This document shows positions 1-64,000 of a stretch of 64,000 nt of DNA, one piece after another; positions within the stretch are counted from its first letter, which is position 1, and each line of letters opens with the position of its first letter. The notes below the pieces were generated by a model. It did not search any database, was not told the DNA's origin, and worked only from the letters and a program-made list of their open reading frames with translations. Made by a program: the position numbers and the translations under genes. Source of the stretch: Candidatus Blautia stercorigallinarum (GTDB taxonomy: Bacteria > Bacillota > Clostridia > Lachnospirales > Lachnospiraceae); contig DXIQ01000058.1 in NCBI GenBank assembly GCA_019112785.1, positions 1-64,000 of the forward strand. The letters run 5' to 3'.

Positions 1-147
1 ATCTCCAGAGCTCTTCTGGAAGCAGACAGCGATTACAGACCAGCTCTGAAAGCAGCAGGTTACTTAACTCGTGACCCAAGAATGAAAGAGAGAAAGAAAT
101 ACGGTCTCAAAGCTGCACGTCGTGCTCCACAGTTCTCCAAGAGATAA
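1..147 (+). CDS. rpsI: 30S ribosomal protein S9, C-terminal part (truncated by window start)
   Basis: Reads [48 protein letters not shown]-stop, the classic S9 C-terminus. Confidence 0.96.
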
Positions 148-182
148 TCAAAGAGCATACGCTGTATTACAAAAGATATTTA

Positions 183-211
183 TCCCGGAAGTTTCGGCTT
201 CCGGGATTTTT
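183..211 (+). terminator. Intrinsic terminator after rpsI
   Basis: cccggaag-tttcgg-cttccggg followed by atttttt. Confidence 0.85.
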
Positions 212-316
212 AAATCAACTTATATCATATCAATTCAAATTAATTCAAATTAATTATATCAAACATCCGGTAGTCATCGGAAAACGTTCCAAATATAAGA
301 AATCAAGAACCAGGCT

Positions 317-649
317 GTAGAAATAAGCCGAGACCTACAGCAGAAAATCGAGGAAAGCGAAATTCGCCGGTAGAAATAGGCTGAAGCCTACAGCAAAAAA
401 TCAGAAAAGGTGAAATTCGCCGGTAGAAATAAGTTGAAGCCTGCGGCAGAAAATCGAGAAAAGCGAAATTCGCCGGTAGAAATGAGTCCAAGCCTACGGT
501 AGAAAATCGGAAAAGGTGAAATTTGCCCGTAGAAATAGACTGAGGCCTACAGCAGAAAATCGGAAAAGGTGAAATTCGCCTGTAGAAATGAGCTGATGGC
601 TCCAGCAGAAAATTCAGAAAAAATTTATTTGTAGAAAAATCAGGAAAGG
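317..649. repeat. 53-bp direct tandem repeat array, 5 full units plus a partial sixth and a short seventh fragment
   Basis: GTAGAAAT... units start at 317, 370, 423, 476, 529, 582; exact 53-bp period; fragment gtagaaaaatcagg from 631. Confidence 0.93.
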
Positions 650-657
650 AGCAATTG

Positions 658-1455
658 ATGAAAGGTCTTAAAGATATGCTACTCTGTGAGCAGCGCAGAC
701 TGGAGAATATATTGGAGAAAACAGCAAAAGAAATGGAAAAGGATGTTCCGCCTGGTTCGCTGCGGATATCTGTAAACAAAAAGTGGGTACAGTTTTATCA
801 GGGCATGCCGGGAGATAAGACAAAAGGGACGTATATTCCAAAAGAAAACCAGAAACTGATCTGTAGGCTCGCTCAGAAATCCTATGATGAGAAGATAATC
901 CGATTAGTTTCCAAAAGACTTGATCAAATCAAGAAAATAACCAGGGATTATGAAGATGACGAGGTGGAAATGGTATATTGGAAAGAACATATAGAAAAAC
1001 AAAAGCGTATCCGGCCGGTGGAGACTATCTGGAAACGCCAGATAGAAGAATGGGAAAAACAGGAGTATAAAGGAAAAGAATTCAGAGAGGATACTCCTCT
1101 GATTCGGAGTGAACGGGGAGAAAGGGTACGTTCGAAATCTGAAAAGATACTGGCGGATTTCTTTTACAGAAACCAGATCCCTTACAAATATGAATGTCCT
1201 TTACATCTGAAAAATTTTGGAACGCTCTATCCGGATTTCACTTTTCTGTCAGCAAAGACCGGACAGGAAATCTACTGGGAGCATGACGGCAGGATGGACG
1301 ATCCGGTTTATGCACAAAACGCGATCAGAAAGATTTATGCATATGAGGAAAACGGAATTTATCCGGGGGAGCGCCTGATCCTTACATATGAGACAGAAAA
1401 AACAGTTTTAAATATGCAGATTGTAGAACGGCTTGTCTACAAATATTTGAAATAG
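658..1455 (+). CDS. Hypothetical protein with PD-(D/E)XK nuclease-like C-terminal region
   Basis: RBS aaaggag then ATG at 658; C-terminal SKSEKILADFF...YPDFTFL...IYWEHDGRMDDPVYAQNAIRKIYAYEENGIYPGERLILTYE. Confidence 0.8.
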   Translation: MKGLKDMLLCEQRRLENILEKTAKEMEKDVPPGSLRISVNKKWVQFYQGMPGDKTKGTYIPKENQKLICRLAQKSYDEKIIRLVSKRLDQIKKITRDYEDDEVEMVYWKEHIEKQKRIRPVETIWKRQIEEWEKQEYKGKEFREDTPLIRSERGERVRSKSEKILADFFYRNQIPYKYECPLHLKNFGTLYPDFTFLSAKTGQEIYWEHDGRMDDPVYAQNAIRKIYAYEENGIYPGERLILTYETEKTVLNMQIVERLVYKYLK

Positions 1456-1525
1456 TACTAGATGGCACGTTTTAGTGACCACCTATTGCCATAAATCAAA
1501 ATCCCCTTTGCCTGGGGAAGTAAAA

Positions 1526-1608
1526 GACTCCGATACCAAGCATACGGGGCATCAAACTCGCAGTGACGCAAGCATGTACGCTTGGCTCGTTGCCTGCAGA
1601 AATAAAAA
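1526..1608. repeat. Dispersed extragenic repeat, copy A
   Basis: Shares CCGATNCAAGCATACGGGGCATCAAACTNGCAGTGANGCAAGCA and GCATGT-CCGCTTGGCTCGTTGCC-GC-GAAATAAAAA with 62503..62631. Confidence 0.8.
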
Positions 1609-1698
1609 CATCCCCCTGAGAATTGGACATGCTGCCTTCACCATACTCTCAGGCAGCACGCCAATCAACAGGAGGATTAAGTATTATGCGCAATCTAA

Positions 1699-2136
1699 TT
1701 ATTTTAATTTGGAATATGTTTCATCATCTACAGCTTCCAGCCATTCGTTGCTGGTCTCTGTTCCCGGAACTTCGAAGGCAATGTGGGAGAACCAGCTATC
1801 TGCCTTGGCTCCATGCCAGTGCTTTACTTCAGGGGGAATCACGATGACAGTGCCTGGCTCCAGACTTACCGGATCTTTTCCTTCTTCCTGATACCAGCCG
1901 CTGCCTGCTGTGCAGATCAGGATCTGTCCGCCTCCGGTTTTGGCGTGATGGATATGCCAGTTATTGCGGCAGCCTGGTTCAAATGTGACATTTGCCAGAA
2001 ATACAGGGCTTTCTTCCGGCTTTGTCAGGGGATTTAAATAAGAGTTTCCAATAAAATACTGGGCAAAAGCGGTATTCTCCTGCCCCAGGCCGAATACATT
2101 GGCTTTATCAAAGGTTGCTTTGTCCTGAATTTTCAT
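1699..2136 (-). CDS. Cupin domain-containing protein
   Basis: HIHHAKTGGGQILICTAGSGWYQEEGKDPVSLEPGTVIVIPPEVKHWHGA cupin motifs. Confidence 0.9.
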   Translation of the reverse strand: MKIQDKATFDKANVFGLGQENTAFAQYFIGNSYLNPLTKPEESPVFLANVTFEPGCRNNWHIHHAKTGGGQILICTAGSGWYQEEGKDPVSLEPGTVIVIPPEVKHWHGAKADSWFSHIAFEVPGTETSNEWLEAVDDETYSKLK

Positions 2137-2151
2137 AAATAAAATACCTCC

Positions 2152-2517
2152 TTAGAATGATTTCCCGGTATCCTGCTCTTTGCAGATGTTATAGCGGAGA
2201 TAGTCCAGATTGCTGAGCTGTTTTTCCCGAAAATGGATCTCGTCTAAAAGATTCTGCCTTTTCTTCTCCAGCATTTTCAGACACTGGTCCTCTCCGGATT
2301 CCTTTTCCAGTAATTTTCTCATATAGGTTTCTATCTCAAAATTTTCAAAACCGATATCGTGAAGGGTCATGATCATACTCAGATGCTCCAGATCTGTATC
2401 ATCATACTGCCAGGCGCCCATCACTTTTTTTACGGCTCCGCACAGTCCCCATTGTTCATACTCTTGGAGAATTTCCAGGGGAATGTTATAGCGCCTGCTT
2501 GCCTCATCAATGGTCAT
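2152..2517 (-). CDS. MerR-like HTH transcriptional regulator
   Basis: MTIDEASRRYNIPLEILQEYEQWGLCGAVKK...DIGFENFEIETYMRKLLE; start taken at the internal ATG after an AGGAG RBS. Confidence 0.8.
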   Translation of the reverse strand: MTIDEASRRYNIPLEILQEYEQWGLCGAVKKVMGAWQYDDTDLEHLSMIMTLHDIGFENFEIETYMRKLLEKESGEDQCLKMLEKKRQNLLDEIHFREKQLSNLDYLRYNICKEQDTGKSF

Positions 2518-2826
2518 AGAACTCCTCCTTATTTGTATCAGTTCATTTGTCTGCGGATAAAAGGACACCGTGTAAAATACAAGCGTGTTTATCTTTGTAC
2601 TTTTATATTTTAGTCTTGAAAGAGAAGCGTGTCTAATGCTTAGATTGGATCGCTGTCAATGCCTAAAAGATATATTTGCGGCACTGGAAAATGGAAAAAT
2701 AGAAAAAAGGCATGGAGAAAGATAAAGCATAGGTATTAGACAGATGGTCATTTTCTCACTATAATAAAACCAAAAGAAGATCCGATGAAGGATCCATGCA
2801 GAATAAAAACAGGGAGGGATTCTTTT

Positions 2827-3873
2827 ATGAAGTATACAAAACTTGGCAACTCAGATCTGACGGTGTCCAGGATCTGTATGGGATGTATGGGCTTTGGAGA
2901 TGCCAAAAACGGACAGCACAGCTGGACAATAGACGAGGAACATTCCCGGGAAATCATTAAAGAAGGACTGGATCTTGGAGTTAACTTTTTTGATACAGCT
3001 ATCGGGTATCAGAGCGGTACCAGTGAGCAGTATGTAGGCCGGGCGATAAAAGATTTTGCAAAGCGGGAAGATGTGGTAATTGCCACAAAATTTCTCCCCC
3101 GGACACCGGAGGAGATCCAGCAGGGAATTTCCGGACAGGAACATATTGAACGGATGATCAATACCAGTCTGAAAAATCTGGGACTGGACTATATAGATCT
3201 GTATATTTACCATATGTGGGATTACGAGACTCCTCTTTACGATATTATGGAGGGTCTGAACAAGATCGTTAAAGAGGGAAAAGCCCGTTATATCGGAATT
3301 TCCAACTGTTTTGCCTATCAGCTTGCCAAGGCAAACGCACTGGCAGAAAAGGAAGGCTTCCAGAAGTTTGTATCCATTCAGGGCCATTATAATCTGATCT
3401 TCCGTGAGGAAGAAAGAGAGATGGCTAAGCTTTGTGCAGAAGACAATATTGCTATGACGCCTTACAGCGCTCTGGCAGGAGGACGTCTTTCCAAACACCC
3501 GGGAGAAACTTCCAAGAGACTTGAAGAGGACAGCTATGCAAAACTGAAATATGATGATACTGCCCGTCAGGATCAGGTGATCATTGACCGGGTGGCAGAG
3601 CTGGCAGATAAGCGGGGCGTATCTATGACTGAGATTTCTCTGGCCTGGCTTTTGACGAAGGTAACCGCGCCGGTAGTAGGCGCCACTAAACTCCACCATA
3701 TCCAGGGAGCGGCAAAAGCCGTGGATCTTCAGCTTACGGAGGAAGAGATGAGATATCTGGAAGAGGCTTATGTTCCTCATAAACTGGTAGGAGTCATGGC
3801 TCAGAATACACCGGCTGCCGCTAAGCAGACCCATGTTTGGTCTACAGGCAGTCAGAAAATAGAAACAAAGTAA
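2827..3873 (+). CDS. Aldo/keto reductase
   Basis: MKYTKLGNSDLTVSRICMGCMGFGD...GVNFFDTAIGY...YIGISN; AKR fold signatures. Confidence 0.95.
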   Translation: MKYTKLGNSDLTVSRICMGCMGFGDAKNGQHSWTIDEEHSREIIKEGLDLGVNFFDTAIGYQSGTSEQYVGRAIKDFAKREDVVIATKFLPRTPEEIQQGISGQEHIERMINTSLKNLGLDYIDLYIYHMWDYETPLYDIMEGLNKIVKEGKARYIGISNCFAYQLAKANALAEKEGFQKFVSIQGHYNLIFREEEREMAKLCAEDNIAMTPYSALAGGRLSKHPGETSKRLEEDSYAKLKYDDTARQDQVIIDRVAELADKRGVSMTEISLAWLLTKVTAPVVGATKLHHIQGAAKAVDLQLTEEEMRYLEEAYVPHKLVGVMAQNTPAAAKQTHVWSTGSQKIETK

Positions 3874-3909
3874 AATAAGGAAAATAGGGAAAATAAGGAG
3901 GATGTCAAG

Positions 3910-4608
3910 ATGGATTACAGAGAAACAGATCCGGAGTTTGCGGAACGGTTTGAACATTTTGCTTTTGAAGAGGTAGTCCGGGAAGAAGGACAGCAGTTAG
4001 AGGAAACCACATGCCACATGGCGATCATCGCCATCCTTCTGGGGTGCCAGGGGATTGATGAGTTCAAGACAGAACTGCCTCGGGCACTGGACGGAGGGCT
4101 TACTCCTGTTATGGTGAAAGAGGTAGTCTATCAGGCAGTAGATTATCTGGGCATAGGCAGGGTACGTCCTTTTCTGGATGCAGTAAATGAGATTTTGACA
4201 GAAAGAGGCGTGAAACTGCCTCTGGAAGGACAGGCTACAACTACTATGGAAGACCGTCTGGAGAAAGGGGCACAGGCCCAGGTGGATATTTTTGGCGAGG
4301 GCATGAGAGAAGCCTGGAAAAACGGCCATATTAACCGGTGGCTGGCAGACAACTGCTTTGGAGACTATTATACACGTACCGGTCTTACACTGGCTCAGCG
4401 AGAGATGATCACTTTCTGCTTCCTGGCAGCCCAGGGAGGATGTGAACCTCAGCTCATTGCCCATGCGGGAGGAAATATGAATCTGGGAAATGACAAAGAG
4501 TTCCTTACAAAAGTGGTATCCCAGTGCCTGCCCTACATCGGCTATCCCCGGAGTCTGAACGCAATTACCTGTATTAATAAAGCGGCGGAGGCCAGAGAAA
4601 AGGGTTAA
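3910..4608 (+). CDS. Carboxymuconolactone decarboxylase family protein (two CMD-like halves)
   Basis: Two CMD-like segments (ELPRALDGGLTPVMVKEVVYQAVDYLG and AQREMITFCFLAAQGGCEPQLIAHAGGNMNLG). Confidence 0.85.
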   Translation: MDYRETDPEFAERFEHFAFEEVVREEGQQLEETTCHMAIIAILLGCQGIDEFKTELPRALDGGLTPVMVKEVVYQAVDYLGIGRVRPFLDAVNEILTERGVKLPLEGQATTTMEDRLEKGAQAQVDIFGEGMREAWKNGHINRWLADNCFGDYYTRTGLTLAQREMITFCFLAAQGGCEPQLIAHAGGNMNLGNDKEFLTKVVSQCLPYIGYPRSLNAITCINKAAEAREKG

Positions 4609-4665
4609 AAAGATTTTGCTGTGAAAGATCAGAATATCAGGAATAATAAATTATAGAAGCCGTCA

Positions 4666-4716
4666 GGGCAGTATCCGGAACAAGGTGAATCCTTGTTCTA
4701 GATACTGCCCTTTTCT
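4666..4716 (+). terminator. Intrinsic terminator
   Basis: GGGCAGTATC-GGAACAAGG-tgaat-CCTTGTTC-GATACTGCCC-ttttct. Confidence 0.88.
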
Positions 4717-4956
4717 ATTTCATAAAAAGTGAAGAAGAGAGGGAAAAAGAACAAGAAAATGGTATAATCAGATTAATGAAGAAGTTTTGATACACATAAG
4801 TAAAAAAAGTATCTCTAAGGCTGTAGATTTCCGAAAAAGTCAGGATATATGGACAGGACATTTTATGTCCGGCAGATTTTTCCTCATTTCTCCTTTTATG
4901 TCCTGGTCTTTTGAATCACAGCTATGTATTCTGGAAGTAGAAAGGGGGCGACGGAC

Positions 4957-5655
4957 ATGGATATGAAAAAAATCGGAGGATTTCTGAAACTCCTCCGAAA
5001 AGAGAGGGGACTTACCCAGGAGCAGGCCGGGGAGATTTTTATGGTAGCGGGACGGACGATCTCCCGCTGGGAAAACGGCGTGAATATGCCGGATTTAAGC
5101 CTGTTGATCCAGATTGCAGAATACTATGATGTAGAACTTGAAGAAATCCTGAACGGAGAAAGGAGAAATGAGGATATGGATAAGAAGCTGAAAAATACTC
5201 TATTGAAGGCAGCGGATTACAGTGAACTGGAAAAAAAACAGAAAGCAAAGGCAGGGAATGTGGCGTTTATGGTGATGTTTTTTACCTGTGTTATAGGGAT
5301 CCTGCTACAGATAGCCTTAACTTCCGATATAAAAATTGTTATGGGAGAAACTGCAGCAGTTATTGTTGGAGGAATCGCATATATTTCACTGCTCCTATAT
5401 AATGGGCTGTGGGAGAGCAGAGCCGGGAAAAAGAGAGCCTGGTTTTCAGATCTGGTGATCAGTATATTGTGCAGCGGCGTTTTTTCGGTTTTATATGGCT
5501 TCTGTATACTGAGAATGGGAGCAGATAAAATCCGGGCAATACAGTTAGGTACAGGCTTCTTTTTGGGAATTACGATCATCGGTTTTCTGATCCTGAGAGG
5601 ACTAGCCTGGATTAATAAAAAGCAGAGAAACAGGAGAGAGAAGGTGGATTTATGA
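4957..5655 (+). CDS. XRE-family HTH regulator with C-terminal transmembrane segments
   Basis: LKLLRKERGLTQEQAGEIFMVAGRTISRWENGVNMPDLSLL, then hydrophobic segments; ATG 4957 after aaaggggg RBS. Confidence 0.88.
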   Translation: MDMKKIGGFLKLLRKERGLTQEQAGEIFMVAGRTISRWENGVNMPDLSLLIQIAEYYDVELEEILNGERRNEDMDKKLKNTLLKAADYSELEKKQKAKAGNVAFMVMFFTCVIGILLQIALTSDIKIVMGETAAVIVGGIAYISLLLYNGLWESRAGKKRAWFSDLVISILCSGVFSVLYGFCILRMGADKIRAIQLGTGFFLGITIIGFLILRGLAWINKKQRNRREKVDL

Positions 5656-6041
5656 TCTATGAGGAAGAAAGCGATTATATCATGCGTATGATCAAAGAAG
5701 CGGCCAGGGTATTATTTTCGCTGATTTTTGGAAAAAAGTATACCCAGGTAGAACTGCCAAAGGAGAATAAGTTTTCTGTTTCAGGAAGCAATCTGGATGA
5801 TCTTACGGGATTGGTAGACCAGGGGAAGATCAATGAAGCAGAAAATATTCTTTTGGAAAATCTGGATCATGAGAATCCCGAGGAACTGGCGGCGGCCGTT
5901 TTATTTTATGAATATGTAAGTGAGAAAGGCCGGGAATTTTTGGAGGCCCATGATTATTCCCTGGAGGAAGCGGCAGAGGGAATGAAGCAGATCGCAGAGT
6001 ATGCCGGGTATGGGGCACTTCTGGAGGAAATGGATCTGTAA
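5652..6041 (+). CDS. DUF6483-like hypothetical protein
   Basis: MIYEEESDYIMRMIKEAARVLFSLIFGKK...; overlaps upstream stop by 4 nt. Confidence 0.6.
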   Translation: MIYEEESDYIMRMIKEAARVLFSLIFGKKYTQVELPKENKFSVSGSNLDDLTGLVDQGKINEAENILLENLDHENPEELAAAVLFYEYVSEKGREFLEAHDYSLEEAAEGMKQIAEYAGYGALLEEMDL

Positions 6042-6069
6042 AATCAAGGCGGAGACAGGATAAAACAGA

Positions 6070-6126
6070 TTGACATTATCGATATTCGATGTTATAGTGA
6101 AATCAGAAGAATATTGATATTCGATA
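6070..6126 (+). promoter_or_regulatory. Promoter with candidate PadR operator (two ATCGA-TAT-TCGAT-like boxes around the -10)
   Basis: TTGACA (6070-6075), 17 bp, TATAGT (6093-6098); TATCGATATTCGAT 6077-6090 and ATTGATATTCGATA 6113-6126. Confidence 0.75.
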
Positions 6127-6140
6127 AAAGGAGCGATGCT

Positions 6141-6476
6141 ATGGCCAGAGCAAAGTTTCAGACTTTAACGGAACAGATGTTTTATATCCTTCTCTGCCTC
6201 AGGCAGGAATGTTGCGGTATGGATATTATGGAGAAGGTCCGCGTGATGACAGAAGGCAGGGTAAATATAGGACCGGGAACCCTTTATAATCTTCTGGACC
6301 AGTTTTCCCAGGCAGAAATGATCGTAGAGACAAAAGTGGAGGGAAGAAGAAAAAGTTATATTCTTACAGAGATAGGGAAAGAGGCACTTCGGGCAGAGTA
6401 TGAGAGGATATGCGGTCAGGCGGCAGACTACCGCCGTTATATGGAGGTGCAGGAAAATGAGAAGGGGGAAGCTTGA
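6141..6476 (+). CDS. PadR-family transcriptional regulator
   Basis: MARAKFQTLTEQMFYILLCLRQECCGMDIMEKVR...NIGPGTLYNLLDQF...GRRKSYILTEIGKEAL. Confidence 0.94.
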   Translation: MARAKFQTLTEQMFYILLCLRQECCGMDIMEKVRVMTEGRVNIGPGTLYNLLDQFSQAEMIVETKVEGRRKSYILTEIGKEALRAEYERICGQAADYRRYMEVQENEKGEA

Positions 6477-7827
6477 ACTGGTATGGTCTTATTATTATGA
6501 CCATACTACAATGGAACGGCACTTTGAAAAAATGGCAGGGAAAGGCTGGGCTCTGGACAGAATGGGGATCTTCTGGCACTATCACAGGATCGAGCCTAAG
6601 CCCCTTCACTATGCAGTGGGATATTTTCCGGGAGGCGGGGTCTATGCTCCTCCTACCGGGGAGGAGCTGACCTTTGAAGAATACTGTGAGATGGCAGGAT
6701 GGGAGCTGGCGGCAGAACATGGACCTATGAAGATTTTCTGTAATGAAAGGGAAAATCCTGTTCCCCTGGAAACCCAGGCAGATCTTCAGGTGGAAAATAT
6801 CCGCAGAGGATCAAGAAGATTCAGGATCGCAGATGGAGTCCTGGGAGGGATCGGCTGGCTGATCGTTATTTATTTCATATTGAGTCTTTACTTTGACGGA
6901 GTAAGGACCCTTTCCGGCGGAACCGGCCTAACCCTGACCTTCATGGGCTTGATGCTGGGAATTTATGGGGTAGTGGAGTTTATTACTTATCAGCGCTGGT
7001 ATCGAAAGGCAAAGGTAAATGCACAGAGAGACCAGTCTTTTACGCCCACCAAAGGACATCCTGCGGCTTCAAAAATAATTATATGGTTGACTATAGCCGC
7101 TGCAATTTTTTACGCCTCTACGGCAGGAAAGATACTGGTACTGCTCATATTGGTTGGCTATTGGATCGTCTATTATCTTCAGGATATTATCCGAAACGGT
7201 ATGAGAGACAAAGGAATCAGTACCGTAGTAAACATAGGAATCAATTTTGGCATTGCTTTTTTTATTTTCTTTTTTGTAATAAATGGTTACCGGCACCTGC
7301 TCTCCTCTGATGCAGAAGACTATTATGGAAACTATTATGAAAACTATTATGAAAAAAACGGATTTCACTGGGACGGACAGGAAAATCCCCTGACGCTTCA
7401 GGAGCTGGCCGGACCGGAGTTTGACGGGAAAGGATATATTGATACCCAGAATATCCAAAGCTCCGTTTTCCTTTCCAGGATGGAGATAGAACAGTTTTAT
7501 GATGAGGTTTTGTCCGGGGCCGGGGGAGATCCGGGATATTACCTGGAATACGTGGTGGCAAAGGTAAAACTGGAACCTCTTTACGGATTTATCAGATCTT
7601 CTATGGAACGGACTTATGGCAGTGGGGAAAACTGGAAGTCTATGGATTCATGGAAAAAAGGAGAGAAGGGAGTGCTTCAGATCCGGCAGACAGAATTTAG
7701 CAGAAAAGGGCAGAAAATTTATCGGTATCTGATCTGCATGAAAGACAGGATCGTGAAGATAGACCTGAGCTTTGCGCCGGATAAGGTCCAGCAGGAAAAA
7801 ATTGTGGAAACTTTAGGGAAAATATAA
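6457..7827 (+). CDS. DUF2812 domain-containing membrane protein
   Basis: YYYDHTTMERHFEKMAGKGWALDRMGIFWHYHRIEPKPLHYAV plus TM segments; start overlaps the PadR 3' end. Confidence 0.88.
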   Translation: MRRGKLELVWSYYYDHTTMERHFEKMAGKGWALDRMGIFWHYHRIEPKPLHYAVGYFPGGGVYAPPTGEELTFEEYCEMAGWELAAEHGPMKIFCNERENPVPLETQADLQVENIRRGSRRFRIADGVLGGIGWLIVIYFILSLYFDGVRTLSGGTGLTLTFMGLMLGIYGVVEFITYQRWYRKAKVNAQRDQSFTPTKGHPAASKIIIWLTIAAAIFYASTAGKILVLLILVGYWIVYYLQDIIRNGMRDKGISTVVNIGINFGIAFFIFFFVINGYRHLLSSDAEDYYGNYYENYYEKNGFHWDGQENPLTLQELAGPEFDGKGYIDTQNIQSSVFLSRMEIEQFYDEVLSGAGGDPGYYLEYVVAKVKLEPLYGFIRSSMERTYGSGENWKSMDSWKKGEKGVLQIRQTEFSRKGQKIYRYLICMKDRIVKIDLSFAPDKVQQEKIVETLGKI

Positions 7828-7831
7828 AATA

Positions 7832-7861
7832 TTGACAAAGCTATAATGAAAGGAGTATGAT
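7832..7861 (+). promoter_or_regulatory. Predicted sigma70-type promoter for the brnQ leader
   Basis: TTGACA 7832-7837, 18 bp, TATGAT 7856-7861. Confidence 0.6.
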
Positions 7862-7878
7862 ATATAGATATAAGCGAT

Positions 7879-7915
7879 GGTGCTTCGGCTTCAGACTGAG
7901 GCACCTGTTTTTTTT
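7879..7915 (+). terminator. Intrinsic terminator-like hairpin in the leader before brnQ (possible attenuator)
   Basis: GGTGC...GCACC hairpin followed by tgtttttttt. Confidence 0.65.
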
Positions 7916-7978
7916 GCGGCGTACTTTTATGCGGTGAAAGATTATCGTATTAATATGGTGCTTGAAGGGAGAGATAAG

Positions 7979-9319
7979 ATGAAGAAAAGTATGTTTAAGG
8001 ACATTTTGATCACAGGATTTGCCATGTTTGCCATTTTTTTCGGCTCTGGAAACCTGATATTTCCGCCTCAGGTAGGGCTGCTTTCCGGTGAGCATGTATT
8101 CTGGGCAATTGGAGGTCTGGCTATTTCTGCCATCCTCTTCCCTATGCTGGCAGTAGCGGCAGTGGGAAACGTGGGGTATGGAATCCAGGATATGATGAAG
8201 CATGTAACAAGCTGGTGGCATTACCTGTATATGGGTCTGGGACTTCTGGTAGTTATTTTCGGAACCATTCCCAGGTGCGGAGGGGTAGCTTACGAGACCG
8301 GATTTGAAGGGATCTTCGGATCTCTTCCTGTGTATGCCAGAATTATCTTCCTCCTTCTTTTCTTTGGGATATCTTACTATTTTGCCATGAATAAGTCTAA
8401 TGTCATTGACCGGATCGGTAAATATCTGACACCGATCCTTCTCATTACTCTGCTGGTAGTGATCCTTCTGGCCATATTCCGGCCTCTGGGACCGGTCCAG
8501 GGAGGAACCCAGGCAAGCGGGCAGGAAGCCTTTCTCAGTGCTTTCCTCACCGGATATAATACAGGAGATGTAGGAACGGGAATTATCTGTGCTGGAATTT
8601 TTATTGCGGCTTTTCAGCAGAAGGGCTATACCAAAAAAGAAGAGTACCGGAAAATGATGTTTGGGATTATTGTTATTGGATTCCTTCTTTTGTTTATTGT
8701 ATACAGCGGCTTAGCCTATCTGGGAGCCCAGGGAGGAAATGACTATCCTGCAGATGTGGATACCACTTATCTTCTTACTGATCTGGTGAGAAGGCTGGCA
8801 GGTACAGGGGGAAGTGTTGTGCTGTCCCTGGCTGTGATCTTTGCCTGCCTGACTACGGCGGTGGGAATGATCGCTACCACTGGTCAGTGGGTGGAAGACT
8901 GGACAAAAGGAAAAGTTTCTTATAAGCTGGCTTCTCTGGTGATCACCATTGCCATTTTCCTGGTATCTTCTACAGGAGTAAGCAATGTGCTGACTATTTC
9001 CGGTCCGATCTTTACCATTATCTTCCCAATGTCTGTGGTCATGATGATCCTGGGATTGTTTAAAAAGTTTGTGCCTAATGACGGAGCCTGGAAAGGAGCG
9101 GTGATCGTATCCGCAGTCATGTCTTTGTTTGACGCATTAAATGTGGCCCAGTCTTCCGGACTGATCCCGATAGACGTATCCGGCATTATGAATATTATTT
9201 ATATGATCCCCTTTGCTGGACAGGGCTTTGCCTGGGTAGTGCCTACGATCATCGGATTTCTGGTGGGAGCGGTAACTTATAAGGTAACGGGGAAGGAAAG
9301 TGTTCCCTATGCGATATAG
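7979..9319 (+). CDS. brnQ: Branched-chain amino acid transport system II carrier protein (LIVCS family)
   Basis: MFAIFFGSGNLIFPPQVGLLSGEHVFWA...; multi-TM, BrnQ signatures. Confidence 0.95.
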   Translation: MKKSMFKDILITGFAMFAIFFGSGNLIFPPQVGLLSGEHVFWAIGGLAISAILFPMLAVAAVGNVGYGIQDMMKHVTSWWHYLYMGLGLLVVIFGTIPRCGGVAYETGFEGIFGSLPVYARIIFLLLFFGISYYFAMNKSNVIDRIGKYLTPILLITLLVVILLAIFRPLGPVQGGTQASGQEAFLSAFLTGYNTGDVGTGIICAGIFIAAFQQKGYTKKEEYRKMMFGIIVIGFLLLFIVYSGLAYLGAQGGNDYPADVDTTYLLTDLVRRLAGTGGSVVLSLAVIFACLTTAVGMIATTGQWVEDWTKGKVSYKLASLVITIAIFLVSSTGVSNVLTISGPIFTIIFPMSVVMMILGLFKKFVPNDGAWKGAVIVSAVMSLFDALNVAQSSGLIPIDVSGIMNIIYMIPFAGQGFAWVVPTIIGFLVGAVTYKVTGKESVPYAI

Positions 9320-9345
9320 GAGATAAATGGAGGTACGGTACATAA

Positions 9346-10953
9346 ATGAACGCTTGTATTTACGAAAACGGAAAAATCTTCACATCAGATAAGGAAAATC
9401 TGTATGCAGAGGCCATGCTGACAGAGGAGGGAGTTATCCGGAAAGTTGGCAGCAGGGAAGAAGTAGAAAAGCTGGCCCCTCAGGGCTGTGAAAGGGTAGA
9501 TCTTCAGGGAAGCCGGGTGATACCGGGGTTTGTAGACGCCCACATGCATCCCCTTATGCTGGCGGATTACAGCCGGCAGATATCGGCTCTGCCCCCAAAG
9601 ATCCATTCCATTGAAGAACTGATCCAGGCAGTACGTGAAAAGAGAGAAGCGCAGGGACCGGGAAAATGGTGTCTCGGCTGGGGATATGACGAAGGAAAGT
9701 TTGCTGAGCGCCGTTCTATCACCCGGTGGGATCTGGATAAGGGCTGCAGTGATTCCCCGGTGTCTATTGTACGGACCTGCGGTCATATCCGCTGCGTCAA
9801 CAGCAAAGCTCTGGAGATGGCAGGAATTGACCGGAATACCCCGGACCCTGAAGGAGGGGAGATCGAACGGGACGAAAATGGTGAACCTACAGGAGTCCTA
9901 AAGGAAAATGCCAGAAATCTGGTCACACCTTTTATGCCTCCGGAAAATCGGGAAGAAGCAGTGGAAAATCTGACAGAGCTGGGAAAACTTCTCACTTCTC
10001 AGGGAATTGTAGCTGTGACGGATATGGGAAATCTGGACGAAGGGGACAATTACCTCTTGTACCAGGAGGCAGTCCGGAAAGGTTTTCTCCAGGAAGTGGG
10101 TGTTTACTATATGTGGGATTTCTTTATGGATAAAGAAGATTTCCAGATTCCTGAGGAACGTTTTAATAAGAAACAGCAGATTTTTGTTTCCGGTCTGAAA
10201 CTGATCGGAGATGGAAGCGTTTCAGGAAAGACCGCCTGGATGGCAGAACCTTATCTGGATTCTGATTCCTGTGGAATTTCCGTATGCAGTGACCGTCAGA
10301 TGGAAACTGCTGTTGATTTCTGTAAGAAAAATCACTGTCAGCTTTCCATGCATGCTATGGGAACGAAAGCCATTGAAAGAGTGGTAGACCGGGCCGTCAG
10401 AGAAGAAAAGTGGAATCAGGGTCCGGAACCTTATGTCCGGGTAGAGCATATCACCCTTCCTTCAGAAGACAGCATTGAAAAGGCAGCCGCACATGGAATC
10501 GGTTTTGTGACACAGCCTATCTTTCTTTATGCAGAGATTGAAAGTTATCTGAAAAACCTGGGAACCGAGAGGATGAAGACTTGTTACCCGATCCGCCATC
10601 TGCTGGATAAAGGAGTAAAGCTCTGCTTATCCACAGACGCTCCGGCTACCTCCTGGGCGGTTCCTTCGGACCCTTTCCCCAATATAAAAGGAGCAGTAAC
10701 CCGGAAGGCCTGGGACGGCACGGATTGCGGAAAAGACCAGGCCATTGGTATAGAGACAGCCCTGATCCTTTATACAAAGGAATCTGCGGAAATGGTGGGA
10801 TTTGACAGGCTTGGCCAGTTAAAAGAAGGATATAAGGCAGATTTTCTTATCCTTGACCGGGATATCCTGGAAATTCCTCCGGAAGAGATCGATCAGGTCA
10901 GCGTGGCGGAAACGTATATTAATGGCCGCTGTGTATATAGAAAAAACAAATAA
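9346..10953 (+). CDS. Amidohydrolase family protein (YtcJ-like)
   Basis: RVIPGFVDAHMHPLMLADYSRQISALPP...CLSTDAPATSWAVPSDPFPNI...GYKADFLILDRD. Confidence 0.92.
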   Translation: MNACIYENGKIFTSDKENLYAEAMLTEEGVIRKVGSREEVEKLAPQGCERVDLQGSRVIPGFVDAHMHPLMLADYSRQISALPPKIHSIEELIQAVREKREAQGPGKWCLGWGYDEGKFAERRSITRWDLDKGCSDSPVSIVRTCGHIRCVNSKALEMAGIDRNTPDPEGGEIERDENGEPTGVLKENARNLVTPFMPPENREEAVENLTELGKLLTSQGIVAVTDMGNLDEGDNYLLYQEAVRKGFLQEVGVYYMWDFFMDKEDFQIPEERFNKKQQIFVSGLKLIGDGSVSGKTAWMAEPYLDSDSCGISVCSDRQMETAVDFCKKNHCQLSMHAMGTKAIERVVDRAVREEKWNQGPEPYVRVEHITLPSEDSIEKAAAHGIGFVTQPIFLYAEIESYLKNLGTERMKTCYPIRHLLDKGVKLCLSTDAPATSWAVPSDPFPNIKGAVTRKAWDGTDCGKDQAIGIETALILYTKESAEMVGFDRLGQLKEGYKADFLILDRDILEIPPEEIDQVSVAETYINGRCVYRKNK

Positions 10954-10973
10954 AATATGAGGGAGAGAAGAGA

Positions 10974-12068
10974 ATGTTTACATTACCAAAATATTATGAA
11001 CCAGATTTTTCGTCAGAGCCGCTGAAAAACGCGCCGGATGCCAAATGGGAGGAAGCGGCAGCAGACGGAGTCGCTCCGGAGAATTACCACAGTACATCTA
11101 TGTATCCGGAGTATTTTAAGATCAACGGGAAATGGATGCTGCCGGAAAAATCCCGCATGGATTCCAGTGTAGTATATGACAAGGACGGAACTTTAAAAGT
11201 GGTGGAAAACAGGAATCTGAAAAAAGGAGACCGGGTGATCCTGGGAAGAACGGAAAAGGGAGAAGAGGGGATCTATCTTCACACCACAGGATTTGAAAAT
11301 CCGGAAGAAACCCAGAAGGATCAGTTTGTGTTCCGTCAGGGAAGAAGCCGGGAGACTTCTTATGCCAGAGACTATGACAGACTTTTTGAACTGCTGAATT
11401 ATGAGCGGGAACATGGGAATATCCTCTGGGTCATGGGACCGGCTTTTGCTTTTGATGCTGATGCCAGAAGAGCTATGGAAGCTATGGTGGAAAACGGCTA
11501 TGTGGACGGTCTTATGGCAGGAAATGCCCTGGCTACCCATGATCTGGAAGGGGCCATGTTCCATACAGCTCTGGGGCAGGATATTTATACTCAGAAGTCC
11601 CATCCAAACGGTCATTACAATCATCTGGATGTGATCAACCGGGTGAGAAAAAGCGGATCTATCCCTCAGTTTATAGAAGATTATAAGATTGACAACGGCA
11701 TTATGTACAGCTGTGTGAAAAACAAGATCCCATTTGTTCTTACAGGCTCTATCCGGGATGACGGACCACTGCCGGAGGTGATCGGAAATGCCTATGAGGG
11801 ACAGACGGCTATGCGTCAGATGGTGGAAAAAGCCACTACTGTGATCTGTCTGGCTACTATGCTCCACACTATCGCCACAGGGAATATGACACCTTCCTAT
11901 ACTGTAACCGCTGAGAAGGAGATCCGTCCGGTTTTCCTCTATACAGTAGACGCTGATGAATTTGTGGTGAACAAGCTTCTGGACAGAGGCAGTCTTTCTG
12001 CGACCACTATTGTGACCAATGTGCAGGATTTCATTATGCTTACAGTAAAGGGGCTGGGAATCCTTTAA
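10974..12068 (+). CDS. Archaeal-type ornithine cyclodeaminase-like / LOR-SDH family (TIGR00300-like) protein
   Basis: NILWVMGPAFAFDADARRAMEAMVENGYVDGLMAGNALATHDLEGAMF...HYNHLDVINRVRKSGSI...GIMYSCVKNKIPFVLTGSIRDDGPLPEVI...MLHTIATGNMTPS. Confidence 0.75.
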   Translation: MFTLPKYYEPDFSSEPLKNAPDAKWEEAAADGVAPENYHSTSMYPEYFKINGKWMLPEKSRMDSSVVYDKDGTLKVVENRNLKKGDRVILGRTEKGEEGIYLHTTGFENPEETQKDQFVFRQGRSRETSYARDYDRLFELLNYEREHGNILWVMGPAFAFDADARRAMEAMVENGYVDGLMAGNALATHDLEGAMFHTALGQDIYTQKSHPNGHYNHLDVINRVRKSGSIPQFIEDYKIDNGIMYSCVKNKIPFVLTGSIRDDGPLPEVIGNAYEGQTAMRQMVEKATTVICLATMLHTIATGNMTPSYTVTAEKEIRPVFLYTVDADEFVVNKLLDRGSLSATTIVTNVQDFIMLTVKGLGIL

Positions 12069-12150
12069 AACATATCTTGACTTTGGAGCGGCTCTGTGTT
12101 AAATTCCTAGTTGTTTGATGAAGAGTTATGAAGAATGTTTGCCGCCGGGT

Positions 12151-12204
12151 AACGCCTGATCCATTCCGATAGGCCTTAGAAGGAATGGAGCCAGGCGTTT
12201 TTTT
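12151..12204 (+). terminator. Intrinsic terminator
   Basis: AACGCCTG-at-CCATTCC...GGAATGG-ag-CCAGGCGTT-ttttt. Confidence 0.88.
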
Positions 12205-12274
12205 GTGGGATAAGACCGGCGGGACAAGTAAAACTTCGGAGAAAAAGACAGAGATTACAGGAGGATTTCAGAAA

Positions 12275-12772
12275 ATGTTCGGAGAAATGAGAAGAAAAAA
12301 ACAGGCTCTTCCTTTGGAGGCCTGTGAGAAGATCCTGGAAAGGGGAACCTCAGGTGTATTGGCTTTGGAGGGAGAGGAAGGTTATCCTTATGCCGTTCCC
12401 CTCAGTTATTATTACGAGAAGGGAAAGATTTTCTTTCACTGCGGGAAAAGGGGATATAAGATAGAAGCCTTAAAACGGAATGAAAAAGTTTCTTTCTGTG
12501 TTATTGACCAGGATCAGATCATACCGGAAGAATATACCACCTATTTCCGCAGCGTGATCGTTTTTGGAAAGATCCGTATTCTGGAAGGAGAAGCGGAAAA
12601 AAGAAGGGCCATTGAAAAGCTTGCCCTGAAATATGCCCCGGAAGAACCGGAGGAGAAAACAAACAGAGCCATTGACCGGGAGTTTTCTCCTCTGTGTATG
12701 CTGGAACTTTCTATAGAACATATCAGCGGTAAAGAAGCTATTGAGCTGGTAAGAGAAAATAGAGAAAGATAG
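12275..12772 (+). CDS. Pyridoxamine 5'-phosphate oxidase family (FMN-binding split-barrel) protein
   Basis: GTSGVLALEGEEGYPYAVPLSYYYEKGKIFFHCGKRGYKIEALKRNEKVSFCVI. Confidence 0.9.
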   Translation: MFGEMRRKKQALPLEACEKILERGTSGVLALEGEEGYPYAVPLSYYYEKGKIFFHCGKRGYKIEALKRNEKVSFCVIDQDQIIPEEYTTYFRSVIVFGKIRILEGEAEKRRAIEKLALKYAPEEPEEKTNRAIDREFSPLCMLELSIEHISGKEAIELVRENRER

Positions 12773-12791
12773 AAAGGATGATCCTTTCCGG

Positions 12792-13421
12792 TTACAGTTT
12801 TTCCGGCGTATTTTGCGGGGATGGATTCTTTTTAGAGACAGTCTGGCGTCCGTCACAGATCAGGAAGCTTTCCAGACCTGCCTTGATAAAATGGTCTATG
12901 GCCTGCTGGATTTCCTGCCAGTTTGTACATTTGTTTTTCAGCATTCGTTTATTAATAGCCAGACAGCCGTTCATCTGAAAATAAAGGACAGCCTCCGCCT
13001 GCTCAAAGGTAAGGAGGCTGTTCTGCATAAGATGGGTGACAAATTCTTCTTTGGACAGTTCGCAGAGCTTCTCCAGGAGCCGGGAAGAAGCCACATCATC
13101 AAAAAACAGGACCTGAAGCCGCGTATCTTCCTGAACTTTCCGGCAGAAAGGATAGGTACAGCCCAGTTTTTCCGGGCAGAGCACATGATCAAGTATGCTG
13201 GAAGTGTCTGTGATCACATCATTCAGCAGATCATCCAGCACGTCATCTATATCATAATAATGAAGATAAAAGGTTCCCCGGTTGATCTCTGATATGCGGC
13301 ATATTTCGGTTACTGTGATCTTGGAGAAAGGTTTTTCCTCCAGAAGAGTCAGAAAAGAGTCTTTAATGGTCTGCCGGGTATATCTGGTGCGGCGGTCTGT
13401 AACTTTCATTTTATTTTTCAC
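12792..13421 (-). CDS. TetR/AcrR-family transcriptional regulator
   Basis: RYTRQTIKDSFLTLLEEKPFSKITVTEICRISEINRGTFYLHYYDIDDVLDDL. Confidence 0.94.
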   Translation of the reverse strand: MKNKMKVTDRRTRYTRQTIKDSFLTLLEEKPFSKITVTEICRISEINRGTFYLHYYDIDDVLDDLLNDVITDTSSILDHVLCPEKLGCTYPFCRKVQEDTRLQVLFFDDVASSRLLEKLCELSKEEFVTHLMQNSLLTFEQAEAVLYFQMNGCLAINKRMLKNKCTNWQEIQQAIDHFIKAGLESFLICDGRQTVSKKNPSPQNTPEKL

Positions 13422-13599
13422 ATAAAATCCCCCTGTTCATAGACAATTTTTAAAATCTGTTGAGAAACATGGCAAATCTGTAAATCTGATCATTGTATTC
13501 TTTTGAATTTTATTATAATATCCATACTGTAAGAAAATCAACAACATGTTCAGTAAAATATATCCCTTATAAGGAAAATAGAGACAGGAGGAATGAATT

Positions 13600-14370
13600 A
13601 TGGGACATATTATTGCAGTATCCGGAAAAGGCGGCGTGGGTAAGACTACACTGTGCGGGCTTTTAATCCAGTATCTCTGTGAGACAGGTAAAAAGCCGGT
13701 GCTGGCTGTGGACGCAGACGCCAATTCTAATTTAAATGAAGTTCTGGGCGTAGAGACAGGAGTTACTCTGGGAGAACTGAGAGAAGAGATTGAACGGGCA
13801 GGTACGGATCCGAAATATAAGATTCCGGCTGGGATGACAAAAGCAGAATATCTGGAAGCCCGTATGATGGATGCTGTCACAGAGGAAGATGACTACGACC
13901 TGATGGTCATGGGACGTTCCCAGGGACAGGGGTGTTATTGCTTTGTAAACGGTCTGGTACAGACCCAGGTACAGAAACTCCAGAGTCATTATCCTTACAT
14001 TGTGGTGGATAATGAAGCGGGAATGGAGCATATCAGCAGAGGAATCCTGCCGGCAATGGAGATCGCCATCCTGGTCAGCGACTGCTCCAGGAGAGGCGTC
14101 CAGGCAGCAGGGAGGATTGCCAGACTTATGAAAGACCTGAATTTTCATCCGAAGAAAACAGGACTGATCGTCAATCGGGCGCCTCAGGGCAAACTGGACC
14201 AGGGAACTCTGGAAGAAATTAAAAACCAGGGCCTGGAGCTTCTGGGTGTAGTGCCTCACGACGATATGGTATATCAGTATGACTGTGACGGAAAGCCAAC
14301 CGTGCAGCTGCCAAAAGATTCACCCGTGCGGACAGCGCTGAAAGAGATCATTGAGAAGCTGGGATTATAA
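13600..14370 (+). CDS. CooC-like / MinD-ParA superfamily ATPase
   Basis: MGHIIAVSGKGGVGKTTLCGLLIQYL deviant Walker A; VVDNEAGMEHISRGI typical of CooC-type nickel-insertion ATPases. Confidence 0.88.
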   Translation: MGHIIAVSGKGGVGKTTLCGLLIQYLCETGKKPVLAVDADANSNLNEVLGVETGVTLGELREEIERAGTDPKYKIPAGMTKAEYLEARMMDAVTEEDDYDLMVMGRSQGQGCYCFVNGLVQTQVQKLQSHYPYIVVDNEAGMEHISRGILPAMEIAILVSDCSRRGVQAAGRIARLMKDLNFHPKKTGLIVNRAPQGKLDQGTLEEIKNQGLELLGVVPHDDMVYQYDCDGKPTVQLPKDSPVRTALKEIIEKLGL

Positions 14371-14395
14371 GATATAAAGTAAGGCGGACATGGGA

Positions 14396-14440
14396 GCATG
14401 CTCACCGCTTGTCTTATTGTCTGCAGAAATTAAAATAAAA
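14396..14440. repeat. Dispersed extragenic repeat, partial copy C (3' end only)
   Basis: gcatgctcaccgcttgtcttattgtctgcagaaattaaaa aligns with gcatgtacgcttggctcgttgcctgcagaaataaaaa of copy A. Confidence 0.55.
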
Positions 14441-14453
14441 TATAGGAAATCTA

Positions 14454-14509
14454 TTGCAATTATCGAGTGTCGATATTATACTGAAAGTAGGAAATATCGA
14501 CACTCGATA
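14454..14509 (+). promoter_or_regulatory. Promoter with perfect 17-bp inverted repeat flanking the -10 (candidate PadR operator)
   Basis: TTGCAA 14454-14459, 17 bp, TATACT 14477-14482; TATCGAGTGTCGATATT 14461-14477 versus AATATCGACACTCGATA 14493-14509. Confidence 0.8.
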
Positions 14510-14553
14510 GTTTGTTTTAAGGGAAAGTTTTTTCGGAGAACGGGGGTGTTCTT

Positions 14554-15741
14554 ATGAGAAGAAAAGTAATATTTGGAAATTTCCGTTATAGGGAATGTGA
14601 TAATCTTGCCTTATATCTGGAGAAGATGGCCCGGCAGGGCTGGATCTTCAAAGACTGGCGTTTGGGAATGGTATTTGAAAAAGAAGAACCTCAGAATCTG
14701 GAATATGCAGTGGAGGTGTTCTCAGAAGGAAACGAAAATGACACAAAACCGGAACCTGAAACAGAGGAGTTTGTCGTATACTGCCGGGAGGCCGGCTGGG
14801 AGCTGGTAAGCAGCAGAAAGAAACTTTGCATTTTTCGGAAAATTTATCAGGATGCGGCCCCTATTATGGAACCGGAGGAACGGTATAGAAATATCAAAAA
14901 GGCAGAGAGAGAATCCGGAGGAAGGTGGGCGATTTTTATCTGTATTCTGGGACTGAGCATGCTAAATGGCCTGCGGACAAACAATCCCGGGGAATGGATC
15001 TTTGACAATCTGGAACTGGCTCTTTGGATCACTTTGTTTTGTCTGTTTATCCATAAACTGATCTGGTTCCTGGATTTCCGGTATTGGACGGGCAGAGCAC
15101 GTCGGGCTTTGGATATGGGAGCAGAGCCTTTTTACGGAAAAGAAGGAGAGTGGATCTATTTTTGGATACAGATCAGGTGGCTTTTCCCTTATCTTATAGC
15201 TCTGGTATATCTGACGCTTACATTTTTTGCCGGAGACGAGATAAGCGGCGGGTTACTGCTTACAATTTTTATTGTGGTGGTACTATATAAAGGCTGGATG
15301 GGGCTGCTGAAGCCACAAAGATATCGCCATGAAATGGCTTTTATGATGATCATCCTGATTCTTCCTGTGATGGTTTATGGACTATGGCTGGGACTGGTGC
15401 CGGCGGCGCCTAAGGAAGAAGAAAAGATTGAAACAGCCTATGGAGGAGGAACTGTCTCAATAGAGGAAGATAAAAGGGGAATCATGGGAAGAGCGGTTAC
15501 TTATGAGATTACTCCTGCAGATCCTTCACTGCTGCCGGAGGAAAGCGTTACCTGCGAATTATACGAAACGTCTCATACATGGTTGCTGAACAGGATGGAA
15601 GAACTGTGGGAAAAAGAAGAAACAGGGAAAGAAATACTGATACGACAGCAAAATACGTTGATACGCATATTCGGGGCAGATCAACTGGATGAAGACCAGA
15701 TCCTTTTTATCCGGCAGGTCCTGAAGCTTCAGAAGATCTAA
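14554..15741 (+). CDS. DUF2812 domain-containing membrane protein (second copy)
   Basis: FRYRECDNLALYLEKMARQGWIFKDWRLGMVFEKEEPQNLEYAVEVF; same layout as 6457..7827. Confidence 0.85.
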   Translation: MRRKVIFGNFRYRECDNLALYLEKMARQGWIFKDWRLGMVFEKEEPQNLEYAVEVFSEGNENDTKPEPETEEFVVYCREAGWELVSSRKKLCIFRKIYQDAAPIMEPEERYRNIKKAERESGGRWAIFICILGLSMLNGLRTNNPGEWIFDNLELALWITLFCLFIHKLIWFLDFRYWTGRARRALDMGAEPFYGKEGEWIYFWIQIRWLFPYLIALVYLTLTFFAGDEISGGLLLTIFIVVVLYKGWMGLLKPQRYRHEMAFMMIILILPVMVYGLWLGLVPAAPKEEEKIETAYGGGTVSIEEDKRGIMGRAVTYEITPADPSLLPEESVTCELYETSHTWLLNRMEELWEKEETGKEILIRQQNTLIRIFGADQLDEDQILFIRQVLKLQKI

Positions 15742-15800
15742 TAATGGGGAACATTAACACCCTGTGAAAGAACGTCTGCCTGAAAAGGAGGCTTTAAAGA

Positions 15801-16130
15801 ATGGCAAGAGAACAGTTTCAGACATTGACAGAACCTATGTATTATATCCTGCTGGCCCTTACCGAGGAATGCTGCGGGGTGGATATTATGGAAAAGGTCC
15901 GGAAGATTTCCGGCGGCAGAGTAAAGGTAGGGCCGGGGACTTTGTATGCTATGCTGTCAAAATTTGAAAAAAACCAGATCATACGGCTCACCGGTGAAGA
16001 AAACCGGCGGAAATCCTATATTATTACAGATGTGGGAAAAGAAATGCTTTTAGAAGAATATGAAAGACTGCGGATCATGGCAGAGGACGGCAGAGTATAT
16101 ATAGAAAATATGAAAAACCGGCAAAAATGA
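15801..16130 (+). CDS. PadR-family transcriptional regulator (second copy)
   Basis: MAREQFQTLTEPMYYILLALTEECCGVDIMEKVRKISGGRVKVGPGTLYAML; close to the 6141..6476 product. Confidence 0.94.
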   Translation: MAREQFQTLTEPMYYILLALTEECCGVDIMEKVRKISGGRVKVGPGTLYAMLSKFEKNQIIRLTGEENRRKSYIITDVGKEMLLEEYERLRIMAEDGRVYIENMKNRQK

Positions 16131-16201
16131 AAATAAGATTGTGGCAATGGGAAGGATATGATAGAATGTCCAAAAATGCAGAAAGAGAGAGGAATTAAAG
16201 A

Positions 16202-16741
16202 ATGGGGCACTTTTATTATGTAAGACATGGACAGACTGTATGGAATGTGGAAAATAAGATCTGCGGCGCAACAGATATCCCCCTTACACCTCTGGGATAT
16301 GAACAGGCAAGAGAACTGGGAGAGGAGATCCTGCGCCAGGGTCTGAAGATCGATAAAATCTTATATTCACCCCTGATCCGGGCAAAGGAGACTGCCAGAC
16401 AGATTTCTGAGGCAGCAGGAATACCTATGGAAGAGGAAATCCGGCTGAAAGAGCAGAATTTCGGTATGTATGAGTCTACGCCCAGAGACGGAGCAGAATT
16501 TAAAAAGGCAAAGGAAAATTTTGTCTCCAGCTATGGAGGAGGAGAGTCTATGCTGAAGCTCTGCCAGAGGATATACAATCTGCTGGATGATCTGAAGGAA
16601 CGTTCCGATAGAGAAACCGTCCTGCTGGTGGCCCACAACGGGATCGCAAGGGCTGTGCACTCCTATTTTTATGATATGACCAATGGAGAATTTGCGGCTT
16701 TCGGCATGAAAAACTGCCAGATCCGAAGATACGATTTTTAA
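16202..16741 (+). CDS. Histidine phosphatase family protein (phosphoglycerate mutase-like)
   Basis: FYYVRHGQTVWNVENKICGATDIPLTPLGYEQA...LLVAHNGIARAV. Confidence 0.94.
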   Translation: MGHFYYVRHGQTVWNVENKICGATDIPLTPLGYEQARELGEEILRQGLKIDKILYSPLIRAKETARQISEAAGIPMEEEIRLKEQNFGMYESTPRDGAEFKKAKENFVSSYGGGESMLKLCQRIYNLLDDLKERSDRETVLLVAHNGIARAVHSYFYDMTNGEFAAFGMKNCQIRRYDF

Positions 16742-16757
16742 GAAGAAAGGGAAAAAG

Positions 16758-17228
16758 ATGAAACTTTTAATTAAACAGCGGGTGTTTTCCTGGACAGACA
16801 CATTTGATATTTATGATGAAGAGGGGAATGCGAAATATTTTGTAAAAGGAGAATTTCTGTCTCTTGGCCATAAGCTTCATGTCTATAACAGCAAAGGAGA
16901 GGAAGTTGGACTGGTACGGGAGAAGCTTTTCCAGCTGCTGCCGGTTTTTGAGATTGTGATCCATGGTCAGGAAATGGGGCGTATCCAGAAAAAACTGACT
17001 TTTCTCAAGCCCAGATATGAAATTGATTATAAAAACTGGAAGGTACAGGGAGATTTTCTGGAATGGAATTATGATGTGACGGATGAGCTGGGCGTGGTAG
17101 TACATATCGCGAAAGAACCGCTGCACTGGGGAGATACTTATGTCCTGGATTTTGCCAGTGAGGAAGATGAGCTTCCGGGGCTGCTGACAGTGATCGCCAT
17201 TGATGCGGCCAACTGCCAAAACCAGTGA
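16758..17228 (+). CDS. LURP-one-related / tubby-like family protein
   Basis: MKLLIKQRVFSWTDTFDIYDEEGNAKYFVKGEFLSLGHKLHVYNSKGEEVGLVREK. Confidence 0.85.
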   Translation: MKLLIKQRVFSWTDTFDIYDEEGNAKYFVKGEFLSLGHKLHVYNSKGEEVGLVREKLFQLLPVFEIVIHGQEMGRIQKKLTFLKPRYEIDYKNWKVQGDFLEWNYDVTDELGVVVHIAKEPLHWGDTYVLDFASEEDELPGLLTVIAIDAANCQNQ

Positions 17229-17397
17229 TAAAAAATCCGATAAAACTTGACAAGTTCCGCTTTTTAGGTATAAACTGTAATAAGTTTATTGCGATAAAAA
17301 GGTGAAGTGATACAAGGGTGTATGGACTTTATTGGTGTCATATGCCCTTTTTGCTTATCTTTCTGCCGCAGAGAAAGTTAAAGGAGGGAGTACAAAA

Positions 17398-18783
17398 GTG
17401 TACGAAACTATCTATTCTGCCGTTCAGGCGGTAGACGATCTGGTCTGGGGCTGGGCCATGATCCTGCTGCTTTTAGGCACCCACATTTTCATGACCATTC
17501 GGACAAAAGGAATCCAGAGAAAGGTTTTTAAAGGGATTAAGCTTTCTGTGACAAAGGACCCTGAAGCAGAAGGCGAAGTAAGCCAGTTCGGGGCTCTTAC
17601 CACAGCTCTGGCAGCAACTATCGGTACAGGAAATATCATCGGCGTGGGAACGGCCATTGCCCTTGGAGGACCTGGCGCTGTGCTGTGGTGCTGGCTCACC
17701 GGTGTATTTGGTATCGCTACAAAATACAGCGAGGCATTGATCTCTGTGAAATATCGTGTAAAGACAAGAGACGGACGTATGCTGGGCGGGGCCATGTATG
17801 CTCTGGAGAGAGGACTTCATGCAAAATGGCTGGGACTTCTTTTCGCGATCTTCGGCGGCCTGGCTTCCTTCGGAATCGGCTGCGCCACTCAGGTAAACGC
17901 CATTGCTTCTGTATGTAATGAGAATCTTGGGATCCCTACCTGGATCATCGGCATCATAGTAGGTATTCTGGTGGCCATGGTTATTTTCGGCGGGATCAAG
18001 TCTATTGCCAATGTATGTGAGAAGCTGGTTCCCTTCATGGCTTTCTTCTATGTGTTTGGCTGTATCATCATCCTTTGCTTTAATTACGACTTTATCCTTC
18101 CGGCTCTTAAGACAATCTGTACTTTGGCCTTTAAGCCGGGAGCAGCAGCCGGAGGTCTTATCGGCGGCGGTATTATGCAGGCTATGCATTACGGAGTTGC
18201 CAGAGGTCTGTTTTCTAATGAGTCCGGTATGGGCTCCGCGCCGATCGCTGCAGCAGCTGCTCAGACAAGGAATCCGGTACGCCAGGCTCTGGTATCCAGT
18301 ACAGGAACCTTCTGGGATACAGTAGTTGTCTGTGCTATGACAGGTCTGGTTCTGGTGACCAGCATTATGAAAAACCCGCAGATCGATATGGGAGCTATCA
18401 GTGACGGCGGCGTGCTGACTACCCTGGCATTTAATCAGATACCGGGGATCGGACCGGTGATCCTGGTAATGGGTATCATTACCTTTGCTTTCTCCACAGT
18501 TCTGGGATGGGCTTATTATGGAGAAAGGTGTATTGAATATTTTGCCGGCAAGAAGATCATGATCCCATATCGTGTCCTTTACATAATCGTAGCAGTGATC
18601 GCACCTATCGCACCGTTAAACCTGATCTGGCTGGTAGCGGATATCCTGAATGCCCTCATGGCGATCCCCAACCTGGTGGCTGTGCTTCTTCTGTCGCCGG
18701 TGATCGTTATGGAGACAAAGAAATATCTGAACAACCTGGATATGAAGGATGATACTCCGGTTCCATACGAGGATGAGGTATAA
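17398..18783 (+). CDS. Alanine:cation symporter (AGCS) family protein
   Basis: GTG start after AAAGGAGG; AATIGTGNIIGVGTAIALGGPGAVLWCWLTG...NESGMGSAPIAAAAAQTRNPVRQALVS. Confidence 0.93.
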   Translation: MYETIYSAVQAVDDLVWGWAMILLLLGTHIFMTIRTKGIQRKVFKGIKLSVTKDPEAEGEVSQFGALTTALAATIGTGNIIGVGTAIALGGPGAVLWCWLTGVFGIATKYSEALISVKYRVKTRDGRMLGGAMYALERGLHAKWLGLLFAIFGGLASFGIGCATQVNAIASVCNENLGIPTWIIGIIVGILVAMVIFGGIKSIANVCEKLVPFMAFFYVFGCIIILCFNYDFILPALKTICTLAFKPGAAAGGLIGGGIMQAMHYGVARGLFSNESGMGSAPIAAAAAQTRNPVRQALVSSTGTFWDTVVVCAMTGLVLVTSIMKNPQIDMGAISDGGVLTTLAFNQIPGIGPVILVMGIITFAFSTVLGWAYYGERCIEYFAGKKIMIPYRVLYIIVAVIAPIAPLNLIWLVADILNALMAIPNLVAVLLLSPVIVMETKKYLNNLDMKDDTPVPYEDEV

Positions 18784-18840
18784 ACAGTTTTCATAAAGGC
18801 TCTTTTGTGTTAGAATAGTCCCGTTAAGGGGGAAAGAAAT

Positions 18841-20175
18841 ATGCAGAAAAATCTGACACAGGGGCCGATCACAAAAACATTAGTAGTTTTTGCCCTGCCT
18901 ATGATCGGCGGAAATATGCTGCAGCAGCTTTATAATATTGCAGATACCCTGATCGTAGGCAGGTTTATTGGTTCAGAGGCATTGGCGGCAGTAGGATCTT
19001 CCTACACACTGATGACCTTTCTCACATCTATCCTGCTGGGGCTGTGCATGGGCAGCGGGGCGGTTTTCTCTATCCGCTACGGAGAGGGAGATATGGAAAA
19101 GCTCCATGAAAGCCTGGGAGCATCTTTTGTTCTGATCCTTGCAGTGGCCGCAGTGCTGAATCTGGCGGTTTTTCTACTGATAGATCCCATTATGTATCTT
19201 CTGCAGGTCCCCGGAGAGATCTATGATATGATGCGGCAGTATCTGTGGGTGATCTTCTGGGGGATCCTGGCTACATTTTTGTATAATTATTTTGCCTGTC
19301 TTCTCAGGGCAGTGGGAAATTCTGTGGCGCCTCTGATCTTCCTGGCGGTATCTTCTGTAATGAATATTGTCCTGGATCTGTGGTTTGTCCTGGGATTTCA
19401 CTGGGGAGTGGCAGGAGCAGCTTTTGCTACGGTGCTGTCCCAGTATGTGTCCGGGATCGGCCTGGCAGTTTACACCTACTGGAAAACACCGGAATTCCGG
19501 ATACAGCCCAGATATCTGAAGCCGAAACCGGCTATGCTGAAGGAAATCGGCCAGTTTTCCTTTCTGACTTCTGTTCAGCAGTCAGTGATGAACCTGGGGA
19601 TCCTTATGGTACAGGGGTTGGTGAACAGTTTTGGCACAGTGATCATGGCGGCTTTTGCGGCGGCGGTGAAGATTGATTCTTTCGCCTACATGCCGGCCCA
19701 GGAGTTTGGAAACGCCTTTTCTACTTTTGTCGCCCAGAACTATGGCGCCGGGAAATCAGAGAGGATCCGGAAAGGGATAAAAACAGCGGTCGTACTTTCC
19801 GTGGGATTCTGCCTGGTGATCTCTCTTCTGGTATTTATCTTTGCAGGACCTCTGATGACTATTTTTGTGGATCCTGCTGAGACTGAGATCCTGGAGGCAG
19901 GAGTAGAGTATCTGCGGATCGAAGGCGCCTTTTACTGCGGGATCGGCTGTCTGTTCCTGCTCTACGGTTTATACAGAGCTATCAAAAGGCCGGGGATGTC
20001 TGTGGTCCTTACTATATTTTCCCTGGGGACCAGAGTGGTGCTGGCTTATGTGCTGTCAGGGATAGATTTTATCGGCGTCACAGGAATCTGGTGGTCGGTA
20101 CCTATCGGATGGGCCCTGGCGGATCTGGTGGGATTTGTGTATTATAAAAAGAATAAGAAAAAACTGTTTAACTAA
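18841..20175 (+). CDS. MATE family efflux transporter
   Basis: QGPITKTLVVFALPMIGGNMLQQLYNIADTLIVGRFIGSEALAAVGSS. Confidence 0.96.
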   Translation: MQKNLTQGPITKTLVVFALPMIGGNMLQQLYNIADTLIVGRFIGSEALAAVGSSYTLMTFLTSILLGLCMGSGAVFSIRYGEGDMEKLHESLGASFVLILAVAAVLNLAVFLLIDPIMYLLQVPGEIYDMMRQYLWVIFWGILATFLYNYFACLLRAVGNSVAPLIFLAVSSVMNIVLDLWFVLGFHWGVAGAAFATVLSQYVSGIGLAVYTYWKTPEFRIQPRYLKPKPAMLKEIGQFSFLTSVQQSVMNLGILMVQGLVNSFGTVIMAAFAAAVKIDSFAYMPAQEFGNAFSTFVAQNYGAGKSERIRKGIKTAVVLSVGFCLVISLLVFIFAGPLMTIFVDPAETEILEAGVEYLRIEGAFYCGIGCLFLLYGLYRAIKRPGMSVVLTIFSLGTRVVLAYVLSGIDFIGVTGIWWSVPIGWALADLVGFVYYKKNKKKLFN

Positions 20176-20231
20176 GATTTAACCAAAATCCGGTAACAGG
20201 TAAAATAAAGGAAAGTTATAATTTTCTGTAA

Positions 20232-20258
20232 AGGAAAGGATAGCTTTCCTTTTTACAT
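20232..20258 (+). terminator. Intrinsic terminator after MATE gene
   Basis: aaaggaaag-gatag-ctttccttttt. Confidence 0.7.
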
Positions 20259-20298
20259 TTCTTATCAAAAAAGTCTATATGGTAAAGGAGACCTGCAT

Positions 20299-21672
20299 AT
20301 GGTAAAAATCTATGTTATCGACACCAATGTTCTGATCCAGAATCCTCAGGCTCTGCTGAGTTTTGAAGATAATCAGGTGATCCTTCCGGTGGTAGTGCTG
20401 GAAGAACTGGATAACCTGAAGAAAGCAGAAGGAGAGAAAGGAAGAAATGCCAGAGCAGCCATACGGATCCTGGAAGAGCTTCGCCTGAAGGGAAATCTTC
20501 TGGAAGGGATCCGGCTGGAACCTCATGGAATGATCCGGGTGGAGAAGAATTACATAGATGTAAAGCTTCCTGAAGATCTGCCGGAAGACAAGATGGATAA
20601 CCGGATCTTAAAGGTCTGCAAAGGATTGGCAGAGTCCTCCAGTCAGCAGGTGATCCTGGTGACAAAAGATATCCTTCTTAGGATCAAAGCACAGATCATA
20701 GGGATCCGGGCGGAAGATTATACTACAGAGCAGGTGGCAGAATATGAAGGGCAGTATAAGGGAAGAATTGAAGTATACGTGCCGGAAGAAAAGTTTAAGG
20801 ATTTCAAGAAAAAAGGCGTTCCGGTAGAGGACGTTTACCTTTCCGATGAACAGGGAAACCGGAAAGTACCGAAACTGGAGGAAAACGAGTTTGTGATCCT
20901 GAAAGCAGATCAGTCTGCCAAAAAGACCCAGCTGGGAAGAGTGGAAAAAGGAATGATAAAGAAACTGGAATACCGGAAAAGTATCCCCTACGGAGTGACT
21001 CCCAGAAACGCCGGTCAGTATTTTGCCCAGGAGGCTCTTATGCAGCCTGCGGACAAAGCGCCTCTGGTGATCATCAAAGGAATGGCAGGCACCAGCAAGA
21101 CTTTTTATACCCTGGCGGTAGGTTTGGAAAAGGTGTTGAATAATCCTACAGGAGAATACAGGAGGATCCTGATCTCCAGGCCAAATGCCCAGTTTGATTC
21201 GGATATCGGCTTTCTCCCGGGAGATGAACAGGAAAAGATCTCTCCCCTTATGCGGCCGATTATTGACAATCTGGAACAGCTGATCGACTCCAATGAGGAG
21301 GAACGATATAAGGATGAAATGGAGCTTCAGGGAAAAATAGATGAGATTTTCGAGAGAGGGATGATCCAGACAGAAGCTTTGAATTATATCCGGGGCCGTT
21401 CTATTGTAAAGACCTATCTGATCATTGACGAAGCCCAGAATATGACTCCCAATCAGGTAAAAGGGATCATTACCAGAGCTGGAAAAGGCACGAAGATCAT
21501 CCTTCTTGGGGATACCAATCAGATCGACCGTCCTATGCTGGATGAAAGGACCAACGGGCTCAGTTTTGCCGCTGAATATATGAAGGGCAGTCCTCTCTGC
21601 TGGCAGGTCACCTTCTCCCCCGAGGAGTGCGAGCGCTCGGCCCTTGCCATGGACGCTATTACGAGACTATAA
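20299..21672 (+). CDS. PIN domain plus PhoH-like ATPase
   Basis: N-terminal PIN (VIDTNVLIQNPQALLSFEDNQVILPVVVLEELDNLK), PhoH ATPase (VIIKGMAGTSKTF...IIDEAQNMTPNQVKGIITRAGKGTKIILLGDTNQID). Confidence 0.94.
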   Translation: MVKIYVIDTNVLIQNPQALLSFEDNQVILPVVVLEELDNLKKAEGEKGRNARAAIRILEELRLKGNLLEGIRLEPHGMIRVEKNYIDVKLPEDLPEDKMDNRILKVCKGLAESSSQQVILVTKDILLRIKAQIIGIRAEDYTTEQVAEYEGQYKGRIEVYVPEEKFKDFKKKGVPVEDVYLSDEQGNRKVPKLEENEFVILKADQSAKKTQLGRVEKGMIKKLEYRKSIPYGVTPRNAGQYFAQEALMQPADKAPLVIIKGMAGTSKTFYTLAVGLEKVLNNPTGEYRRILISRPNAQFDSDIGFLPGDEQEKISPLMRPIIDNLEQLIDSNEEERYKDEMELQGKIDEIFERGMIQTEALNYIRGRSIVKTYLIIDEAQNMTPNQVKGIITRAGKGTKIILLGDTNQIDRPMLDERTNGLSFAAEYMKGSPLCWQVTFSPEECERSALAMDAITRL

Positions 21673-21693
21673 GAAAAGGAGCTGCTGCAGTAT

Positions 21694-22374
21694 ATGACTG
21701 AAGAGAAAAAAGGTGAGATCACCTACAGACAGATAAAGAAAAATGAAGAGATCAATTTACTGATCGAAAGAGGAAACCAGGTACTCAATGTCCTGGGATT
21801 TACGGAACATTCTAAGAAACACGCCGCCAAAGTGGCGGAGACAGCAGGAAAGATCCTGAAAGACCTGGGATACAAAGAAAAGGAAATCCGTCTCAGCAAG
21901 ATCTCAGGGTATATGCATGATATCGGCAACAGCATTAACCGCCATGACCACGCCCACACAGGAGCCCTTCTGGCTTATGGGATCCTGAAGGATCTGGGCA
22001 TGCCCCTGGAGGATGTGCTCACAGTGACTACTGCTATCGGCAATCATGATGAGTCTACGGGAACTGCGGTAGATGTGGTGTCTGCCGCTCTGATTCTGGC
22101 GGATAAAACAGACGTCCGCCGGAACCGGGTGCAGAATTCTTCCATTGCAAACTTTGATATCCATGACCGGGTAAATTATGCGGCGCTGACTTCCACTCTG
22201 GAAGTAAAGCGGGAAAAACGGGTGATCCAGATGGACCTGGAACTGGACGACGAAATGTGTACGGTAATGGATTATTTTGAGATCTTTTTGAAACGGATGA
22301 TCATGTGCAGAAGAGCCGCGGAAGTTCTGGGCTGCAAATTCAAACTGGTGGCAAACGGAAATAAAATATGCTGA
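21694..22374 (+). CDS. HD domain-containing phosphohydrolase-like protein
   Basis: HSKKHAAKVAETAGKILKDLG...ISGYMHDIGNSINRHDHAHTGALLAYGIL...AIGNHDEST. Confidence 0.9.
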   Translation: MTEEKKGEITYRQIKKNEEINLLIERGNQVLNVLGFTEHSKKHAAKVAETAGKILKDLGYKEKEIRLSKISGYMHDIGNSINRHDHAHTGALLAYGILKDLGMPLEDVLTVTTAIGNHDESTGTAVDVVSAALILADKTDVRRNRVQNSSIANFDIHDRVNYAALTSTLEVKREKRVIQMDLELDDEMCTVMDYFEIFLKRMIMCRRAAEVLGCKFKLVANGNKIC

Positions 22375-22442
22375 TCCAGCCGCCATAAACGATAAAATCC
22401 AGGGCAGGACTGAAAACAAGATACAGAAGATGCAAACAAAGC

Positions 22443-22468
22443 GAGCCGGGAGTTTTTACTCCCGGCTC
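22443..22468. terminator. Hairpin between convergent genes
   Basis: GAGCCGGGAG-ttttta-CTCCCGGCTC perfect stem. Confidence 0.75.
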
Positions 22469-22493
22469 AATGTTTCTTTAAACAGAATTCTCC

Positions 22494-23489
22494 TTAATAT
22501 TTCTGGAAAGTCAGCTCTGTGTCGCAGGTCCCGGCGGTGATCATCTGATAAATACCCAGTATGCCGCATTTTACCATACTTTCTACTGCAGCGTCAGTAT
22601 AAAAGGCCATGTGCTGCGTCATGATCACATTCCGGAACTGGTGAAGATAGAACCAGTTCCGGTCGGCAAGGATATCCGTCTTGTGGTCCTGATGGATGAT
22701 CTTTTCTTCTCCTTCCGCAGTATCGATCCCCAGAGCACCGATATGTTCTGATTCGATACCTTCGATCAGAGCTTCCATATCAGCCAGTTCTCCTCTGGCA
22801 CAGTTGATGAGCACTACGCCTTTCTTCATTTTTCCGATACTTTCCCGGTTGATGATTTCTCTGGTGGAGTCAAAAAGAGGCATATGCAGAGTGATAATAT
22901 CAGATTCTGCGTAGAGGGTATCCAGATCCACATAAATAGCAGGAGGCGTAACAGCAGGGTTCTTCCTTACATCATAGGCCAGGATCCTGCAGCCGAAACC
23001 GGAAAGTTCCCGGATCACCTGAGCTCCTATCCGGCCTGTTCCCATAACTCCCACAGTAAGGTCTTTCATTTCACGGCCCATTAATCCGGACAGAGAGAAG
23101 TCGTTCACCTGGCCCCGCCAGAGAGCCTGTTTATACTGCCTCAGACACATGAGCATCATCATAATGGTGAAGTCCGCGACACCATTGGGGGCATAGCTGG
23201 CATTGCATACATGGATCCCCAGCTTTTCTGCATGTTCCAGATCAATATGGTTGTATCCGATAGTCCTGGTAGAAATATAATGAACGTTAAGTTTTGCCAG
23301 AGCCTCCAGAAACAGTGCGTCGATCCTGCCTTGTCCCAGAATAGAAATGCCGTCGCAGCCTTCTGCCATGGACACATTTTCCAGAGACGGAATCTCTGCG
23401 GTAGTCTGAATCTCTATAGGCAGCTCTTTCCCTAATTTGCGGATGGCCTCCAGCTCATCTTACCGTGTTTCATAGATCAGTATTTTCAT
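22494..23489 (-). pseudogene. D-2-hydroxyacid (D-lactate-like) dehydrogenase interrupted by in-frame TAA at codon 10
   Basis: From ATG at 23489: MKILIYETR*DELEAIRKLGKELPIEIQTTAEIPSLENVSMAEGCDGISILGQGRIDALF...; rest open with VGVMGTGRIGAQV and catalytic-region motifs. Confidence 0.85.
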
Positions 23490-23699
23490 AGTATGTCTCC
23501 TCTTCTTACAGCAAAAAATGCAATGTTGATAAAACCTGTCTGTTAATTATGATAGAGTGGAAAAAGTCCCATTGCAACTGCAAATATCCCATGATAATAT
23601 AAGATAAACTTATAATATGCTTCCAAGGTTAAAAGAACATACTTTAAAATGAGAAGGCAGGGCTTTGGGAGCAGAAGAATTTTTCGGGAGAATTATACT

Positions 23700-24590
23700 A
23701 TGAATATGAATCAGCTTCGATATTTTATTGGGGTGGCAGAGTATCAGAGTTTTACAAAAGCTGCCGCCAGCTATTATATTACCCAGACAGCCATTACCCA
23801 GCAGATCCGCGCTCTGGAAAACCATCTGGGAGTTCAGTTGTTTGACCGGAATACCCGTCCTGTGAGACTGACGCCGGAAGGCAGCGTATTTCTCAGAGAG
23901 GCAAAAGGGATCCTGGAGCGTGTGGAACAGGCGGAACACCGGGTCCGGGAAGCTTCCGTGGGACTGGTGGGCAGCCTGAAAATTGGGTATATCAAGGGAT
24001 ATGAAAGAAGCAGCCTCTCAGACCGGCTTCGAAGTTTCCACAATAAATACCCTAACATTCTGATTTCCTGCTACCGCTGGGATACGGGCATCCTGGAGAA
24101 CGGACTCCAGAAAGGAGACTATGACATTATCTTTACATGGAACAGTGAGGATAGTGTGAAAAATGGGGATACAGACTGTATTTGTGTGGAAAGATCGCCA
24201 CTGACTGTAGTGCTGTATGACAGTCATCCCTTTGCACGCCGCCAGGTTCTGAGAAGAGAAGAACTGGCACAGGAACCGATCATTTATATGACTCTTTCAG
24301 AGGACGCAAATTCTTTTGGGGACCTTCATTTCCTGGAACTGTATCAGAAATCCGGCGGCCAGCCTAACATCCTGTTTCAGAGCAACGATATAGAAAGTAT
24401 ATTGATGATGGTTGCTGCGGAAGAAGGAATCTCAATCCTTCCTTCCTTTGTTACCAGTAAGATCACCAACGGAGACAATCTGAAATTTATTCCCCTGGAA
24501 GGGCCAGAAGAATTTGTGGATATCTATGCTCTGTGGAAGAAAAACAGGAAAAACCAGATCCTGGAACACTTTCTGGAAGAAATCAGTTGA
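23700..24590 (+). CDS. LysR-family transcriptional regulator
   Basis: MNMNQLRYFIGVAEYQSFTKAAASYYITQTAITQQIRALENHLGVQLFDRNTRPVRLTPEG. Confidence 0.96.
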   Translation: MNMNQLRYFIGVAEYQSFTKAAASYYITQTAITQQIRALENHLGVQLFDRNTRPVRLTPEGSVFLREAKGILERVEQAEHRVREASVGLVGSLKIGYIKGYERSSLSDRLRSFHNKYPNILISCYRWDTGILENGLQKGDYDIIFTWNSEDSVKNGDTDCICVERSPLTVVLYDSHPFARRQVLRREELAQEPIIYMTLSEDANSFGDLHFLELYQKSGGQPNILFQSNDIESILMMVAAEEGISILPSFVTSKITNGDNLKFIPLEGPEEFVDIYALWKKNRKNQILEHFLEEIS

Positions 24591-24738
24591 GAAAGAACCC
24601 TTTATCGACTTATTTCTTCACTTATATTATGTTATTATTGTTATCATAATAAATGCGGCAAAAGAAAATCGGGAACTTATGCCCGGTTTGCCGGAAAAAT
24701 TGACAGAAATGTGATTAAATAACTGCATATGGAGAGAG

Positions 24739-26229
24739 GTGAAATCTGTGAATTTTGATATATCCCAATTTGACTCTTACCGTGAGGATAACCGCCGCGA
24801 AGCCAAAAAAGCCAAAGACGGACTTCCAAATTCATTATGGGAGACATACTCGGCTTTTGCTAACTGTTATGGAGGAGTCATTATCCTTGGTGTAAAAGAA
24901 AATAAGGACGGAAGCTGGTATATGACCGGACTGGAAAATCCGGCAAAACTGCGAAAAGATTTCTGGGATACGATTAATAATAAAAATAAGGTTTCGGTAA
25001 ATCTGTTGACGGATAATGATTTGGAGATATTTGAAGAAAGTAACGGTATCATAATGGTTGTCCATGTTCCTAAGGCAAAGCGTGAACAGAAGCCCGTATA
25101 TATAAACGGAGATATGTTTAGTGGAACTTTCCGCAGAAACTGGGAGGGTGATTATCACTGTGACCGCAGCGAGGTGCTGGCAATGCTCCGTGATCAGCCG
25201 GAAGAAACCGCAGATATGAAAATTTTACAGGATATGTCTCTTGAAGTACTCAATTCAGAGACTGTGCATGCCTACCGCAACCGGCATATGGCATATCGAA
25301 CAGAACATGTATGGGAAAGGCTGAGTGATGAAGAATATTTAGAGCGGATAGGCGCTGCAAAGCTGTCTGTCAGAGATTATACTTTGCACCCTACAGCTGC
25401 CGGACTTCTTATGTTTGGAGAAGAATATAAGATTTTATATGAATTCCCTGAATATTTTCTGGACTACCGGGAAGTTCTCGATCCGACAATACGATGGACG
25501 GATAGGCTGCAGTCAAGTTCCGGTGACTGGACGGGGAACTTATTTGATTTTTTCTTCCGGGTTTATGGAAAACTTGTGAAGGATCTGAAAATTCCTTTTA
25601 AGCTGGAGGGAATAACCCGCATAGATGATACGCCTGTACACAAGGCATTGAGGGAAGCCCTGGCGAACTGTCTGGTAAATACCGATTTTTATTTCCCAAG
25701 AGGGATTGTGATCCGTAAAGACGCAGAATCTATCATAATGGAGAATCCGGGAAGCATTCGGACTGGTAAAGCCCAGATGCTGAAAGGCGGCATATCAGAT
25801 CCCCGAAATAAAGCTTTGATGAAAATGTTCAATCTGATCGGTATTGGTGAGAGAGCCGGCAGCGGTGTGCCGGATATTTACAGCGTGTGGGAACAACAGG
25901 GATGGAGACAGCCGGAGGTTATAGAAGAGTATGGTCCAGACAGAACTATTTTGAAATTATCATTATTAAAAAAAGCGGCGATAAAAAATGGCGATAAAAA
26001 AGTAGCGATAAAAAGTGGCGATAAAAAGAAAATAACCAAAAAGACGGAACAGCAGTTGAAATATATTCTGGAATATATGGTACCTGATCAAGAATATAAA
26101 ACAAGTGAAATAGCAGAAGTTCTTGGCGTGAAGGAGTCAAGGGCAAGAGCTCTTGTATATGAACTTGCAAAATCAGGTAGGATAGAAGCAGAAGGAAAAA
26201 ATAAAGGACGCAGATATAGATTGAAGTAG
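24739..26229 (+). CDS. ATP-binding / AlbA_2 (Schlafen-like) domain protein with C-terminal winged helix
   Basis: EDNRREAKKAKDGLPNSLWETYSAFANCYGGVIILGVKE...VHKALREALANCLVNTDFYFPRGIVIRKDAESIIMENPGSIRTG...; start may instead be GTG 24748. Confidence 0.88.
   Translation: MKSVNFDISQFDSYREDNRREAKKAKDGLPNSLWETYSAFANCYGGVIILGVKENKDGSWYMTGLENPAKLRKDFWDTINNKNKVSVNLLTDNDLEIFEESNGIIMVVHVPKAKREQKPVYINGDMFSGTFRRNWEGDYHCDRSEVLAMLRDQPEETADMKILQDMSLEVLNSETVHAYRNRHMAYRTEHVWERLSDEEYLERIGAAKLSVRDYTLHPTAAGLLMFGEEYKILYEFPEYFLDYREVLDPTIRWTDRLQSSSGDWTGNLFDFFFRVYGKLVKDLKIPFKLEGITRIDDTPVHKALREALANCLVNTDFYFPRGIVIRKDAESIIMENPGSIRTGKAQMLKGGISDPRNKALMKMFNLIGIGERAGSGVPDIYSVWEQQGWRQPEVIEEYGPDRTILKLSLLKKAAIKNGDKKVAIKSGDKKKITKKTEQQLKYILEYMVPDQEYKTSEIAEVLGVKESRARALVYELAKSGRIEAEGKNKGRRYRLK
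25975..26028 (+). repeat. 27-bp tandem repeat (2 copies) inside the AlbA_2-domain gene, encoding AAIKNGDKK / VAIKSGDKK
   Basis: gcggcgataaaaaatggcgataaaaaa / gtagcgataaaaagtggcgataaaaag. Confidence 0.85.
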
Positions 26230-26250
26230 TTGCATACAAGGATCCCTTTA

Positions 26251-26310
26251 TCGACAGATCCCCCTTTCTGTGCTATGATTATATTTACACGATCATAGAA
26301 CAGAAAGGGG
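26251..26310 (+). promoter_or_regulatory. Promoter and large inverted repeat overlapping -10 and RBS of the Tet(M)-like gene
   Basis: TCGACA-17-TATGAT (26251..26279); CCCCTTTCTGTgCTATGAT 26261-26279 versus ATCATAGaACAGAAAGGGG 26292-26310 (18/19 paired). Confidence 0.75.
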
Positions 26311-26317
26311 TATTTTC

Positions 26318-29035
26318 ATGGAAAATACGTCTGAAAATAGACAGAAAAATCAGGTTTTAAAGCCTTCAAAGCATATCAATATCGGCCTTCTGGCCCATGT
26401 GGACGCAGGCAAGACCACTTTGGCGGAAAGCCTTTTGTATCATACGGGAAGCATCCGGAAGATGGGAAGAGTAGACCATCAGGACGCCTTTTTGGATACC
26501 AATGAAATGGAGCGGGCCAGAGGGATCACTATTTTTTCAAAGCAGGCGGTTTTTGATCTGAAGGATAAGGAGATCACTTTGTTGGATACCCCGGGACATG
26601 TGGATTTTTCTGCGGAAATGGAGCGTACCCTTCAGGTGCTGGACTACGGGATCCTGATCATCAGCGGCCCCGACGGGGTACAGGGACATGTGGAGACTCT
26701 CTGGAGGCTTTTAAATCAGTATCATATCCCTACGATACTTTTTGTAAACAAAATGGATCAGGAGGGAACAGAAAAGAAGAAAATACTGGGCCAGTTAAGG
26801 AAGCGTCTTCACGAACATTGTATAGATTTTTCCCAGGACAGAGAACGGGAAGAGTTTCTGGAGGAGACCGCCATGTGCGGGGAACCGGCTCTGGAAGAAT
26901 ATCTGGAGACAGGAAATATTTCTCAGAAAAAACTCAGGGATATGGTAAAAAACAGGGAGCTGTTTCCCTGCTTTTTCGGTTCAGCCCTGAAATCCCAGGG
27001 GATCACAGAATTTTTAAAGGGCTTGGAAGAGCTTCTGGAATGTCCCTCCTATCCTGAAACCTTCGGTGCTAAGGTCTATAAGATTTCCAGAGACGATAAA
27101 GGGACCCGGCTGACTCACATGAAGATCACCGGAGGAAGTCTGAAGGTAAAACAGTTGATCACAGGAGAAGGGTGGGAGGAAAAAGCAGATCAGATCCGTA
27201 TCTATGACGGCCAGAGTTTTCAGACCGTGGAAGAGGCCGGGGCCGGTTGTGTCTGTGCAGTTACGGGTCTTACGAAAACCTGGTCGGGAGAAGGCCTTGG
27301 GGAAGAACCGGTTTCTGCACCTCCGGTGCTGACTCCGGTGCTGACCTATGAGATCAGACTTCCCCAGGGCACAGACGTTCATGGAATGCTGATAAAATTA
27401 CGGCAGCTGGAGGAGGAGATTCCGGAACTTCAGATCCTCTGGAATGAACAGCTGGGAGAGATCCATGCTCAGGTTATGGGGGAAGTGCAGATTGAGATCC
27501 TGAAACAGATGATCCTGGAGCGTTTTGGCATAGAAGTGGAATTTGGCTCCGGGAATATTGTATACAAAGAAACCATCAAAGAACCGGTAGAAGGGATCGG
27601 ACATTTTGAGCCGCTCCGCCATTATGCGGAGGTGCACCTTTTGCTGGAGCCCTTAGAGAGGGGAGCAGGGCTGGTTTTTGCCGCGGACTGCAGCGAGGAT
27701 ATTCTGGACCGGAACTGGCAGAGACTGATCCTCACCCATCTGGAGGAGAAACATCATCTGGGCGTCCTTACAGGATCTGAAATTACAGATATGAAGATCA
27801 CCTTGATTGCCGGAAGGGCTCATCTGAAACATACAGAAGGGGGAGATTTCCGTCAGGCAACCTACCGGGCAGTGCGGCAGGGGCTGAGAAAAGCGGAAAG
27901 TATCCTTCTGGAGCCGGTATACGAATATTCCCTGGAGGTACCCCAGGATGCAGTGGGAAGGGCTATGGCTGACATCCAGCGGATGAGTGGAACCTTTTCC
28001 ACTCCGGATATCCAGGGAGAATATGCCTTTCTCACAGGAACCGCCCCGGTATCCGAGATGCGGGATTATCAGAGAGAGGTCACAGCCTATACCAGGGGAA
28101 GAGGCCATCTGTCCTTTGTCCTGAAAGGTTATGAACCCTGTCATAACAGTCAGGAGATTATAGAGGCGGCGGCTTATGATCCGGAAGGAGATCTGGAAAA
28201 TCCCACAGGTTCTGTTTTCTGCTCTCACGGAGCAGGCTTTAACGTGCCATGGGACCAGGTAGAGGAGTATGCCCATATTGATACCGGATTCGGAAAGGAA
28301 GAGGAGCCGGAAATGGAGATCCAGTCGGTGCCGGTTCCCAGTTTTGAAGAGATCCGTCTGACCCAGCAGGAGCTGGAGGAGATTTTTGTCCGTACTTACG
28401 GCCCTATAAAGCGGCCAAGGTATAATCAGGAAGAGGACTTTGCAGTAAAGAAAACTCCGGAAAAGACCAGAAGATATAAAAAGCAGGAGCCGGAGAAAGA
28501 ATACCTTCTGGTAGACGGATATAATATTATTTTTGCCTGGGAGGACCTTCAGGAGCTGGCTAAAGTGAATATTGAAGGAGCCAGAAACAAACTGATGGAC
28601 ATGCTCTGCAATTACCAGGGCTACAAAAAATGCACTTTGATCCTGGTTTTTGATGCTTATAAGGTGGAAGGGAATCAGGGGGAGGTTCAGAAATATCACA
28701 ATATTTATGTGGTTTATACAAAAGAAGCGGAAACTGCCGATCAGTATATTGAAAAGACCGTCCATGAGATCGGAAGGAAGTATCATGTAACCGTAGCCAC
28801 CTCTGACGCTTTAGAGCAGGTGATCATTATGGGACAGGGAGCGGCCAGACTTTCTGCCAGAAACCTTCGGGAAGAGATCCAGATGATGAACCGGGAGATC
28901 CGGAACCATTATCTGGAAAAAACAAAGAAAAGCGGCAGTTATCTTTTTGAGAGCCTTCCGGAACATATGACGGACTTTATGGAGGACGTCCGTCTGGGAA
29001 GAAAAAATTTTGAGGATTTAGAGAAAAAGTCTTGA
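26318..29035 (+). CDS. Tet(M)/EF-G-like translation GTPase fused to C-terminal NYN/YacP (Rae1)-like domain
   Basis: NIGLLAHVDAGKTTLAESLLYHTG...ERARGITIFSKQAVF...LLDTPGHVDFSAEMERTLQVLDY; C-terminal YLLVDGYNIIFAWEDLQELAKVNIEGARNKLMDMLCNYQGYKKCTLILVFDAYKVEGN...TADQYIEKTVHEI...VTVATSDALEQVIIMGQGA. Confidence 0.92.
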   Translation: MENTSENRQKNQVLKPSKHINIGLLAHVDAGKTTLAESLLYHTGSIRKMGRVDHQDAFLDTNEMERARGITIFSKQAVFDLKDKEITLLDTPGHVDFSAEMERTLQVLDYGILIISGPDGVQGHVETLWRLLNQYHIPTILFVNKMDQEGTEKKKILGQLRKRLHEHCIDFSQDREREEFLEETAMCGEPALEEYLETGNISQKKLRDMVKNRELFPCFFGSALKSQGITEFLKGLEELLECPSYPETFGAKVYKISRDDKGTRLTHMKITGGSLKVKQLITGEGWEEKADQIRIYDGQSFQTVEEAGAGCVCAVTGLTKTWSGEGLGEEPVSAPPVLTPVLTYEIRLPQGTDVHGMLIKLRQLEEEIPELQILWNEQLGEIHAQVMGEVQIEILKQMILERFGIEVEFGSGNIVYKETIKEPVEGIGHFEPLRHYAEVHLLLEPLERGAGLVFAADCSEDILDRNWQRLILTHLEEKHHLGVLTGSEITDMKITLIAGRAHLKHTEGGDFRQATYRAVRQGLRKAESILLEPVYEYSLEVPQDAVGRAMADIQRMSGTFSTPDIQGEYAFLTGTAPVSEMRDYQREVTAYTRGRGHLSFVLKGYEPCHNSQEIIEAAAYDPEGDLENPTGSVFCSHGAGFNVPWDQVEEYAHIDTGFGKEEEPEMEIQSVPVPSFEEIRLTQQELEEIFVRTYGPIKRPRYNQEEDFAVKKTPEKTRRYKKQEPEKEYLLVDGYNIIFAWEDLQELAKVNIEGARNKLMDMLCNYQGYKKCTLILVFDAYKVEGNQGEVQKYHNIYVVYTKEAETADQYIEKTVHEIGRKYHVTVATSDALEQVIIMGQGAARLSARNLREEIQMMNREIRNHYLEKTKKSGSYLFESLPEHMTDFMEDVRLGRKNFEDLEKKS

Positions 29036-29149
29036 CCTTCCACCTGGTAGAAGGTGTATAGCAGAAGTAAAAGAAAGTATCTGATCTATACTGTGGCCGG
29101 AAACACCGGCGCAGAGAACGGCAGGATCAGAGGTAGGAGGTTACAGGCT

Positions 29150-29812
29150 ATGAAGATTGGAGAAGCGGCAAAGAAAGCAGGAATCTCTCCCGGCAATATC
29201 CGGTTTTATGAGAAGAAAGGGCTGCTGAAACCCTCAAGAGAGGAAAGCAGCAGCTACCGCAATTATACAGAGGAAGATGTAGAAAGACTGAAGAGGATCC
29301 TGGTCCTTCGGAAAACGGACCTTTCTGTAGAAAATATTTTCCTGCTTCTGGGTGGAAAAGAAGATCCCGGCTTCCTTCTGAGAAAACAGGAGGAAATTCT
29401 GGAAAATCAGATGAGAGAATTGGAGGGTTCTCTTCTCCTCTGCAGAAAACTGGAACAGGAGGAAGATCTTCTGAAAGCAGATCCGGAGAAATACCTTCAG
29501 TTTATTCAGAAAGAGGAGCAAAAAGGAAGAAGGTTTTCCCCGGCAGAGGAACTCCTTGGCGAACTTTCAGATTTTACGGCAGAGTGCTATGGAGGTTCGG
29601 GATGGTTTACGGCGGTTTTCGGAAGCTGGGCGGATCTGGTAAAGCTGATCCTGGGAGCGGGACTTTGGCTGTTCTTTCTGTACATGGTTGCGGTAAGATT
29701 TATGGAAGAACCGGCTTCGGTTTCTCACATTGTATTCTGGACAGGACTGTTCCTTGCCTATAATCTGAGTTTTTTGAAATACTGGGCAAGTAAAAGAAGA
29801 ACAACACAATAA
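29150..29812 (+). CDS. MerR-family regulator with C-terminal hydrophobic (membrane) segments
   Basis: MKIGEAAKKAGISPGNIRFYEKKGLLKPSREESSSYRNYTEEDVERLKRI; then LVKLILGAGLWLFFLYMVAVRF and SHIVFWTGLFLAYNLSFLKYW. Confidence 0.9.
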   Translation: MKIGEAAKKAGISPGNIRFYEKKGLLKPSREESSSYRNYTEEDVERLKRILVLRKTDLSVENIFLLLGGKEDPGFLLRKQEEILENQMRELEGSLLLCRKLEQEEDLLKADPEKYLQFIQKEEQKGRRFSPAEELLGELSDFTAECYGGSGWFTAVFGSWADLVKLILGAGLWLFFLYMVAVRFMEEPASVSHIVFWTGLFLAYNLSFLKYWASKRRTTQ

Positions 29813-29823
29813 TGCTAAGTCAA

Positions 29824-29880
29824 AGCCCCCGGGCTGTCCTTTTTCTTGATGTTGAAAAGAACAGCCCAGGGGCTTTTTAT
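29824..29880. terminator. Bidirectional terminator between convergent genes
   Basis: aaagcccccgggctgt...acagcccaggggcttttt. Confidence 0.85.
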
Positions 29881-29921
29881 CCGTGAAGACAATGGCAGGT
29901 AAAAGCCTGATGTCTGATATT

Positions 29922-31364
29922 TTAGTATCTTCTCCAGGTGCCTCTTACGAAGAGCAGCAGGATGGGGAAGATCTCCAGTCTTCCTGCAAGCATGTCGAAG
30001 GTGAGCACCAGTGTAGAAAAGTTTGAATATATAGAAAAGTTCTGTGTGGGGCCTGCCATCTCCAGACCCGGGCCGATATTGTTGAAGGTAGCGGCCACCG
30101 CAGTGAAGTTGGTGATCAGGTCAAAATTATCTACAGCGATCAGAAGTACGGAAAATGCGAAGATCAGTACATAAGCGATCAGGAACACGTTTGTGGAACG
30201 GATAACCTCATGGTCTATAGCGTGACCGTCCATTTTCAGTTTCTTTATGCTTCTCGGATGGATCAGAGTCTGCAGTTCTTTTCCAATCGTCTTTACCAGG
30301 ATCACCAGACGGGATACTTTAATACCGCCGCCGGTACTTCCTGCACAGGCGCCTATCAGCATAAGAAGCACCAGGATCGTCCTTGGGATTTCCGGCCATT
30401 GGTTAAAGTCTGTAGTCGCGTATCCGGTGGTGGTGATAATAGAGCCTACCTGGAAAGCAGCCTGCTGGAAAGCCTCTCCGAAGCCGGAGTACTGATCGGT
30501 CACCATTACGGCGATCACAATGATCGATACCAGGATGATGCCGAAATACCAGCGGATTTCTTCAATAGAAAATGCTTCCTTGAATTTTTTCTGAAGGATC
30601 AGATAGTAGGCGCTGAAGTTAACACCAAAGAGGATCATGGAGATGGTCACTACTACCTGCAGGTATACGGAATAGCTGGCCATACTGTCGTTTTTGATCC
30701 CGAATCCTCCGGTTCCGGCAGAACCAAAGGTAATGGTCAGAGTATCAAAAAGAGGCATGCCTCCAACCAGCAGGAAGATGATCTCTATAATGGTCATTCC
30801 CAGATATATCAGGTACAGGGTTTTGGCTGTGGAACGGACAGTAGGGGTCAGTTTATTTACAGAAGGTCCCGGGCTCTCTGCTTTCATCAGGTTCATATGA
30901 GAACCGCTTCCTGTGATATGGAGGATAGAAAGCAGGAAAACCAGGACACCCATACCCCCGATCCAGTGGGTGAAGCTTCGCCAGAAAAGCACACATCTTG
31001 GAAGCGCTTCAACATCTTTTATAATGCTGGCTCCTGTGGTGGTAAAACCGGACACTGTCTCGAATAGAGCGTCGATGGGATTGGTGATCGAGCCGCTGAT
31101 GAGGAAGGGAAGGGACCCCATGATACTCAGTATGATCCAGCTTAAGGCTACGGTGACAAATCCTTCTTTCGTATAAAAGACTTTGTTTTTCGGTTTTTTA
31201 TGGGTAAGGATAAAGCCAAGCAGGACACAGAGCAGGCCGGTGATCACAAAAGACCAGCCGCAGGATTCCTGGTAAATGATGGCTGTCATACAGGGAGGCA
31301 CCATAAAGGCTGCCTCAAAATATAATACATATCCGATTACATATCTCACAATTGCGTAATTCAT
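29922..31364 (-). CDS. trkH: TrkH family potassium uptake protein
   Basis: ETVSGFTTTGASII, GSAGTGGFGI, TTTGYATTDFNQWPEIPRTILVLLMLIGACAGSTGGGIKVSR. Confidence 0.95.
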   Translation of the reverse strand: MNYAIVRYVIGYVLYFEAAFMVPPCMTAIIYQESCGWSFVITGLLCVLLGFILTHKKPKNKVFYTKEGFVTVALSWIILSIMGSLPFLISGSITNPIDALFETVSGFTTTGASIIKDVEALPRCVLFWRSFTHWIGGMGVLVFLLSILHITGSGSHMNLMKAESPGPSVNKLTPTVRSTAKTLYLIYLGMTIIEIIFLLVGGMPLFDTLTITFGSAGTGGFGIKNDSMASYSVYLQVVVTISMILFGVNFSAYYLILQKKFKEAFSIEEIRWYFGIILVSIIVIAVMVTDQYSGFGEAFQQAAFQVGSIITTTGYATTDFNQWPEIPRTILVLLMLIGACAGSTGGGIKVSRLVILVKTIGKELQTLIHPRSIKKLKMDGHAIDHEVIRSTNVFLIAYVLIFAFSVLLIAVDNFDLITNFTAVAATFNNIGPGLEMAGPTQNFSIYSNFSTLVLTFDMLAGRLEIFPILLLFVRGTWRRY

Positions 31365-31379
31365 ATCTGCCTCCGGGTC

Positions 31380-32738
31380 TTATCTTTTCAGGATGTCTCT
31401 TAAGTCTTTCAGACCTTTAACAGTAGTTACTACGATAACGGTATCTCCCACCTGGATGGTATCCTGGCCTCTGGGGATACTGACTTTTCCGCCGCGGTTA
31501 ATGCAGGCGATGAGAAGATCTCTTTTCAGATTCAGCTGGGCCAGAGGGATATCCGTTACTTCAGAAGCTTCTCTTACGTAGAATTCCAGAGCCTCCGCCT
31601 GATTGTCCAGGATCTGATACAGGGTTTCTACATTACTTCCTACAGTATTTCCCATAGCCCGCACATACTGAAGGATATAATCGGCAGTAATATATTTGGG
31701 ATAGATCACGCTGCCAAGATCCAGTTCATCTATTACCTCGTCAAAAGCAAGACGGTTGACCTTGGTAACAAGTTTGGCCTTAGAAACCTTTTTGGCGAAA
31801 AGAGACAGAAAGATGTTTTCTTCGTCTAAATTTGTAAGAGTGACAAAGGATTCTGCATTTGCCAGTTCTTCCTCAAAGAGAAGCTTTTTGTCAGTTCCGT
31901 CTCCGCAGATGATAGTGGCTTCCGGAAGAAGGTCGCTTAACTCTTCACACCGCTCTTTTCTGGATTCGATGATCCGTACTTTTATCTTCATCTCGATAAG
32001 GAGAGAAGCCAGATAGTATCCAATGGTGCCTCCGCCTACAACAAGAGCATTTCTCACCTGATGGGTATGTACGCCGATCTTTTTAAAGAAGAGTCCGGAG
32101 TTTTTCGGAGAAGCTACAATGGAAACCAGGTCATTGTCCTGAAGGGTGAAAGAACCGGAAGGAATATAAACATTTCCGCCCCTCTCTACGCCGCAGATCA
32201 GGATGTCGCTGCGGTATTTTTCAATTACCTCCATAACAGACATTCCATGGAGCCGGAATTCAGGCAGCAGCTTAAATTTCAGCAGTTCTACCCGGCCTTT
32301 GGAAAATGTATCCAGTTTAATGGCTGATGGAAAACGGAGAAGCCTGGAAATTTCCATTGCAGCCGCAAGTTCAGGATTAATGATCATGGAAACGCCCAGA
32401 CGTTCTTTAATAAAATGTATCTCCTTATTGTAAATGGGATTGCGCACACGGGCAATGGTGTGGCAGCTGCTGACTTTTTTGGCAATGAGACAGCACAGAA
32501 GGTTCAGCTCGTCAGAGCCGGTTACCGCAATAAGAATATCTGCTTCCTTTACTCCGGCTTCAGATAACACTCCGATACTGGAGCCGTTGCCGGTGATACC
32601 TAATAAATCCAGATCTTCTGAAAGCTGCTGTATTTTGTCAGAATTTGTGTCGATCACCACTACCTGGTGCTCCTCATTGCACAGCTGTTCTGCCAGTGTG
32701 CTTCCTACCTTACCGCAGCCAACAATGATAATATTCAT
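31380..32738 (-). CDS. trkA: Trk system potassium transporter TrkA (two RCK domains)
   Basis: MNIIIVGCGKVGSTLAEQLCNEEHQVVVID...NALVVGGGTIGYYLASLLIEMKIKVRIIE. Confidence 0.95.
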   Translation of the reverse strand: MNIIIVGCGKVGSTLAEQLCNEEHQVVVIDTNSDKIQQLSEDLDLLGITGNGSSIGVLSEAGVKEADILIAVTGSDELNLLCCLIAKKVSSCHTIARVRNPIYNKEIHFIKERLGVSMIINPELAAAMEISRLLRFPSAIKLDTFSKGRVELLKFKLLPEFRLHGMSVMEVIEKYRSDILICGVERGGNVYIPSGSFTLQDNDLVSIVASPKNSGLFFKKIGVHTHQVRNALVVGGGTIGYYLASLLIEMKIKVRIIESRKERCEELSDLLPEATIICGDGTDKKLLFEEELANAESFVTLTNLDEENIFLSLFAKKVSKAKLVTKVNRLAFDEVIDELDLGSVIYPKYITADYILQYVRAMGNTVGSNVETLYQILDNQAEALEFYVREASEVTDIPLAQLNLKRDLLIACINRGGKVSIPRGQDTIQVGDTVIVVTTVKGLKDLRDILKR

Positions 32739-32968
32739 AGTTACCTCCAAATAAGTTATTAATTATTTTAAAAATAAAATGAATAAAATAAAAAAAGATT
32801 AAAATATCAGAGATATTATAGCACTGCCGCCAGCAAATGCAACAAGATATTACAAGATTTTACGAGTTCCTTACAAAACTCCATTTTGTTGTGCATATAG
32901 AATACAAAAGTGTGAGAAATCAAACAAAATATAGGGAAAAAGCACAAATAAAAAAGGTTTTTCTGAAG

Positions 32969-33014
32969 AAAAAGACTGAAACCGTGGTGTTTTAAAGACG
33001 GTTTCAGCCTTTTG
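32969..33014 (-). terminator. Intrinsic terminator after ftsH (minus strand)
   Basis: gactgaaaccgt...acggtttcag stem; T tract on minus strand. Confidence 0.75.
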
Positions 33015-33023
33015 ATATCAAGA

Positions 33024-34841
33024 TCACTGTTCCAGGATCCTCATAAATTCCTCTCCGGTAATAGTCTCTTTAGTATATAAGTACTTAGCCAGTTCATCCA
33101 GTTTTCCTCGGTTTTCTTCCAGGATCCGGCTGGCTTTCTGATGCTGGCGTTTTACAAGGTCTACCACCTGTTTGTCGATTTCAGCCTGGGACTGGGCCGA
33201 ACAGGCCAGGGAAGCGTCGCCGCCCAGATACTGATTGGTTACTGTCTCCAGAGCTACCATGTCGAAATCAGGACTCATACCGTAGCGGGTGATCATTGCC
33301 CTTGCCAGTTTGGTTGCCTGTTCGATATCGTTGGAAGCGCCTGTGGAGGCAGAGTGAAATACCAGTTCCTCCGCAGCCCGTCCTCCGGTAAGAGTGGCGA
33401 TCTTATTCTCCAGTTCTTCCTGGCTCATCAGGTAGTGGTTGCCTTCTTCTACCTGCATGGTATAGCCAAGAGCGCCGGAAGTACGGGGAACAATGGTGAT
33501 CTTCTGGACAGGAGCAGAATTTGTCTGCTTTGCTGCCACCAGAGCATGTCCGATCTCGTGATATGCCACCACTTTCTTTTCCTGATCTGTGAGGATGGAA
33601 TTTTTCTTCTGATAACCGGCGATGACTACCTCAATACTTTCCTCCAGATCAGCCTGTGTCACATATTCCCGATTATCCCGCACCGCGCGGAGAGCAGCTT
33701 CATTTACAATATTAGCCAGTTCCGCACCGGAAGCGCCGGAAGCCATCCGGGCGATTTTTTCAAAATCGATATTATCGCTGAGATTTACTTTCTTTGCATG
33801 AACCCGGAGGATAGCTTCTCTTCCCTGAAGATCAGGCAGTTCTACCGGCACCCGGCGGTCAAATCTTCCCGGACGGGTAAGCGCCGGATCCAGACTTTCC
33901 GGACGGTTGGTAGCCGCCAGGATCATAACTCCGGTATTTTCTTCAAAGCCGTCCATCTCTGTAAGGAGCTGGTTCAGTGTCTGTTCCCGTTCGTCGTTAC
34001 CTCCTGCACGTCCATCACGTTTCTGGCCAATGGCGTCGATCTCATCGATAAATACGATACAAGGAGCTTTTTCTTTAGCCTGTTTGAAAAGATCACGGAC
34101 CTTAGAGGCTCCCATGCCTACGAACATTTCCACAAATTCAGAACCGGACATGGAGAAAAATGGCACTCCGGCTTCCCCTGCCACGGCTTTCGCCAGCATG
34201 GTCTTACCTGTTCCCGGAGGGCCTACCAGAAGGATCCCTTTGGGCATGGAGGCGCCGATTTTTTTATATTTATCCGGATTGTGGAGATAGTCTACGATCT
34301 CAGAGAGATTTTCTTTGGCTTCGTCTTCCCCTGCCACATCAGAAAAACGGATCCCTTCCGAGGATTTTACATATACTTTGGCATTGCTTTTCCCCATACC
34401 AAAGGTCATGGCATTGGGCCCTCCGGCATTTTTCATGATCTTTCTGGAAATGTACTGGCCGATAAGGATGAAGACCACGATGGGAAGGATCCAGCTGAGA
34501 AGAATGCTTAAAAGGGGATCCGTCTGCTTTATGATCTCGCTGGTAAAGACGGCTCCTGAATCGTAGAGCCGGTCAGTCAGATCCGGGTCCGGCATCATAC
34601 CGGTTTTATAAATGTGCTGCTTATCCTTATCTGTAAAGATGATCTGATTTTCCTGTTCCTGTACTTCCACCTGACCAATATTTTTCTCTTTCGTCATGGT
34701 CATAAAAGTTCCGTAGTCCACTTCCTGTACCTGCCTCTGCGCCAGCCAGGGCATGGCAAGAAAGTTGAAGAGCAGCAGGATCAGCATGACGATCACATAG
34801 TAGAAGATCAGGGGCTTTTTTGGCTTTTTTATTTCCTGCAT
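33024..34841 (-). CDS. ftsH: ATP-dependent zinc metalloprotease FtsH (copy 1)
   Basis: [43 protein letters not shown] zinc site. Confidence 0.96.
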
Positions 34842-34854
34842 AATATTCTCCTTT

Positions 34855-35286
34855 CTAAGATTGTTTTGGATCTGTCTGCATATCGATGGCAGAAAGGGAG
34901 GCAAGCAGCGCGTATTTTACTGCCATTGAAGCAAAATCAATGGCATATTCCGCATATAAGGCGGAAGCTTCTTCTTTGTCTTCCGCAGGTGTATTTGCAT
35001 CGGAATGAAGATCCCCTGCCACCTGTTCTTTCAGCAGCTTTTCCGTTTCTGTACTGTAAGCGAGCTGGACTTTTGCCAGACGGGAAACAGCAGGGGAGCG
35101 GCTGGTTTCTACGGTGCTTCTCAGCCGCAGCTGCAATGTGTCATATTCTTTTTTGGCAGACTCTAATTCCTGGTGGATCTGTCCGGGATCTTCCCCTTCA
35201 CAGATTTGCAGACGATTCCGGAGATGTTCATATTGCTGTTCCAGTTCCTGGAGTTTTGCTCCCAGAATATCCTGATATATTTTCAT
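34855..35286 (-). CDS. Hypothetical coiled-coil protein
   Basis: MKIYQDILGAKLQELEQQYEHLRNRLQICEGEDPGQIHQELESAKKEYDTLQLRLRS; AGGAG-like RBS. Confidence 0.6.
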   Translation of the reverse strand: MKIYQDILGAKLQELEQQYEHLRNRLQICEGEDPGQIHQELESAKKEYDTLQLRLRSTVETSRSPAVSRLAKVQLAYSTETEKLLKEQVAGDLHSDANTPAEDKEEASALYAEYAIDFASMAVKYALLASLSAIDMQTDPKQS

Positions 35287-35516
35287 GATCTCAATTCTCC
35301 TTTCCGGAAGATTGCCTCTCTGCTTCCTGTTATAACAGGTTTCAGGGAAAATAGGGATTATCAATTCAGAGATTCTGTACTTACATATTTTTGGAATTGT
35401 AAAAAAAACTGACATTTTTTTTAATCTGTCAATACACACCTAAAAAAGTGTCAGTAGAAAATATCCGGCAGGATTGTTAGCATAATTTGGAAAAAGGAGA
35501 AAAGGAGATTGAAGTT

Positions 35517-36353
35517 ATGGAACTTCTTGTAACAGTGGATAAGAAATATCTTCCGCCTCTTCAGGTGATGCTTACCTCACTGTATATCAATAATCCGGGA
35601 GAAGACCTTGAAATCTATCTGATACACAGCGGATTGAGAGAAGAGGAAATGGAACCTTTGAAAAGACAATGTGATGGGATGGGATATAAACTTTTTCTCA
35701 TAAAAATAGAAGAAGAGTATTTTGAAGACGCACCGGTGACAAAACAATATCCCAGGGAAATGTATTACCGTCTGCTGGCTCCCTGTTTTCTTCCGGACCG
35801 GCTTACGCGCATCCTGTACCTGGATCCGGATATCCTGGTGATCAATTCTCTCCGGCCTCTTTGGGAAACGGATCTGGAGGGAAGGCTGTTTGCCGCTGCA
35901 GCTCACACAGGCAAGACCAACCTTGCTAATAATATCAATCAGGTCAGGCTGGGCACAGACAATAAATATTATAATTCCGGCGTGCTCCTGATGAACCTGG
36001 AGCAGGGACGCAAGGAGATCAGGCCGGATGAAATCTTTGCCTATTCCAGAGAACATGCCAGGGAACTGCTGCTTCCTGACCAGGATATTTTAAATGCAGT
36101 TTTCGGTTCCAGGACCTGGGAACTGGACGATTTTCTCTGGAACTATGATGCCAGAAATTACAGTACTTATCTGCTGCGGAGCGGAGGGATCTGCGATATG
36201 GACTGGGTGATGAGTCATACAGGGATCCTCCATTTCTGTGGAAAATCCAAACCCTGGCAGTCAGGATATATCCACAGGTTTGGAATTTTGTATAAGCACT
36301 ATATCCAGCTTAACCGCCGGATGTGTCAGCGTTTTGAATCCGGACTCAGATGA
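35517..36353 (+). CDS. Glycosyltransferase family 8 protein
   Basis: MELLVTVDKKYLPPLQVMLTSLYINNPGEDLEIYLIHSGL...RILYLDPDILVINSLRPLW...YYNSGVLLMNL. Confidence 0.94.
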   Translation: MELLVTVDKKYLPPLQVMLTSLYINNPGEDLEIYLIHSGLREEEMEPLKRQCDGMGYKLFLIKIEEEYFEDAPVTKQYPREMYYRLLAPCFLPDRLTRILYLDPDILVINSLRPLWETDLEGRLFAAAAHTGKTNLANNINQVRLGTDNKYYNSGVLLMNLEQGRKEIRPDEIFAYSREHARELLLPDQDILNAVFGSRTWELDDFLWNYDARNYSTYLLRSGGICDMDWVMSHTGILHFCGKSKPWQSGYIHRFGILYKHYIQLNRRMCQRFESGLR

Positions 36354-36892
36354 AGAAGCTGTCCGGAAATGATCTGTTCTAACTGCCGGGACAGTTTTTC
36401 GGGATCCTTTGGAGATGTTTTGCTGGTTTTGCCGTATTCCATCAGGACCCCTACCAGTCCGCAGGCGTTAAACTGGAGCAGAACATCCATATCTTCATAA
36501 TTTACATACAGATCAGAATGACTATGCCGGGACATTTCGATCATGTAGGTTTTAACTGCGTCTACCAGTAAAGTTTCTATCTGGGCCCGTCTGTGAGAAT
36601 CCATCAGTTTCTGAAACCAGGAGAAGTGTTCGGTATTGAAAGAAATAAAAATCTGAAGGGCGGTCTGAAGATCTTCAGCCTTCAGGCTTTCTTTTACCAG
36701 AGTGTTGGTTTCCTGCCTGACACACCACTCCAGGACATCCATGATATCCTGAAAATGATAATAAAAAGTCTGGCGGGAAATATGGCATTCTTCGATTAAT
36801 GATTTTACAGTGATCTTATCGATCCCTTTGCGGGCTACCATCTTTACGAAGGCCTCCCCGATGATGTTTTTCATATCTGCAGGCATATGCAA
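36326..36892 (-). CDS. TetR/AcrR-family transcriptional regulator
   Basis: MVARKGIDKITVKSLIEECHISRQTFYYHFQDIMDVLEW. Confidence 0.93.
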   Translation of the reverse strand: MHMPADMKNIIGEAFVKMVARKGIDKITVKSLIEECHISRQTFYYHFQDIMDVLEWCVRQETNTLVKESLKAEDLQTALQIFISFNTEHFSWFQKLMDSHRRAQIETLLVDAVKTYMIEMSRHSHSDLYVNYEDMDVLLQFNACGLVGVLMEYGKTSKTSPKDPEKLSRQLEQIISGQLLHLSPDSKR

Positions 36893-36984
36893 GTCCTTTC
36901 TATGTGCGATCTAATGTTTCCTGAAAAATAATTATAAATTATCTTTCTCAAGAAATAAAGAAAATAATTTGCAAAGATAAGAAG

Positions 36985-37066
36985 TTGACAATCCCTGAAA
37001 AAATGTAGTAGACTATAAGAAATAAGCAAAGGCGCTCAGAGCAGATGCTCTGGGCGCCTTTTCCAT
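36985..37066 (+). promoter_or_regulatory. Promoter followed by leader hairpin (candidate attenuator) before the ATP-grasp operon
   Basis: TTGACA 36985-36990, 18 bp, TAGACT; then GGCGCtCAGAGC-agat-GCTCTGgGCGCC-ttttcc before AAGGAGGG. Confidence 0.65.
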
Positions 37067-37083
37067 TTAAGGAGGGAGCAGGA

Positions 37084-38397
37084 ATGAGAGAACTGGTGGA
37101 ACATACAGAAGGGATCAACCGTCTTATGGCCAGATTCGGGGTCAAATTCGGGATCTATAAAAACGGCGAGTTTCATGAGCAGCTATTTCCCTTTGACGCT
37201 ATTCCCCGGGTGATCACCCGGGAGGAATTCCGGATACTGGAAAAGGGACTGATCCAGAGGGCGGACGCCCTGAACCTTTTTCTGAAGGATATATATGGAG
37301 AAAAAAAGATCATAAAGGATCAGGTAGTTCCGGAGGAGTTTGTATTTATTTCTTCCGGCTATCTTCCGGAATGTGAGGGGATCTGCCCGCCCAAGGGAAT
37401 CCACAGTCATATTTCGGGAATTGATCTGGTGCTTGGCAAAGATGGAGAGTGGTACATTCTGGAGGATAATCTCAGGATTCCTTCCGGCGCTTCCTACCCC
37501 ATGATCGCCAGGGAAATCTGCCGCCGGGTATCTCCAAAAACCTTCAGCAACAATCAGATCGTAGACAATCGAAACTATGCGGACCTGCTGAAGGAGACTC
37601 TCGACTGGGTAAATACAGGAGGAATACCGGTGATCATGACTCCGGGAAGATATAACGCCGCCTATTTTGAACATTCCTATCTGGCAGAGCGGACAGGGAG
37701 CGAACTTGCTGCCTGCTTGGAGCTTTTTGTAGAAAATGATTATCTTTATTACCGGGACTACAGGAATACCAAACAGAAAGTAGGGGTACTTTACAGAAGG
37801 ATATCGGACGAATATCTGGATCCGCTGACTTTTCTTCCTGAATCCCTTATAGGCATCCCAAATCTTATGGAAGTATACCGGAAAGGCAATGTGGCCATTG
37901 TAAATGCGCCGGGGAATGGAGTGGCAGATGATAAGGGAATCTATTATTTTGTACCTAAAATGATCCGTTATTACCTGGATCAGGAACCGATCCTGAAAAA
38001 TGCTCCCACTTTTCTTCCCTATTATCCGGAGGACCGGAAATATGTCCTGGATCATCTGGAAAAACTGGTGGTAAAAGATGTGGCGGAAGCCGGAGGATAC
38101 GGGGTGATCTTTGGAAATGAACTGAGCCGGGAAAAACTTTCTCAGATGAGGGAGATCATTGAAAAAGAACCCAGAAGATTCATTGCCCAGGAGGTTATTG
38201 ATTTTCAGGATATGGAAGTTTCCGAAGGAACCGGGACTGTGCTGCGAAAAGCAGACCTGCGGGCTTTTGTATTATCCGGAAAGGAGACAAAAGTGTGGGC
38301 CAGCGGACTGACCAGGTTTTCCAGAAACCCGGATTCCTTTGTAGTAAATTCATCACAGGGAGGAGGATTTAAAGACACATGGGTATTATCTCAATAG
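37084..38397 (+). CDS. Circularly permuted ATP-grasp protein
   Basis: GIYKNGEFHEQLFPFDAIPRVIT...DLVLGKDGEWYILEDNLRIPSGASYPMIAREICRRVSP...KDVAEAGGYGVIFG. Confidence 0.92.
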   Translation: MRELVEHTEGINRLMARFGVKFGIYKNGEFHEQLFPFDAIPRVITREEFRILEKGLIQRADALNLFLKDIYGEKKIIKDQVVPEEFVFISSGYLPECEGICPPKGIHSHISGIDLVLGKDGEWYILEDNLRIPSGASYPMIAREICRRVSPKTFSNNQIVDNRNYADLLKETLDWVNTGGIPVIMTPGRYNAAYFEHSYLAERTGSELAACLELFVENDYLYYRDYRNTKQKVGVLYRRISDEYLDPLTFLPESLIGIPNLMEVYRKGNVAIVNAPGNGVADDKGIYYFVPKMIRYYLDQEPILKNAPTFLPYYPEDRKYVLDHLEKLVVKDVAEAGGYGVIFGNELSREKLSQMREIIEKEPRRFIAQEVIDFQDMEVSEGTGTVLRKADLRAFVLSGKETKVWASGLTRFSRNPDSFVVNSSQGGGFKDTWVLSQ

Positions 38398-39053
38398 AAA
38401 AAGCAGACCATCTATATTGGCTGGGACGGTATACGGAAAGAGTGTATACCACACTGCGGGTATTCTTTCATATATACGACAATATGATCGAACAGCCGGA
38501 AGGCATTTATGCGAAGTACTGTAAAAGGCTGAATATCCCGGATATCTATACTTCTAACAGACAGTTTGCCCAGTCTTATCTTTTTGATGAAGATAATCCG
38601 GATTCTGTAGTATCCAATATGAAACGGGCCTATGACAATGCAGTGGTGCTAAGAGAAGAATTAAGTAGCAATGTGCTGTCCTATGTCCAGCTTGCCCTGG
38701 ATACTTTCCAGGCCTGCAAGAAGACTACAGCGCCCCTTCTGGAACTGCAGCAGGCCATTGATTATCTGCTGGCTTTCTGGGGCTGCGCCGATGATTATGT
38801 GGATCAGGAGGACTGCAGGAATATCCTGAAATGCGGAAAATATGTAGAAAGACTGGATCTTTTTATCCGTCTGGATTACCATAGAGAAGATCTGGAAAAA
38901 GAATTCAGAAAGCTGACCAACCGTCTGTTCAGAACGAATTTAAACTATAATGAAGAAAACCTGAAGCGGCTGGAACAGATCATTATGGATAAAGACCATC
39001 AGAAATCTTATGATCAGGAGGCACTGGGCTGTCTGGGAGGACTGATCTCCTGA
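38379..39053 (+). CDS. Alpha-E domain-containing protein
   Basis: MGIISIEKADHLYWLGRYTERVYTTLRVFFHIYDNMIE; overlaps the ATP-grasp gene by 19 nt. Confidence 0.9.
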   Translation: MGIISIEKADHLYWLGRYTERVYTTLRVFFHIYDNMIEQPEGIYAKYCKRLNIPDIYTSNRQFAQSYLFDEDNPDSVVSNMKRAYDNAVVLREELSSNVLSYVQLALDTFQACKKTTAPLLELQQAIDYLLAFWGCADDYVDQEDCRNILKCGKYVERLDLFIRLDYHREDLEKEFRKLTNRLFRTNLNYNEENLKRLEQIIMDKDHQKSYDQEALGCLGGLIS

Positions 39054-39069
39054 GCTGCCTGCAGGTGAT

Positions 39070-39900
39070 ATGAAAAAATTAAGATTTATATACAGAATGG
39101 AAATTCGATTTTCGTCTCCGGTGAACAGCCATTATTTTGCCCTGCGCTGTATCCCCGGAGACTCTTCGCGGCAGAGGATCATCCTGACAGAACAGAATAT
39201 TTATCCGGCAGATTATCTGAGCAGGACAAAAGACGGCTTTGGCAACATCCGGCTTAACGGGTGCTGCCAGGGACCTCATGAGACTTTCGGATATACCATA
39301 GCCGGGACTGCTCAGACAAAGGGAATGGAAGTGGTAAAAGAGCCTCTTCATCCCATGTACCGGTATCCTTCTTTCTATACCTGCCCGGATCCGGGAATAG
39401 CTGCTTTTGCCTGTAAAGCAGAACAGCTGTGCAGGGAACAGGGAAAGGAAGAGAACCTGGAAAAGGCCGTCTGTGTTATGGGAATGCTCTATGAGGGCTT
39501 TTCTTATGTGCCAGGGTCTACAGATATCAGCACTACGGCGGGAGAGGCCTTAAAGCAGGGAAAAGGAGTATGTCAGGACTATGCCCATATCATGACTGCA
39601 GTGCTCCGGTATATGGGAATCCCTGCCAGATATGTGACCGGATTGATGATAGGGGAAGGGTATACCCATGCCTGGGTGGAAGTTTATACCAGGGATGGCT
39701 GGTATGGCCTGGATCCTACCAATAATCTGCACATTGATGAATATTATATTAAGCTTGCCCATGGGAGAGACTACGGAGACTGCGTGATTGACCGGGGATG
39801 CTTCCGTGGAAACGCCGGGCAGGAACAGAAAATTTATGTAAAGGTGGAGGAAATAAAAAATGACGGAAACAGTGGTGGCAATGAAACTGCCGGTGGATGA
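39070..39900 (+). CDS. Transglutaminase-like family protein
   Basis: GKGVCQDYAHIMTAVLRYMGIPARYVTGLMIGEGYTHAWVEVYTRDGWYGLDPTNN (Cys/His/Asp triad). Confidence 0.95.
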   Translation: MKKLRFIYRMEIRFSSPVNSHYFALRCIPGDSSRQRIILTEQNIYPADYLSRTKDGFGNIRLNGCCQGPHETFGYTIAGTAQTKGMEVVKEPLHPMYRYPSFYTCPDPGIAAFACKAEQLCREQGKEENLEKAVCVMGMLYEGFSYVPGSTDISTTAGEALKQGKGVCQDYAHIMTAVLRYMGIPARYVTGLMIGEGYTHAWVEVYTRDGWYGLDPTNNLHIDEYYIKLAHGRDYGDCVIDRGCFRGNAGQEQKIYVKVEEIKNDGNSGGNETAGG

Positions 39901-40798
39901 AAGCCTGCGGATCCAGAAAAACCGGATCATGCCCGCCCATCCTACGGGGGAAGAAAAGAGGATCGCGGTAGTAACCGGTACCCATGGAGACGAGCTGGAG
40001 GGCCAGTTTGTCTGCTACGAGCTTCTCAGGCGGCTGAAGGCGGAGCCGGAACGGCTGAGAGGGATCGTAGATGTATATCCGGCTCTGAATCCTCTGGGAA
40101 TTGATTCCATCACCAGAGGGATCCCCATGTTTGACCTGGATATGAACCGGATCTTTCCGGGAAATGAAGAGGGGCCTATGATGGAGTCCCTGGTCTATGG
40201 ACTGATGGAGGACCTGAAAGGAGCAGATCTCTGTGTGGATATCCATGCCAGTAATATTTTCCTTATGGAACTTCCTCAGGTGCGGATCAACGAGCTTACT
40301 GCCGAGAAACTGGTCCCGTTGGCAAAGGATATTAATGTGGACTTTGTCTGGGTACATGCCAACGCTACCGTGCTGGAATCTACTCTGGCCTACAGCTTAA
40401 ACCAGGCAGGCACCCCTACTCTGGTTGTAGAGATGGGAGTGGGGATGCGTATTACAAAGACCTATGGATATCAGCTTGTGGAAGGCCTGTTAAATGTTAT
40501 GAAGACCCTGGGAATCTGGGATGGGGAAGTGGGAGAGATCCGGAAGCCTATCGTGTCTGCAGATCAGGAAATCGGCTATCTGAATGCAGACTGCGCAGGA
40601 ATCTATGTTCCCCAGGTGCAGATCGGAGAACAGGTGAAAGAAGGAGATCTTCTGGGAGAAATCCTCAATCCCCTTACCGGAGATGTGGAGCAGGCGGTGA
40701 AAGCACCTGTTTCCGGTATGGTGTTTACAAGAAGAGAGTATCCGGTAGTTTACAGCGGTTCCCTGCTGGGAAGGATACTGGGAGGTGGAAGAGCATGA
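39860..40798 (+). CDS. Succinylglutamate desuccinylase/aspartoacylase-like zinc enzyme
   Basis: IAVVTGTHGDELEGQFVCYELLRRL...FDLDMNRIFPGNEEGPMMESL...LCVDIHAS. Confidence 0.92.
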   Translation: MTETVVAMKLPVDESLRIQKNRIMPAHPTGEEKRIAVVTGTHGDELEGQFVCYELLRRLKAEPERLRGIVDVYPALNPLGIDSITRGIPMFDLDMNRIFPGNEEGPMMESLVYGLMEDLKGADLCVDIHASNIFLMELPQVRINELTAEKLVPLAKDINVDFVWVHANATVLESTLAYSLNQAGTPTLVVEMGVGMRITKTYGYQLVEGLLNVMKTLGIWDGEVGEIRKPIVSADQEIGYLNADCAGIYVPQVQIGEQVKEGDLLGEILNPLTGDVEQAVKAPVSGMVFTRREYPVVYSGSLLGRILGGGRA

Positions 40799-41730
40799 GA
40801 AAAACAGAGATTTATACCCTTGGTTCTCCATACCGGGAAGATCTGAAGATAACCGGCTATGCATTTGGACAGGAACAGAAATCTGCCTGTATAGTGGGAA
40901 GCATAAGAGGAAATGAAGTCCAGCAGCTTTATGTCTGCTCCCAGATTGTGAGAAAGCTGGAAGAGCTGGAGGCAGCGGGAAAAATTGCCAAGGATAAGGG
41001 AATTCTGGTGATACCGTCCATAAATCATCATGCTATGAATATCGGAAAACGGTTCTGGCCTGTGGATAATACAGATATAAACCGGATGTTTCCGGGGTAT
41101 GATCTGGGAGAAACTACCCAGAGGATCGCAGCAGGAGTATTTGAAAAGGTGAAGGATTATGATTACGGTATCCAGTTCGCAAGTTTCTACATGCCCGGAG
41201 ACTTTATTCCTCATGTCCGTATGATGGATACCGGAAAGCAGAACACCAGCCTGGCCGGGCTTTTCGGCCTTCCCTATGTAGTCATAAGAAAACCCAGGCC
41301 CATTGATACTACAACTCTGAATTATAACTGGCAGATATGGGATACCAATGCCTTTTCTGTCTATACTGCAGAGACAGATTTCATAGATGAAGAATCCGCC
41401 CAGCAGGCGGTTTCTGCTGTCCTTCGTTTCCTCACCAGAATGGGGATCCTGAAATACAACTGCCATAACGGCTATATTGCTACCGTGATCAATGAAGAAG
41501 AGCTTATGTCTGTCAGGACCAATACAGGAGGAATCTACAGAAGGCTCTGCCGTCCCGGGGATGAGGTATATACCGGCCAGCCTCTGGCAGAGATCCTGGA
41601 TCCTTATGAGGGATATGTGACCTCTACCATCTTGTCCCCTACAGACGGGATCATCTTTTTCACCCATAAGAAACCTTTGGCTACAGAGAACGAAGTGATC
41701 TGTAAGATCATACGGCGGCTGCATAACTGA
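40795..41730 (+). CDS. Succinylglutamate desuccinylase/aspartoacylase-like enzyme (second copy)
   Basis: ACIVGSIRGNEVQQLYVCSQIVRKLEEL...DNTDINRMFPGYDLGETTQRIAAGVFE; overlaps upstream gene by 4 nt. Confidence 0.9.
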   Translation: MRKTEIYTLGSPYREDLKITGYAFGQEQKSACIVGSIRGNEVQQLYVCSQIVRKLEELEAAGKIAKDKGILVIPSINHHAMNIGKRFWPVDNTDINRMFPGYDLGETTQRIAAGVFEKVKDYDYGIQFASFYMPGDFIPHVRMMDTGKQNTSLAGLFGLPYVVIRKPRPIDTTTLNYNWQIWDTNAFSVYTAETDFIDEESAQQAVSAVLRFLTRMGILKYNCHNGYIATVINEEELMSVRTNTGGIYRRLCRPGDEVYTGQPLAEILDPYEGYVTSTILSPTDGIIFFTHKKPLATENEVICKIIRRLHN

Positions 41731-41753
41731 TAAAGTAAATAAAGCAATCCTAT

Positions 41754-41817
41754 AAAAAGATCAGACAACTGAGAACTGCCTAAAAGAGAGCATAGTACTC
41801 AGGATATCTGATCTTTT
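41754..41817 (+). terminator. Intrinsic terminator
   Basis: aaaaagatcaga...ctgag...ctcag...tctgatcttttt. Confidence 0.85.
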
Positions 41818-41839
41818 TACATGCCATGTCTCAGGAGTG

Positions 41840-41899
41840 TTGACGTAAGGGAAATTTTGGTATAATATATAGATGGTAGATATATAGAAGGCCTATATA
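41840..41899 (+). promoter_or_regulatory. Promoter with TATATAG/CTATATA inverted repeat (candidate PadR operator)
   Basis: TTGACG ... TATAAT/TAATAT; TATATAG 41866-41872, TATATAG-aaggc-CTATATA 41881-41899. Confidence 0.55.
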
Positions 41900-41931
41900 A
41901 AATAAGGATTTTATGAAAGGAGGCAGGGGTT

Positions 41932-42282
41932 ATGGGAGAAGGAAAAATTGATAAAAGTCTTCTTTCTGGAAGTACCACTTTACTTCTTCTTCAGCTTTTG
42001 TCAGAAAAGGATATGTACGGCTATGAGATGATCGAAACCTTAAGAGACAGGTCTCAGAATGTGTTCGAGCTGAAGGCAGGGACTCTTTATCCCCTTCTTC
42101 ACGGGCTGGAGGGGAAGAAGTATCTGGAATCCTATGAACAGGAGGCGGGAGGAAAGACCAGGAAGTATTACAGGATCACCAGAGCAGGAAGAAAACATCT
42201 GGAAGAAAAGAAAAAGGAGTGGGAGACTTACACCGGCGCAGTAGGCCGTGTCCTGGGAGGGCCTGCCTATGGACGTATATGA
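41932..42282 (+). CDS. PadR-family transcriptional regulator (third in window)
   Basis: LLSGSTTLLLLQLLSEKDMYGYEMIETLRDRSQNVFELKAGTLYPLLHGLEGKKYLESYEQEAGGKTRKYYRIT. Confidence 0.94.
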   Translation: MGEGKIDKSLLSGSTTLLLLQLLSEKDMYGYEMIETLRDRSQNVFELKAGTLYPLLHGLEGKKYLESYEQEAGGKTRKYYRITRAGRKHLEEKKKEWETYTGAVGRVLGGPAYGRI

Positions 42283-43125
42283 GTATTGAGATCAGGTGGA
42301 AAAACAGATACGCCAGGAGGCTGTGCGCAAAGAAATCCGTACAGAGCTGGGGCAGCATATCGAAGACCAGGCGGATTTTTATCAGGAATCAGGCATGAGC
42401 CGGGCAGAAGCAGTGGAAAGAGCAGTAGAGGATATGGGAGACCCGGTGGAGACGGGAGTGCAGCTGGATATGGTCCATCAGCCTCAGCTGGATAAGAAAC
42501 TGATGTTCGCAGTGGCCCAGCTATTAGCTACAGAAGCAATCCTTCAGATTTTCTTTTATTTGAGGATAGAAAGACAACCTGCAGTTTTTTCTACAGTGGC
42601 CATGATTATGTTTGGACTGATAGATTTTCTGTGGATGCTGATGTTTGCTACAAGAAGCTTCTTTTCCCATAAATTTCATGAGGCCTCTACCTGGTTTTGC
42701 ATGTGGCTGTCAATTGCTATTTTAGGAGCCGTTTTCGGAGGAACGGGAATCAGCGGAGCAGAGAGAGTTGGCCTTACCTGCCCGGAATCCTGAAGGCTCT
42801 GGCCGGTGAATATTTTCCAGTAAGCCTTTGTGTATGTGCAGCAGCAATTCTGGGTTTCTTTCTGTGGCTGATCCTGAACATCCGAAAACTGACCAATGAC
42901 CTGTGCCGGATGCTGTGCCTGGGAGTTTTAGGAGGTTTTTTGATACAGACCTTATATTCACTGGCTTGTCTTGCCGGACTGGGACCATATGAATATGTAT
43001 TTTTTCCTTTGCTGTCGGTATGGTACAGCGGCATGGGCGCTATACACTCGTATCACTACTGGTTCCTGGGGATTTTCCTGAACTGTCATAAATCCGACAG
43101 GATCATTCCAAAAAAAATGAAATAA
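42269..43125 (+). pseudogene. Degenerate permease-prefix-domain/FtsW-like membrane protein gene (in-frame TGA at codon 7 and a downstream frameshift)
   Basis: ATG 42269: MDVYEY*DQVEKQIRQEAVRKEIRTELGQHIEDQADFYQESGMSRAEAVERAVEDMGDPVETGVQLD...; continues in another frame as PYLPGILKALAGEYFPVSLCVC...LGVLGGFLIQTLYSLACLAGLGPY. Confidence 0.8.
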
Positions 43126-43136
43126 AGACCAATGTA

Positions 43137-43209
43137 AAAGGACTGTCTCAAAATTCAGAACAGAAAATAGTAGTTTCTTGTTCCCGACGGATTGAGAAAC
43201 AGTCCTTTT
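43137..43209. terminator. Bidirectional terminator
   Basis: aaaaggactgtctcaa...ttgagaaacagtccttttg. Confidence 0.8.
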
Positions 43210-43221
43210 GACGTGACATTT

Positions 43222-44196
43222 TTACCTGAAATGAATTCCGCTCCAGTAAACATTATCCTTCACAATGGTCTCAGGAGGCAGCTCTACCCCCTCCAGGGCC
43301 CATTTTTTGAACTCCTTAAAACCTACCCGGTCGATGATGTAGCCTACATGTTCTTTTCCCCCGGGAGCTTTTGGATCAATGTATTCTTTTGCAAATTTGT
43401 AAGTATTCAGGATTACCTTTACAATGGTATCCTCGTCAGCCCAGAGAAGGAAATCTTCTCCCAGCCTTGGATTTTTCTTTCCTGTACGTCCCATAATGGT
43501 AAGACGGTAATATTTTTTCCGGCTTCTTGTCCAGGCCCTGGTAGGGCATTTGGTGACGCAGACACCGCAGCCCACACATTTTTCTGTGTTCCGGACAATC
43601 TTATAATTTTCCATATGGAGGGCGTCTACAGAAAGCTGGTCGCAGCCTTTGATACAGGCACTGCAGCTTACGCACCGGTTGGGATCGTACTGGGGCTCCG
43701 TCATTCCGATAATGCCGAAATCATGCATCCTGGCCTTGATACAGTCGTTGGCGCAGCCGGTAAGAGCGATCTTAAAATGCAGGTCATTGGGGAAAATGGC
43801 TTTTTCGATCCGTTTTGCAAAGGCCGCTGTATTATAGTTTCCGAAAGGACAGACCCGGTTGCCGATGCAGGCGCTGACATTTCTGGTTCCGGAAGAGGCG
43901 TAGCCGGTGCCGGGAACTTCCTGATTGATCTCCAGATTTTCAATAATGGGTTGAAGTTTTTCATTAACCTTTGCCATGTCCCTGATAGAGATCCCTTCAA
44001 TCTCGAATCCCTGGCGGGTAGTAATATGTACCTGGCCGTTGCCGTATTCTCTTGCAATTTCTGCCACCTGAGTCAGTACGTCTGCGTTACAGGCTCCTCC
44101 GGGAATACGGACTCTGGAGGCCACGACATCTCTGTGTTTGGTCACACGAAAAGCGTTCTTTTTTAACTTCTTTGTATTTACATCAACATGCATCAT
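43222..44196 (-). CDS. asrC: Anaerobic sulfite reductase subunit C (siroheme/4Fe-4S)
   Basis: HVDVNTKKLKKNAFRVTKHRDVVASRVRIPGG...CVSCSACIKGCDQLSV...CVGCGVCVTKCPTRAW. Confidence 0.93.
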   Translation of the reverse strand: MMHVDVNTKKLKKNAFRVTKHRDVVASRVRIPGGACNADVLTQVAEIAREYGNGQVHITTRQGFEIEGISIRDMAKVNEKLQPIIENLEINQEVPGTGYASSGTRNVSACIGNRVCPFGNYNTAAFAKRIEKAIFPNDLHFKIALTGCANDCIKARMHDFGIIGMTEPQYDPNRCVSCSACIKGCDQLSVDALHMENYKIVRNTEKCVGCGVCVTKCPTRAWTRSRKKYYRLTIMGRTGKKNPRLGEDFLLWADEDTIVKVILNTYKFAKEYIDPKAPGGKEHVGYIIDRVGFKEFKKWALEGVELPPETIVKDNVYWSGIHFR

Positions 44197-44206
44197 TCCA
44201 ACCTCC

Positions 44207-44998
44207 TTAATCCAGCAGTTTTTTGCCTTCGGTATAATTAAATACCGGGCCGTCCAGACAAATATAGGTGTCTCCCATACGGCAGTGGCCGCATTTGCCC
44301 AGACCGCAGCACATTTTCCGCTCCTGGGAGATCCAGATCTGATGGTCTTCAATATCCAGTTTCTTAAATTCCGCTACAGCGAATTTCATCATTACGGGAG
44401 GGCCTACTACGATGACAGCCGCATTTTCCTTATTTTCAAAAGTAATATCCGGGATATATTTTGTCACCAGTCCCACGTTCCAACCAGGCTCTTCGGCTGC
44501 GTCTACGGTAATGGTGAGATTCATTTTCTGATCTTCCCATCTTTTGATGTCTTCTTTAAAAAGCACATCTTCGGGAGATTTGAATCCTGCAATGACTGTA
44601 AGGGATCTTACTTCCTCCGGATGATTTCCGAAATAGTCGATCACGCCTTTTACGGGAGATACACCTGTTCCTCCGGCAACGATGATCAGTTCCTTTTCTC
44701 GATAATTTTCCGGGAGAAAGCCGTTGCCGTAAGGCCCCCTCATAAAGAGGCTTTTTCCTTCCTGGTTTTCAAAGATTTCGTTGGTTACTTTTCCTACTTT
44801 ACGGATGGTCAGATCCACATAGTCCGGGCCGATGCCGCTGACAGAGATGGGAGCCTCCCCGTATTTAGGAACAGAGACTTCAAAGAACTGCCCTGGCTTA
44901 ACCTCTCCGACATAGTGCATGCGGAAGGTGTATTCAATATCTGTGTGACGGATGACTTTCTGTATCCGGGACAAAAAAGGCATATATGGGTTATTCAT
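44207..44998 (-). CDS. asrB: Anaerobic sulfite reductase subunit B (FAD/NAD-binding)
   Basis: MNNPYMPFLSRIQKVIRHTDIEYTFRM...GPYGNGFLPENYREKELIIVAGGTGVSPVKGVIDYF...CCGLGKCGHCRMGDTYICLDGPVF. Confidence 0.94.
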   Translation of the reverse strand: MNNPYMPFLSRIQKVIRHTDIEYTFRMHYVGEVKPGQFFEVSVPKYGEAPISVSGIGPDYVDLTIRKVGKVTNEIFENQEGKSLFMRGPYGNGFLPENYREKELIIVAGGTGVSPVKGVIDYFGNHPEEVRSLTVIAGFKSPEDVLFKEDIKRWEDQKMNLTITVDAAEEPGWNVGLVTKYIPDITFENKENAAVIVVGPPVMMKFAVAEFKKLDIEDHQIWISQERKMCCGLGKCGHCRMGDTYICLDGPVFNYTEGKKLLD

Positions 44999-46004
44999 GG
45001 ACCTTCCCTCCAATCTCTGATAATTTATTCAAACATCCTATATAGGAAATATATTCCGGACAGACGTTCTCACATCTGCCGCAGCCTACGCACATAGGAT
45101 AACCGAAGCGGTTTTTATAGTTCTGGATCTTATGGAGCACTTTAAAACGCATACGCTCTCCCTGATCTTTGCGGAAGCTGATGCCTCCGGCAATATCGCT
45201 GTATCCGTCTACCTGGCAGGAAGCCCAGACTCTCCGCCGCTCACCTGCATTTTCATTATCCCGGTAAAAGATATCCTGCATGGTAAAGCAGGTGCAGGTA
45301 GGACAGACAAAGTTGCACCGTCCGCAGCCGATACATCTGCCGCTGTATTCTTTCCATACTTCATGGGAGGAAATATTTTCCGGGAGAGTTTCCGGGATGG
45401 GAACAGTTTCTTCATTTTCTTTTACATACTGGATGTCCTGATTGTCCTGGGGAACTGATATACCTTCTGCATAGGAAGAAAGAACTTCATCTTTCAGTTC
45501 CAGGTAAAGACCTTCTTCGGCAGGGTGGGCGTAGCCGTCATAGTTTTCTGCCTGGTTGGTACCCATGGAGACACAGAAGCAGGATTTAAAGGACTGGTTG
45601 CAGCCCATTAAGATAAATTTGGCGTTTTTCCGGATATTTTTGTAGTAGAAATCTTCCGGTCCGTTATGAAGATAGATATCATCCAGACGCTTTAAAGCAT
45701 TCAGATCACAGGATCTCAGGAAAATCAGTCTTTTTTTCTTCTCTTCGGGGATTTTTACGCTGTTTTCTGTAAAATACATAATGGTATCAGAAATGGGCAG
45801 CAGCGTTTCCTTAAAGCTGTAATCGGATTTTTCATCCCAGACAATTTCATCAAAAGACTCAATAATACCGTAGCGGACAATATCTGTATCAGAATAACAT
45901 CCGGTGCCGGCATAAAGCCTGGGAGCAAATACATCATAGTCTTTTTTCAGATTTTTCAGAAGCTCGGATAAGGCTTCCTTATTCCAAAGATTTCCCATAA
46001 ACAC
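44991..46004 (-). CDS. asrA: Anaerobic sulfite reductase subunit A (ferredoxin-type)
   Basis: CIGCGRCNFVCPTCTCFTMQDIFY...CVGCGRCENVCPEYISY. Confidence 0.93.
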   Translation of the reverse strand: MFMGNLWNKEALSELLKNLKKDYDVFAPRLYAGTGCYSDTDIVRYGIIESFDEIVWDEKSDYSFKETLLPISDTIMYFTENSVKIPEEKKKRLIFLRSCDLNALKRLDDIYLHNGPEDFYYKNIRKNAKFILMGCNQSFKSCFCVSMGTNQAENYDGYAHPAEEGLYLELKDEVLSSYAEGISVPQDNQDIQYVKENEETVPIPETLPENISSHEVWKEYSGRCIGCGRCNFVCPTCTCFTMQDIFYRDNENAGERRRVWASCQVDGYSDIAGGISFRKDQGERMRFKVLHKIQNYKNRFGYPMCVGCGRCENVCPEYISYIGCLNKLSEIGGKVHE

Positions 46005-46010
46005 ACTCCT

Positions 46011-46700
46011 TTACATTTTATAAAATTCGGCCAGACCATCGGGATTGGGAAGGATAAAATGGCGGTCCCGGTAGACAAGAAGGCCTCTGGCCGCCAGACT
46101 TTTGCAGGCTCTGGAAACATTTTCCCTGGGTACGCCTACAAAGTCAGCCATTAAAGTCATGGTAAAAGGCAGGTAGATATAGACCCCTTCTTCCCGCCGC
46201 TCTCCAAAGTCTCGCCCTAATTTCCACAGTTTTGCCGCAATCTTCCGTTCAGTGACCATACTGCCGGAAGTATTTTTCAGCTGATGGGCCAGACGCCAGA
46301 GATACCTCTCATATTCATCCAGCACCGCCTGGGTGAGAGGAAAACTTTCCTTCATAAAGCCCAGGAAATTCTTTTTTGAAATTTTCAGCACAAGGACCGG
46401 AGTAATAGATTCACAGGAAAGAGACAGGGAATGGGAACTGTTTATATCATGGTTCAGAAGATGTCCTTTCCCCAGAAAAAACAGGATCTTCCTCTGTCCG
46501 TGTTTGGTGATGTTGTAGACAGATACTTCCCCTGACAGGAGAATCAGCACATTTTGAATATTTTCGCCGCTGGAAAACAGCAGGCTTTTTTTCGGTATGT
46601 CCTGGATATGCCCGGCATTTAAAAGAGTCTGGACAAACTCCAGGGGCAGCCGGTGAAAAAATTTCAGAGCCTTTAACTGGCCGGCAGATATAGTTTCCAT
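46011..46700 (-). CDS. Crp/Fnr-family transcriptional regulator
   Basis: cNMP-binding-like N-terminus, HTH MTLMADFVGVPRENVSRACKSLAARGLLVYRDRHFIL. Confidence 0.93.
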   Translation of the reverse strand: METISAGQLKALKFFHRLPLEFVQTLLNAGHIQDIPKKSLLFSSGENIQNVLILLSGEVSVYNITKHGQRKILFFLGKGHLLNHDINSSHSLSLSCESITPVLVLKISKKNFLGFMKESFPLTQAVLDEYERYLWRLAHQLKNTSGSMVTERKIAAKLWKLGRDFGERREEGVYIYLPFTMTLMADFVGVPRENVSRACKSLAARGLLVYRDRHFILPNPDGLAEFYKM

Positions 46701-46734
46701 AACTTCCTCCTAATGGAAATAGATTCCTGGTGTC

Positions 46735-46778
46735 AGTATAGCACAGAAAAGATCCGGTGTCTGTGACGTACGTCACAG
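46735..46778 (-). promoter_or_regulatory. Crp-type operator (TGTGA-N6-TCACA) and -10 of the Crp/Fnr-asrABC operon
   Basis: CTGTGACGTACGTCACAG perfect palindrome 46761-46778; TATACT on minus strand 46740-46735. Confidence 0.78.
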
Positions 46779-46900
46779 CAGGCTTTGCATACCGGGAGAT
46801 AAATCAAGATAGACAAATCCTCTCAAAATGGATTATACTGTAAGAACAGATGATAATATCTGATTTGACAAATGGAGTATTGACAGAAAGGAAGTTTGTT

Positions 46901-47404
46901 ATGGGAGAGCAGTTGACCCAAAGCGATGTGAAAAAGATCCAGGAGGAGATCGATTACCGGAAGCTGGTGGTGAGAAAAGAAGCCATTGAGGCGGTCAAAG
47001 AAGCCAGAGCCCAGGGAGATCTCAGCGAGAATTTTGAGTACTATGCGGCAAAGAGAGATAAGAATAAAAATGAGAGCAGGATCCGTTATCTGGAGAGAAT
47101 GCTGAAGAACGCCACCATTGTTTCAGATACTTCCAAAACAGGTGAGGCAGGTATGAATAATTTTGTGGAAGTTTATTTTGAAGATGATGACGAGACAGAG
47201 CGGTATAAACTGGTAACATCCATCAGAGGAAATTCTCTCGATAATAAGATCAGCATTGAATCTCCTCTTGGAAAGGCCATACTGGGCCACAGGGCAGGAG
47301 ACAGGGTCTATGTAAAGATCAATGACAATGCAGGCTATTATATTCAGATTAAAAAAATAGAAGATACCACAGATGATGAGGCAGATGCTATCCGGAGCTT
47401 TTAG
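46901..47404 (+). CDS. GreA/GreB family transcription elongation factor
   Basis: EAIEAVKEARAQGDLSENFEYYAAKRDKNKNESRIRYLERMLKNATIV. Confidence 0.93.
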   Translation: MGEQLTQSDVKKIQEEIDYRKLVVRKEAIEAVKEARAQGDLSENFEYYAAKRDKNKNESRIRYLERMLKNATIVSDTSKTGEAGMNNFVEVYFEDDDETERYKLVTSIRGNSLDNKISIESPLGKAILGHRAGDRVYVKINDNAGYYIQIKKIEDTTDDEADAIRSF

Positions 47405-47472
47405 CGCAGATACAGAAGAGCGAGAAAAGACTCCCTGGCTGGACAGGGAAGAACTGTGGCTGAGGTGAAGAA

Positions 47473-48147
47473 ATGATTTACTGTGTGGAAGATGAAAGAA
47501 ATATCAGGGAGCTTCTGGTTTATACTCTGAGCGGCAGTGGCTATGAGGCAAAAGGAGTGGCCAACGGCAAAGAACTGAAAAAAGCTTTAAAAGAGGAAAT
47601 ACCGGATCTGATATTGCTGGATATCATGCTTCCCGGCGAAGATGGATATGCGGTTCTGGAATATCTGAAAGGAAGGCCGGATACCCAGGATATTCCCGTG
47701 ATCATGGTCACTGCAAAAGAGGCGGAATATGATAAAGTCCGGGGGCTGGAAGGAGGCGCTGATGATTTTATCACGAAACCTTTCGGCATGATGGAATTCC
47801 TGGCCAGGGTCAAGGCAGTCCTGCGCAGAACAAAAAAGCAGGAACAGCCTAAAGAATATCATTATAAAGGCCTGACGGTAGATATGAAAAGCCGTAAAGT
47901 CCGGGAAAATGGAAGATGTGTAGATCTCACTCTGAAAGAATTTGAACTGCTGCGGTATCTGCTGGAAAACCAGGGAACGGTTCTCAGCAGGGAAAAGATC
48001 CTGGAGAAGATCTGGGGATATGAGATCTATGGTGAAACAAGAACAGTAGATGTCCATATCCGTACTCTCCGGCAGAAGCTTGGAGAAGCGGGAAAAATGA
48101 TCGAAACTGTCCGCGGGGTAGGATACCGTATAGGAGAAGAAACATGA
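47473..48147 (+). CDS. Two-component response regulator (OmpR/PhoB type)
   Basis: YCVEDERNIRELLVYTLSGSGYEA...DLILLDIMLPGEDGYAVLEYLK...MVTAK; winged-helix C-terminus. Confidence 0.96.
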   Translation: MIYCVEDERNIRELLVYTLSGSGYEAKGVANGKELKKALKEEIPDLILLDIMLPGEDGYAVLEYLKGRPDTQDIPVIMVTAKEAEYDKVRGLEGGADDFITKPFGMMEFLARVKAVLRRTKKQEQPKEYHYKGLTVDMKSRKVRENGRCVDLTLKEFELLRYLLENQGTVLSREKILEKIWGYEIYGETRTVDVHIRTLRQKLGEAGKMIETVRGVGYRIGEET

Positions 48148-49499
48148 GACAGAGGATCATGAGCCATGTAACCGTACTTGTAGTATTGTCTGTGCTCCTT
48201 ACTTATCTGGCAGCCAGCCTGGTCCTGTATCATAAATACAGAGGAGACATGCAGGCAGATGTGATCAAGGAAGCGGAATATATCCGGTATGCTCTGGAAA
48301 ATGTGGGAGAAGAATATCTGGCAAAGGATCTGGGGCAGCTGACGACCAGCCGGATCACCGTGCTTAATTCCCAGGGTGAGAAAGTCTATGACTCAAACCC
48401 GGAAGAAGACCAGGAAAACTATGGAGAGATGGAGGAGATACAGGAGGCACAGGACCAGGGAACCGGCCAGGCTCTGCGTTTTTCCGGAATGCTTTCTCAT
48501 CAGACCTTTTATTATGCGGTTCAGCTGGAAAACGGAGATATCCTCCGGGTAGGGAAGACAGGGGACAGTATTTTCCGTACTATGGTTTCCAGTTTTCCTC
48601 TTTTGGGCCTGATCATGGTGCTGATCCTGGCCCTGGGTTTTCTTTATATGAATTACCAGACCAAAAAGCTTATTGAACCTATTAATTGTCTTGATCTGGA
48701 GAAGCCGCTGAAAAATGTGGTCTATGAAGAGCTGAGGCCACTGCTGAAACGGGTGGATCAGCAGAACCGGCAGATTGCCAGTCATGTGGAAGAACTGAAA
48801 CAGGCGGAGCGGGTAAGAAGAGAATTCTCCGCCAATGTATCCCATGAGCTGAAGACCCCTCTCATGTCTATCTCCGGTTATGCGGAGATCATGAAAAACG
48901 GCATGGTGCGGCAGGAAGATGTACCGGAATTTGCTGCCAGGATCTATGATGAGGCGGCCAGACTTACAAGTCTGGTCCAGGATATTATTGAACTGTCCAA
49001 GCTGGATGAGAAGGAGGGAGAGCTGCCTCTGGAGATGGTAGATCTGTATGAACTTGTCCAGGATGTATGCAGAAACCTGGCTCTGCCCGCCGGCAAAAAA
49101 AATATTTCTGTCAAAGTAGAAGGCAGCCCGGCAAAGATCCGGGGTATCCGCCATGTATTATATGAAATGTTTTATAACCTGGTAGATAACGCTGTGAAAT
49201 ATAACCGGGAAGGCGGGTGGATAAAAGTCTCTCTTGATCCTGGCGAAAACGGCCCTGTCTTTACTGTGGAAGATAACGGCATTGGCATTGCCAGAGAGGA
49301 ACAGGACCGGATCTTTGAACGTTTTTACCGGGTGGACAAAAGCCATTCCAGAAAAACGGGAGGAACAGGCCTGGGCCTTTCCATTGTCAAGCACGGAGCG
49401 GCGCTCCATCAGGCAGAGATCCGTCTGGAAAGCCGTCTGGGAGAAGGAACAAAGATACGGATATTTTTTAAAGAACCAGAGAAGCATCCTGAAGGATGA
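48144..49499 (+). CDS. Sensor histidine kinase
   Basis: EFSANVSHELKTPLMSISGYAEIMKNG...DNGIGIAREEQDRIFERFYRVDKSHSRKTGGTGLGLSIV; overlaps the response regulator by 4 nt. Confidence 0.96.
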   Translation: MRQRIMSHVTVLVVLSVLLTYLAASLVLYHKYRGDMQADVIKEAEYIRYALENVGEEYLAKDLGQLTTSRITVLNSQGEKVYDSNPEEDQENYGEMEEIQEAQDQGTGQALRFSGMLSHQTFYYAVQLENGDILRVGKTGDSIFRTMVSSFPLLGLIMVLILALGFLYMNYQTKKLIEPINCLDLEKPLKNVVYEELRPLLKRVDQQNRQIASHVEELKQAERVRREFSANVSHELKTPLMSISGYAEIMKNGMVRQEDVPEFAARIYDEAARLTSLVQDIIELSKLDEKEGELPLEMVDLYELVQDVCRNLALPAGKKNISVKVEGSPAKIRGIRHVLYEMFYNLVDNAVKYNREGGWIKVSLDPGENGPVFTVEDNGIGIAREEQDRIFERFYRVDKSHSRKTGGTGLGLSIVKHGAALHQAEIRLESRLGEGTKIRIFFKEPEKHPEG

Positions 49500-49563
49500 T
49501 ACAGGCAGCTTATGCTGCAAAGATACAGAAGCGCAAACAGATGCAGGAGAGAGGAGCGGATCT

Positions 49564-50268
49564 ATGGCATATATAGAGTTTCAGCATGTGAAAAAATTTT
49601 ACGGAAAGAAAAATGAGGCAGTGATCAAGGCTCTGGATGACACCAATTTTACAGTGGAGGAAGGAGAACTGGCGGTGATCCTGGGAGCCTCCGGCGCAGG
49701 AAAGACCACGGCTCTTAATATTCTCGGAGGGATGGACCAGGCTACCCAGGGAGAAGTGATCGTAGCAGGAAAACATCTGAACAAATTTTCCGAGAAGGAA
49801 CTGGTGAAATACCGGAGAAATGATGTGGGATTTGTATTTCAGTTTTACAATCTGGTGCCTAACCTTACCGCGCTGGAAAATGTAGAGCTGGCGGTACAGA
49901 TCTGCAAGGACTATCTGAATCCGGAAGATGTGCTGAAAAAGGTGGGCCTGGAGGACAGGATGAAAAATTTTCCGGCCCAGCTTTCCGGAGGAGAGCAGCA
50001 GAGGGTGGCCATTGCTAGGGCTATAGCCAAGAATCCTAAATTGTTATTATGTGATGAACCGACGGGTGCCTTGGACTATAACACAGGCAAACAGATCCTT
50101 CAGCTTCTCCAGGATACCTGCCGGAAAGAACATATGACAGTGATCATTATCACCCACAATTCGGCTCTGGCTCCTATGGCAGACCGGATCATCCGTTTTA
50201 AAAGCGGAAAGGTTACAGATATTACATTAAATGAAAATCCCACCCCGATCTCCGAAATCGAGTGGTAG
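49564..50268 (+). CDS. ABC transporter ATP-binding protein (MacB/LolD-like)
   Basis: [25 protein letters not shown]...[32 protein letters not shown]. Confidence 0.95.
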
Positions 50269-50290
50269 GAAGAAAAGAGGGCAGAGAGAT

Positions 50291-51586
50291 ATGGATATCA
50301 GAACAGAAGTAAAGAAAATGAAGGCGGACAGCCCCATTATGGCGGCCTTGTCTCTGGAAACCAGAAACCGGGCCCTGGAGGCTGCCGCGAAAGCTCTGGT
50401 GGAGAAGAAGGAAAACATCTTCCAGGCCAATAAAGAAGATATGGAAGCCGCAGAAAAGGCAGGTCTGGGGCAGGCTGTGCTGAAAAGGCTGAAATTCGAT
50501 GAACATAAGCTGGAGGATGTGATCAAGGGCATTGAAAATCTGATCCGTCTGCCGGATCCTCTGTCCCGGATACAGCTGGCCAGAGAATTGGACCAGGGAT
50601 TGGAGCTGTATCGGGTTACCTGTCCCATCGGTGTTATCGGGATCATTTTTGAGGCAAGGCCGGATGCCCTGGTGCAGATTTCCTCTCTCTGTATCAAAAG
50701 CGGCAACTGTGCGGTGCTGAAGGGAGGAAAAGAGACAGCCAGGACCAATAAAGTGCTCTTTAATCTGATCCATGAAGCCGTTGTAGGCTGCGGCCTTCCG
50801 GAAGGCTGTATGCTCCAGGCGGAGCTCCACAATGAGATCGATGAGCTGCTGGCCTGCGATGATTGTGTGGACCTGCTGATCCCCAGAGGTTCAAACCAGT
50901 TTGTCCGTTATATCATGGATCATACAAAGATACCGGTCATGGGCCATGCCGACGGGATCTGCCATATTTATGTGGATGAAGATTACGATATGGAAAAAGC
51001 GCTGCCTATCATCATAGACGCCAAGACTCAGTATACCGCTGCCTGCAATGCGGTGGAAACCCTTCTGGTAAACCGGAAAGCAGCGGCAGGCTTTCTTCCC
51101 GAGGCGGCGAAAGCCCTTAATGCGGCAGGAGTAAAACTCAGGGGAACCAGAGAGGTAAATGAGATCATCCCCTGTGAGATCATGGGAGAAGAGGAATTCC
51201 ATCGGGAGTATCTGGATCTGATCCTTTCAGTGAAGATCGTAGAGGATCTGGAAGAGGCTGTAAACCACATCAATACATATGGTTCTCATCATACGGACTG
51301 TATTATCACAGAAAATAAAGAACATGCATTAAGATTTATGCAGCTGGTGGATTCTGCCGGAGTTTATCAGAACTGTTCCACCAGGTTTGCCGACGGATTC
51401 CGCTACGGATTCGGAGCAGAGGTAGGGATCAGTACAGGAAAGATCCATGCCAGAGGACCGGTAGGTCTGGAAGGTCTGGTGACTTATAAATATAAGCTGT
51501 TTGGTCAGGGACAGATCGTGGGAGATTATGCTTCCGGAAAGAAAGCTTTTCATTTCCATGATCTGGATCCAGAGGCCGGCGTATGA
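50291..51586 (+). CDS. proA: Glutamate-5-semialdehyde dehydrogenase (gamma-glutamyl phosphate reductase)
   Basis: PIGVIGIIFEARPDALVQISSLCIKSGNCAVLKGGKE...DLLIPRGSNQFVRYIMDHTKIPVMGHADGICHIYVDE. Confidence 0.96.
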   Translation: MDIRTEVKKMKADSPIMAALSLETRNRALEAAAKALVEKKENIFQANKEDMEAAEKAGLGQAVLKRLKFDEHKLEDVIKGIENLIRLPDPLSRIQLARELDQGLELYRVTCPIGVIGIIFEARPDALVQISSLCIKSGNCAVLKGGKETARTNKVLFNLIHEAVVGCGLPEGCMLQAELHNEIDELLACDDCVDLLIPRGSNQFVRYIMDHTKIPVMGHADGICHIYVDEDYDMEKALPIIIDAKTQYTAACNAVETLLVNRKAAAGFLPEAAKALNAAGVKLRGTREVNEIIPCEIMGEEEFHREYLDLILSVKIVEDLEEAVNHINTYGSHHTDCIITENKEHALRFMQLVDSAGVYQNCSTRFADGFRYGFGAEVGISTGKIHARGPVGLEGLVTYKYKLFGQGQIVGDYASGKKAFHFHDLDPEAGV

Positions 51587-52302
51587 TGGGAAAGGGCAGG
51601 ACCCTTGGCATCAGTCTCCTTCCCGCTTTGCTGTGGATCCTGATACAGTGTGCAGTAGTGCTGGGATTTCCACCGGTCATGTCGGGGATCGGCAATATAC
51701 TGTCCCTGCTGGGGGTGGATACCGGAGAATTTTATGGATTTCTTGAAAAGAATGGTTCCTATTGTATTTATATCCTTATGGATGTTATCATGCTGATACC
51801 GGCAGTGTTGTGGTTCCGGCGATTCCCGGTCAGAAGAGAAAAGAAAGAAGGGAGATTTTTCGGGATTTCTTTCCGGGGAATCCTGCTTTTGCTGCTGGCG
51901 GGTCTTTGCCTGCAGCTGCTCTCAAATCTGTTTTTAACCCTGGTATTTGGAATTTTCCCGGAACTGATGGAATCTTATTCCCAGGTCCTGGAAAATCTGG
52001 GAATGGACAGCCCTACAGTATTATCTTTGGCCTATACCGTGCTTGTGGCCCCTGTTACAGAAGAGCTGATTTTCAGAGGACTGACTCTGAGGATCCTGGA
52101 GGGAGCCTTTCCCTTCTGGGCGGCAAATATCCTTCAGGCTTTATATTTCGGAATCATCCATGGAAACCTGGTACAGGGAGGGTATGCTTTTCTGGCAGGA
52201 ATGGTCCTGGGATATCTGGTGAAAAGGAACGGCACTCTGGCTGCAGGCATCCTCTGCCACTTTGGCGTGAATCTTTCCGGCGTTTTATTAGGGCTTTTTT
52301 AG
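51583..52302 (+). CDS. CPBP family intramembrane metalloprotease
   Basis: VLVAPVTEELIFRGLTLRILE...ALYFGIIHGNLVQGGYAFLAGMVLGYL. Confidence 0.92.
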   Translation: MMGKGRTLGISLLPALLWILIQCAVVLGFPPVMSGIGNILSLLGVDTGEFYGFLEKNGSYCIYILMDVIMLIPAVLWFRRFPVRREKKEGRFFGISFRGILLLLLAGLCLQLLSNLFLTLVFGIFPELMESYSQVLENLGMDSPTVLSLAYTVLVAPVTEELIFRGLTLRILEGAFPFWAANILQALYFGIIHGNLVQGGYAFLAGMVLGYLVKRNGTLAAGILCHFGVNLSGVLLGLF

Positions 52303-52315
52303 GAGAACGAGAATT

Positions 52316-53419
52316 ATGAGACATTTACAGTTAATGGTTAAACCGGCTTCTTCCAACTGTAATCTCCGGTGTTCGTACTGCTTTTATGAAGACGAATGCA
52401 AAAACAGAGAGATACCGTCTTATGGGATCATGGATCTGGAGACTCTGGAGATAGTTGTAAAAAAAGCGTTGGAAGAGGCGGAGCAGTCCTGCACCTTTGG
52501 CTTTCAGGGAGGGGAACCTTTTTTAGCAGGCCTGCCTTTTTTCCGGAAGTTTATAGAATATACAGAGAAATATAAAAAGCCGGAAACCAGCCTGTCCTTT
52601 TGTATACAGACCAATGGGACGCTGATCGATGAAGAATGGATAGAGTTTTTAAAACAACATCATTTCCTTACAGGCATCTCCATGGACGGCATCCAGGAGA
52701 TCCATGACCGGAACAGAAAGGACGCCGGAGGTAAAGAGACTTTTAAAAAGGTACTGAAAAATGCCCGGCTCCTTCAGAATGCCGGAGGGAATGTGAATAT
52801 TCTCTGTGTCCTTACAAAACAGAGCGCAAGAAAGATCCGTTCTATATACAATTTTCTGAAAAAACAGGGGTTTTATTACCAGCAGTATATTCCCTGCCTG
52901 GATCCACTGGGAGAGGAAAGAGGCGGAAGACCCTGGTCTCTTACACCGGAAGATTATGGAAACGCCCTGAAGGAGCTGTTCGATCTGTGGTACAGGGATA
53001 TGATGGAAGGACAGAGGGTTTCGGTGCGGGAGTTTGATAACTGGCTGGCTATGCTGGGAGGAAATCCTCCGGAGGCCTGTGCTCAGATGGGACGCTGTTC
53101 TATGCAGAATATCATAGAGGCAAACGGAGATGTGTTTCCCTGCGATTTTTATGTCCTGGACCAGTACAGGACGGGAAATGTCCGGGATGAAGATTTTCGC
53201 TTTTTCCAGGAGGATCTTTCCACTATAAGATTTCTTGCAGAGGGAAAAGAGAGGGGCAGAGCCTGTCCTTCCTGTCACTGGTATCCTCTGTGCAGAGGCG
53301 GATGCCGGAGAGATTATACCCCAGAGGGAGAAAATTATTTCTGCCGGGCATATCAGGAATTTTTTCAATATGCCATTGAAAGGCTGGAGAAACTGGCGGC
53401 CATTACCTTTGGCTTTTAA
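52316..53419 (+). CDS. Anaerobic sulfatase-maturase-like radical SAM/SPASM protein
   Basis: MVKPASSNCNLRCSYCFYED (CxxxCxxC), GFQGGEPFLAGLPFF, C-terminal Cys cluster CPSCHWYPLCRGGCRRD. Confidence 0.92.
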   Translation: MRHLQLMVKPASSNCNLRCSYCFYEDECKNREIPSYGIMDLETLEIVVKKALEEAEQSCTFGFQGGEPFLAGLPFFRKFIEYTEKYKKPETSLSFCIQTNGTLIDEEWIEFLKQHHFLTGISMDGIQEIHDRNRKDAGGKETFKKVLKNARLLQNAGGNVNILCVLTKQSARKIRSIYNFLKKQGFYYQQYIPCLDPLGEERGGRPWSLTPEDYGNALKELFDLWYRDMMEGQRVSVREFDNWLAMLGGNPPEACAQMGRCSMQNIIEANGDVFPCDFYVLDQYRTGNVRDEDFRFFQEDLSTIRFLAEGKERGRACPSCHWYPLCRGGCRRDYTPEGENYFCRAYQEFFQYAIERLEKLAAITFGF

Positions 53420-53553
53420 AGTCGAAAAGAATTCGGAAAGATATGTAAAAGAGTACTTGAAATTTTGGACGGTTAGTGGTAGAGTGATTATAGAAACATA
53501 AATGATGTTTTGAAACAAAAAAAATAGTGCATTTCTCAAAGGAGGAACAGGAA

Positions 53554-54570
53554 ATGGCAATTTTAGTGACAGGCGGAGCCGGTTTTATCGGAAGCCACAC
53601 AGTAGTGGAACTGCAGAATGCAGGCTATGATGTAGTTGTAGTGGATAACCTTTGCAATTCCAGTGAAAAATCATTGGAGCGTGTAAAACAGATCACAGGA
53701 AAACCGGTGAAGTTTTATAAGGCCGATATCCTGGACAGAGAAGCTTTAAATAAGATTTTTGATCAGGAGTCTATTGATTCCTGCATCCATTTCGCAGGAC
53801 TGAAAGCAGTAGGAGAATCTGTACAGAAGCCCTGGGAGTATTATGAGAACAATATCTCCGGTACACTGATTCTGGTAGATGTGATGAGAAAACATAATGT
53901 GAAAAACATCATCTTCTCTTCTTCCGCCACCGTATACGGGGATCCTGCTTTTGTTCCTATTACAGAAGAGTGCCCGAAAGGACAGTGTACAAATCCTTAC
54001 GGCTGGACAAAATCCATGCTGGAACAGGTTCTTACTGACATCCAGAAAGCAGATCCGGAATGGAATGTAGTTCTGTTAAGATATTTTAATCCTATCGGAG
54101 CACATCCAAGCGGACTGATCGGAGAAAATCCAAACGGTATCCCCAATAACCTGATGCCATACATAACCCAGGTAGCAGTAGGAAAACTGAAAGAGCTGGG
54201 TGTCTTCGGAAATGACTATGATACTCCGGACGGCACAGGCGTGAGAGATTATATCCATGTGGTAGACCTGGCCAAAGGTCATGTAAAAGCCCTGAAGAAA
54301 CTGGAAGACCACTCCGGACTTTCTATCTATAATCTGGGAACCGGAAAAGGATACAGCGTACTGGATATTGTAAAGAATTTTGAGGAAGCTACAGGAGTGA
54401 AGATCCCCTATGTGATCAAACCCCGCCGTGCAGGAGATATCGCTACCTGCTACGCCAGCGCAGAGAAGGCAGAGAAAGAGCTGGGCTGGAAAGCTGAATA
54501 TGATATCAAAGATATGTGCCGGGACTCCTGGAACTGGCAGTCAAAGAATCCTAACGGATATGAGGACTGA
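53554..54570 (+). CDS. galE: UDP-glucose 4-epimerase
   Basis: [37 protein letters not shown]...[12 protein letters not shown]...[14 protein letters not shown]. Confidence 0.97.
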
Positions 54571-54594
54571 GAGATCATAGAATAACAAAAAATT

Positions 54595-54749
54595 AAAAGG
54601 CGCTGCCGCATTAATTAAAATCGAGAATATTTATACATTTTATTGCTCCGTCTGCAACCCTTTGAGCCTATAGTCTCAAAGCGGTGCAGGACAAATTCGC
54701 ATAAAATGTACAAATATTCCTGAAATATGTTAATGCGGCAGCGCCTTTT
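54595..54749. repeat. ~155-bp nested palindrome (MITE-like or giant bidirectional terminator)
   Basis: AAAAGGCGCTGCCGCATTAA 54595-54614 / TTAATGCGGCAGCGCCTTTT 54730-54749 (20/20); GAATATTTATACATTTTAT / ATAAAATGTACAAATATTC (18/19); inner CTTTGAG/CTCAAAG. Confidence 0.9.
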
Positions 54750-54786
54750 TTTATTATATATATGGCGGGGTATGTCTCATGTTCCT

Positions 54787-54824
54787 ATCCCCCTGGCTAA
54801 AAGCCGGCTTTTAGCCAGGGGGAT
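54787..54824. repeat. 38-bp perfect, loopless palindrome
   Basis: ATCCCCCTGGCTAAAAGCC|GGCTTTTAGCCAGGGGGAT. Confidence 0.93.
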
Positions 54825-54829
54825 GGAGA

Positions 54830-56305
54830 TCAATATAATTTTTTATGCTCATACACCGGCTCTGTAGTAAGCTGTACCCCTAATTTCTTAAAGATTTTTT
54901 TATCTATAGAGGAGAGCATCACAGAAGAATGTACCTGACAGCCTTTTAACTTGGGCAGCTGTTCCAGGGCCAGTTTGGCGATATCGCTGGTAGCGGCGCT
55001 GCTGGAAAGGGCAATGAGTACTTCATCGGTATGGAGTCTCGGGTTTTTGCTTCCCAGGTATTCTGTTTTCAGCTTCTGGATAGGCTCAATGGCTACTGGA
55101 GAGATCACATGGATCTTATGCTGGATCCCGGCCAGCTCTTTCAGGGTATTCAAAAGCAGGGCGGCAGAAGCTCCCAGCAGATCAGAAGTCTTGCCTGTGA
55201 TGATCCTTCCGTCTTCCAGTTCGATGGCAGCGGCCGGTCCTCCTGTCTGTTCGGCTCTTTCCTTAGCGGCAACTGTGACCTTTCTGTTTTCAGGAGAAAT
55301 TCCTGCCTGTTTCATCAGCAGTTCCAGCTTGAACACTTCTTCATCGGTGCTTGTCTCTTCCAGACGTCCGGTAAGTGCCTGATAGTAACGGCGGATGATC
55401 TCCTGTTTGGAAGCTTCCCGGCATACTTCATCATCTATGATACAGTTTCCGGCCATATTGACCCCCATATCCGTAGGAGACTGGTAAGGGCATTTTCCGA
55501 AGATACGTTCAAATATAGCACTGAGAACTGGGAAGATCTCCACATCTCTGTTGTAGTTGACGGTGGTTTCTCCATAGGCTTCCAGATGGAAAGGATCGAT
55601 CATATTTACGTCATTCAGATCAGCGGTAGCTGCTTCATAAGCCAGGTTTACCGGATGCTTCAGCGGAATGTTCCAGATAGGGAAAGTTTCGAATTTAGCG
55701 TAGCCTGCGTGGATCCCCCGTTTATGTTCATGATAGAGCTGGGAGAGACAGGTAGCCATTTTTCCGCTTCCAGGTCCGGGGGCAGTAACGACTACCAGAG
55801 GACGGGAGGTCTCTATGTATTCGTTTCTTCCATATCCTTCGTCGCTTACGATGAGAGGGATATTGCTTGGATAGCCTTCAATAGGATAGTGGATATAGAC
55901 CCGGATCCCAAGACCCTCCAGTTTTGCCTTAAAGGCATTGGCGCTGTTCTGTCCGGAATACTGGGTGATCACTACGCTTCCTACAAAAAGGCCTCTGTTT
56001 TTGAATGCGTCGATAAGACGGAGTACATCAATATCATAGGTGATCCCCAGATCTCCTCTGACTTTGTTTTTTTCAATATCTCCGGCACTGATCACGATGA
56101 CGATTTCCGCATGATCTGAAAGCTGCATTAACATACGAAGCTTACTGTCCGGGGCAAATCCGGGTAAAACTCTGGAAGCATGATAGTCGTCAAAAAGCTT
56201 CCCTCCAAACTCCAGGTACAATTTATTGTCGAACTTGCTGATACGTTCTTTAATATGCTCAGACTGCATAGATAAATACTTCTCGTTATCAAAACCGATT
56301 TTCAT
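54830..56305 (-). CDS. DUF1846 family protein
   Basis: MKIGFDNEKYLSMQSEHIKERISKFDNKLYLEFGGKLFDDYHASRVLPGFAPDSKLRML...VVTAPGPGSGKMATCLSQLYHE. Confidence 0.95.
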   Translation of the reverse strand: MKIGFDNEKYLSMQSEHIKERISKFDNKLYLEFGGKLFDDYHASRVLPGFAPDSKLRMLMQLSDHAEIVIVISAGDIEKNKVRGDLGITYDIDVLRLIDAFKNRGLFVGSVVITQYSGQNSANAFKAKLEGLGIRVYIHYPIEGYPSNIPLIVSDEGYGRNEYIETSRPLVVVTAPGPGSGKMATCLSQLYHEHKRGIHAGYAKFETFPIWNIPLKHPVNLAYEAATADLNDVNMIDPFHLEAYGETTVNYNRDVEIFPVLSAIFERIFGKCPYQSPTDMGVNMAGNCIIDDEVCREASKQEIIRRYYQALTGRLEETSTDEEVFKLELLMKQAGISPENRKVTVAAKERAEQTGGPAAAIELEDGRIITGKTSDLLGASAALLLNTLKELAGIQHKIHVISPVAIEPIQKLKTEYLGSKNPRLHTDEVLIALSSSAATSDIAKLALEQLPKLKGCQVHSSVMLSSIDKKIFKKLGVQLTTEPVYEHKKLY

Positions 56306-56527
56306 TTTTTTTGTCGCCCCTTCTTTCCAAATTTTTTTATTACTGGGTTAGTATACTACAAATGCGGAGGGAAATTCCAGCCCGGGAAGAAAAAATATTT
56401 TATTTTGTGGATATTCAACAGAAATTTACAAAAGTTTAAGAATTGTGTTCTCTTTTTCATCATGTTCATATTGACTTTATAAACCCAGAATCTTTATAAT
56501 ATAAAAGATAATGTGAGGAGGAATGAA

Positions 56528-58492
56528 ATGAATCAGAATCAAAATAATGATCCTAAGAATGACGGACCCAAGAACAGACAGTCCCTGCTGGTGTTGCTGG
56601 TCTGCATTATGATCAGTCTGGTCTGTGTGAATCTTTTAAGCAGGATGACAAGCAATATGACCAGTGAGATCCCATACAGTGAATTTATAAAGATGCTGGA
56701 AGCGGGAGAAGTGGAAAGTGTAGTGCTGAAATCCGATACTCTGACTATTACCCCCAAGACTAAGAACTCCATGACAGGCACAACGGAGATCTATACCACT
56801 TTGATGGAAGATGAGAGCGAGCTGACCCAGCGTCTGGAAGAGGCCGGAGTAGATAAGTATTATAAGGAACCGCCGGATATGACCTCCAGTATCATTTACA
56901 GTCTGCTGAGCATCGTGCTTCCTGTGCTGATCATGGTGGGCCTGTTAAGCTGGCTTTTCCGCCGTATGAATAAGGGCGGAGGAATGATGGGAGGCGTAGG
57001 AAAGAGCAAAGCCAAGGCCTATGTCCAGAAGGAGACAGGGGTTACTTTTAAAGATGTAGCCGGCGAGGATGAGGCCAAGGAATCTCTCCAGGAAGTGGTG
57101 GATTTTCTCCATAATCCTGGAAAATATGCGGCTATCGGTGCAAAACTCCCAAAAGGCGCCCTTCTGGTAGGTCCTCCGGGAACCGGTAAGACACTTCTGG
57201 CAAAGGCAGTGGCAGGAGAAGCTCATGTGCCATTTTTCTCTCTGTCCGGATCAGATTTCGTAGAGATGTTTGTAGGTGTAGGCGCTTCCCGTGTAAGAGA
57301 TCTGTTTGAGGAGGCGAAGAAAAACGCTCCCTGTATTATCTTTATCGATGAGGTGGATGCCATCGGAAAAACCCGTGATTCCCGTTACGGAGGAAATGAT
57401 GAGCGGGAGCAGACCTTGAATCAGCTTCTGGCTGAGATGGATGGATTTGATACATCCAAAGGTCTGTTGATCCTGGCGGCTACCAACCGTCCGGAAGTAC
57501 TGGATCCGGCTCTTCTGCGTCCTGGACGTTTTGACCGGCGGATCATCGTGGACCGTCCGGATCTGAAAGGCCGTGTAAGTATCCTGAAAGTCCATGCCAA
57601 GAATGTATCTCTGGATGAGACTGTGGATCTGGATGCCATTGCCCTGGCTACGTCAGGGGCAGTAGGATCAGATCTGGCAAACATGATCAATGAAGCGGCC
57701 ATCCTGGCTGTAAAGCACGGACGGAAAGCAGTGTCCCAGAAAGACCTGCTGGAAGCGGTGGAAGTAGTCCTGGTGGGTAAAGAGAAAAAAGACCGGATCT
57801 TAAGTCCTGAAGAGAGAAAGATCGTTTCCTACCATGAGGTGGGACATGCATTGGTCAGCGCTCTTCAGAAAGATTCCGAGCCGGTGCAGAAGATCACCAT
57901 TGTTCCCAGGACCATGGGAGCTCTGGGGTATGTGATGCATGTGCCGGAGGAAGAGAAATACCTGAACACTAAGAAAGAACTGGAAGCTATGCTGGTAGGC
58001 TATCTGGGAGGCCGGGCAGCAGAGGAGATCGTTTTTGATACAGTGACTACAGGAGCTGCCAATGATATTGAGCAGGCTACAAAGGTAGCCAGAGCCATGA
58101 TCACTCAGTACGGCATGTCTGACCGCTTCGGCCTTATGGGACTGGCGGAGACCCAGAGCCAGTATCTGGACGGACGGGCTATGTTAAACTGCGGTGATTC
58201 TACAGCTACAGAGATCGATCATGAGGTTATGAAACTTCTGAAAAAATCTTATGATGAGGCAAAACGTCTTCTCAGTGAGAACCGGGAGGTTATGGATAAG
58301 ATCGCCGCATTTCTGATCGAAAAGGAAACCATTACCGGAAAAGAATTCATGAAGATCTTCCACGAGGCACGGAGAATTACGGAACCGGAGTCAAAGCAGA
58401 GGATCAGTGAAAAGAATCCAGGAGAGAAACAGGAGAATACTCCGGAGGAACTTCCGGTAGAGACACAGCCGGTTTCAGAAAATCCGGCGTAA
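56528..58492 (+). CDS. ftsH: ATP-dependent zinc metalloprotease FtsH (copy 2)
   Basis: [53 protein letters not shown]. Confidence 0.96.
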
Positions 58493-58511
58493 CAACAGAA
58501 TAGGAGTCAGG

Positions 58512-58560
58512 AACTGCCGTATTAAATGGATATGTGAGAAAATTTAATGCGGCAGTTTTT
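58512..58560 (+). terminator. Terminator hairpin sharing arms with the 54.6-kb palindrome
   Basis: AACTGCCGTATTAAA ... TTTAATGCGGCAGTT-ttttt. Confidence 0.85.
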
Positions 58561-58583
58561 TTATCATAAGGGAAAGGTAGTAA

Positions 58584-60455
58584 ATGATGTTTGATATAGA
58601 AGAAGAGCTGAAAAAACTTCCTGCCTGTCCGGGAGTTTATATCATGCATGACGATAAGGACGCCATTATCTATGTGGGAAAGGCTATAAGCCTGAAAAAC
58701 CGGGTGCGCCAGTATTTTCAGAAAAGCCGGAACCTGGGGATCAAAAAGGAACAGATGGTGGAACAGATCGCCAGGTTTGAGTATATCATTACAGATTCGG
58801 AGCTGGAGGCCCTGGTGCTGGAGTCCAATCTGATCAAGGAGCATCGTCCAAAATACAATACTATGCTGAAGGACGATAAAAATTATCCTTTTATAAAGGT
58901 AACGGTAGGGGAAGAGTTTCCCAGGATCATGCTGGCCAGAAAAATGAAAAAGGATAAGTCACGGTATTTTGGCCCCTATACCAGCAGTACAGCGGTAAAG
59001 GATGTGATCGAGCTTACCAGAAAGCTGTATCATCTTCGTTCCTGCAACCGCAGTCTGCCCAGGGATATCGGAAAAGAACGTCCCTGTCTGTATTACCATA
59101 TAAAACAGTGCAATGGACCCTGCCAGGGATATATTTCCCAGGAAGATTATAAAAAACAGGTAGATGGACTGCTGGATTTTCTGAATGGAAATCACAGGGA
59201 AATCCTGAAAGAACTGGAAGAAAAGATGTTACAGGCCTCAGATAAACTGGATTTTGAAGAAGCGGCCCAGTACCGGGATCTGATCCAGAGCGTGGAGAAA
59301 ATCGGAGAGCGGCAGAAGATCACTGATCAGCACAGAGAGGATAAAGATATCATAGCGGCGGCTATAGAGGGAGAGGACGCGGTAGCCCAGGTCTTCTTTA
59401 TGAGAGACGGAAAGCTGATCGGACGAGACCATTTTTATATGAAGATTGCCCCCGGTGATGACCGGAAGGGAGTACTTTCCAGTTTTCTGAAGCAGTTTTA
59501 CGCAGGAACTCCTTTTATTCCCAAAGAGATCATGCTCCAGGAAGAGGTTGAGGATATGGAGCTGGTAGCCCAGTGGCTGGAAAAGAAAAAGGGACAGAAA
59601 GTGCGGATCACCGTGCCTAAGAAGGGAACGAAGGAAAAACTGGTAGAGCTGGCCTATCAGAATGCTCAGATGGTCCTTCAGAGAGATAAAGAGAGGATCA
59701 AGAGGGAAGAAGGACGTACCATCGGCGCGGTAAAAGAGATTGCTGCCCTTTTAGGACTTGCAGAGATCAACAGGATCGAGGCTTTCGACATTTCCAATAT
59801 CAGCGGTTTCCAGTCTGTAGGTTCTATGGTGGTCTATGAAAAGGGAAAGCCAAAGAAAAGCGATTACCGGAAATTCAGGATCAAGTGGGTAAAAGGCGCA
59901 AATGACTATGCCAGTATGGAGGAGGTCCTTACCAGAAGATTTATTCATGGATTGGATGAACAGGAAGAAAGAAAGGCAGAAAATTTAGAAGATGATTATG
60001 GAAGCTTTACCAGATTTCCGGACCTTCTTATGATGGACGGAGGAAAAGGACAGGTAAATATCGCGCTGGATGTTCTGGAAAAGCTGGATCTTCATATTCC
60101 TGTATGTGGAATGGTGAAAGATGACCGGCACAGGACCCGGGGCCTGTACTACAATAACGAGGAAATCCCCATCGATAAAGACAGCGAGGGATTTAAACTG
60201 ATCACCAGGATCCAGGATGAGGCCCACAGGTTCGCCATAGAGTATCATCGTTCTCTGCGGAGCAAGGGACAGGTCCATTCCATGCTGGAGGATATTCCAG
60301 GTATCGGTCCGGCCAGAAGAAAAGCTCTTATGAAGCATTTTAAAGGACTGGAGGGAATACGGGAGGCTACAGTGGAGGAGCTGGCCGCTATAGATTCTAT
60401 GAATGAAAAATCGGCCGGAGAGGTGTATGCTTTTTTTCATCAGAGGGAAGACTAA
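58584..60455 (+). CDS. uvrC: Excinuclease ABC subunit UvrC
   Basis: [37 protein letters not shown]...[36 protein letters not shown]. Confidence 0.97.
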
Positions 60456-60538
60456 ACTTCCAGAGGATTGTTGAACTTGCTCATACCATATGATAAAATA
60501 GGGATAGATTTTTAAGATAAACCGAAGGAGAGAGAGAC

Positions 60539-61480
60539 ATGAAAGGTGTAGAATTAAAAAAAATGATACAGGAACTGAACCTGTATAATAAGACACCGGA
60601 TATTGACATATCTGCAAAAAGGATCAACACGCCGGAGATCAACCGTCCGGCTCTGCAGCTTACCGGCTATCTGGAGCATTTTGCCAACGAACGGGTCCAG
60701 ATCATCGGTTATGTGGAGTATACTTATCTTCTGCATTTGCAAAGAGAGGAGAAAGTAAAAGCATTTGAACGCTTTGTTTCCAGTAAGATCCCATGCGTAG
60801 TGTTTACGACCATGACAGAACCTGATGAGGATATGCTGAATCTGGCTCATAAATATGATGTGCCGATCCTGGTGACCAGAAATACTACATCAGCTTTCAT
60901 GGCTGAGATTATCCGTTGGCTGGGTGTACAGCTTGCACCCTGCATTTCTATCCATGGTGTGCTGGTAGATGTATATGGTGAAGGCGTACTGATCATGGGC
61001 GAGAGCGGTATTGGAAAGAGCGAAGCCGCCCTGGAACTGATCAAGAGAGGCCACCGTCTGGTCAGCGATGATGTGGTAGAGATCCGCCGTGTCAGCGATG
61101 TGACCCTGGTCGGATCTGCGCCTGACATTACCAGACATTTTATTGAACTTCGAGGAATCGGGATCATTGATGTGAAGACCCTTTTCGGTGTGGAGAGTGT
61201 TAAGAATACCCAGTCTATCGATCTGGTGATCAAGCTGGAAGAGTGGAACCGGGATAAGGAATATGATCGTCTCGGTATGGAAGAAGAGTATACAGAGTTC
61301 CTTGGCAACAAAGTAGTCTGCCATTCTCTTCCTATCCGCCCCGGCCGGAATCTGGCAGTGATCGTAGAGGCTGCAGCTGTTAATCACAGACAGAAGAAGA
61401 TGGGATATAACGCGGCTCAGGAATTATACAGACGTGTTCAGGAGAACATGATGAAGAAGAGAGAAGAGGGAGATGAGTAA
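60539..61480 (+). CDS. hprK: HPr(Ser) kinase/phosphorylase
   Basis: HGVLVDVYGEGVLIMGESGIGKSEAALELIKRGHRLVSDDVVEIRR...ELRGIGIIDVKTLFG. Confidence 0.97.
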   Translation: MKGVELKKMIQELNLYNKTPDIDISAKRINTPEINRPALQLTGYLEHFANERVQIIGYVEYTYLLHLQREEKVKAFERFVSSKIPCVVFTTMTEPDEDMLNLAHKYDVPILVTRNTTSAFMAEIIRWLGVQLAPCISIHGVLVDVYGEGVLIMGESGIGKSEAALELIKRGHRLVSDDVVEIRRVSDVTLVGSAPDITRHFIELRGIGIIDVKTLFGVESVKNTQSIDLVIKLEEWNRDKEYDRLGMEEEYTEFLGNKVVCHSLPIRPGRNLAVIVEAAAVNHRQKKMGYNAAQELYRRVQENMMKKREEGDE

Positions 61481-61482
61481 CT

Positions 61483-62427
61483 ATGGAAAAGAAGTATTGT
61501 TTTGGGATCGACGTGGGCGGTACTACCGTTAAATGCGCGCTGTTTGAAGCAGATGGAAATATAGCGGATAAATGGGAAATTACCACCCATGTGGAAAATC
61601 AGGGTGAAAGGATCCTGCCGGATATTGCAGAAACAGTGCTGGCTAAAATAGAAGAAAAAGGACTGGACAAGTCCCAGGTTGCGGGAATCGGTATTGGCCT
61701 TCCAGGCCCTATTGAAGAAAATGGCGAGATTGTCTGTGCGGTAAATCTTCATTGGGGAAGAAAGAATATTGAAAAGGATCTGGGAGATCTGACAGGCCTT
61801 AAAGTAAAAGCCGGAAACGACGCCAACGTAGCCGCTCTTGGAGAAATGTGGAAAGGCGGCGGACAGGGGGCCAGAAATCTGATCATGGTCACTCTTGGAA
61901 CCGGCGTGGGAGGCGGGATCATCATTAATGAGAAGATCGTAACCGGCGCCCACGGAGCAGGAGGAGAGATCGGACACGCCCCGGTGAATCCCAAGGAAGA
62001 GGTGCCATGCAACTGTGGAAACAAAGGATGTCTGGAACAGTATGCGTCAGCTACGGGAATCGCCAGACTGGCAAGAAAGGCCATGGAAGCTTCCCAGAAA
62101 CCTTCTGTTTTACGCGAAGTTCCAAATGTAAGCGCTAAGACCGTGTTTGACGCTTATAAAGAAGGGGATGAGATGGCTATCGAGGTAGTGGAAGAATTTT
62201 CCGAATATCTTGGACGGGCGCTGGCTGCTTTTACCTGCGTGACAGATCCGGATGTGATCGTTTTGGGAGGCGGTGTTTCAAGAGCAGGACAGCCGCTGAT
62301 CGATTGTGTTGAGAAATATTATCGGAATTATGCTTTTACTGCCTGTAAGGAGACGCCTATCCGTCTGGCTACTTTGGGCAATGACGCCGGTGTATGCGGA
62401 GCGGCAAAGCTGATACTGAGTCAGTAA
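61483..62427 (+). CDS. ROK family glucokinase
   Basis: FGIDVGGTTVKCALFE...GAHGAGGEIGHAPVNPKEEVPCNCGNKGCLEQYAS. Confidence 0.95.
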   Translation: MEKKYCFGIDVGGTTVKCALFEADGNIADKWEITTHVENQGERILPDIAETVLAKIEEKGLDKSQVAGIGIGLPGPIEENGEIVCAVNLHWGRKNIEKDLGDLTGLKVKAGNDANVAALGEMWKGGGQGARNLIMVTLGTGVGGGIIINEKIVTGAHGAGGEIGHAPVNPKEEVPCNCGNKGCLEQYASATGIARLARKAMEASQKPSVLREVPNVSAKTVFDAYKEGDEMAIEVVEEFSEYLGRALAAFTCVTDPDVIVLGGGVSRAGQPLIDCVEKYYRNYAFTACKETPIRLATLGNDAGVCGAAKLILSQ

Positions 62428-62455
62428 GGAAGCATAGAAAAGAAGAATAGATGGA

Positions 62456-62497
62456 AACTGCAGTGATCCGGAGCCCCGGAACACTGCAGTTTTTTTG
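62456..62497 (+). terminator. Intrinsic terminator after ROK kinase
   Basis: aaactgcagtg...cactgcagttttttt. Confidence 0.85.
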
Positions 62498-62502
62498 GCA
62501 AA

Positions 62503-62631
62503 GACCCCGATGCAAGCATACGGGGCATCAAACTGGCAGTGATGCAAGCATCGGGGGATCAGACCTTCGCGGCAGTTACCAAATGGGCATGCCAGCATGT
62601 CCGCTTGGCTCGTTGCCCGCGGAAATAAAAA
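62503..62631. repeat. Dispersed extragenic repeat, copy B (carries a ~45-nt insertion relative to copy A)
   Basis: gaccccgatgcaagcatacggggcatcaaactggcagtgatgcaagca...gcatgtccgcttggctcgttgcccgcggaaataaaaa. Confidence 0.8.
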
Positions 62632-62637
62632 TATAAA

Positions 62638-62700
62638 GAAAGAACCTGTGTCCAGGCAGTACCGAAAATCATCAGTCTGCCTGGACACAGGTTCTTTTTA
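62638..62700 (-). terminator. Terminator of the PBP gene (long stem)
   Basis: aaagaacctgtgtccaggcag...ctgcctggacacaggttcttttt. Confidence 0.88.
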
Positions 62701-62706
62701 AAAATA

Positions 62707-64000
62707 TTACTGAGCGACTTCTCCGCCTGTATCTGCAGGAGCCTCGCCGCCTCCCGTGTCTGTTCCTCCATCTGCAGGAGGTGTTTCCGTGCTTTCTTCA
62801 GGAACAGATACTTCGGGCTGGGTTTCTTCCGGAACTTCTGCAGGAGTTTCCGGTGTCGGCTCCTCTACGGTAGTATTGGAATCTTCGGAGCTGTCTGTGC
62901 CGGAATCTTCCGAATAATCATAGCTGTAATCATAATTGTAATTATAGTGATAAGAGTAGTGACCGGAACAATACTGAGTAGGGATCTGGTCTATATCAAA
63001 ATATTCTGTTACAGCATTGCAGCTGGAAGTAGCCAGAAGGCCGGTCTGTGTACAGATAGATGCTTTCTGTACAGTAGACGGCATCTTGAAATCTGTATCG
63101 GGAAGATCCGCGTGGATCCTCTGCATGATATTTCTCCAGAGAGTCTGCTGGTAAGTACGGTAAGTTCCCTGGGGAAGTACTGTATTGTCATCATAGCCTG
63201 CCCACACAGAACAGGTATAATAAGGAGTAAAACCGCAGAACCAAAGGTCACGGTAATTATCTGTGGTACCTGTTTTACCTGCTATATGCATACCATCAAA
63301 CTGCACCCTTGTACCGGTACCTTCCGTGACAACATCTTCCATTACGTTGGTAAGAAGATAGGCGGTGCTGGGCTTGATGACAGTAGTTTTCTCCGGACTA
63401 TTATCGATCACTACATTGCCGTCGGCATCCAGGATCTTTGTGTAGAAGACCGGTTTGATATAGGTGCCGTTATTGGCAATAGTTGCATAAGCGGCTGTCA
63501 GTTCCAGATTGCTGACGCCCTGTGTGATTCCTCCGATAGCGGTGGAAGCGTTGACATCATCATAGATTCCGCCATTGATCTCTGTAGGTTCAGTGATCAG
63601 AGTAGTAAATCCAAATTTCTGAAGATATTCTACACCTAATTCCGGGGTGATCTCGATCATACATTTTACTGCAGGTATATTGTAGGAATGAACGATAGCT
63701 TCACGCATAGTGACGGTACCATGGTACTGCCGGTCTGCGTTATACAGTGGTTCTCCATTGTCATAGGTGAAAGGCTCGTCCTCAAATGTAGTTGCCAGAG
63801 ACATACCGCATTCATTTAAGGCTGCGGCATAAGCTGCCAGAGGTTTGAAAGTAGAACCTGGCTGCCTGGTTGTATTAGTGGCTCTGTTCAGACTTAAGCT
63901 GGAGGATTTTTCACCTCTTCCCCCAACGATCGCTTTTACATATCCGGTATGCTGGTCGATGATGCACAGAGAAGACTGGGGCTGAGGTGTAAAGTGGACA
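62707..64000 (-). CDS. Class A penicillin-binding protein (transpeptidase part; 5' end beyond window)
   Basis: Open to the window edge: SLCIIDQHTGYVKAIVGGRGEKSSS...RQPGSTFKPLAAYAAAL...HIAGKTGTTDNYRDLWFCGFTPYYTCSVWAGYD. Confidence 0.94.
   Translation of the reverse strand, partial: VHFTPQPQSSLCIIDQHTGYVKAIVGGRGEKSSSLSLNRATNTTRQPGSTFKPLAAYAAALNECGMSLATTFEDEPFTYDNGEPLYNADRQYHGTVTMREAIVHSYNIPAVKCMIEITPELGVEYLQKFGFTTLITEPTEINGGIYDDVNASTAIGGITQGVSNLELTAAYATIANNGTYIKPVFYTKILDADGNVVIDNSPEKTTVIKPSTAYLLTNVMEDVVTEGTGTRVQFDGMHIAGKTGTTDNYRDLWFCGFTPYYTCSVWAGYDDNTVLPQGTYRTYQQTLWRNIMQRIHADLPDTDFKMPSTVQKASICTQTGLLATSSCNAVTEYFDIDQIPTQYCSGHYSYHYNYNYDYSYDYSEDSGTDSSEDSNTTVEEPTPETPAEVPEETQPEVSVPEESTETPPADGGTDTGGGEAPADTGGEVAQ

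Follow-up and report, generated by a model that had tools for sequence, protein, structure and literature searches.

A Rae1-type nuclease fused to an EF-G-like GTPase appears to have repeatedly replaced free Rae1 in Clostridia

Introduction

The window analyzed here, a stretch of 64,000 nucleotides of contig DXIQ01000058.1 of Candidatus Blautia stercorigallinarum, contains a gene that joins, in a single reading frame, a translational GTPase and an NYN nuclease domain related to YacP (Rae1) of Bacillus subtilis. This locus raises the question of whether such a protein is a tetracycline resistance determinant, as its GTPase would suggest, or an enzyme of ribosome rescue or quality control, as its nuclease would suggest.

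The fusion architecture as such is already known. Atkinson 2015 (PMC4342817) described the acquisition of a YacP-like NYN RNase domain by Tet proteins in ten species of clostridia and proposed for these clostridial fusions an rRNA RNase activity in resistance. The architecture of those proteins is the same as that of the window protein, which adds a further member; it was described, as a Tet protein, before the function of Rae1 was known. YacP (Rae1) was shown to be a ribosome-dependent mRNA endonuclease in 2017, according to the passages of PMC11780869, PMC6613710 and PMC10632193 that cite this work. Our literature search found no paper besides Atkinson 2015 discussing the fusion; in that study, the fusion was filed as Tet, and a comparison with free YacP or Rae1 and a replacement history are not part of it. 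New in the present analysis are the placement of the GTPase in a clade of its own, outside Tet and without the Tet tip sequences; a single origin of the fusion followed by vertical and horizontal spread; the exclusivity of fused and free YacP in a genome census; and, as the main result, the replacement of free yacP by the fusion at the ancestral locus, with pseudogenes in two genomes.

Domain organization of the fusion protein

The gene is one intact ORF, and its ATG start is preceded by a strong Shine-Dalgarno sequence, AGAAAGGGG. The features of the locus are the following:

26251..26279 (+): promoter-like site TCGACA-17-TATGAT, weak (4 sites in the region versus 3.1 expected)
26318..29035 (+): whole gene, 905 aa; translational GTPase, C-terminal extension, flexible linker and NYN/Rae1 nuclease (homologous one-frame fusions)
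26369..27037 (+): G domain, residues 18-240, with AHVDAGKTT, RGIT, DTPGH (catalytic His94) and NKMD (Pfam; motifs in alignments)
27068..27280 (+): EF-G domain II, residues 251-321 (Pfam 22 bits, below the family cut-off of 27; supported by an EF-G-like model)
27332..27547 (+): EF-G domain III (EFG_III), residues 339-410 (Pfam)
27554..27898 (+): domain IV (EFG_IV, 3.4e-17), residues 413-527 (Pfam; loop comparison)
27905..28150 (+): domain V (EFG_C, 1.9e-18), residues 530-611 (Pfam)
28151..28276 (+): C-terminal extension, residues 612-653, YDxxxDxxNPTGSVFCSHGAGFxVxWDxVxxYxH (alignment, loop comparison)
28277..28498 (+): flexible linker, residues 654-727 (AlphaFold pLDDT below 50 at 661-725)
28343..28399 (+): predicted linker helix, residues 676-694, with the conserved motif ELEEIFVRTYG (alignment; AlphaFold)
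28505..28993 (+): NYN_YacP (Rae1) nuclease domain, residues 730-892 (Pfam; PDB 5mq8/5mq9)
28514..28807 (+): four invariant acidic positions, D733, D779, D808 and D830, corresponding to Rae1 D7, D53, D81 and D104 (alignment)

The initial annotation had described a single 905-aa frame holding a GTPase and, from about nucleotide 28502, an NYN domain. The Pfam domains and hundreds of one-frame homologues bear this out, and the Pfam NYN match begins at nucleotide 28505. An assembly chimera or a chance ORF is ruled out by the presence of the same one-frame fusion in hundreds of independent genomes. The nearest named record, from Candidatus Blautia avicola, matches at 94% over residues 1-612.

The GTPase part (GTP_EFTU match at residues 18-240, E 2.6e-52) belongs to the EF-G superfamily, with domains I, III, IV and V in order and the P-loop, RGIT, DTPGH and NKMD motifs present; its sequence matches are to EF-G, TetO and TetM. 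The C-terminal part scores 184.8 bits against the NYN_YacP profile (cut-off 24.6; E 1.6e-54) and matches the crystal structures of B. subtilis YacP/Rae1 by sequence with E about 1e-27. Like Rae1, the fusion contains a full NYN domain with all four acidic residues, but Rae1 stands alone, with a length of about 170 aa, whereas the NYN domain of the fusion is tethered behind a five-domain GTPase. An AlphaFold model built on 26 homologues (mean pLDDT 79.8) consists of a well-folded EF-G-like body and NYN domain connected by a disordered linker (residues 661-725) with one helix. In a Foldseek search with this model, all of the matches listed were EF-G or EF-2 (EF-G, E 3e-53), so that the assignment of the NYN fold comes from the sequence matches and the model.

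The C-terminal extension is common to the fused GTPases and most of their solo relatives, that is, GTPases of the same clade that lack the nuclease, and is absent from Tet and EF-G in this form. The linker varies in length among homologues (66-205 aa), and the motif E[LI]xxI[FIM]xxT[YF] of its helix, searched as a regular expression, is found in 40 of 55 fusions compared with 0.4 expected in shuffles. This helix lacks a counterpart in the solo GTPases, which stop before its position.

No conserved operon partner was found in the window. The MerR gene downstream of the fusion is shared solely within the genus, and the Schlafen/AlbA_2 gene with a helicase-C-like region located immediately upstream (24739-26229) adjoins the fusion in only one relative (L005) among the relatives' loci searched. 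Promoter and terminator scans around the fusion gene gave results at chance level. The window also encodes, at 20299-21672, a PIN-PhoH protein (PIN_4 and PhoH ATPase), a putative RNA enzyme of an ordinary family, with no link to the fusion shown.

Relationship to Tet proteins and EF-G

The initial annotation called the GTPase Tet(M)-like, which holds for its structural kinship, the EF-G/Tet fold, and fails for membership in the Tet class. Identity to Tet is about 30%, the score against the NCBIfam tet_protect model is 423 bits with a cut-off of 775, and in the trees the fused and solo GTPases are separated from the Tet-type proteins of the same genomes as 100/100 clades. The tip of domain IV differs as well: the Tet loop III YYSPVSTPADF is replaced in the clade GTPases by an invariant KHT-GGDF, leaving no YSPVSTP motif, and VPPNPFWAS of Tet by GHFEPLRHYAE. 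In the fusion, the tip sequences are GHFEPLRHYAEV and HLKHTEGGDFR, unlike those of both Tet and EF-G. By score, tree and loops, the gene is not a bona fide member of the Tet(M) class of resistance genes. The fusion shares with Tet(M)/Tet(O) the EF-G domain order and GTPase fold, a C-terminal extension, and presumably the same ribosomal site, but it forms a separate clade, is encoded by a chromosomal core gene, carries the added NYN domain, and has an extension that differs from, and is longer than, that of Tet(M)/Tet(O).

Could the fusion nevertheless be, as implied by database names and by Atkinson 2015, a protein that protects the ribosome against tetracycline, or another A-site antibiotic, while also carrying an RNase? 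The fold and the best structural kin (EF-G and TetO/TetM) speak for it, RefSeq assigns the Agathobacter rectalis homologue to the TetM/TetW/TetO/TetS family, and the clade loop III is equal in length to that of Tet. The Tet(M) triple mutant S508A P509A V510A keeps its activity (PMC4750697), so that the replacement of the loop weakens, rather than excludes, a tetracycline effect. Against this reading stand the separate clade, the low score and the replaced motifs, to which the gene content adds that the fusion is a ubiquitous core gene in single copy per genome and that Tet-type genes with the true YYSPVSTPADF motif coexist with it as separate genes in three genomes (G008, G053 and G303). Judged on these sequence features, tetracycline resistance conferred by the fusion is unlikely, and a protection protein with an RNase attached is a very improbable description of it.

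Origin and spread of the fusion

In the tree, all fused GTPases form one clade with 100/100 support (100 in a larger quick tree), and the solo GTPases form a paraphyletic grade basal to it. The position of the fusion clade above this grade implies that the solo state is ancestral, and the tree points to a single fusion event; several independent fusions are ruled out by the single 100/100 clade. The lone apparent solo gene within the fused clade (L069) is truncated by the end of its contig. A nested 100/100 clade combines members of families f2, f30, f43, f47 and f70 with a genome of the window's own family (G362), which indicates horizontal transfer.

The solo GTPases (about 650 aa; for example, L071, L042 and L044, which are 45-48% identical to the fusion protein) have fusion-like tip sequences and, in most cases, the C-terminal extension, but neither the linker helix nor the NYN domain, both of which the fusion has. 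They apparently constitute an uncharacterised class of translation factors.

Genes of this clade also occur on plasmids. Ligilactobacillus salivarius megaplasmids (plasmid hits H3-H15) carry a solo clade GTPase that is about 50% identical over residues 11-653, a span that takes in the C-terminal extension; most of these are named TetM/TetW/TetO/TetS in RefSeq. A 252-kb plasmid of A. rectalis, a large second replicon, carries a fused homologue (L237 3983-6784; WP_306784676.1) annotated as a tetracycline ribosomal protection protein. A fused gene is also present in a sequence labelled Bacteriophage sp. (L238 5397-8024; MT835563.1), where the adjacent genes encode bacterial metabolic enzymes (NAD(P)H-hydrate dehydratase, DAP epimerase, aminotransferase); this is probably a mislabelled bacterial contig, and we rejected it as a case of a phage-borne fusion.

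Census of fused, solo and free genes

The census covered 196 Clostridia genomes, with counts partly from draft genomes. YacP was detected in 133 of these, fused with the clade GTPase in a long frame in 74 and as a free protein of 168-216 aa in 59. The clade GTPase was detected in 85 genomes: fused in 74, solo alongside free YacP in six, and solo without YacP in five. None of the 74 genomes with the fusion has a second YacP above the cut-off, compared with a free YacP in 59 of the 122 non-fused genomes (Fisher p = 6e-16, which is nominal since the genomes are related). Within the window's order, to which Robinsoniella, Butyrivibrio and their relatives belong, 352 of 388 good-quality genomes have YacP, nearly always in one copy; on the scale of the phylum, the GTPase is present in 18 of 250 genomes and fused in 16 of those. 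Two genomes (G018, contigs C103 and C124; G363, contigs C10 and C56) contain two GTPase-NYN copies each, resulting from duplication or strain mixture. Some Lachnospiraceae lack the fusion gene altogether, and the gene is thus dispensable.

The solo GTPase and solo YacP co-occur no more often than expected by chance: YacP is present in 6 of 11 genomes with a solo GTPase versus 53 of 111 without the GTPase, and a partnership preceding the fusion is not supported by these counts. The absence of excess co-occurrence, together with the five GTPase-bearing genomes from which YacP is missing entirely (L109-L113; G466, G494, G469, G508 and G612), indicates that the GTPase has a role independent of the nuclease.

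Replacement of free Rae1

Where YacP is free, its gene is mostly located in the array cysS-mrnC-(xthA or thyX)-rlmB-yacP-sigH. In the window genome, yacP is missing from this locus (cysS-mrnC-rlmB-sigH), and rlmB and sigH are 20 bp apart. The locus is likewise present minus yacP in six other genomes with the fusion (G362, G193, G607, G609, G464 and G558). Same-genus pairs differ in this respect, with yacP lost in the fused member and kept in the other (G362 versus G043; G607 versus G533; G609, G464 and G558 versus G492), as does a same-family pair in which G193 has the fusion and the locus minus yacP whereas G115 has free yacP there. In G043, a congener of G362, the GTPase and YacP are encoded by two solo genes; G362 has a single fused gene in their stead. 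In two genomes with the fusion, remnants of yacP with many stops persist between rlmB and sigH (E 3e-43 in G109 and 6e-17 in G464):

L146, about 4866-5209: decaying yacP pseudogene of G109, between rlmB and sigH
L152, about 5930-6287: decaying yacP pseudogene of G464, between rlmB and sigH

One YacP per genome, loss at the locus and the pseudogenes together identify the fusion as standing in for free YacP. Repeated replacement of free Rae1 by the fusion is well supported by this comparison of genomes. Two genomes (G171 and G189) have both an intact fused gene and a free yacP, likely representing an early stage of replacement. As the fusion appears to make free Rae1 dispensable, it very probably performs the job of Rae1. 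The initial annotation had proposed a function in rescue or quality control rather than, or besides, one in tetracycline resistance; since the fusion takes the place of Rae1, a role in mRNA quality control is favoured over tetracycline resistance.

Conservation of the active sites

In the alignment to Rae1, D733, D779, D808 and D830 are invariant in all 64 fused and all 29 free NYN homologues. The initial annotation had named loss of these acidic residues as the outcome that would speak against its proposal, and the reverse is observed. In the GTPase, His94 and the P-loop are at least 97% conserved, and DTPGH and NKMD are invariant or nearly so. This conservation of the GTPase and nuclease motifs indicates that both halves are under selection as enzymes.

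Other features of Rae1 are often lost in the fusions. Arg118 is present in 29 of 29 solo YacP proteins and in 39 of 64 fused NYN domains; the basic C-terminal tail, searched as a regular expression, is present in 27 of 29 and 17 of 56, respectively. In B. subtilis Rae1, the R166P substitution in this tail causes loss of function (PMC6613710). The relaxation of Arg118 and the tail would fit a takeover of ribosome targeting by the GTPase; it could also signal that the nuclease is less active or works differently. A role in docking, either to the ribosome or to some partner, is possible for the linker helix.

Proposed mechanism and alternatives

Cleavage of mRNA by Rae1 takes place in the ribosomal A site and depends on translation (PMC6613710), Tet(M) and EF-G insert domain IV into the A site, and GTP hydrolysis is needed for the release of Tet(M) from the ribosome (PMC8161019). 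Because domain IV and Rae1 would share the A site, simultaneous action is unlikely, and a sequential hand-off would be needed, a step that the initial annotation left out of account. In the model we propose, the GTPase half would dock on ribosomes whose A site is empty or is being supplied slowly, with domain IV in the decoding centre, and GTP hydrolysis would free this half from the ribosome, in the manner of EF-G and Tet(M). Through the long linker, the NYN half would stay at a high local concentration near the ribosome, so that, once domain IV leaves, it could enter the A site or the mRNA entry and cut the mRNA like free Rae1; the truncated mRNA would then be degraded and the ribosome passed on to rescue. 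We infer that the fusion binds ribosomes, that it cuts within the A site, and that stalled ribosomes trigger it. That the fusion cuts mRNA on ribosomes is probable, and its overall description as Rae1 built into a ribosome-binding GTPase, that is, an endonuclease that the GTPase delivers to paused ribosomes, where it cleaves mRNA in the A site, is the account we lean towards. Against this account weigh the chance-level co-occurrence of the solo genes, the few genomes with both fused and free YacP, and the Lachnospiraceae from which the gene is absent. Control of nuclease delivery by the GTPase through a hand-off is a tentative element of this account, to which we give slightly less than even chances.

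The main rival of the proposed hand-off reverses its order: the GTPase would act after the cut, ejecting the NYN domain from the A site, much as RF3 acts with RF1/RF2, or helping to recycle the cut ribosome. EF-G-type GTPases displace A-site ligands (PMC4342817), the requirement of GTP hydrolysis for Tet release (PMC8161019) suits this order too, the tether would couple both steps, and the GTPase also exists alone, so that any blocked A site may be its target. In B. subtilis, however, free Rae1 works with no GTPase partner of this kind, and free YacP occurs in the absence of a clade GTPase in 53 of the 196 Clostridia genomes; we consider this order unlikely. A somewhat less probable reading has the NYN domain maturing or degrading rRNA or tRNA, for instance in ribosome quality control, with the GTPase bringing it to ribosomes or their subunits. 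YacP was first proposed to function in rRNA/tRNA maturation, and Atkinson 2015 suggested an rRNA RNase (PMC4342817); furthermore, free yacP adjoins mrnC (23S maturation) and rlmB (23S methylation). But the one studied member, Rae1, cuts A-site mRNA in a translation-dependent manner (PMC6613710), and outright loss of the gene in several Lachnospiraceae is unexpected of an rRNA maturase.

The two halves might also be independent enzymes that merely share a polypeptide. The solo forms show no excess co-occurrence and the linker is long and variable, as such an arrangement would allow. Yet, once formed, the fusion was retained by almost all descendants and took the place of free yacP on several occasions, the linker helix is conserved, and the targeting features of the NYN domain are relaxed in the fusion only, which makes the absence of any mechanistic coupling quite improbable.

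Implications

Rae1 is one of the few known ribosome-dependent mRNA endonucleases. RelE-type toxins and SmrB represent other cases of ribosome-dependent mRNA cleavage tied to stress or rescue; their folds are unrelated to that of the fusion and they lack a GTPase, and SmrB targets collided ribosomes instead of acting from an EF-G-like factor. The repeated swap of free Rae1 for a form welded to a GTPase points to an EF-G-like factor as a delivery or release machine, and provides a ready experimental system for the recruitment of Rae1 to particular ribosomes. Because fused and solo proteins are often named TetM/TetW/TetO/TetS in RefSeq, they would inflate resistance-gene counts in gut Clostridia. 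The most far-reaching version of the proposed mechanism, which we regard as rather unlikely, is a single-protein, GTP-timed no-go-decay enzyme, in which a GTPase that is neither Tet nor EF-G would sense a vacant or blocked A site and hydrolysis would license the cut by the tethered Rae1; if true, gut Clostridia would have in it a dominant route of ribosome rescue or mRNA surveillance.
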